Shown: positions 1 through 33,702 of the stretch, one piece after another
Layout: the number at the start of each line of letters is the position of its first letter
Position numbering within the stretch: position 1 is the stretch's first letter
From: Sphingomonadaceae bacterium
GTDB lineage: Bacteria; Pseudomonadota; Alphaproteobacteria; Sphingomonadales; Sphingomonadaceae
Assembly (NCBI GenBank): GCA_016000085.1
Contig: JAECRT010000010.1
Coordinates: 1 to 33,702 of the forward strand
Reading direction: 5' to 3'
DNA: 33,702 bases
Made by a program: the position numbers and the translations under genes
Notes under the pieces: model-generated
The model's input: only the letters and a program-made list of their open reading frames with translations
Database searches by the model: none
What the model was told of the DNA's origin: nothing

Positions 1-60
1 GATGCTGAGTAACCGAGAAGGGCCGAAAGCGGTGGGCGGTTTGTCGATACCTTAATTCGA

Positions 61-1272
61 TCACGGCCGAGGCTTGGTGGCTAAGATGGTCATTATATGA
101 TCATTCCACACCCTCAGCGCTTCCCGCTTTTCTTCTCGCCAATCATGCCGCTGGTAAATGCCAGCGACGCCGGACCGAGAACTGCCGACATGATTTAGTA
201 CGGCCTCGGTAACTTCGAAGCGGACGCCCAACCGCTGAAAGCCGGTGGCCAGGGTCCTGCGGAGATCATGAAGGCGCCACGCGGGCAGGGGATCACCGCC
301 ATCGACACCAATGAATTTATCGAGCTTCTTCTTTTCCTTTGCGTAAGCAGTGAAACCTGCACCGCTCGATGTCGGGAAAACTCTGCCCTTTCCGGGCCAC
401 CGCTCGCCCCGCGCGACTCGATCAAGCTCTGCGATTGCCAACGCGTTGAGTGGAATGCTGGTGGGCTCACCATTTTTCGTGCGGTCGCCCGACAGCGTCA
501 GTTCCCGCTGATCTCGGTCAAGTTCCTCCCAATGAAGCCCTGCAATTTCCTCTCTCCGCTGCCCGGTGGTAATTAGGAGGCGAACGATCGGACCAAAGCA
601 ACGGTGACACTTTAAGGCTTGCGACCAGATTCGTCTCAGTTCTCCGTCCGAAAGCCATCGCTCTCTCGGTTTGACCGGCGGCGGCGTTTCCATGCCTTCC
701 ATCGGGCTCCGCTCGATATCTCCTCTGCTAACCGCCCATTTGAATAGTCGTCGGAGAACCGCGAAGACATTGCGGCGGTTTGCCACCTGTTCCACGGGCA
801 TGTGGTCGAAGACACCCACCACATCTGCCCGCGTGATTGTCGGCAAGGCTTTGTCCCTAAGGTGCGGTTTGATGTGAAGGCTGAAAGAGCGTGTGACCAT
901 CGTCTTCCAACCTTTGCCCTTACAACTCGCCGCAAAACGATCGGCGTAGTTCGAAAACGCCAGATCGACTGCCTCGCGCCGACGCTGCTTCTCGGATTCT
1001 ACGGGATCAACTCCTTGAGCCACCAGAAGAAGCATGCGGGTGGCTTCCTCACGCGCTGTGGCAGGCGTCCATGGAGAGCCATGGGTCCCAATCGTATATC
1101 GTCGTGTCTTGGCCTCTCGTCCGCCCATCCGATATTGAACAACGTAGGAGGCGGATCCACGCGACGTGGTCTTTAGCCCGAAGCCCCTCAAATCCTCGTC
1201 CCATATGAAGCCATCGACGCCTGCCGATAGCAGCGCATCAAGCGTTCGTTTGGTGATCCTTCCGGTAGCCAT
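61..1272 (-). CDS. Tyrosine recombinase / integrase (DUF4102 type)
   Basis: Site-specific recombinase of 403 residues, the usual length for integrases of genomic islands and P4-like elements. Residues 1-95 form an arm-type DNA-binding (DUF4102-like) domain, about 100-190 a core-binding SAM-like domain, and 205-385 the catalytic domain. The catalytic set is visible: R239 in TGQRREE, K266, H335 and R338 in HDLRR, H361, and nucleophile Y373 in GIYQRH, so the enzyme looks intact. The ATG at 1272 is the chosen start. Its 5' side faces the 3' end of trmB across an AT-rich gap, and its 3' end points out of the window. Base composition looks less GC-rich than the core genes. I infer that it marks one end of an integrated element lying mostly left of the window; no attachment repeat can be confirmed here. 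Confidence 0.95.
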   Translation of the reverse strand: MATGRITKRTLDALLSAGVDGFIWDEDLRGFGLKTTSRGSASYVVQYRMGGREAKTRRYTIGTHGSPWTPATAREEATRMLLLVAQGVDPVESEKQRRREAVDLAFSNYADRFAASCKGKGWKTMVTRSFSLHIKPHLRDKALPTITRADVVGVFDHMPVEQVANRRNVFAVLRRLFKWAVSRGDIERSPMEGMETPPPVKPRERWLSDGELRRIWSQALKCHRCFGPIVRLLITTGQRREEIAGLHWEELDRDQRELTLSGDRTKNGEPTSIPLNALAIAELDRVARGERWPGKGRVFPTSSGAGFTAYAKEKKKLDKFIGVDGGDPLPAWRLHDLRRTLATGFQRLGVRFEVTEAVLNHVGSSRSGVAGIYQRHDWREEKREALRVWNDHIMTILATKPRP

Positions 1273-1401
1273 GACAATACCTCAGGTACCATAAAAGTAA
1301 TCACCCAGCAATCACCGTGAAGGAAATGGTGGGCTACAGTAGCGTACCATGGTGTAGATAAAACATTGAAAAATATAAATTATATAAGATAACGCCCTGA
1401 T
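1273..1401. promoter_or_regulatory. AT-rich control region upstream of the integrase
   Basis: This 129-bp gap is much richer in A+T than its surroundings. On the minus strand it holds a TATAAT at 1384-1379, a possible -10 box, but no convincing -35. Nearer the gene are a repeated AATCACC (1299-1305 and 1310-1316), an inverted pair CTACA/TGTAG (1334-1338 and 1353-1357), and a short palindrome TACCT-C-AGGTA next to the start codon. Such small repeats are typical of recombinase or excisionase binding sites, but that role is inferred. Confidence 0.35.
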
Positions 1402-2097
1402 CTATTTACGCTGGTATCGGAAGTACCAGACTTCATGGCCGAGGCGTCGGGCCTTTGCTTCATAACGGGTTTCGGGCCAGCCGCCGGGGCGGGTGAGGAA
1501 ATCCTTTGGTTCGCTTGCCAGCCAGTCGAAATCGGGATGGCCGTTCATGACCATCAGCGCCCAGCGCAGATAAACGGGATGATCGGTGCCGAAGCGAAAT
1601 TCACCGCCGGGCTTGAGCTTGCGTGCGATCATCGCGACCGGGCCGGGGTTCATCATCCGGCGCTTGGCGTGACGAGCCTTGGGCCAGGGGTCGGGATGAA
1701 GCAGATAGACGAAGCTGAGCGCGCCATCGGGGATGCGCGACAACACATCGAGCGCATTACCCATATGGATGCGGACGTTGCCCAATGCCTGATCGCGTAC
1801 ATGGCCGAGCGCAATGACGACCCCGTTCAGGAAAGGCTCGCAGCCGATGAAGCCATGATCGGGCAGCATGTCGGCGCGATAGGCCATGTGCTCGCCGCCG
1901 CCGAAGCCGATTTCGAAATGGAGCGGGCGGTCGTATCCGAACAGGGACGCAGCCGTGATCTCGCCCTCTTCCGGTACGGAGATGGCGGGCAGCAGCGTGT
2001 CGACCAGATCCTGCTGGGCCGCGCGCAGCTTGTGCCCGGACTGGCGGCCATAGAGGCGGTTGAGCGTGGTGGGGTCGCCGGATTTATGCGCTGTCAT
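1402..2097 (-). CDS. trmB: tRNA (guanine-N7-)-methyltransferase TrmB
   Basis: SAM-dependent enzyme that makes m7G46 in the variable loop of tRNAs. The SAM-binding loop FGGGEH and the family signature HPDPWPKARHAKRR are both clear, followed by the usual C-terminal catalytic region. I chose the ATG at 2097 (MTAHKSGD), giving 231 residues, a normal length. An in-frame upstream start at 2181 would add 28 Cys/Arg-rich residues and overlap the MAPEG gene, so it is unlikely. No clear Shine-Dalgarno is visible. The gene ends 129 bp from the integrase start, so its 3' end is a candidate integration target, although the coding sequence appears complete. Confidence 0.95.
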   Translation of the reverse strand: MTAHKSGDPTTLNRLYGRQSGHKLRAAQQDLVDTLLPAISVPEEGEITAASLFGYDRPLHFEIGFGGGEHMAYRADMLPDHGFIGCEPFLNGVVIALGHVRDQALGNVRIHMGNALDVLSRIPDGALSFVYLLHPDPWPKARHAKRRMMNPGPVAMIARKLKPGGEFRFGTDHPVYLRWALMVMNGHPDFDWLASEPKDFLTRPGGWPETRYEAKARRLGHEVWYFRYQRK

Positions 2098-2146
2098 GGG
2101 CCGGGCGCTTAGCGGGCGTCGGGCCGTGGAGCAAGCGCCGGAATGT

Positions 2147-2542
2147 TCAGCCCGCCAGCAAAGGCCACAGCACCATGCCAATGCCGATCAGGCTGACGAG
2201 GAAGATCAACGTGCGGATCATCGGGATGCCCAACGCATAGACGGGCAGATAGGCGACGCGCGCGCCCAGCCAGATCCATCCGCCCAGTGCGGTCGTGTCG
2301 CTGGTGCGACCGGCAACGATCACGCCGATCAGCGCGACGATGGCGATGGGCAGCGTTTCCATGAAATTGGCCTGCGCCCGCGAGAGCCGACCACCCAACG
2401 GGCTGATCGACGGAAGGCTTTCGTCGCGCGCGCCCATATTCCATTTCGTGCCATATTGCTGCGTCTTGACCTGAGCGGCGGCGAAGATGTGGACCAGCAG
2501 CAAAACCATGCTCCAGGCGAGAATCGTCAGTTCGATAGCCAT
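2147..2542 (-). CDS. MAPEG family membrane protein
   Basis: Small integral membrane protein (131 residues) of the MAPEG family, which includes eukaryotic microsomal glutathione transferases. Bacterial members mostly lack known substrates. It has about four hydrophobic segments (near residues 4-25, 62-80, 85-105 and 108-128). The family motif LSRAQANFMETLP, with its conserved Arg, Asn and Glu, lies around residues 53-65. The start at 2542 (MAIELT) is preferred over the ATG 15 nt upstream because GGAGG sits 8 nt before it. The gene is upstream of trmB on the same strand with a 49-bp gap, so the two may be cotranscribed. The enzymatic function is unknown. Confidence 0.85.
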   Translation of the reverse strand: MAIELTILAWSMVLLLVHIFAAAQVKTQQYGTKWNMGARDESLPSISPLGGRLSRAQANFMETLPIAIVALIGVIVAGRTSDTTALGGWIWLGARVAYLPVYALGIPMIRTLIFLVSLIGIGMVLWPLLAG

Positions 2543-2623
2543 GCCACGCGCCTCCATCAGGATGATACGGGCAGGCTATGGCATTGGAGAGGAGTGGACA
2601 AGATGATGGTCAAAACGGGGTCG

Positions 2624-3340
2624 TTATAATGACAGGCCCAGCCGTGCGATCAGCCGGTCGCCGGCATCTGTGCGGGCCGGTCCGTCGATCGTGCTGCCTG
2701 CATAACGCAGTCCCGCAAACCAGCGGCCTCGGTACCAGTCCAGCGCGACGCCATGATCCCAATAGCGGCCATCGGGACGCAGCCGGGTGGCGGCCAGAGG
2801 ATCGCGCACTTCTCCCGACGATCGGCCGACATGGCCCGACAGGGTGAGCGGCGTGCCGGGGATGGCGATGGCAGCGGCGGTGGACAGATAGAGATTGTCG
2901 CCGCCAATGGATGACTGGCGCGGGGCATAGCGCGCGCCGATGTCGATGCTGGCCGGACCGAGGAGAAAGCCGGCGACCGCGCCGACCTCGCCATAGCCCT
3001 GACCCGATGCGCCGGGGAAGAGATGATAGCGGCCTTCTGCGCTCAGGCGCCAGCCGCCAACCTGCCGCGCATAGGTGGCGCCCAGGTCCAGCACGGCATC
3101 TGCGCCGCCATGGCGATCGCTGTTCCATAGGGTCGTGGCCGCGCCGTCGAGGCTGAGGCCGGACGCGACCGGCACCGACATGCTGCCGCGCAGCACCGGA
3201 TCGCTCTCGCTCCAGCTAAGGCCGCGGCGACGTTCGTCGCTCGCTGCCTCAACCGTAGCGCTGACGCCTGCATTCTGCGCCAGAACCGGAACGGCATGGA
3301 GGGCGACGCCTAGCGCGCCCAGCCATGCGGCCTGCATCAT
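2624..3340 (-). CDS. TorF-like putative outer-membrane protein (Gcw_chp family)
   Basis: Predicted secreted outer-membrane beta-barrel protein of 238 residues. It begins with a Sec signal peptide (MMQAAWLGALG... with likely cleavage after VLA, before QNAG). The segment DERRRGLSWSESDPVLRGS resembles the opening strand of the Gcw_chp/TorF putative porin family. Alternating polar and hydrophobic residues, repeated Gly/aromatic strand ends and a hydrophobic-ending C-terminus (ARLGLSL) fit a small barrel. The start codon, the first of two adjacent ATGs, lies 4 nt after the stop of the upstream small secreted protein, so the two are probably cotranscribed. The transported substrate is unknown. Confidence 0.75.
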   Translation of the reverse strand: MMQAAWLGALGVALHAVPVLAQNAGVSATVEAASDERRRGLSWSESDPVLRGSMSVPVASGLSLDGAATTLWNSDRHGGADAVLDLGATYARQVGGWRLSAEGRYHLFPGASGQGYGEVGAVAGFLLGPASIDIGARYAPRQSSIGGDNLYLSTAAAIAIPGTPLTLSGHVGRSSGEVRDPLAATRLRPDGRYWDHGVALDWYRGRWFAGLRYAGSTIDGPARTDAGDRLIARLGLSL

Positions 3341-3344
3341 GCGC

Positions 3345-3779
3345 TTAGTTGGATGCAAGATTGCGCACCGAATCCAGTTCCGCCAGCAACGGCGCGCGGT
3401 CCTGATCCGCAACCGCCAGCAACTGGGCCTGGACCTTGTCCTGATGCTGAGCGATCAGGCGCTGTTCCAGCTTCGGTCCGCGCATACAGGCGCCCGCTTC
3501 GCTACCGGAAAAACGTACATCGCTGGCGATGGTGCGGGCCAGCGCGGGGCCGTGGTTCAGCTTACGATCGACGACGACGGTAGCGGTCCAGTTGCAGCGC
3601 TGCGTATCCATGCGAGTGGATGTTTTTGCGCCTACCGTACGGGTCGCGATGTCGGCGCGGGCGGTGTAGGTGGCCTGCACCGGCGCGCCATGATGGTCAA
3701 CAGTCACGCTGTGGGTGGCGGCATCAGCCGGACCCTGGATGGCGGCGGCCGCCGCCAGCGCGATAAGAGTAATGCTCAT
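3345..3779 (-). CDS. Small secreted protein of unknown function
   Basis: This encodes 144 residues starting with a typical signal peptide (hydrophobic LIALAAAAAI, cleavage probably after ADA). The mature part has two Cys residues (about 62 and 98), which could form a periplasmic disulfide, and a charged, glutamine-rich helical C-terminus. I do not recognise the family. An AGGAG lies 7 nt before the ATG. It is the first gene of a pair with the TorF-like protein, 4 nt downstream, which suggests an envelope role. Confidence 0.7.
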   Translation of the reverse strand: MSITLIALAAAAAIQGPADAATHSVTVDHHGAPVQATYTARADIATRTVGAKTSTRMDTQRCNWTATVVVDRKLNHGPALARTIASDVRFSGSEAGACMRGPKLEQRLIAQHQDKVQAQLLAVADQDRAPLLAELDSVRNLASN

Positions 3780-3886
3780 TGATATTCTCCTGACTTCGAC
3801 GCCGGCCTATCTTGCCCGATCGTCGCCTCGCTGTAGGCTACCACTGTTGCCGGGCCGTTGCTGGAGGGCGACAAAGTCCTGCGCTA

Positions 3887-7363
<3,477 letters not shown>

Positions 7364-7373
7364 CTTGTTATCT

Positions 7374-7640
7374 TCAATTCTCGATCTTGACGAAATCGAG
7401 CTTGAGGAAGCTGTCCATCATCGGGCCTTTCCATTCGTCCGGCACGGGGATGGTGCCCAATGCCCAGCCGATGATGTCGGCGTCCTGTTCCTCCATGAAG
7501 CGTTCGAACCAGGCGATTTCCTCGTCATTCCATGTCGCATAATAGCGTTCGAAGAAACCGCCGACCGCATAGTCCGCCTCACGCGTGCCGCGATGCCAGG
7601 CCCGAAATTTGATGCGGCGCATCTGGGGGTTGTCGTTCAC
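7374..7640 (-). CDS. sdhE: FAD assembly factor SdhE (DUF339)
   Basis: Small cytoplasmic protein that helps attach FAD covalently to the succinate dehydrogenase flavoprotein. The signature RGTREAD (Arg17, Gly18, Glu21) matches the conserved RGxxE motif, and the rest is the expected small helical fold. I place the start at a GTG (7640), because AGGA lies 6 nt upstream and the resulting 88 residues fit the family. An in-frame TTG at 7670 would add ten unlikely residues. It is followed 10 nt later by mfd and diverges from recG across 87 bp. Confidence 0.92.
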   Translation of the reverse strand: MNDNPQMRRIKFRAWHRGTREADYAVGGFFERYYATWNDEEIAWFERFMEEQDADIIGWALGTIPVPDEWKGPMMDSFLKLDFVKIEN

Positions 7641-7727
7641 AATTTGTTCCTTTAGCGGGCACGGCAACAAAGCCGATCGGGTGTTTGTGCCACCGTCCCG
7701 GTTGAGCTAGATGCAAGCCAGATAGAC

Positions 7728-9791
7728 ATGCGACCCGATATTCTCAATCCGCTCTTTGCCGAAATCTCCGTGCTGAAAGGCATAGGTCCGGCCATGGCCC
7801 GCCCGCTGGAGCGGCTGGGACTGGCGCGCGCGGTCGACATCGCCTTTCATTTGCCGGTCAGTTGGGTCGATCGGCACCTGACCGACGCGCTGGACATGGC
7901 GGACGCGGGACGGATGATCGGCATCATTCTGACCCCGGTCGATCATCGCGCCAGCGGCAGCGCGCGGGCGCCATTTCGCGTGCATGCGGTGGACGGGCAC
8001 GGCAATGCCGTCAGCCTGGTGTATTTCGGGAAGAACAGCGCATGGCCGCGCAAATTGCTGCCGCTCAATGAGCCGAAGTTCATTTCCGGCAAGCTGGAAA
8101 GCTATGGCGACAATTTGCAGATGGTCCATCCCGACTATGTGCTGCCGCCGGAGGAAGCCAGTACGGTGCCGGCGCGTGAAAGCGTCTATGGCCTGTCCGA
8201 AGGGCTGACCAATAACCGGATGCGGGATCTGGCGACGCAGGTGCTTGGCCGGGCGCCGGAGTTGTCCGAATGGATCGAACCGAGCCTGCTGGCGAGTAAA
8301 GCGTGGCCGGGTTGGCGGGAGGCTTTGCTGCGCGTCCATGCCGATCCGTCCGATGCGCTGGCGCGCGAGCGGCTGGCCTATGACGAGATTTTCGCGGGGC
8401 AACTGGCGCTGATGCTGGTGCGGCAATCGTCGCGGCGGCGGCGCGGCGTACCGATCGCGGGGGATGGGCGGCTGCGTGCGATGCTCAAGCTGCCCTTTGC
8501 GCCGACCGGGGCGCAGCGCCGCGCCAGCGCGGAGATTGAGGGCGACATGGCGCAGGCTACACCCATGCTGCGCCTGTTGCAGGGTGATGTCGGGTCGGGA
8601 AAAACGCTGGTCGCGTTGCTGGCCCTGCTCAACGCCGTGGAAGCCGGGATGCAGGGGGCGATGCTCGCGCCGACCGAAATCCTGGCGCGGCAGCATCATG
8701 AGACGTTGCGGAAAATGGCGTCTGGCCTGCCCATCGAGATCGCGATCCTGACCGGGCGCGAAAAGGGCAAGGTGCGCGAAGCGACCCTGATGGGGCTGGC
8801 GGACGGCAGCATCGACATTCTTGTCGGCACGCACGCCATCTTTCAGGAAGCGGTGCAGTATAAAAAGCTGGGCCTGGCCGTGATCGACGAGCAGCATCGC
8901 TTCGGCGTGGCGCAGCGGATGATGCTGGCCAGCAAGGCCGAACGGTCGCCGCATTTGCTGGTGATGACGGCGACGCCGATCCCGCGCACGCTGACGCTGA
9001 CCTATTATGGCGAGATGGATGTGTCGCGGCTGGACGAAATGCCGCCAGGCCGCCAGCCGATCCAGACCGTGGTGATGGCAGCCAGTCGCCTCGATGAGGT
9101 GGTCGATGCGCTGGCCCGCCATGTCGAAGGCGGAGGGCAGGCCTATTGGGTGTGTCCGCTGGTCGAGGAAAGCGAGACGAGCGATCAGGCGGCGGCCGAA
9201 ATGCGGGCCGAATCGCTGAAGGAACGGTTTGGCGCGCGGGTGGGCCTTGTCCATGGCCGGATGAAGGGGCCGGACAAGGACGCCGCGATGGAAGCCTTTG
9301 CCGCCAATCGCACGCAGATATTGGTGGCGACCACGGTGATCGAAGTCGGCGTCGATGTGCCCAACAGCAGCCTCATCATCATCGAGGGGGCCGACCGCTT
9401 CGGGCTGGCGCAGCTGCACCAGTTGCGCGGCCGGGTGGGGCGTGGCGACAAGCCGTCGGTATGCTTGCTGCTGCGCGGCAATGCGTTGGGCGAGACATCG
9501 CGGGCGCGGCTGGCGTTGATGCGGGAGACGAATGACGGGTTCCGTATTGCCGAGGAAGACCTGAAGCTGCGCGGCGCGGGCGAGGTGCTGGGCACGCGCC
9601 AGTCGGGCGAAGCGGAATTGAAGCTGGCGACGCCGGAACATGTCGCAGCGTTGATCGACCCGGCGCGCGATGATGCGCACCTGCTGATCGACCGGGACGG
9701 CGGCCTCGACAGCCCACGCGGGCAGGCGGCGCGGACCTGCCTCTATCTGTTCGAGCGGGACGCCGCAGTGGGGCTGTTGCGCGGCGGGTAG
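7728..9791 (+). CDS. recG: ATP-dependent DNA helicase RecG
   Basis: Branch-migration helicase that remodels stalled forks and recombination intermediates. The 687 residues begin with the N-terminal wedge/OB region (about 1-160). The helicase domains follow, with Walker A GDVGSGKT (286-293), DEQH box (387-390) and the motif VI region QLHQLRGRVGRG, then the RecG C-terminal region with RGAGEVLGTRQSG. The ATG at 7728 fits the family N-terminus; no strong ribosome site is seen. It is divergent from sdhE-mfd, the usual alphaproteobacterial arrangement. Confidence 0.99.
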   Translation: MRPDILNPLFAEISVLKGIGPAMARPLERLGLARAVDIAFHLPVSWVDRHLTDALDMADAGRMIGIILTPVDHRASGSARAPFRVHAVDGHGNAVSLVYFGKNSAWPRKLLPLNEPKFISGKLESYGDNLQMVHPDYVLPPEEASTVPARESVYGLSEGLTNNRMRDLATQVLGRAPELSEWIEPSLLASKAWPGWREALLRVHADPSDALARERLAYDEIFAGQLALMLVRQSSRRRRGVPIAGDGRLRAMLKLPFAPTGAQRRASAEIEGDMAQATPMLRLLQGDVGSGKTLVALLALLNAVEAGMQGAMLAPTEILARQHHETLRKMASGLPIEIAILTGREKGKVREATLMGLADGSIDILVGTHAIFQEAVQYKKLGLAVIDEQHRFGVAQRMMLASKAERSPHLLVMTATPIPRTLTLTYYGEMDVSRLDEMPPGRQPIQTVVMAASRLDEVVDALARHVEGGGQAYWVCPLVEESETSDQAAAEMRAESLKERFGARVGLVHGRMKGPDKDAAMEAFAANRTQILVATTVIEVGVDVPNSSLIIIEGADRFGLAQLHQLRGRVGRGDKPSVCLLLRGNALGETSRARLALMRETNDGFRIAEEDLKLRGAGEVLGTRQSGEAELKLATPEHVAALIDPARDDAHLLIDRDGGLDSPRGQAARTCLYLFERDAAVGLLRGG

Positions 9792-9848
9792 AGGCTATTC
9801 TCTGCTGCAAGTGCGAAACAAAGCGGTGCGGCTCGCGTTCACAGACGC

Positions 9849-10937
9849 ATGACCGACATCAGCCTGACTCACATCACGTCTATGGCGGCGCTTTCGATCG
9901 CGTTGTCCGTGGCTTTCGCCTTCCTGATCCACTGGGCGCTGTACTGGATCGCCATGCGGGTGCTGCGGGCGCGGATGGACCCCGTGTTGCTGCCTGCCGT
10001 GTTTCAGCCAACACGCTGGCTGGTGGTGCTGCTCGCGCTCGGCGCGGGACTGGCGCCGCTGGAACTGGGGCCACGGATCGAAAGTCTGTGGGCGATCGGA
10101 TCGAAGATGGTCTTTGCGCTGCTGGCTGGTTGGCTGTTGCTGCGCATCATGCGGGCGGTGCGCACGATGATCGAGCGGGCGGCCGACATCAGCGTGGAGG
10201 ACAACCTAAAAGCGCGGCGACGGCATACGCGGGTGCGCATCCTGTACCGAATCGCGCAGAGCATCGTGGCGGTGCTGGTGATCGCGATGATCCTGATGGC
10301 GATCCCCGGCGTGCGGACCATCGGCGTGACGCTGGCGGCATCGGCGGGGCTGGTTGGCCTCGCGGTGGGCGCGGCAGCGCAGCCTGCTCTTAAAAACCTG
10401 ATCGCGGGCATCCAGATGGCCTTTTCAGAGCCGATCCGGCTGGACGACGTCGTGATCGTGGAAGGGGAATGGGGGCGGATCGAGGATATCACGCTGACCT
10501 ATGTCGTGGTGCGCATATGGGACGACCGGCGTATGGTGGTGCCGGTGTCCTATTTTCTGGAAAAGCCGTTTCAGAACTGGACCACCAAGACATCCGATCT
10601 GCTCGGCACTGTATTTCTCTATGTCGATCCGACCGCCGACATAGAGGCCATCCGCGCGCATTTCGTGGCCGCAGTAAAGGCCAACGGGCGCTGGGACGGG
10701 CGGGTCGCGATATTGCAGGTGACGGATCATCGCGCCGATGCGCTGGAACTGCGCGGCCTGTTGAGTGCGCGCAACGCGGGCATCGCCTTCGACCTGCGCT
10801 GCGAAGTGCGCGAGGCGATGCTGAAATTCCTGCGCGACGAGATGCCGCAAGCGCTGGTGCGCGGGCGGCAGAAGCTGGAAACCGAGGAGCCTTTTACCAG
10901 ACCGGAGGCTACCAGGCAGTTTGGCGCGGCGGGATGA
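9849..10937 (+). CDS. MscS-family mechanosensitive ion channel
   Basis: Inner-membrane channel of 362 residues with about five transmembrane segments before the pore. The pore helix is recognisable around residues 155-185 by its Gly/Ala ladder (LAASAGLVGLAVGAAAQ) followed by the conserved beta-domain entry PIRLDDVV. The C-terminal cytoplasmic part (about 200-340) matches the MscS beta and alpha/beta domains. It probably relieves hypo-osmotic stress. It follows recG by 57 bp on the same strand. Its last 29 nt overlap the convergent PilZ gene. Confidence 0.92.
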   Translation: MTDISLTHITSMAALSIALSVAFAFLIHWALYWIAMRVLRARMDPVLLPAVFQPTRWLVVLLALGAGLAPLELGPRIESLWAIGSKMVFALLAGWLLLRIMRAVRTMIERAADISVEDNLKARRRHTRVRILYRIAQSIVAVLVIAMILMAIPGVRTIGVTLAASAGLVGLAVGAAAQPALKNLIAGIQMAFSEPIRLDDVVIVEGEWGRIEDITLTYVVVRIWDDRRMVVPVSYFLEKPFQNWTTKTSDLLGTVFLYVDPTADIEAIRAHFVAAVKANGRWDGRVAILQVTDHRADALELRGLLSARNAGIAFDLRCEVREAMLKFLRDEMPQALVRGRQKLETEEPFTRPEATRQFGAAG

Positions 10938-11271
10938 GCGCCATGATGGCGTCGTAAAGGCGTGGCTTGATCGGATCGAGAAATTCCATGCCGACCCGAC
11001 CATCTTCGAACCAGCGGATTTCGGCAGGATAATCCTTGAGCACCGGCAGCCAGACGGTGACGCGCTCGCCTATCAGCAATTCTTCTTCGCTGCGGCACAT
11101 CAGCCCCAGTGCGGAAATATTAATGATCTTTATGCCATGGGTGCGACCCCGTGCGGTGACGTGGCTGACCATGTCGACCAGATCGCGCGTCGCACGCCGA
11201 TGATCGACGGACGGATCGCGCGACCGCAGCACATGGTTCAGATTGGCAAAGGGGGATGACATCGTCCCCAT
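10909..11271 (-). CDS. PilZ domain protein (putative c-di-GMP effector)
   Basis: A single PilZ domain of about 120 residues. The first c-di-GMP-binding element RxxxR is present as RRATR (about 25-29), and the second appears as NISALG (about 51-56), close to the canonical D/NxSxxG. WFEDGRVGMEF forms the late strands. Stand-alone PilZ proteins of this size act as adaptors; the partner is unknown. Two ATGs (11271 and 11262) are possible and neither has a strong ribosome site. It converges on the mscS gene with a 29-nt tail overlap. Confidence 0.85.
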   Translation of the reverse strand: MGTMSSPFANLNHVLRSRDPSVDHRRATRDLVDMVSHVTARGRTHGIKIINISALGLMCRSEEELLIGERVTVWLPVLKDYPAEIRWFEDGRVGMEFLDPIKPRLYDAIMALIPPRQTAW

Positions 11272-11337
11272 GCCTAGCCGCCCAAAAATGGACGAATTGC
11301 TACCGGACAGGGTTAATGTCGCCCTAAGACCCTTCCG

Positions 11338-12555
11338 TCAGGCGACCACCATCCCATGCTTTTTCGCGCCGAAGCTGACCTTGTCGCCCGGTTGCAGGGA
11401 CAAAGCGGGGTCGCTGACGACTGTGCCGTTAACCCGGATCGCGCCTTCGGTGAGTTTGCGCCGGGCTTCCTTGTTCGAGGGGGCAAAGCCCAGGGCGACA
11501 TTGGCCTGAACGATGGTGAGGCCATCCGCGCCGATGCTGACCGTGGGCAGGTTGGTGTCGGATGCGCCTTCCTCGAACGTCTTGCGGGCGGTTTGCGCCG
11601 CCGCAGCAGCGGCATCGGACCCATGGGCCATGGCGGTGGCGGCGTCGGCCAGGATCTTCTTCGCCTCGTTGATCTCGGCGCCCTGCAACGCTTCCAGCCG
11701 GGCGATTTCGTCCAGCGGAAGATCCGTGAAAAGGCGCATGAAACGACCGACGTCCGCGTCCTGCGTGTTGCGCCAGAATTGCCAGTAATCATAGGGCGGC
11801 AGCGCGTCGGCGTTGAGCCACACCGCGCCGTTCATCGTCTTGCCCATCTTGCCGCCGTCGGCAGTGGTGATGAGCGGGCTGGTCAGGCCGAACACTTGGC
11901 GGCCGTCGACCCGGCGTGCCAGTTCGATGCCGTTGACGATATTGCCCCACTGGTCGGAGCCGCCCATTTGCAGGCGACAATCGGCGCGGCGCGACAATTC
12001 CAGAAAGTCGTAGGCCTGAAGGATCATGTAGTTAAATTCGAGGAAGCTGAGCGACTGTTCGCGGTCCAGCCGGGTCTTGACGCTGTCGAAGCTGAGCATC
12101 CGATTGACCGAGAAATGCTGGCCGATGTCGCGCAGGAAGGGGATATATTCCAGCGCGTCGAGCCAGTCGGCATTGTCGACCATCACCGCGTCCGATGGGC
12201 CATCGCCAAAGGTCAGGAATTTTTCGAACACCCGCTTGATGCTGGCGACGTTGGACGCGATCGTGTCGCCGGTCATCAGCTTGCGTGCTTCGTCCTTGAA
12301 GCTGGGATCGCCGATCTTGCCGGTGCCGCCGCCCATCAGGACGATCGGCTTGTGCCCGGCCTGCTGCATCCGGCGCAGCATCATGATCTGCACCAGACTG
12401 CCGACATGGAGCGACGGTGCGGTGGGATCAAAGCCGATATAGCCCGGCACCACCTGCTTCGCGGCGATGGCGTCGAGGCCCGCCGCGTCGGTCAGCTGGT
12501 GGATGTAGCCGCGCGTGTCGAGCAGGCGGAGGAGATCGGACTGATAGTTGCTCAT
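11338..12555 (-). CDS. tyrS: Tyrosyl-tRNA synthetase
   Basis: Class I synthetase charging tRNA-Tyr, 405 residues. The HIGH motif appears as HVGS (50-53) and the KMSKS loop as KMGKT (236-240). The tRNA-specific GGSDQWGN segment is near 198-205, and a C-terminal S4 RNA-binding domain spans about 340-405. The chosen start is the ATG at 12555 (MSNYQSD). A six-codon upstream extension has no family support. It is divergent from anmK across a 128-bp gap containing a large palindrome, an arrangement seen in many proteobacteria. Confidence 0.98.
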
Positions 12556-12600
12556 GGCGCGCGCCTGTAGCATTGCCGATGAGCGACGAAAAGTCCCTCG

Positions 12601-12674
12601 TCCGTTCGGGCTGCGCTTGTCGAAGCCCTTTTCCTGATTAAGAACAGCCCTTCGACAGGCTCAGGGCGAACGGA
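12601..12674. repeat. REP-like imperfect palindrome between tyrS and anmK
   Basis: Two arms of 29 nt (12601-12629 and 12646-12674) are inverted copies matching at 23 of 29 positions, separated by a 16-nt loop. Shared blocks are TCCGTTCG and TGTCGAAG. From memory, sequences of the form CTTCGACAGGCTCAG...CGAACGG recur in sphingomonad genomes as dispersed repeats. Its right edge (GGAG at 12672-12675) sits 8 nt before the anmK ATG, so the repeat seems to supply the anmK ribosome site. Confidence 0.8.
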
Positions 12675-12683
12675 GTTGTATAT

Positions 12684-13769
12684 ATGCTGGCAATTGGCCT
12701 GATGTCGGGAACATCGCGTGACGGGATAGACGCGGCGCTCATCGAAACGGATGGGGAAGGCGCGGTCGAGGCGGTCGCTTTTCACGCACTGACCTATCAT
12801 GACGGGTTCCGTGTGCGTCTGGCCGAAGCGTGCGGGCGAGCGATGGCGATGGAGCGTCCGGGGTTCGAGCCGCTGATCGCATCGGTCGAGGCGGAACTGA
12901 CCGAATTGCATGTCGAAGCAGTGGCCGACCTGCTGGGGCGGAGCGGGCATATTGCCGAGGATATCGCGGTTATCGGCTTTCATGGCCATACCGTGGCGCA
13001 CCGGCCGGAGCGGGGCTGGACCTGGCAGATCGGTGATGGGGCGGCGCTGGCGGGGGCGTTCGGTATCGCCGTGGTCGGCGACCTGCGCCAGGCCGATGTG
13101 GTGGCGGGCGGGCAGGGCGCGCCGTTGCTGCCGGTCTATCACCGGGCGCTGGCGGCGGGGCTGCCAAAGCCGGTGGCGATCCTCAATCTGGGCGGGGTGG
13201 CGAACATCACCGCGATCGGATCGGACGGCGCTTTGGTGGCGTTCGATACCGGCATGGCGAGCGGGCTGATCGACAACTGGATGCAGACGCAGGGCGACGT
13301 CGCCTATGATGCTGGAGGCGCAATAGCGGCGAGTGGGCAAGTGGATGAGGATCGGCTGGCGGTCATGATGGCCGACCCCTGGTTTGCCGCGCCGCCGCCC
13401 AAGAGCATCGACCGGGAGGCCTTCACGATCGAGGCGGTGCGGGGGATGACCCTGGCCGATGGCGCGGCGACGCTGACGGCCTTTTCGGCGGCGGCGGTGG
13501 CGCGGGGAATCGACCATCTGAGCGAGCGGCCGACCTGCATCCATGTGGCCGGCGGAGGGCGGCACAATGCCACGTTGATGGCGATGCTGGGCGAGCGGAT
13601 CGGGGTGGCGGTGCAGTCGGTCGACGGGCTGGGCTGGGATGGCGACGCGCTGGAGGCGCAGGGGTTCGCCTATATGGCGGTGCGGCACCTCAAAGGGCTG
13701 CCGATCAGCTTTCCGGGAACGACCGGGGCGCCGGAGCCGATGAGCGGCGGGGTGCTGTTTTCGGCTTAA
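12684..13769 (+). CDS. anmK: Anhydro-N-acetylmuramic acid kinase
   Basis: Cytoplasmic enzyme that opens and phosphorylates 1,6-anhydro-MurNAc to MurNAc-6-phosphate during cell-wall recycling. The 361 residues start with the ATP-binding loop GLMSGTSRDGID (5-16). They include GDLRQADVVAGGQGAPL with a catalytic-region Asp, the ILNLGGVANIT segment, FDTGMASGLID, and a late glycine-rich CIHVAGGGRHN motif. The ATG at 12684 gives the family N-terminus directly. GGAG lies 8 nt upstream, at the edge of the palindromic repeat. Confidence 0.97.
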   Translation: MLAIGLMSGTSRDGIDAALIETDGEGAVEAVAFHALTYHDGFRVRLAEACGRAMAMERPGFEPLIASVEAELTELHVEAVADLLGRSGHIAEDIAVIGFHGHTVAHRPERGWTWQIGDGAALAGAFGIAVVGDLRQADVVAGGQGAPLLPVYHRALAAGLPKPVAILNLGGVANITAIGSDGALVAFDTGMASGLIDNWMQTQGDVAYDAGGAIAASGQVDEDRLAVMMADPWFAAPPPKSIDREAFTIEAVRGMTLADGAATLTAFSAAAVARGIDHLSERPTCIHVAGGGRHNATLMAMLGERIGVAVQSVDGLGWDGDALEAQGFAYMAVRHLKGLPISFPGTTGAPEPMSGGVLFSA

Positions 13770-13804
13770 CCGCGCCTATTTTCCGGTAATTCTGACATTT
13801 TTTT

Positions 13805-13839
13805 ACGCGGCGCTGATCCATTATGGGAAAGCGCCGCGT
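13805..13839. terminator. Hairpin in the anmK / VWA convergent gap
   Basis: Perfect 10-bp arms (13805-13814 and 13830-13839, ACGCGGCGCT and its complement) with a 15-nt loop lie between two converging genes. A run of T precedes the stem on the plus strand instead of following it. It is therefore not a textbook Rho-independent terminator in either direction, but its position suggests a transcription boundary. Confidence 0.4.
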
Positions 13840-13855
13840 CCGCTATTTTCGCCGA

Positions 13856-15031
13856 TCAGCGCTTGCGGGTCAGTTCCCGCATCGCGTCGTCGATGCCTTC
13901 GATCGTGAGGGGATACATGCGGTCGTTCACCAGCTGGCGGATGATCTTGGTCGATTGGCTGTAGCCCCAATGCTGCTGCGCGGCGGGATTGAGCCAGACG
14001 GTGGCGGGATAGGTATGGGTGACGCGCTGGAGCCATGCGGCGCCCGCTTCTTCGTTCATATGTTCGACCGAGCCGCCCGGATGGGTGATTTCATAGGGAC
14101 TCATCGCCGCGTCGCCGACGAAGATCACCTTATAATCATGGCCATATTTATGGAGAATGTCCCAGGTCGGCGTGCGTTCGGCAAAGCGGCGACGATTATC
14201 CTTCCACACGCCTTCATACAGGCAGTTATGGAAGTAGAAAAATTCCATATTCTTGAATTCGCCCGTTGCGGCGGAGAAGAGTTCCTCGCACAGCTTGACG
14301 AACGGATCCATCGATCCGCCAACGTCGAGGAAAAGGAGCAGTTTGACCGCGTTGTGCCGTTCGGGCCGCATACGGATGTCGAGCCAGCCTTGCCGCGCGG
14401 TGCCGCGGATGGTTTCGTCGAGGTCGAGTTCGTCCGCCGCGCCTTCCCGTGCGAAGCGGCGCAGGCGGCGCAGCGCGACCTTGATGTTGCGGGTGCCCAG
14501 TTCACGGGTGCTGTCGAGATTGGCGAATTCGCGCTTTTCCCAGACCTTGATCGCGCGCTTGTGGCGGGATTCGCCGCCGATGCGGACGCCTTCGGGATTA
14601 TAGCCGCCATTGCCGAAGGGCGAGGTGCCGCCGGTGCCGATCCATTTATTGCCGCCCTGATGCCGACCTTGCTGCTCCTCCAGCCGCTTTTTCAGCGTCT
14701 CCATGATCTCGTCCCAGTCACCCAGCGACTTGATCTTCTCCATCTCCTCTGCCGAAAGGAATTTTTCGGCGACGAGGCGCAGCCATTCTTCGGGGATTTC
14801 GGCTTCCAGCCCGTCATTGCCCAACACGCCCTTGAACACTTTGGCAAAGACCTGATCGAAGCGGTCGAGCAGTCCTTCATCCTTCACATAGGTGGCGCGG
14901 GCGAGATAATAGAAATCCTCCGGCCGTCGGGCGATGACGTCGCGGTCGAGCGCTTCGAGCAGCAGCAGATGCTCCTTGATGCTGGCGGGGATGCCGGCGG
15001 CACGCAGGGCGTCGAGAAAGTTAAGCAGCAT
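13856..15031 (-). CDS. VWA-domain CoxE-like protein
   Basis: Protein of 391 residues from the CoxE-like von Willebrand A family that works with MoxR-type AAA ATPases in cofactor insertion or complex assembly. The metal-ion site is DVGGSM (236-241), a DxGxS form that I recall as normal for this subfamily rather than the classic DxSxS. The N-terminal half is helical with a Gly-rich linker (about 126-150). Its expected partner, the MoxR ATPase, lies 3.1 kb away at 18138-18983 on the same strand instead of next to it. The client complex is unknown. Confidence 0.88.
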   Translation of the reverse strand: MLLNFLDALRAAGIPASIKEHLLLLEALDRDVIARRPEDFYYLARATYVKDEGLLDRFDQVFAKVFKGVLGNDGLEAEIPEEWLRLVAEKFLSAEEMEKIKSLGDWDEIMETLKKRLEEQQGRHQGGNKWIGTGGTSPFGNGGYNPEGVRIGGESRHKRAIKVWEKREFANLDSTRELGTRNIKVALRRLRRFAREGAADELDLDETIRGTARQGWLDIRMRPERHNAVKLLLFLDVGGSMDPFVKLCEELFSAATGEFKNMEFFYFHNCLYEGVWKDNRRRFAERTPTWDILHKYGHDYKVIFVGDAAMSPYEITHPGGSVEHMNEEAGAAWLQRVTHTYPATVWLNPAAQQHWGYSQSTKIIRQLVNDRMYPLTIEGIDDAMRELTRKR

Positions 15032-15160
15032 AGGGCCGTCTTGTCGGCCAGCGACGCGGATGATGCAAGCGGGTGCAGGGCAGTTCCGAGTGAATATTAA
15101 CTGTTGCAGCGCACGGTTAATGCGTCACTATCCAGACACAATAAAAGCTGCGGGGTAAGC

Positions 15161-16540
15161 TTGGAAAACGGGGACTTGCTGGCCGATCTGGGGGAAAGAT
15201 CGGGCGACATTGCGTTGCAGTGCAGCGAAACGGTGGGCTTTCTGAGCGAAGTGAACCACCGCATCCAGACCGATTCGGTGCGGCTGGCGGATTTGCAGGC
15301 CAATATGGCGACGCTGGCCGTCAGCCAGAAGGAAAGCGTGGTCGCTGCGCAGGAACTGAGCCTGACCGCCAGCCGCGCCGGGCGGATCATCGCGGATGGG
15401 CATGACGTGATCGGCCTGTCGCTGGGCGAAGTAGCGGGACTGGTGGATCATGTCACCGGGCTGGAGGGGCGCTTGCGCCAGTTCCTGACCGTGATCGAGG
15501 CAGTGGGCGGCATTTCCGAGCAGTTGGGCGCGATCGCGCGCCAGACCCGGTTACTGGGCGTCAACGCGGCGATCGAGGCGGCGCGCGGGGGCGAGGCGAC
15601 ACTGGGCTTTGCGGTGGTGGCGGACGAGATCAGGCGACTGGCGGGACAGGCTGGGGAGGCTTCGGCGTCGGTCGGCGACAAGCTGGCGCAGCTGGACCGG
15701 GAAGCGCGGGCGCTGATCGGCGGGGTGGAGGCGAATATCGTGCGGGGGCGCGATGTCGGCATCCATATCGACCAGTTGCGGCTGACCATGGCGGAGATCG
15801 CATCGCTGGTGACGCAGTTTGGCGACCGGTCGGGCGCGATCGTGACCTGTACCGACGAGGCGGACGAGGATGTGGCGGCGCTGCGCGAGGGACTGGGGGC
15901 GTTCAGCGCATCGGCCAGCGAGAGCGCAGCGCGGGTCGATGCGGCGCGCGGGCAGCTCGAAACGCTGGAAGGGCTGGCCAACGCCATGCTCAACACGGCG
16001 GCGCATGGACCGGGCCGCACGCGCAACAGCCGCTATATCGCGCTGGCCGAAGAAGGCGCGGACGAGGTGACGGCGCGGATCGAGCGGGGCCTCGCCGAGG
16101 GGAAGCTGACCCTGAGCGACCTGTTCGACGGGAATTATCGCCGGGTCGAGGGATCGGAGCCGGCGCAATATGTGACGCGCTTTACCGACTTTGCCGATGC
16201 GGCGCTGCGTCCGGTGCTGGACCGGCGAACGGGGGAGGATGGCGCGATCATCGGATGCTGCCTGATCGACATGCAGGGGTGGCTGCCCACCCATATCAGC
16301 GCGCGCAGTCAGCCGCAGCGGTCGGGCAACCCGTTGTGGAACATCGAACATGCGCGCAATCGGCAAATGTTCATGGACGGGCAGACCCGCCGGGCGCTCG
16401 ACGAAGAGGGGGATTTTTTCCTGTTCACCTATCGGCAGGATCTGGGCGAGGGACGCTATCGCGCATTACGCAGCGTATTCGTGCCGTTGGTCTTTGGTGG
16501 GAGGCGCTGGGGATTGTATGAAGTCGGCTATCTGATCTGA
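15161..16540 (+). CDS. Soluble methyl-accepting chemotaxis-type receptor
   Basis: Chemoreceptor-like protein without a transmembrane segment or HAMP domain, so probably cytoplasmic. A long coiled-coil signalling domain fills the first 270 or so residues, with its tip at IARQTRLLGVNAAIEAARGGEA followed by GFAVVADEIRRLA. The C-terminal about 130 residues (from FDGNYRRVEGSEPAQY) resemble a sensor-like module found at the C-terminus of some receptors, including the features WNIEHARNR and FLFTYRQDLG. Two tip positions differ from the usual QTNLLALNAAIEAA. The start is uncertain: TTG at 15161 has GGGG 5 nt upstream, while a TTG at 15104 is also in frame. No che genes are present in the window. Confidence 0.85.
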   Translation: MENGDLLADLGERSGDIALQCSETVGFLSEVNHRIQTDSVRLADLQANMATLAVSQKESVVAAQELSLTASRAGRIIADGHDVIGLSLGEVAGLVDHVTGLEGRLRQFLTVIEAVGGISEQLGAIARQTRLLGVNAAIEAARGGEATLGFAVVADEIRRLAGQAGEASASVGDKLAQLDREARALIGGVEANIVRGRDVGIHIDQLRLTMAEIASLVTQFGDRSGAIVTCTDEADEDVAALREGLGAFSASASESAARVDAARGQLETLEGLANAMLNTAAHGPGRTRNSRYIALAEEGADEVTARIERGLAEGKLTLSDLFDGNYRRVEGSEPAQYVTRFTDFADAALRPVLDRRTGEDGAIIGCCLIDMQGWLPTHISARSQPQRSGNPLWNIEHARNRQMFMDGQTRRALDEEGDFFLFTYRQDLGEGRYRALRSVFVPLVFGGRRWGLYEVGYLI

Positions 16541-16558
16541 TCATGCTGACCTCTGCCG

Positions 16559-17605
16559 TCAGTGCCCCGCTGGTGCTGCCCGCCGCATCGTGACTTCACC
16601 ATTGGCGGCGTAGGCGGCGGTGCGTTCGGCCTGGGCGGTCTGGGGGTCTTTGCCATCGACGATCGCGGCGATCTGGGCCGGGCTGGGGACGCGGTCATAG
16701 GTGCCGTAAAGGTCTGTCTGGCCGACCATGTGGATCGACAGCCTGTAACCCGCGCCGCTGCTCGCCGGGTCGAACGCCAGCACGGTGCCGCTGTCATCGA
16801 CCGGCACGATGATCGCGCCATCGGGCTGGCCGACCTGCTGGAGCATGTCGTAGCTGCCCTCCGCCGTGGTGACGGCGCCGCGCATGCACAGCGCATCCTT
16901 GCCATCGCGGGGGATGCGAACATCCTGTGGCAGGGCGTTGCTCGCAGCGTCGTTGGCGGTGAGGCGCGCGTCGGGGGTCGCGGCGGCGGGGCAGGCGGCG
17001 AAGCGGGCGGGGGCGGTCGCGTGCAGGATGGACGGGTCGTCCAGCGCCAGCTTGGCGAGCATGCCGTCGAGGCCCGCGAGGACTTCGGCACGGCGTTCGG
17101 TGGGGCCGGTCACGCGGATCTTGACGATCCAGCGCCCGGCATGGACGAAACCGGCCGCTGTGGTGAGCGCGCCATCGGCGGCATCGTCATAGACGGCGCG
17201 GATGGCGTTGCCGGCATGACCCGCGACAGGGGCGCTGGCATAGGCGGTGCGACGGGTCTTGCCGCCGAACCGTTCCATGACGGCCTTGTCGGTCATATAG
17301 GCCGCGAGCGAGGCGTCGGCATAGGTGGGCAGATAGACGTAAAGGGTCGCCTGTACCGCGCCGTCTTCGGAGAGATATTGCGCGTAATTGTCGACCGCGC
17401 GTCCGCCGTTGGAGGCTTCGCCGCTCTTGGTCAGAGACAGGGTTGCGACGGTCTGGGGCAGGCTGATCCCGGCGGCGTCGACGCGAATGGCGGTGGCGGT
17501 CGAGGTCCATGCTTCGGCGTCGTCGGCCGCCAGCGATGGGCTGGCGAACCCAAGGGCCGCCGAAACGAGGAGGCCGGACAATAGAAACTGGGCGCACTTT
17601 GGCAT
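16559..17605 (-). CDS. Secreted protein of unknown function
   Basis: The 348-residue product has a clear signal peptide (LLSGLLVSAALGFASPSLA, cleavage near AADDAEA). The mature protein is Ala/Asp/Thr-rich, has few Cys residues and no membrane segment, so it is probably periplasmic or extracellular. I do not recognise a domain. The second ATG (17605) is favoured because AGAGG lies 7 nt upstream; an ATG at 17611 is the alternative. It is on the same strand as, and downstream of, the MoxR-GFA pair with a 122-bp gap, and converges on the chemoreceptor gene. Confidence 0.75.
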   Translation of the reverse strand: MPKCAQFLLSGLLVSAALGFASPSLAADDAEAWTSTATAIRVDAAGISLPQTVATLSLTKSGEASNGGRAVDNYAQYLSEDGAVQATLYVYLPTYADASLAAYMTDKAVMERFGGKTRRTAYASAPVAGHAGNAIRAVYDDAADGALTTAAGFVHAGRWIVKIRVTGPTERRAEVLAGLDGMLAKLALDDPSILHATAPARFAACPAAATPDARLTANDAASNALPQDVRIPRDGKDALCMRGAVTTAEGSYDMLQQVGQPDGAIIVPVDDSGTVLAFDPASSGAGYRLSIHMVGQTDLYGTYDRVPSPAQIAAIVDGKDPQTAQAERTAAYAANGEVTMRRAAPAGH

Positions 17606-17727
17606 TGGCATCCCTCTCCAGATCCAAACCGTCTTTGCGCGGCTTTGAACTTATGACGGAAAGGCTACAGACAATGCACGCCTGCGCAATCCCATTTTTT
17701 AAAGGCTGCGGCGTGAGAGCGGCTTTT

Positions 17728-18141
17728 TCACGCCACAGGCGGGATTTGCGCGGGATAATGCGGTAAAGCGGGGTCGTGATGCGCCCAGTGCGGCGCAGCA
17801 TCGGTCCAGATGACCGCTTGTGGCGGACAAAGCCCCGGATCGTCCAGCGCACCGGCGCGGATGAAGGTGAGATGCGGGCGCGATTCGGCCCTGGAGAATA
17901 GCGGCGTGCCGCAGGTGGAGCAGAAGCCGCGCTGCATCGCGTTGCCGCTGTCGGCGACGCTGGCGTGCCAGCGCACCTCGCCGGTGGTGGTGACCTTGTC
18001 GGCGGGGAAGCAGACATTCACCGTGGCCGATCCGCCGCCCAGATACTGGCACAGGCGGCACCAGCACATGCGGGCGGCGATAGGATCGGCGTCGATGCTG
18101 ATGCGAACGGCGCCGCACAGGCATCCGGCGTGGTGGGTCAC
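17728..18141 (-). CDS. GFA-family zinc-binding protein
   Basis: This 137-residue protein belongs to the family named for glutathione-dependent formaldehyde-activating enzyme (Gfa). Structural Zn ligands are visible as C7-x-C9, the C26-x-C28-x2-C31 cluster, and C74-x2-C77 followed by GTPLF. Real substrates of most members are not known. It starts with GTG and overlaps the MoxR stop by 4 nt (GTGA), so translation is coupled to the ATPase gene. A 7-bp hairpin (17710-17716 with 17728-17734) covers its stop codon. Confidence 0.9.
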   Translation of the reverse strand: MTHHAGCLCGAVRISIDADPIAARMCWCRLCQYLGGGSATVNVCFPADKVTTTGEVRWHASVADSGNAMQRGFCSTCGTPLFSRAESRPHLTFIRAGALDDPGLCPPQAVIWTDAAPHWAHHDPALPHYPAQIPPVA

Positions 18142-18983
18142 CGCCCCTGACGCCGGGCCATGAAGGCCAGCCGCTCGAACATCATGATGTCCTGCTCATT
18201 CTTGAGCAGGGCGCCGTGGAGGGGCGGGATCGCCTTGGTCGGATCGCTGTTTTGCAGGACGTCGAGGGGCATATCCTCGTTCAGGAGGAGTTTGAGCCAG
18301 TCGAGCAGTTCGGACGTGCTGGGCTTTTTCTTGAGGCCGGGGACGTCGCGGATCTCGTAGAAAATGTCCATCGCTTTGCTAACCAGGATTTTCTGGATGC
18401 CGGGGAAATGGACATCGACGATGGCCTGCATCGTGTCGCGGTCGGGGAATTTGATATAGTGGAAGAAGCAGCGGCGCAGGAAGGCGTCGGGCAAGTCCTT
18501 CTCGTTGTTCGACGTGATGATGACGATCGGCCGTTCGGCCGCCGCGACCGTTTCGCCGGTTTCGTAGACATGGAAGGCCATGCGATCGAGTTCCTGCAAC
18601 AGATCGTTGGGAAATTCGATGTCGGCCTTGTCGATTTCATCGATCAGCAGGACGGGCAGGGTCGGCGAGGTGAATGCCTCCCACAGCTTGCCCTTGCGGA
18701 TATAGTTGCCGATGTCGTGGACGCGGGCGTCGCCCAGTTGCCCGTCGCGCAGGCGGGCGACGGCGTCATATTCGTACAGGCCCTGATGCGCCTTAGTCGT
18801 GGATTTGACGTTCCATTCGATCAGCGGCGCGCCCAGCGCGGTCGCGATCTCCTGCGCCAGGACGGTCTTGCCGGTGCCGGGTTCCCCCTTCACCAGTAGC
18901 GGACGGCGCAGCAGCACCGCAGCGTTGACTGCGACCTTCAGATCGTCGGTGGCGACATAGTCCTGCGTGCCTTCAAAGCGCAT
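18138..18983 (-). CDS. MoxR-family AAA+ ATPase
   Basis: AAA+ ATPase of 281 residues with chaperone-like roles in assembling metal or multi-subunit complexes. Walker A is GEPGTGKT (33-40), Walker B is LLIDEIDKAD with D115-E116, and sensor 1 is ITSNNEKDLP. The lid domain continues to the end. The ATG at 18983 (MRFEGTQ) is preferred over a TTG 15 nt upstream. It overlaps the GFA gene by 4 nt. Its usual partner, a CoxE-like VWA protein, is encoded separately at 13856-15031. Confidence 0.93.
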   Translation of the reverse strand: MRFEGTQDYVATDDLKVAVNAAVLLRRPLLVKGEPGTGKTVLAQEIATALGAPLIEWNVKSTTKAHQGLYEYDAVARLRDGQLGDARVHDIGNYIRKGKLWEAFTSPTLPVLLIDEIDKADIEFPNDLLQELDRMAFHVYETGETVAAAERPIVIITSNNEKDLPDAFLRRCFFHYIKFPDRDTMQAIVDVHFPGIQKILVSKAMDIFYEIRDVPGLKKKPSTSELLDWLKLLLNEDMPLDVLQNSDPTKAIPPLHGALLKNEQDIMMFERLAFMARRQGR

Positions 18984-19067
18984 AATGGTCCCGTTCAATT
19001 GTCTTGCGGATGGGAGTAGGCAAGGAACAGGGAGGGTGCAAGGGGTGGCCGGTGGCGCGCCGGGCGG

Positions 19068-19379
19068 TTATTCGGTGATGTTCCAGACGATGCGGGTACG
19101 CTGGTCGAGTTTGGCGATGGGGTGGCCGGCTTCATCGCGGGCGGGGCGGAAGCGCGCTTTTTCGAGGAATATCGCGCAGGCGCGCTGGTCGAGTTCGGTC
19201 GATCCGCTGGACTGGACGACGCTGCACTGTGTCACTTTGCCCGTCTTGTCGATGTCATAGGACATGACCGTCGCATGGCCGCTGCCCACGCGCGCGATGT
19301 CGGCAGCGAGCGCCAGCCCATCCGCATTGGATGGTGCGGGAGGCGCGGTTGCGGCCAGCATGGCGAGCCATGGCAGCAT
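19068..19379 (-). CDS. Small exported TonB-C-like protein
   Basis: The 103 residues have a short hydrophobic start (LPWLAMLAATAPPA) that could be a signal peptide. The rest resembles a TonB C-terminal domain: YDIDKTGKVTQCSVVQSSGSTELDQRACAIF followed by ARFRPARDEAGHPIA. It lacks the proline-rich spacer and a proper membrane anchor, so it is probably a periplasmic stand-alone domain rather than an energy transducer. Two Cys residues may pair. It starts 14 nt after the stop of the 19394-20074 gene and is likely cotranscribed with it. Confidence 0.75.
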   Translation of the reverse strand: MLPWLAMLAATAPPAPSNADGLALAADIARVGSGHATVMSYDIDKTGKVTQCSVVQSSGSTELDQRACAIFLEKARFRPARDEAGHPIAKLDQRTRIVWNITE

Positions 19380-19393
19380 CGGTCGCTACGCGC

Positions 19394-20074
19394 TCAGGCG
19401 TCGCGCTTGCGCACGTCGGCGCGGGCGGCGAGCAGATCCCACAGGCCGCGATGCTGGTTGAGGAGTTGGCGTGCGCCGAACTGGATCGCGCGGTCGACGC
19501 CGTCGTCGCCGCCGATGGCGCGGGCGACGTCGAGCGTAGCGGCGCGGTCGGGCAGGGCGCAGGGATGGGGTTCAAGGCCCGCGCGGATCGCCACCATGTC
19601 GAGGACATGGCGCACGGCGCGCCAGTCCAGCACGAGCGCCATCGCCGCGCCCATGGCGCAGCCGCGCCGATCGGACTGGGCGAGCATGTCGAGAGCGTGG
19701 CGTTGCTGGCTCACGGTGGTTTCGCAATCGGCCTGACCCGCCGTGCTGGGCGCGGGGCCGGCAGCGACGCTGACCTGCGTGAGATAGGCGCGTTCCGTGC
19801 CGAAGGCGTCGGCCGCCTCGATCAGCCAGGCGCGCGCGGCATTGTCGGCCGATCGGGTGGCGGCATGGTCGATGACGCCGGGATGACGGCCATGGAGCAG
19901 GCAGAGATAATAAGCGGCGTCCGCCAGATCGGCGAGCGAGAGCAGCGAGTCACGGGCAGCGCCGGTACTGGCGCGATGAGCATAGGGGTGGGCGGCCGTG
20001 CCGTCAGCCGCGACCAGCGCCTCCAATACGCGCGATATGTCGCCAAATTGATAGCGTGGTGCCGCTTCGCTCAT
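19394..20074 (-). CDS. Conserved protein of unknown function
   Basis: A 226-residue, Ala-rich, mostly helical soluble protein with no signal peptide or membrane segment. The segment LSLADLADAAYYLCLLHGRHPG looks like a conserved core helix, but I cannot assign a family. The ATG at 20074 (MSEAAPRY) has GAGGG 8 nt upstream and is preferred over an ATG 15 nt earlier. It is separated from rpoD by the terminator at 20159-20192, so it has its own promoter. Confidence 0.7.
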   Translation of the reverse strand: MSEAAPRYQFGDISRVLEALVAADGTAAHPYAHRASTGAARDSLLSLADLADAAYYLCLLHGRHPGVIDHAATRSADNAARAWLIEAADAFGTERAYLTQVSVAAGPAPSTAGQADCETTVSQQRHALDMLAQSDRRGCAMGAAMALVLDWRAVRHVLDMVAIRAGLEPHPCALPDRAATLDVARAIGGDDGVDRAIQFGARQLLNQHRGLWDLLAARADVRKRDA

Positions 20075-20158
20075 ACTCAAATCCCTCATTGTCCCAGTTC
20101 GCCAACGGGGCTTGGCAGGCAGCCTAGGGCGTGGGGGTAAAGGAGGGGTTTACGGCAT

Positions 20159-20192
20159 AAAAAAAGGGCGGCTCCGTGGCCGCCCTTTTTTT
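20159..20192. terminator. Bidirectional Rho-independent terminator after rpoD
   Basis: A perfect GC stem (GGGCGGC at 20166-20172 with GCCGCCC at 20179-20185, 6-nt loop) is flanked by seven A on the left and seven T on the right. On the minus strand it ends rpoD transcription 24 nt past the stop codon. It would also work in the plus direction. Confidence 0.93.
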
Positions 20193-20215
20193 GTTCGTTG
20201 CCTCTGACGCCAGAG

Positions 20216-22273
20216 TTACTGGTCGAGGAAGCTGCGCATCTTGCGGCTGCGGCTGGGGTGCTTGAGCTTGCGCAGCGCCTTTGCCTCGATCTGACGGATG
20301 CGTTCGCGGGTCACGCTGAACTGCTGGCCGACCTCTTCCAGCGTGTGATCGGTGTTCATGCCGATGCCAAAACGCATGCGCAGCACGCGTTCCTCGCGCG
20401 GGGTGAGGGAGGCAAGGACGCGGGTGACCGTTTCCTTCAGGTTCGCCTGGATCGCGGCGTCCACCGGGATGATCGCGTTCTTGTCCTCGATGAAGTCGCC
20501 CAGATGGCTGTCTTCCTCGTCGCCGATCGGCGTTTCGAGAGAGATCGGCTCCTTGGCGATCTTCATCACCTTGCGTACCTTCTCCAGCGGCATGGAGAGG
20601 CGCTCGGCCATCTCTTCCGGAGTCGGTTCGCGGCCCTGTTCGTGCAGGAACTGGCGGCTGGTGCGGACCAGCTTGTTGATCGTTTCGATCATGTGGACCG
20701 GGATACGGATGGTCCGCGCCTGATCCGCGATCGAACGGGTGATCGCCTGCCTGATCCACCAGGTCGCATAAGTGCTGAACTTGTAGCCGCGGCGATATTC
20801 GAACTTATCCACCGCCTTCATCAGGCCGATATTGCCTTCCTGAATGAGATCCAGGAATTGCAGGCCGCGATTGGTATATTTCTTGGCGATGGAGATGACG
20901 AGGCGCAGGTTGGCCTCCACCATTTCCTTCTTGGCGATGCGCGCTTCACGCTCGCCCTTTTGCACCATGTTGACGATGCGGCGGAACTCGCTGAGCGACA
21001 TGCCGGTCGCCTGCGCGATTTCGCCGATTTCATTGCGGATGCGGTCGACCGCGCAGCCTTCGGCGGCGACGAACGCCGTCCACTTCTTGTCGATGCCGCC
21101 GACCTTTTCCAGCCAGCCATCGTCCAGTTCATGGTTCACATAACGGTCGAGGAAGTCCTTGCGCGGCACTTTGTGCCGTTCGGCAAGGCGCAGCATCTGC
21201 CCGCCCAGCGCGGTCAGGCGCCGGTTATAGGCATAAAGCTGATCGACCAGATATTCGATCTTCTGCTGATGGAACTGGACGCTTTCGACTTGGGCGGTCA
21301 GGCTTTCACGCAGTTCCTGATAGTCGTCCTCATCCTTCTGGCTGAGCACTTCGCCAGTCGCCATGGCGAGCATGCGCGCTTCTTGCGCGGCGGAAAAGGC
21401 GCGGAAAATCTCCGTGATGGTCGCAAACTTCTCCAGCGCCATCGGCTTGAGCGTTTCTTCCATCTGAGCAAGCGACAGGGTGTTGTCTTCTTCCTCATCC
21501 TCTTCGACCCGGCGAGCGCGGCGTTCGGTGCCGTCCTCATCCTCGTCGGCGTCGACGGATTCTTCCTCCGGCTCTTCTTCTTCCTTGAAGCTGGGGCCAG
21601 CGGTCTTGGCGCTGATCTCGCCATCCTCGTCCTCGGCGCCTTCCTCCAGATTTTCCGGGGCAGGATCCTTGGAGAGCATCGCGTCGAGATCGAGGATCTC
21701 GCGCAGCTGCATTTCGCCATTGTTCAGCGCGGTCGACCATTCGATGATCGCGTTGAAGGTAGTCGGGCTTTCGCACAGGCCGAAGATCATCGTGTCGCGA
21801 CCGGCCTCGATCCGCTTGGCGATGGCGATTTCGCCTTCGCGGCTGAGCAGTTCGACCGCGCCCATTTCGCGCAGATACATGCGAACGGGATCGTCGGTAC
21901 GATCGACCGTTTCCTTCTTCTTTTCGGTGACGAGCTTGGGACCATCGTCATCCGATGCGTAGTCGGACGCATCGTCTTCATTGTCCTCGCGCTCGCGCTG
22001 TTCGTCGCCGTCTTCGCTGGCTTCTTCATTTTCGACGATGTTGACGCCCATGTCGTTGAGCGCGGACATGACATCCTCGATCTGCTCGGAGGACATCTGG
22101 TCCTGCGGCAGGGCGTCGTTCAGCTCGTCATAGGTGATGTAGCCACGCTTCTTGGCGCGAGCGAGCAGCTTCTTGACCGACGCTTCGTTGAGGTCGAGCA
22201 GGGGCGCATCGCCACCTTCATCACCGCCATCGCCCGCACCCGCCGCACTTTTGCTGTTCGCCTTGGTCGCCAT
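20216..22273 (-). CDS. rpoD: Primary sigma factor RpoD (sigma-70)
   Basis: Housekeeping sigma factor, 685 residues. Region 1.1 is at the N-terminus, then region 1.2 ([22 protein letters not shown]), and a long highly acidic non-conserved insert rich in Glu/Asp runs around residues 185-235. Region 2 carries [31 protein letters not shown], then region 3, and region 4.2 has the helix-turn-helix [21 protein letters not shown] lies 7 nt before the ATG. It follows dnaG by 42 bp in the macromolecular synthesis cluster and ends at the strong terminator. Confidence 0.99.
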
Positions 22274-22315
22274 GTATTCGCCTTAACTCCGTCGCCCCTG
22301 AGCGGGACGATCCAA

Positions 22316-24235
22316 TCAATCAATGTCTTGGGGCTGCGCCAGTTCCGCCAGACGGCGGTCATGTTCGGCCTTGAGTGCGCGCAAGCGTTGTTGCTCAGCG
22401 AGATTTTCTTCGCTGACATCGCTCTTGAACCGTCTCGTAGCCTCCGCCAGCGCCGTCTCCAACTCCGTCCCTTGCGCCATCACCCGAATGGCCTCCTCCA
22501 GATCACGCGAAAGGCGATCAGGGTCGGTGGTCATCCTGTGAGGGGTGAGTGTGAACGTGTCGGCCCGGAGCATCCCCTTAGCCATATTATACACTTCACC
22601 TTGCCCCAATATGGTAAGGAGGCCCTGCGTTTCAACAGTTTCTTTCTGAAAGGACGCACTAATCATCGCAGAGAGCAAACGGGCGAGCAGCGAATCGCCG
22701 ATTTGCAGCCCTGCCAGTGTCTCGCGGTGGCGGGCAATTTCATGAGGATGACGCAGCAGAGCCGCGAGAATGGCGCGTAAAAGCCGCTGTTCCATGCCGC
22801 TTTCGCCGATCGCGCGGGCTTCGTACCCCACCGGGGGCAGGGGCGCTTTCCAGTTCCCGCGCTTGTCGCGTTGCCACCGTGCGCCGGCATTGCCGCCACC
22901 GTTGCCGCTGCCCTGCGTCCGGGCAGAAGCGAAGCCGGTGTCGCGGCGGGCAAAGAACAGGGCGTCATACCGCTCGCGAAAGGCGTGGACATAATGGGCG
23001 CGGACATCGGGATGCTGGATCGAGTCGCTGAGCGCGCGCAGCCGCTGTTTGAGCGCGGCTTTCTGTTCGGGCGTATCGAGCGGGGCAGCGCCCTGTTCAT
23101 GGCTCCATAGCTGCTCGATCAACGGGCGTGCGCCGTCCAGCACCGCCGCCATCGCCGCCGGACCGCTGGCGCGCAGCAGGTCGTCGGGGTCTTGCCCCGT
23201 CGGCAGCGTGGCAAAGGCGAGGCTGTGGCCGGGGTGAAGCAGGGGCAGGGCGCGAGTGGCAGCGCGAATCGCGGCCTTTTGCCCGGCAGCGTCGCCATCG
23301 AAACACAGGATCGGCACTTCGACCATTTTCCACAGCCGTTCGATCTGATGCTCTGTCAGCGCGGTGCCGAGCGGAGCGACGGCATCGGTGAAGCCCGCCT
23401 GCGCCAGCGCGATAACGTCCATATAGCCTTCGACCACGATCACTCGCCCGGTGGAGCGGCTGGCGGGGGAGGCGCGGTCGATATTGTAGAGGGTGCGGCC
23501 CTTGTCGAACAATGGCGTGTCGGGCGAGTTGAGATATTTTGGTTCGCCCGCGCCCAGGATACGTCCGCCAAAGGCGATGGTGCGTCCGCGAATGTCGCGG
23601 ATGGGCAGCATCAGCCGGCCCCGGAAGCGGTCATAGCTGTCGCGCTTCTTCGCGTTGCCGCTGCCGCCCTCCAGCGCGTCGGGATCGATCAGCAGCCCCG
23701 CTTCGACCAGCATGGGTTCGCCGAAATCCTTGAGCGCGGCCTTCAAGCGGTTGCGCCCATCGGGGGAATAGCCAAAGCCGAAGGCGCGGCGGGTGGCGTC
23801 GCTGATGCCACGCTTAAGCAGGTAGGCGCGCGCGTCGGCGCCCTCGATCGCGTCGAGCTGCGTTTGGAAAAAGTCCTGCGCGGCGGCCATTGCGTCATGC
23901 AGCCCTTTGGCCTGTTCGGCACGCTTGGCGGCGCGCGGGTCGGCGGCGGGAACCTCCATGCCCGCCGATGCGGCCAGTTCCTTGACCGCTTCCATGAAGG
24001 GCAGGCCGCGCTGGTCGGTCATCCAGCGGATCGCATCGCCATGCGCGCCGCAGCCGAAGCAATGGTAGAAGCCCTTTTCGTCGTTGATCGTGAAGCTGGG
24101 CGTCTTTTCGTTATGGAACGGGCAGCAAGCCTTATACTCGCGGCCGGCCTTTTGCACCTTCACGCTCTTGCCGATGAGGGTCGACAGCGACGTGCGCGCG
24201 CGCAGTTCGTCGAGCCATTGCGGGGTGAGGCTCAT
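22316..24235 (-). CDS. dnaG: DNA primase DnaG
   Basis: Replication primase of 639 residues. The CHC2 zinc site is C38, H41, C59, C62. The TOPRIM core has E269 in VVEGYMDV and the D313-x-D315 pair in CFDGDA. The C-terminal about 150 residues form the DnaB-helicase-binding domain. The ATG at 24235 gives the normal family N-terminus (MSLTPQWLDELRAR). It lies directly against the end of the DUF559 element: the nuclease stop is 4 nt upstream, and the only GGAGG-like sequence (10 nt upstream) is one arm of the element's palindrome. See findings for what this may mean for primase translation. Confidence 0.99.
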   Translation of the reverse strand: MSLTPQWLDELRARTSLSTLIGKSVKVQKAGREYKACCPFHNEKTPSFTINDEKGFYHCFGCGAHGDAIRWMTDQRGLPFMEAVKELAASAGMEVPAADPRAAKRAEQAKGLHDAMAAAQDFFQTQLDAIEGADARAYLLKRGISDATRRAFGFGYSPDGRNRLKAALKDFGEPMLVEAGLLIDPDALEGGSGNAKKRDSYDRFRGRLMLPIRDIRGRTIAFGGRILGAGEPKYLNSPDTPLFDKGRTLYNIDRASPASRSTGRVIVVEGYMDVIALAQAGFTDAVAPLGTALTEHQIERLWKMVEVPILCFDGDAAGQKAAIRAATRALPLLHPGHSLAFATLPTGQDPDDLLRASGPAAMAAVLDGARPLIEQLWSHEQGAAPLDTPEQKAALKQRLRALSDSIQHPDVRAHYVHAFRERYDALFFARRDTGFASARTQGSGNGGGNAGARWQRDKRGNWKAPLPPVGYEARAIGESGMEQRLLRAILAALLRHPHEIARHRETLAGLQIGDSLLARLLSAMISASFQKETVETQGLLTILGQGEVYNMAKGMLRADTFTLTPHRMTTDPDRLSRDLEEAIRVMAQGTELETALAEATRRFKSDVSEENLAEQQRLRALKAEHDRRLAELAQPQDID

Positions 24236-24281
24236 AGCTTCAAAGCCCCTCCCTACCTAGGGAGGGGTTGGGGTGGGTAAT
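24236..24281. repeat. Left inverted repeat of the DUF559 element
   Basis: This 46-nt repeat matches the inverse of 24640-24685 at 42 of 46 positions. It contains a palindrome with 10-nt arms (24246-24255 and 24258-24267) and then, on the plus strand, a four-run G-quadruplex motif (24260-24277). It encodes the last 11 or so residues of the DUF559 protein and its stop codon, and carries the ribosome-site-like GGGAGGGG for dnaG. Confidence 0.92.
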
Positions 24282-24641
24282 CTTCTGCCTTTGAGGCAAG
24301 GCATTCGCGCGGTCTAGGATGACAGTCAGCACGCCATCCAGATTGTCACGAATATCGGCATTGGAGAAACGCAAAACCACATAGCCTTGATGGGCAAGAT
24401 CGAAGTCGCGATCCCGATCCTTGATTGGGTCATGGCGGTCATCGTCAATTTCGATGATCAGTCCCACGGATGGACAGAGAAAGTCGCAGATGTATGGTTC
24501 GATCACGGTCTGTCGGCGAAATTTGAAACCGCCCAGTTGGGAAGCGCGCAGAGCACTCCAGAGGCGACGTTCATAGTCCGTCGGTTCGCGCCGCATGTTT
24601 CGGGCATATAAGCCAAGTTTAGCATCAATGCGTAGCGCCAT
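24240..24641 (-). CDS. DUF559 (Vsr/PD-(D/E)XK-like) endonuclease-domain protein
   Basis: Predicted nuclease-fold protein of 133 residues. Family landmarks are PTDYERRLW with E24, the LGGFKFRRQ segment (36-44), D53 in ICDF, E64 and D66 in LIIEID, H70, and YVVLRFSN (87-94). These fit the restriction-endonuclease-like active site of the Vsr-related DUF559 family; the usual GGQH is DDRH here. Biochemical roles of the family are poorly known. The ATG at 24641 overlaps the inner edge of the right inverted repeat, and the tail THPNPSLGREGL is encoded by the left repeat. The stop lies 4 nt before dnaG. An in-frame ATG at 24689 outside the element would add repeat-encoded residues and lacks a spaced ribosome site. 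Confidence 0.88.
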   Translation of the reverse strand: MALRIDAKLGLYARNMRREPTDYERRLWSALRASQLGGFKFRRQTVIEPYICDFLCPSVGLIIEIDDDRHDPIKDRDRDFDLAHQGYVVLRFSNADIRDNLDGVLTVILDRANALPQRQKITHPNPSLGREGL

Positions 24642-24680
24642 GACCCACCCCAACCCCTCCCTTGGAAGGGAGGGGCTTTG
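24240..24680 (-). mobile_element. Putative DUF559 mobile element with inverted repeats and target duplication
   Basis: A 441-bp insert sits exactly between the yqeY stop and the dnaG start. It has inverted terminal repeats (ends CAAAG/CTTTG), one internal gene, and a flanking direct repeat TAGCT (24235-24239 and 24681-24685). Removing the insert and one TAGCT gives a 12-nt yqeY-dnaG gap with CAGGA 7 nt before the dnaG ATG, a sensible ancestral junction. Base composition inside looks less GC-rich than in dnaG. No known transposase is encoded; the DUF559 nuclease is the only candidate mobility protein. Confidence 0.75.
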
Positions 24681-24685
24681 TAGCT
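24640..24685. repeat. Right inverted repeat of the DUF559 element
   Basis: Inverse copy of 24236-24281. Its palindrome arms are 24654-24663 and 24666-24675, and its four-run G motif is on the minus strand (24661-24644), ending 2 nt before the DUF559 start codon. The two inner stem positions differ from the left copy in a compensatory way (A/T pair against T/A pair), so pairing is kept. Confidence 0.92.
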
Positions 24686-24693
24686 GCATCCTG

Positions 24694-25146
24694 TTAGCTC
24701 AGCGCCGCTTTCACCAGCCCACTCGCCTTGCTCATGTCGATCACGGTGCCGTGGCGTTCCTTCAAGACGGCCATGACCTTGCCCATGTCCTTCAGACTCG
24801 CCGCGCCCACCTCTGCCTTGATGCCTTCGATCGCGGCTGCCGTTTCTGCCTCGCTCAACTGGGTGGGGAGGAAGCTCTGGATCACGTCGAGTTCGACCTG
24901 TTCCTTGGCCGCCAGTTCGTCGCGGCCGCCGGTCGTGAACATTTCGATCGATTCGCGGCGCTGCTTGACCATCTTTTGCAGCACTTCGACCACGATGGCG
25001 TTATCATCCGGCACGGTGGTGGCGGTGCGCAGTTCGATGTCGCGGTCCTTGAGCTTGGCGAGAATGAGGCGCACGGCGGCTAGGCGCTCCTTGTCGCCAG
25101 CCTTCATGGCGGTGACCTGGGCACTCTTTAGCTGTTCGCGAATCAT
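24694..25146 (-). CDS. GatB/YqeY domain protein
   Basis: This 150-residue protein consists of a YqeY domain, related to the tail of the GatB amidotransferase subunit that contacts tRNA. The bacterial stand-alone form has no settled function. Family features include the N-terminal MIREQLKSAQVTAMKAGDKERLAAVRLIL, the QRRESIEMF segment and the C-terminal DMGKVMAVLKERH. The ATG at 25146 fits the family; AGGA lies 11 nt upstream. It is the first gene of the yqeY-dnaG-rpoD run and ends 8 nt before the right repeat of the DUF559 element. It is divergent from carA. Confidence 0.95.
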   Translation of the reverse strand: MIREQLKSAQVTAMKAGDKERLAAVRLILAKLKDRDIELRTATTVPDDNAIVVEVLQKMVKQRRESIEMFTTGGRDELAAKEQVELDVIQSFLPTQLSEAETAAAIEGIKAEVGAASLKDMGKVMAVLKERHGTVIDMSKASGLVKAALS

Positions 25147-25302
25147 GGCGATACGAATCCTGTCTGTCGGGAAAGGAGCAGATATAATGCGAAAAGAGAT
25201 TTTTAACAGACGTTGACCGCAGGGCGTAGCGGGCATAGGTGACCGGCCGTTTAACCCGCAGAACGACGGGTTCCCGCAAAAGCATAAAAGGACCGCTAGA
25301 CC
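25147..25302. promoter_or_regulatory. Divergent yqeY / carA promoter region
   Basis: This 156-bp intergenic region must hold promoters for both directions. On the plus strand a perfect TATAAT is at 25183-25188, with only a weak -35-like CTGTCT 17 nt upstream. This would give carA a leader of roughly 110 nt. The leader holds a small hairpin (AACCCG at 25253-25258 with CGGGTT at 25267-25272). No riboswitch or operator is recognised. Confidence 0.35.
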
Positions 25303-26466
25303 ATGGCTGACGCCAAGACCCTCATTGTGCCCAAAGGAGCGACAGGGGTCGTGGTATTTGCCGATGGCTCTGCCGTGTTCGGCCGTGGCTTTGGTGCGGT
25401 CGGCGATGCGGTGGGCGAATTGTGCTTCAACACGTCGATCACCGGCTATCAGGAAATCATGACCGACCCCAGCTATGCGGGGCAGATCATCAACTTCACC
25501 TTCCCCCATATCGGCAATGTCGGCACCAATGGCGATGATGTGGAGGCGGACGCCCCCCATGCGCTGGGCTGCATCGTGCGGGAGGACGTCACCGCGCCGA
25601 GCAATTTCCGCAACGCTCAGCCGTTCGACCAGTGGATGAGCGACAAGGGCCGCATCGGCCTGGCGGGTGTGGACACGCGCGCGCTGACCCGGATGATCCG
25701 GGAAAAGGGCGCGCCCAACGTCGTGATCGCCCACGATCCTGACGGCAAGTTCGACATCGCGGCGTTAGCCACGAAGGCGGCGGGCTGGCCGGGGCTGGAG
25801 GGGATGGACCTGGCCATCGCGGTGATGGGGCAGGAACGGCCCTGGGCCGATGGCGTGTGGACGCTGGGCCATGGCTATGATCTGGGGCAGGCCGGGGCCG
25901 AGCGCCCGCATGTCGTGGCGATCGATTATGGCGCGAAGAACAACATCTTCCGCAACCTGGTGCAGGCCGGGGCGCGCGTGACCGTGCTGCCCGCGACGGC
26001 GAGCTTCGATCAGGTGATGGCGCACAAGCCCGATGGCGTGTTCCTCTCCAACGGGCCGGGCGATCCCGCCGCGACGGGGGAATATGCGGTGCCGGTGATC
26101 CGGCAGGTGCTGGACGCGGACATTCCGCTGTTCGGCATCTGCTTGGGCCATCAGTTGCTGGGTCTGGCGGTGGGCGCCAAGACGATCAAGATGCATCAGG
26201 GCCATCGCGGCGCGAACCATCCGGTCAAGCGGCTGGAGGACGGCCTTGTCGAGATCACCAGCATGAACCATGGCTTTGCGGTCGATGTCGACACGCTGCC
26301 CGCCAATGCGCGCTCGACCCATGTGTCGCTCTTTGACGGTAGCAACTGCGGCATCGAACTGACGGATAAAAAGGCCTTTTCGGTCCAATATCATCCCGAA
26401 GCGTCGCCCGGTCCGCAGGACAGCTTCTACTTGTTCGAGCGGTTCGTGAAGGGCTTGAAGGCATGA
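25303..26466 (+). CDS. carA: Carbamoyl-phosphate synthase small subunit
   Basis: Glutamine amidotransferase subunit that releases ammonia for carbamoyl phosphate, the precursor of pyrimidines and arginine. The 387 residues have the CarA N-terminal domain (about 10-150) and a class I glutaminase domain with nucleophile C280 in GICLGHQ and the H364/E366 pair in YHPEASPGP. AAGGA lies upstream of the ATG. Its stop overlaps the start of the RraB-like gene by 4 nt (ATGA), and carB follows that gene. Confidence 0.99.
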   Translation: MADAKTLIVPKGATGVVVFADGSAVFGRGFGAVGDAVGELCFNTSITGYQEIMTDPSYAGQIINFTFPHIGNVGTNGDDVEADAPHALGCIVREDVTAPSNFRNAQPFDQWMSDKGRIGLAGVDTRALTRMIREKGAPNVVIAHDPDGKFDIAALATKAAGWPGLEGMDLAIAVMGQERPWADGVWTLGHGYDLGQAGAERPHVVAIDYGAKNNIFRNLVQAGARVTVLPATASFDQVMAHKPDGVFLSNGPGDPAATGEYAVPVIRQVLDADIPLFGICLGHQLLGLAVGAKTIKMHQGHRGANHPVKRLEDGLVEITSMNHGFAVDVDTLPANARSTHVSLFDGSNCGIELTDKKAFSVQYHPEASPGPQDSFYLFERFVKGLKA

Positions 26467-26831
26467 GCGTCAAGCTGCCCCCCGTCGACGAAGCGCGGCT
26501 GGCCGCCGAGTGGGAAGCCGACAAGGAAGTGCTCGCCAATCTTGCCGCCAATGGCGACAAGGCGCTGACCCCGCGGCCCGTGGACGTCAGCTTTCGGGGC
26601 AATGACAAGGATTTCGACCGCGTGCTGGAAATCGCCAGCCAGTTCGGCATGGTCGAACTAGACCGTGAAGAGGATGAGGATGGCGATCTGTTCCTGTTCC
26701 TCGAATGCGAGCAGGCGGTGGACGAAGCATCGATCCGCGCGCTGACGAAGACATGCCTCCAGATCGAAATCCTGTGCGGCGTCGAATATGACGGCTGGGG
26801 TTGCGAGGCCCGGACGGGGGGCGTGCATTGA
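26463..26831 (+). CDS. RraB-family (RNase E inhibitor-like) protein
   Basis: A 122-residue acidic protein resembling the RraB family, whose E. coli member binds RNase E and modulates RNA decay. Shared features are the N-terminal WEADKEVLANLAANGDKALTPRPVDVSF, an alpha/beta core with a run of Asp/Glu (EEDEDGD), and the closing GVEYDGWGCEA typical of the family. It is translationally coupled to carA (ATGA overlap) and sits 58 bp before carB, so it is embedded in the carbamoyl-phosphate synthase operon. Whether it acts on RNase E in this organism is not shown by the sequence. Confidence 0.8.
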   Translation: MSVKLPPVDEARLAAEWEADKEVLANLAANGDKALTPRPVDVSFRGNDKDFDRVLEIASQFGMVELDREEDEDGDLFLFLECEQAVDEASIRALTKTCLQIEILCGVEYDGWGCEARTGGVH

Positions 26832-26889
26832 ACGCCATTATGCAAATAGCGCGCGCCAGCGCCCACAACCATAAACCAGAGGCCAAATA

Positions 26890-29800
26890 ATGCCCAAACG
26901 CACCGACATCTCGTCCATCCTCATCATCGGCGCTGGCCCGATCATCATCGGTCAGGCGTGCGAGTTCGATTATTCGGGCACGCAGGCGGTGAAGGCGCTC
27001 AAGGAAGAGGGCTATCGCATCATCTTGGTCAATTCCAACCCGGCCACGATCATGACCGACCCGGAATTTGCCGACGCGACCTATATCGAGCCGATCACGC
27101 CCGAAATCGTGGCGAAGATCATCGAGAAGGAACGGCCGGACGCGGTGCTGCCCACGATGGGCGGGCAGACGGCGCTCAACACCGCGCTGGCGTTGTTCAA
27201 CGACGGCACGCTGGAAAAGTTCGGCGTCCAGATGATCGGTGCGGACGCCGAGGCGATCGACAAGGCGGAGGACCGGATCAAGTTCCGCGACGCGATGGAC
27301 AAGATCGGCCTGGAATCGGCGCGTTCGCGCATTGCGCACACGATGGAAGAGGCGATGGAGGCGTTGGAAGTGACCGGCCTGCCGTCGATCATCCGGCCCA
27401 GCTTCACCATGGGCGGCACGGGCGGGGGCATCGCCTATAATCGCGACGAGTTCGTGAACATCGTGCGCGGCGGGCTGGATGCGTCGCCCACGACCGAGGT
27501 GCTGATCGAGGAATCGCTGCTCGGCTGGAAGGAATATGAGATGGAGGTTGTCCGCGACAAGGCGGACAATTGCATCATCATCTGTTCGATCGAAAATATC
27601 GATCCGATGGGCGTCCATACCGGCGACAGCATTACCGTCGCGCCCGCATTGACGCTGACCGACAAGGAATATCAGATCATGCGGAACGCATCGATCGCGG
27701 TATTGCGGGAAATCGGCGTCGAAACAGGTGGTTCCAACGTACAGTTCGCGGTCAATCCCAAGGACGGCCGCCTGATCGTGATCGAGATGAACCCGCGCGT
27801 GTCGCGATCTTCGGCGCTGGCGTCGAAGGCGACCGGTTTCCCGATCGCCAAGGTCGCGGCGAAGCTGGCCGTGGGCTATACGCTCGACGAGATCGAGAAT
27901 GACATTACCGGGGCGACCCCGGCATCGTTCGAGCCCACCATCGATTATGTCGTGACGAAGATCCCGCGGTTCGCCTTTGAAAAGTTCAAGGGCGCCGAAC
28001 CGTTGCTCGGAACGGCCATGAAGTCCGTCGGCGAAGTCATGGCAATCGGGCGCAATATCCATGAATCGATGCAGAAGGCGCTGCGCGGTCTGGAAACTGG
28101 GCTAAGCGGCTTCAATCAGGTCGACCATCTGGTCGGCGCGCCCAAGGACGACATCATTGCGGCGCTGGCGCAGCCCACGCCCGACCGGCTGCTGGTCGCG
28201 GCGCAGGCTCTGCGCGAAGGGCTGAGCGTTGCCGAAATCCACGCTATCGCCAAGTTCGATCCCTGGTTCCTGGAGCGGATCAAGGAGATTGTGGACGCCG
28301 AGGCAGAGGTGCTGGACAACGGCCTGCCGCAGGATGCCGAGGGCATGCGTCGCCTGAAATCCATGGGCTTTTCCGACAAGCGGCTGGCGTGGCTGGCGCT
28401 CAAGTCCGCCAATCTGCGCGGCATGGAGCGGGGCATTGCGCGTGGGTCGGGCCTGATCCACGAAGCGGTCAAGGCGATGACTGGCGGCGTGACCGAGGAA
28501 GAGGTGCGCGCGCTGCGCCATAAGCTGAACGTGCGCCCGGTGTTCAAGCGGATCGACACGTGCGCCGCCGAGTTCGAGGCGAAGACGCCTTATATGTATT
28601 CGACCTATGAAGCCCCGATCTTCGGCGAAGCCGAGAATGAGGCGATGCCCAGCGCGGCGAAGAAGGTCGTGATCCTGGGCGGTGGTCCGAACCGGATCGG
28701 GCAGGGGATCGAGTTCGATTATTGCTGCGTCCATGCCTGCTTCGCGCTGAGCGAGGCGGGGTATGAGACGATCATGGTCAATTGTAATCCGGAAACGGTA
28801 TCGACCGACTATGACACGTCGGATCGCCTCTATTTCGAGCCGCTGACGGCCGAAGATGTGCTGGAAATCCTGCACGTCGAAATGTCGCGGGGGACGCTGG
28901 CGGGCGTGCTGGTGCAGTTTGGCGGGCAGACGCCGCTCAAGCTGGCGCAGGCGCTGGAGGATGCGGGCGTGCCTATTTTGGGCACTTCGCCTGACGCCAT
29001 TGACCTTGCCGAAGATCGCGAGCGCTTCGCGGCGTTGATCGACAAGCTCAAGCTGCGCCAGCCCGACAATGGCATTGCGCGCAGCCGGGAAGAGGCGATC
29101 GCGGTCGCCAACCGCATCGGTTACCCGGTGCTGATGCGTCCATCCTATGTGCTGGGTGGCCGGGCGATGGAAATCGTCGACGGTCAGGCGCAGCTGGAAG
29201 AATATATCACGACCGCCGTGCAGGTGTCGGGCGACTCGCCGGTGTTGATCGACCAGTATCTGCGCGACGCGATCGAGGTGGACGTCGATGCGCTGTGCGA
29301 TGGCGAGGATGTCGTCGTCGCAGGCGTGTTGCAGCATATCGAGGAAGCGGGCGTCCATTCGGGCGACAGCGCCTGTTCGCTGCCCCCCTACAGTCTGTCG
29401 GACGATATCATCGCGGAGATCGAGCGGCAGACCGAGGTGCTCGCCCATGCGCTGTCGGTGCGCGGCCTGATGAACATCCAGTTCGCGGTCAAGGACGGCA
29501 TCGTCTATCTGATCGAAGTCAACCCGCGCGCCAGCCGGACCGTGCCCTTCGTCGCCAAGGCGATCGGCACGCCCATCGCCAAGATCGCGGCTCGCGTGAT
29601 GGCGGGCGAAATGATCCGCGACCTGCCCAAAATCGACCGCAATGCGATCAATCATGTGGCGGTCAAGGAAGCGGTGTTCCCGTTCGGGCGCTTCCCCGGT
29701 GTTGACCCTGTTCTTTCACCGGAAATGAAGAGCACCGGCGAAGTCATGGGAATCGATAGCGATTTCGCGACAGCCTTTGCCAAGGCGCAGATCGGCGCGG

Positions 29801-30225
29801 GCACCATATTGCCCACCAGCGGCACGGTGTTCATCTCGCTCAAGGACAGCGACAAGCCGGTCATCCTGCCTGCCGCGCGCAAGCTGGATGCGATGGGCTT
29901 CAAGATCATCGCGACCGGCGGCACCGCCCGCTATCTGGCCGAAAACGGGGTTGCGGTGGAAACCGTCAACAAGGTCGCCGAAGGGCGCCCGCACATCGTC
30001 GACCGGATCACCGATGGCGATGTGGCGCTGATCTTCAACACCACCGAAGGGTGGCAGTCGTTGAAGGACAGCAAGGCGATCCGCACCAGCGCACTGCGCG
30101 GCAAGGTGGCGAGCTTCACTACGGCGGCTGGCAGCGTCGCTGCGGCCGATGCAATCGAGGCTCTGAGGGGACATGCCCTTGAAGTACGGTCGCTCCAGTC
30201 CTATTATCCCCTGTCGCACGCCTGA
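26890..30225 (+). CDS. carB: Carbamoyl-phosphate synthase large subunit
   Basis: Large synthetase subunit of 1111 residues, slightly longer than the E. coli protein. It has the two homologous ATP-grasp halves (about 1-400 and 560-945), each starting with a glycine-rich nucleotide fold ([19 protein letters not shown] and [18 protein letters not shown]). The oligomerisation domain lies between them and a C-terminal MGS-type allosteric domain after about 950 ([14 protein letters not shown]). GAGG lies 7 nt before the ATG. With carA it makes carbamoyl phosphate for pyrimidine and arginine synthesis; greA follows. Confidence 0.99.
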
Positions 30226-30252
30226 TCCCCTGCACAAGGAAGCCAAGCTGCG

Positions 30253-30275
30253 GGTGGCCCGATGTTCGGGCCGCC
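30253..30275 (+). promoter_or_regulatory. Hairpin in the carB-greA leader
   Basis: A 10-bp stem with one G-U pair and a 3-nt loop (30253-30262 with 30266-30275) lies between the carB stop and greA. Only a short, displaced T run (TTTT, 30285-30288) follows, so full termination is doubtful. It may act as an attenuator, pause or RNA-processing site for greA. Confidence 0.5.
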
Positions 30276-30307
30276 AAAGGGAAGTTTTGACGAAGGATTT
30301 GCAAGAA

Positions 30308-30784
30308 ATGGCGACCGTTGAGAAGATGCCGATGCTGCAAATGGGCCATGACAAGCTCAATGCGCAGCTCCGCGAACTCAAGGCCGAGCGTCCGCTGATC
30401 GTGGATGCCATCGAGGAAGCGCGCGCCCATGGCGACCTGTCCGAAAATGCGGAATATCACGCCGCCAAGGAGCGTCAGGGCCAGGTAGAGGCGACGATCG
30501 CCGACCTTGAGGACAAGCTGTCCCGCGCCCAGATCATCGACCCGAAGAACCTGTCGGGCGACAAGATCGTGTTCGGCGCGACCGTGACCTTGCTGGACGA
30601 GGATGACAAGCCGGTCAAATATCAGATCGTGGGTCAGGCCGAAGCCGACGCGAAGGCGGGCATGATTTCCTATAACAGCCCGCTGGGCCGTGCCCTGATC
30701 GGCCGCCAGGTCGGCGAGGACGTCGAAGTGTCCGTGCCGTCGGGCGACAAATTCTACGTGGTCGACAAGATCGCGTTCATTTAA
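30308..30784 (+). CDS. greA: Transcription elongation factor GreA
   Basis: Factor that rescues backtracked RNA polymerase by stimulating transcript cleavage, 158 residues. The N-terminal coiled coil (about 8-75) carries the tip region [23 protein letters not shown] with the acidic Asp and Glu needed for activity. The C-terminal FKBP-like domain includes [19 protein letters not shown]. The ATG at 30308 is the family start and has GAAGGA about 10 nt upstream. A longer frame overlapping carB is rejected. It is the last of the carA-carB-greA order and lies 4 nt before the rhomboid gene. Confidence 0.98.
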
Positions 30785-30788
30785 AGCC

Positions 30789-31448
30789 GTGAAACTGCCC
30801 GCAGGCCAGATGACCAACGGGATCGCGGCGATCAGCGTCGTCGCGTTCCTGATCCTGTATGCGACTGGCCATATCGACAGCGCCGCCGTGCTGGGCGGGT
30901 TCATTCCTGCCCGCATCGGCGAGCCTGGCTTGCTGGACGGCATGGCGGCGGTGCCATTCTGGCTGACACCGATCACCTGCACGGTCATTCACGCGGGCTG
31001 GATGCACATCGCTTTCAACATGCTGATGCTCGTTTTTTGCGGGCGGCAGGTGGAGCATGTGCTGGGCAAGGGCGGGACGCTGTTGCTCTATGTCGCGGGC
31101 GCTTATGGCGCGTGCCTGGTGCAATGGGCGATCAATCCGGCGTCGACCAACCCGATGGTGGGAGCGAGCGGGGCTATTTCCGCCGTCATCGCCACCTATT
31201 CGCTGCTCTATAGTCAGCAGCAGGTGCGCCGGGTGGGACCATTGTCGGCCAATCTGGTGCGGCTGTTGTGGCTGGCGGCGGGGTGGATCGGTGTCCAGTT
31301 GATGATCGGGATCGCCACATCGGGCGGCTTTGGCGATCTGGGCCAGATTGCGATCGCAGCGCATATCGGCGGTTTTCTGGTGGGGCTGGCGCTGACCCGA
31401 CCCTTGCTGCGCTGGCGGTTTCGCAAGCGCCCGCGCGCAATCAATTAA
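30789..31448 (+). CDS. Rhomboid-family intramembrane serine protease
   Basis: Polytopic membrane protease of 219 residues with about six transmembrane helices. The active site is complete: S127 in GASGA and H192 in AAHIGGF, with the supporting H68, H73 and N77 in the HAGWMHIAFN loop. The start is GTG, 4 nt after the greA stop, so it is cotranscribed and possibly coupled. Substrates cannot be told from the sequence. Confidence 0.95.
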   Translation: MKLPAGQMTNGIAAISVVAFLILYATGHIDSAAVLGGFIPARIGEPGLLDGMAAVPFWLTPITCTVIHAGWMHIAFNMLMLVFCGRQVEHVLGKGGTLLLYVAGAYGACLVQWAINPASTNPMVGASGAISAVIATYSLLYSQQQVRRVGPLSANLVRLLWLAAGWIGVQLMIGIATSGGFGDLGQIAIAAHIGGFLVGLALTRPLLRWRFRKRPRAIN

Positions 31449-31470
31449 AGTATCGTCCGTTCGAACGAAG

Positions 31471-31495
31471 CCAAGGCGCTGTGAAAGCGCTTTGG
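31471..31495. terminator. Hairpin between rhomboid and DUF4170 genes
   Basis: A 10-bp stem with one G-T pair (31471-31480 with 31486-31495, 5-nt loop) lies in the gap between two converging genes. A 10-bp perfect palindrome (31458-31467) sits just beside it. No T tract follows on either strand, so it may be a Rho-assisted end or an RNA-stabilising structure. Confidence 0.45.
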
Positions 31496-31524
31496 GCCTC
31501 GCTCGACGCGAACGGGGGGCTGGT

Positions 31525-31749
31525 TTATGCCGCGCTGGGCAGCTCGGGTTCCAGCAATCGATGCAGATGGACGATCACATAACGCATTTCCGCGTCATCG
31601 ACCGTCCGCTGTGCCGCACCGCGCCACGCCTTTTCGGCGGAGGCATAGTCGGGAAATACGCCGACCAGGTCGACCTTGCTCAAATCCTGAAATTCCAGCG
31701 TTTGAGGATCGGCGACGCGACCGCCCATCACCAGATGCATTTTGCTCAT
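31525..31749 (-). CDS. DUF4170 family protein
   Basis: A 74-residue protein matching DUF4170, a short alphaproteobacterial family without known function. Recognisable parts are the N-terminal HLVMGGRVADP, the central VGVFPDYASAEKAWRGAAQRTVDDAEMRY and a hydrophobic end strand. AAGGAG lies upstream but is rather far from the ATG (about 14 nt). It is downstream of the yqjD-like operon on the same strand with a 103-bp gap. Confidence 0.85.
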   Translation of the reverse strand: MSKMHLVMGGRVADPQTLEFQDLSKVDLVGVFPDYASAEKAWRGAAQRTVDDAEMRYVIVHLHRLLEPELPSAA

Positions 31750-31852
31750 GGCGTTTTCTTATCTCCTTTGGATGGAGCGCAACCCTAGCAGGGGCGCCGG
31801 GTCCATCCAAGGGGACTAAAGAGGCAATGGCGTGCGTTCGGCGCCGATGCGA

Positions 31853-32428
31853 TTAGCTTTTGGGCAATCGCGCCTTGATGGCGTCGCCCAGCGCCTCGAT
31901 CCGATGCGCGACCAGCGCGGCGACTTCGTCGGCCAGTTTGGACGCCTTGGCAGGCAGGTCGGCCGATGCGACGCTGTCGCGCGCGCCCGATGCTGCGTCG
32001 CCCGCGGCGTGCAGTGCGCTGCTGGCGCTATGCTTGACGGTCTCAGCGCCCTCGGCGGCGACGGTGCGGGCAGCGACTGCGGCTTCCAGAACGCGCGATC
32101 CGGCGGTGACGGCCAAACCGGGCAACGCCTTCATCATGGCGCGGCTCTTGGGGAACATCCAGGCGATGACGGCTCCGGCCGCCACGGCGCCGGCGACGGC
32201 GACTATGGGGTGTTCCTGCACGATTTCATTGGCGCGTGCGGCGACCTTCTGCGTGCGGTCGCGCGCATCTTCATAGGCTTCGCTGGCCCTGTCGCGGCCG
32301 GTCTGGATCAGGTCGCCTGCACCATCGCGCGCCTTGCCGGTCGTGTCCTTGATCTTGTCCGTCGCGGTGACGGCGGCGTCGTTGGCCGCTTCGCGAACGC
32401 GGGTGATTTGGGCACGAATGTCAGCCAT
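31853..32428 (-). CDS. DUF883-like membrane-anchored helical protein
   Basis: A 191-residue protein: an N-terminal amphipathic charged helix (about 1-65) with a mixed basic/acidic pattern, one glycine/alanine-rich membrane segment HPIVAVAGAVAAGAVIAWMF (about 73-92), and an Ala-rich C-terminal helical tail. This resembles the ElaB/YqjD (DUF883) family, with an extra C-terminal half. The ATG at 32428 overlaps the stop of the preceding gene by 8 nt, so it is the fourth cistron of a coupled operon. A longer frame starting at 32524 is rejected because it runs into that gene. Confidence 0.7.
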   Translation of the reverse strand: MADIRAQITRVREAANDAAVTATDKIKDTTGKARDGAGDLIQTGRDRASEAYEDARDRTQKVAARANEIVQEHPIVAVAGAVAAGAVIAWMFPKSRAMMKALPGLAVTAGSRVLEAAVAARTVAAEGAETVKHSASSALHAAGDAASGARDSVASADLPAKASKLADEVAALVAHRIEALGDAIKARLPKS

Positions 32429-32744
32429 CGTCAGTCTCCGAAAGGTCTGGTGGGGTGTTGCTGATACGAACGTACAGCCGCCCGAAAAGTGCCGCCAGCG
32501 GGCGGCGTGCGAGATAAAGGGCAAATCCGGCCAGCGCCGCGCCGATTGCGACGGGCCGTTGTTGCGCGGCGTTCACCGCGTTGGCCGCGCTGTCCTTGAT
32601 CGCGCCCCATGCCTTGTCCACGGCATCCTGTTTCAGCCGGGCGGGGGTAACGCGATCTTTGGCGATCGTGGCGCTGGCGAGCAACTGGTTGCGGGCCGCG
32701 TCGGCGCGCGCACAGGCTTCCCGATAGGCGATTTTACGGGTCAT
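32421..32744 (-). CDS. Small YqjK / DUF3618-like membrane protein
   Basis: A 107-residue protein with a basic helical N-terminus (TRKIAYREACARADAARNQ) and a single weak membrane segment RPVAIGAALAGFALYLA followed by arginines. Its position after the holin-X gene and its size match E. coli yqjK; the sequence also resembles DUF3618 proteins. The ATG at 32744 overlaps the stop of the preceding gene (ATGA), and its own end overlaps the next gene by 8 nt. Function unknown. Confidence 0.65.
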   Translation of the reverse strand: MTRKIAYREACARADAARNQLLASATIAKDRVTPARLKQDAVDKAWGAIKDSAANAVNAAQQRPVAIGAALAGFALYLARRPLAALFGRLYVRISNTPPDLSETDDG

Positions 32745-33130
32745 GGGGCAATCGCCTTCTTCATCCGGCCGATCCGTGCTTTTGCCAGCAGCAGCAGCAC
32801 GAGCGCCACGAGCAGGCTGGCGCCAAGCACCGCAAAGGTCGCCCAAAGCGGCCCAAGCTGAGGCGCCAGCGCGATGATGAGGCCGATCAGGAAGGCGACC
32901 AGCGCAGCAAAGACGAGCATGATCGCGACTCCGGCGAAAATGGCAGCGTCGCGCACTGCCGATCCGACAAGTCCGGCGCGCAATTTCTGCCGTTCTGCTT
33001 CGGCCGTCGCATAGGCGCGGCCATCGGCATAAAGTCGGGCGAAGACGTCGCGCACCGATTCGTCGGATGCGACTCTGTCTTGCCCCTCGGCCTGCGGCGT
33101 CACCGCCGTTTCCGCTGGCTCCTGTGTCAA
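32741..33130 (-). CDS. Holin-X / YqjE-family membrane protein
   Basis: A two-helix inner-membrane protein (129 residues) of the family called phage holin superfamily III or holin-X, which includes E. coli YqjE and is usually not phage-borne. A charged cytoplasmic helix (about 25-55) precedes two long hydrophobic segments (about 58-83 and 89-113) and a basic end. I place the start at a TTG (33130), because GGAGG lies 5 nt upstream; an ATG at 33160 has no ribosome site but cannot be excluded. It is the second gene of the yqjD-yqjE-yqjK-like operon and overlaps the next start by 4 nt. Confidence 0.8.
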   Translation of the reverse strand: MTQEPAETAVTPQAEGQDRVASDESVRDVFARLYADGRAYATAEAERQKLRAGLVGSAVRDAAIFAGVAIMLVFAALVAFLIGLIIALAPQLGPLWATFAVLGASLLVALVLLLLAKARIGRMKKAIAP

Positions 33131-33203
33131 AAAATCCTCCGCCCCGCTACCGGAGTGCATGTCGCGCGATGGGCGCGCAACGGAATGATGGATGGGCCGG
33201 GCG

Positions 33204-33702
33204 TCAGCCCTTGTCGTCCGAACCCTTGGCCAGGCGCATCAGCACGAAACCAACGACCGCCGCTGCGCCGATGGCGACCGCCGGGCTTTTGCGCACGAAA
33301 TCGCGCGCTTCGGTCATCAACTGGTCGACATCCTTGCTGTCGAGCGTATCGGCGGCCCCGGCGACCTGCTGAGCGGCCTGGCGCGCATAGTCGCCATATT
33401 GCGGGCCGAGTTTGGCGTCGACGGTACCTGCGGTTTCGGAAATCAGCTTGGCCAGGCTGTGCATCGTCGAACCGGTCTTGTCCTTCGCCGTGCCCGCCGC
33501 GGACTTGGCGGTCTTGCCAGCCTGTTCCTTGATCGGGTCGATATGGGCTTTCCAGTCGACGGCGTTGAGCTTGTCGGTAGCGACCTTGGCCGCTTTGCTG
33601 GCCTGTTCCTTGATCGGCGCGATCTGAGCCTGCCAATCGAGCGCGTTCATCTTGTCGACGGCGGCCTTGGCGACCTTTTCCGCCTGCTCCTTGATCGGGG
33701 CG
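33204..33702 (-). CDS. YqjD-like membrane-anchored protein with 27-residue repeats (5' end outside window)
   Basis: The reading frame is open to the window edge, so the N-terminus is missing; an internal ATG at 33650 is not a likely start. The visible 166 residues begin with a tandem repeat of 27 residues (PIKEQA.K.AK...DK.NALDW pattern), two full copies and a third that degenerates, predicted to be long amphipathic helices. The C-terminus (RKSPAVAIGAAAVVGFVLMRLA) is a glycine-rich anchor like that of ElaB/YqjD (DUF883) proteins, whose E. coli members bind ribosomes at the membrane in stationary phase. It precedes the holin-X gene by 73 nt, as yqjD precedes yqjE. Function here is inferred from this match. 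Confidence 0.75.
   Translation of the reverse strand, partial: APIKEQAEKVAKAAVDKMNALDWQAQIAPIKEQASKAAKVATDKLNAVDWKAHIDPIKEQAGKTAKSAAGTAKDKTGSTMHSLAKLISETAGTVDAKLGPQYGDYARQAAQQVAGAADTLDSKDVDQLMTEARDFVRKSPAVAIGAAAVVGFVLMRLAKGSDDKG

Follow-up and report, generated by a model that had tools for sequence, protein, structure and literature searches.

Known since the 1990s, the BoxC/PIT/TM repeats have been linked to genome instability. According to PMC4666352, they consist of a hairpin, a short linker and a mirror G-tail, are G/C-rich, and occur as singles and inverted pairs in many genomes, as do the repeats described here. That paper reports no mobility gene near them, whereas here the repeats are tied to DUF559 genes, including ycjD in Escherichia coli K-12. 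REPtrons, as outlined in PMC3733652 and PMC8266576, are also alike: an enzyme gene lies between inverted short palindromes, gene-less pairs and singles occur as well, and the repeat type follows the enzyme. However, the REPtron enzyme is the HUH-type RAYT, while DUF559 is a PD-(D/E)XK nuclease, and its repeats carry a mirror tail and show no GTAG enrichment.

The element between dnaG and yqeY

The window, that is the whole stretch of 33,702 nucleotides analysed here, contains the following features at this locus:

22316..24235, minus strand: dnaG (DNA primase), left neighbour, given as context (Pfam Zn_ribbon_DnaG and DNAG_N)
24236..24281, plus strand: left terminal repeat unit on the dnaG side, with outer AGCTTCAAAG, hairpin, TT linker and gene-facing G-tail (inverted arm, 42/46)
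24246..24267, plus strand: left-unit palindrome, a stem-loop of CCCCTCCC-TACCTA-GGGAGGGG
24270..24277, plus strand: putative third strand of the left unit, the tail GGGGTGGG, which follows the TT linker
24240..24641, minus strand: DUF559 coding sequence (Vsr/EDxHD-like PD-(D/E)XK nuclease) from ATG 24641, by Pfam (E 5e-31), translation, AlphaFold2 and Foldseek
24640..24685, minus strand: right terminal repeat unit on the yqeY side, an inverted copy of the left unit
24644..24651, minus strand: putative third strand of the right unit, a tail reading GGGGTGGG in this orientation, adjoining the DUF559 start codon
24654..24675, minus strand: palindrome (stem-loop) of the right unit, from the palindrome pattern search
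24694..25146, minus strand: yqeY, right neighbour, given as context (Pfam YqeY, E 3.8e-42)

As the sequence-only reading had described, two inverted arms of 46 nt each frame a single DUF559 gene that fills the interior. The arms lie at 24236-24281 and 24640-24685, are 42/46 or 91% complementary and have 358 nt between them. The encoded protein matches PF04480 (DUF559) with E 5e-31 and 107.2 bits, against a curated cut-off of 20.6, and no second DUF559 match occurs in the 83% complete assembly. The minus-strand ATG at 24641, adjoining the tail of the right repeat, is a likelier start than the one in the list of open reading frames; the frame ends at 24240 and crosses part of the left repeat, in which the final residues are encoded. 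In the left unit the G-arm and the tail are mirror images, with A swapped for T. The repeat is also present beyond this locus, as the 3.23-Mb assembly has 8 copies of the palindrome pattern, spread over six contigs, and none of the reversed pattern. The enzyme gene is, as in a REPtron, flanked by inverted palindromes that are found elsewhere alone and in pairs, but DUF559 is the sole Pfam family matched by the protein, which sets it apart from the HUH tyrosine transposases of RAYT type.

The AlphaFold2 model (mean pLDDT 87.0) reveals a kinship in fold with known nucleases. Its best Foldseek match is a Neisseria DUF559 protein, followed by the homing endonuclease I-Bth0305I, an EDxHD catalytic-domain fold (3r3p, E 1.1e-3, TM 0.76 of target, rmsd 2.2), which a profile search also recovers at E 0.0054; the restriction enzymes PvuRts1I and AbaSI, and then Vsr, score more weakly. 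As candidates for the EDxHD catalytic residues, E40, D69, D82 and H86 are invariant among 31 sequences and D91 nearly so, though in the aligned crystal chain D69 stands opposite A and H86 opposite W. Homing endonucleases aim at one conserved gene site, whereas the presumed target of DUF559 is a dispersed repeat, and no intron or intein was seen at the DUF559 element. DUF559 is under purifying selection, with dN/dS of 0.05-0.24 in six pairs taken as orthologous and up to 0.44 in other pairs, paralogous copies included. Caulobacter VsrA belongs to the DUF559 family too; work on it treats it as a mismatch-repair enzyme with a link to a cytosine methyltransferase, and the main text of PMC12907096 has no word starting with palindrom or transpos.

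Two other readings of the locus were set aside. PADLOC gave no match that would indicate anti-phage defence. As for plasmid-borne mobility, relatives of the window protein (E ≤1e-5) occur in 35 of 72,556 plasmid records, 29 of which were called non-mobilizable.

Repeats beside DUF559 genes and their tails

The arrangement seen in the window is the rule rather than the exception, and DUF559 genes usually do sit between inverted copies. In a survey of 188 non-redundant DUF559 loci, 179 of them testable, C/T-rich hairpins were found on both sides of 138, on one side of 38 and at neither side of 3, against 0/179 and 0/182 (both sides) and 7/179 and 2/182 (one side) at shifted control positions. 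In the host family, where only stronger DUF559 matches were sampled, inverted repeats (score at least 16) flank 95 of 109 testable loci (controls shifted by 1 kb: 1/107 and 0/109). The corresponding number for loci from named genomes is 55/71, or 54/70 once L174 is left out because its match consists of a stretch of N (controls: 0/75, 0/76, 0/72 and 0/74). The full layout is repeat, gene and inverted repeat, and the same genomes also hold gene-less inverted pairs, similar to MITEs or REPINs, and single repeats. Spread over at least three bacterial phyla, with a one-sided form in E. coli, this association recurs around most of the relatives that were examined and points to DUF559 as the missing partner of the BoxC/PIT/TM repeats. 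The CGTC-tagged REPs, which also lack a known transposase (PMC3733652), were considered as DUF559 substrates; a stand-in palindrome of this type (ATTCCC..GGGAAT) occurs within 300 bp of 0/222 DUF559 loci.

The flanking palindromes are G/C-rich hairpins beside a small gene, one of them directly at the DUF559 start codon, and could therefore be taken for ordinary terminators or mRNA stabilisers. I regard this as extremely unlikely, as there are up to 173 palindromes per genome and at most 14 DUF559 genes, a terminator has no need of a mirror tail, and earlier work cited in PMC4666352 detected neither promoter nor terminator activity of the E. coli form. A regulatory side-effect of the palindromes is possible.

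Each repeat consists of a hairpin and a G-rich tail that mirrors the G-arm of the stem. Leaving aside 100 symmetric units, in which mirror and direct copy look the same, 224 asymmetric units were scored: the tail is a full mirror match in 148, where 200 shuffles gave 1.9 on average and 6 at most, and a full direct copy in 39. At the window locus 9/9 positions are mirrored on both sides. Judged by sequence, this is the mirror rule of an intrastrand DNA triplex and the window repeat is of the known BoxC/PIT/TM kind, which the sequence-only reading had not noticed, so that the inverted repeats could fold into a three-stranded DNA hairpin. The E. coli BoxC form folds as a triplex in vitro, and a footprint in vivo did not support stable triplexes (PMC4666352). 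The conserved G-tracts might instead serve a G-quadruplex, as 239 of 330 units have at least four GGG runs in the G-arm plus 34 nt inward. However, the asymmetric stems and tails covary as mirrors, with A kept or replaced by T, and this covariation, which a quadruplex does not need, persists where the G-runs are broken (e.g. GGGAGAAGG with GGATGAGGG); together with the folding of the E. coli form in vitro, this makes the quadruplex very unlikely as the reason for the conservation.

Repeat number, repeat type and sites

Repeats and DUF559 co-occur. In the host family the median number of palindromes is 1 in genomes without DUF559 (27 genomes), 0 where the best E lies above 1e-28 (59) and 12 where it is 1e-28 or lower (113, the strong-DUF559 genomes), and within genera the palindrome count with strong DUF559 is higher in 23 cases, lower in 2 and tied in 4. 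The cut of 1e-28, like that of 1e-15 used below for BoxC, was picked after viewing the lists; the rank correlation between DUF559 and palindrome counts with no cut is 0.58. Exceptions exist in both directions: in 15 of the 113 strong-DUF559 genomes the searched palindrome pattern occurs once or not at all, and 4 of the 86 other genomes have at least 10 palindromes, among them one without any DUF559 (G135).

All 45 genomes with at least 20 palindromes have DUF559, and 15 of them have a Y1 transposase; the repeat number thus follows DUF559 better than RAYT. This bears on the idea that RAYT or another transposase moves the repeats and that DUF559 was captured between two of them, for which could be said that gene-less inverted pairs occur, that RAYT-mobilised REPs are similarly organised (PMC3733652 and PMC8266576), and that strong-DUF559 genomes with Y1 are richer in palindromes (median 34, n=23) than those without (10, n=90). 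Yet such a passenger role seems highly improbable: Y1 transposases occur in 31 of 199 host-family genomes, and Y1_Tnp had no match in the window's 83% complete assembly; GTAG, the tag of RAYT repeats, is not enriched beside the stems, as 11 of 330 units have it or its complement no more than 8 nt away, where shuffling gives a mean of 29.0; and one capture cannot yield the same layout in many protein clades with matching repeat types.

In E. coli K-12, the DUF559 gene ycjD adjoins a BoxC. Within the enterobacteria-like family, at least five BoxC copies are present in 12 of 13 genomes with DUF559 below 1e-15 and in 5 of 47 without, and at the 13 enterobacterial DUF559 loci, as in K-12, repeats are confined to the 3' side. 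As exceptions, BoxC occurs without a DUF559 match in G392 (65 copies), G651 (30), G638 and G640 (9 each), and G641 has DUF559 and no BoxC match.

The repeats also show cognate inheritance with the protein. The stem class requires 21 changes on the protein tree (shuffled mean 46.3), and a repeat is shared with the nearest protein relative from another genome and site at 0.482, against 0.339 ± 0.020. When all pairs are taken together, protein identity shows no correlation with repeat similarity (Spearman 0.008), so this signal comes from nearer relatives. In these comparisons, the repeat type follows the protein clade rather than the genome. In addition, copies about 96% identical occur at different sites, and near-identical units of gene plus repeats at unrelated sites.

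The element occupies the dnaG-yqeY site in about ten genera of the host family, which makes a recent insertion unlikely for this copy, and many copies may be old residents. On the protein tree, the 9 rows from this site need 7 changes, where shuffling gives a mean of 8.8 and reached so low a value in 6 of 500 runs; as the tree is poorly resolved, descent and repeated occupation of the site are inseparable. The sequence-only proposal of a REP/RAYT-like system with another nuclease gains from the framing, copy-number and clade-type tests and loses from this recurrence beside dnaG, which is what vertical inheritance would give. The shared site and the purifying selection suit a housekeeping role, in which DUF559 is a repair nuclease that clears or resolves triplex-repeat structures, with gene and repeats as tolerated neighbours and the repeats spreading otherwise, e.g. 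by replication slippage; Caulobacter VsrA is reported to set off the SOS response upon loss of a methyltransferase and is modelled as a mismatch-repair enzyme (PMC12907096). However, this role leaves the inverted framing of the gene itself unexplained, as well as the tracking of protein clade rather than genome by the repeat type and the near-identical gene-plus-repeat units at unrelated sites, and I consider it unlikely.

The DUF559 element shares terminal inverted repeats with insertion sequences and MITEs, but not their target-site duplication. The 5-bp duplication TAGCT first proposed for this locus is not supported: AGCT, which makes up four of the five bases, is part of the inverted repeat and self-complementary, and the left T, at 24235, complements the opening base of the dnaG start codon. 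Across 145 elements, direct repeats next to the stems show no clear excess over shuffled partners, at 5 bp with an offset tolerance of 1 (12, shuffled mean 10.2) or at 6 bp with a tolerance of 3 (10, shuffled mean 5.1, maximum 12). The search for empty sites turned up none that was clean and had defined ends. Comparisons within the genera of G123 and G168 gave one informative sister-species site, which does differ and holds a different gene-less pair; in the other comparisons read the sequence beyond the site differs. For the E. coli fabI-sapF region, a place that covers at least 80% of it is present in 3362 of 5426 genomes, and the two examined genomes without one carry other genes there and are uninformative.

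A candidate enzyme for dispersed repeats

I consider it rather probable that DUF559 and its repeats form a two-part system like a REPtron, a nuclease and its cognate repeat of hairpin and mirror tail, with copying driven by the nuclease through repair. The stand-alone Vsr/EDxHD-type nuclease would recognise its own repeat type, probably when an exposed strand folds and the G-tail lies back on the hairpin as a third strand, and would nick or cut there. Recombination repair through matching repeats could then copy the gene together with its repeats, or just the repeats, to other places. DUF559 has no known strand-transfer activity, and the proposed recognition, cleavage and repair-driven copying would resemble the action of a homing endonuclease with dispersed repeats as its target, working like a RAYT REPtron with an unrelated enzyme.

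The wider proposal, to which I give about even chances, is that the element, mobile now or in the past, represents a new class, in which a lone Vsr/EDxHD nuclease with triplex-forming ends recognises its own repeat by the repeat's folded, three-stranded end, and that this class is the source of the BoxC/PIT/TM repeats throughout bacteria, K-12 included, where ycjD would be the resident enzyme. The systematic tie to DUF559 provides a candidate enzyme for these repeats and a likely substrate for a nuclease family that is large but has been little studied, and the link between DUF559 and BoxC is testable in E. coli K-12. If the enzyme does spread the repeats, it would be a second, independently evolved answer to the role of RAYT, without a transposase.

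The element at the yqeY-dnaG junction

The DUF559 gene of the window, whose neighbours are dnaG and yqeY, stands alone between two inverted repeats, as the sequence-only reading had described, and its reading frame terminates within the left repeat.

24236-24281 and 24640-24685: inverted arms, 46 nt, 91% complementary
between the arms, minus strand: DUF559 gene (PF04480, E 5e-31)
24641, minus strand: ATG, likely start codon of the DUF559 gene, touching the tail of the right repeat

The repeat is not confined to this locus, as a search of the window's assembly (83% complete, with one DUF559 match) returned eight palindromes of the form CCCCTCCC-N-GGGAGGGG on six contigs, and none for the same pattern read backwards as a control. 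Inspected by eye, the place C37 is an inverted palindrome pair with tails inward and without a gene, C85 resembles a second pair, and three others appear tail-less. The TAGCT target duplication once proposed for the element is unsupported over 145 elements; its appearance is largely due to the AGCT in the repeat, which is self-complementary. Elsewhere in the window (19331-22780 and 26587-29655), several long open reading frames lie opposite rpoD, dnaG and a long frame at 26890-30225, and by eye they resemble the antisense frames that a G+C-rich genome yields rather than genes.

Flanks like those of the window's locus occur at at least ten of 111 loci, its own included, in at least ten genera (one of the nine others matches over a single flank only), and the window's copy is therefore probably old, with a protein at the dnaG site too short to separate descent from repeated occupation. 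Among 30 of the 195 genomes with YqeY, taken as best matches, the yqeY-dnaG junction holds the element in five, a gene-less pair in one and, by eye, a single decayed palindrome in one; the remaining genomes have gaps of 5-86 bp (17) or 332-1234 bp (6).

Two pairs of elements, L062/L065 and L096/L098, are about 96% identical over roughly 500 bp at unrelated sites within one genome, and the L062/L065 homology extends some tens of bases beyond the palindromes. The related elements L060, L062 and L065, all from genome G168, have tens of bases in common beyond their palindromes, as if they had landed in copies of some other dispersed repeat. At one of the G168 sites, the sister species G700 carries, instead of the element, an inverted pair of a different type with no gene, and G107 has neither element nor pair, the sequence after the site also being different. 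Six gene-less pairs read in genome G155 have their tails inward, with a spacing of 53-82 bp in five and 157 bp in the sixth.

Anatomy of the repeat

Each unit runs from a C-arm through a loop, a G-arm and a short linker or second small hairpin to a G-rich tail, mostly directed toward the gene: a full mirror match within 34 nt was found only inward in 221 units, only outward in 29, on both sides in four and on neither in 71. The tail mirrors the G-arm in sequence, each A being either retained or changed to T, as in GGGAGGGG paired with GGGGTGGG, GAGGAGGGG with GGGGTGGTG, and GGGGGAAGG with GGATGGGGG. In 224 units with asymmetric stems, 148 show a full mirror fit and 39 a full direct copy, shuffled tails giving a mean of 1.9 full mirror fits (maximum 6), and the mirror is the better fit by 126 to 19 with 79 ties; the 100 symmetric units are uninformative in this respect. 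The outward-side control gave 26/225 full matches, some of which are real outward tails.

Antiparallel purine-motif triplexes pair by just this mirror rule. Much less probably, the units form a quadruplex, four GGG runs being present in 239 of 330. The GTAG tag of RAYT repeats shows no enrichment (11/330 units, shuffled mean 29.0). The repeat type itself is already known, being of the BoxC/PIT kind that Holder et al. (2015) described as intrastrand triplex motifs and tied to instability (PMC4666352). Triplex formation by the E. coli strand was demonstrated there in vitro, footprinting in vivo lent no support to stable triplexes, and its authors state that they found nothing active in genetic mobility near the repeats (PMC4666352).

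Association of repeat and nuclease gene

The repeat-framed arrangement of DUF559 genes is general. DUF559 is present in 172 of 199 Sphingomonadaceae genomes, from which 110 loci were added to the window's own (30 returned by the family scan, 80 chosen from the listed best matches with multi-copy genomes favoured), a non-random draw of the stronger matches. In this set, 95 of 109 testable loci are flanked by inverted repeats (score of at least 16), compared with 1/107 and 0/109 of controls 1 kb away, which favours the earlier idea. In a set of named genomes, the best 80 of 569 DUF559 loci with records from Xanthomonas, Lysobacter, Pseudoxanthomonas, Rhizobium, delta-proteobacteria and Gastranaerophilales, such repeats flank 55 of 71 testable loci (controls 0/75, 0/76, 0/72 and 0/74), one of the 55, L174, matching through a run of N. 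A clear repeat is absent at some records of deeper groups, for instance Doudnabacteria (L212) and Dehalococcoidales (L225).

A second detector, for C/T-rich hairpins alone, found them on both sides of 138 of 179 DUF559 loci, on one side of 38 and at neither side of three; shifted positions never had both, and had one in 7/179 and 2/182. For 27 loci picked across the phylum by similarity to E. coli YcjD, the counts are nine, 17 and one (one-side controls 4/25 and 5/27). Five plasmid-collection records, chosen for diversity from 35 hits (Neisseria gonorrhoeae, Synechocystis, Deinococcus, Sinorhizobium and Azospirillum), all have repeat units on both sides by eye. In the N. gonorrhoeae record (L320), the DUF559 match at 1501-1797 lies between direct, not inverted, copies of about 100 bp that contain the triplex-type repeat. 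In the Sinorhizobium meliloti pSymB record (L323), DUF559 is bordered on one side by a gene-less inverted pair and on the other by a pair that largely matches it in the opposite orientation; an IS4-type transposase gene adjoins.

Palindrome numbers in the Sphingomonadaceae follow the gene, with medians of 1 without DUF559 (n = 27), 0 with weaker matches only (n = 59) and 12 at E <= 1e-28 (n = 113), a cut set after the list was seen; the cut-free rank correlation of DUF559 and palindrome counts is 0.58. Within genera, the strong-DUF559 group is higher in 23 comparisons, lower in two and equal in four. Exceptions are 15 of the 113 strong genomes with 0 or 1 palindromes, and four of the 86 others with at least ten. 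All 45 genomes with at least 20 palindromes have DUF559, as against 15 with a Y1 transposase, which occurs in 31/199 genomes and was not found in the window's 83% complete assembly. Among strong-DUF559 genomes the palindrome median is 34 with Y1 (n = 23) versus 10 without (n = 90); among the others there is little difference (1.5, n = 8, versus 0.5, n = 78).

In E. coli K-12, the DUF559-annotated ycjD lies between fabI and sapF, with a degenerate BoxC overlapping its 3' end, a BoxC about 165 bp past it, and a palindrome of a different kind on its 5' side. In a family of 119 enterobacteria-like genomes, identified solely by YcjD similarity, DUF559 matches below 1e-15 occur in 13, and at all 13 loci (L264-L276) a BoxC-type palindrome lies on the 3' side, about 110 bp away or less; two of these genes have a TGA within them, and one more is split in two pieces. 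Among the 60 genomes of at least 4 Mb, at least five BoxC matches occur in 12/13 with DUF559 versus 5/47 without (Fisher 5e-8); in the 59 smaller genomes neither occurs. BoxC without DUF559 occurs in G392 (65 copies), G651 (30), and G638 and G640 (9 each), G647 has nine with a weak DUF559 match only, and G641 has DUF559 and no BoxC match. In G392 and G651, the enzyme may have been lost, may be unusual, or another agent may have spread the repeat.

Gene and repeat share their inheritance. Nearest protein relatives at another site in another genome share their repeat at 0.482 (n = 88), versus 0.339 expected (standard deviation 0.020, 300 permutations), and stem class changes 21 times on the protein tree (124 rows) versus 46.3 on average after shuffling. 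When each genomic site contributes a single element, the changes number 16-18 versus about 22 (20 draws, the observed value being reached by 0-2 of 60 shuffles). Less related DUF559 genes in the same genome show no excess (0.347 in 42 pairs, background 0.327), and protein and repeat similarity are uncorrelated over all pairs (0.008).

The nuclease and its possible role

The structure model of the window's protein (mean pLDDT 87.0) best matches 3hrl, a solved Neisseria member of the DUF559 family (E 1.2e-8), followed by I-Bth0305I, a homing endonuclease matched in its catalytic domain (E 1.1e-3), then by PvuRts1I and AbaSI, and more weakly by E. coli Vsr (E 0.13); a profile search gave I-Bth0305I too (E 0.0054), Vsr reaching no better than E 1. 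A 2005 paper already counted YcjD in the PD-(D/E)XK group and matched it to Vsr by profile (PMC1189080). E40, D69, D82 and H86 are invariant in 31 sequences, and D91 nearly so. In six putatively orthologous pairs (L027/L040, L032/L057, L035/L043, L017/L038, L168/L202 and L178/L229) dN/dS is 0.05-0.24, and 20 pairs tried gave 18 values, the highest 0.44. The Caulobacter DUF559 protein VsrA is reported to damage DNA in cells lacking a cytosine methyltransferase; triplex-type repeats as its targets are not raised in the available portions of that paper (PMC12907096).

Beside the observed anatomy, association, co-occurrence, shared inheritance and fold, I infer each step by which the protein could drive the spread of its repeat, as was suggested before. 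Most likely, the nuclease would recognise its own repeat, probably in a strand that replication or repair has exposed and that has folded, and would nick or cut it, after which recombination through the repeats would copy either the entire element or just the repeats. At the level of titles and opening abstract lines, with some cited passages, the open-licence papers that name DUF559, ycjD or COG2852 show no tie of the family to repeats, and one may be reported elsewhere. In the way it would work, the system is like the REPtrons (REP repeats with a RAYT transposase); however, it differs from these in both defining features, enzyme and tag, and from insertion sequences in the target duplication that defines them, for which the elements gave no support.
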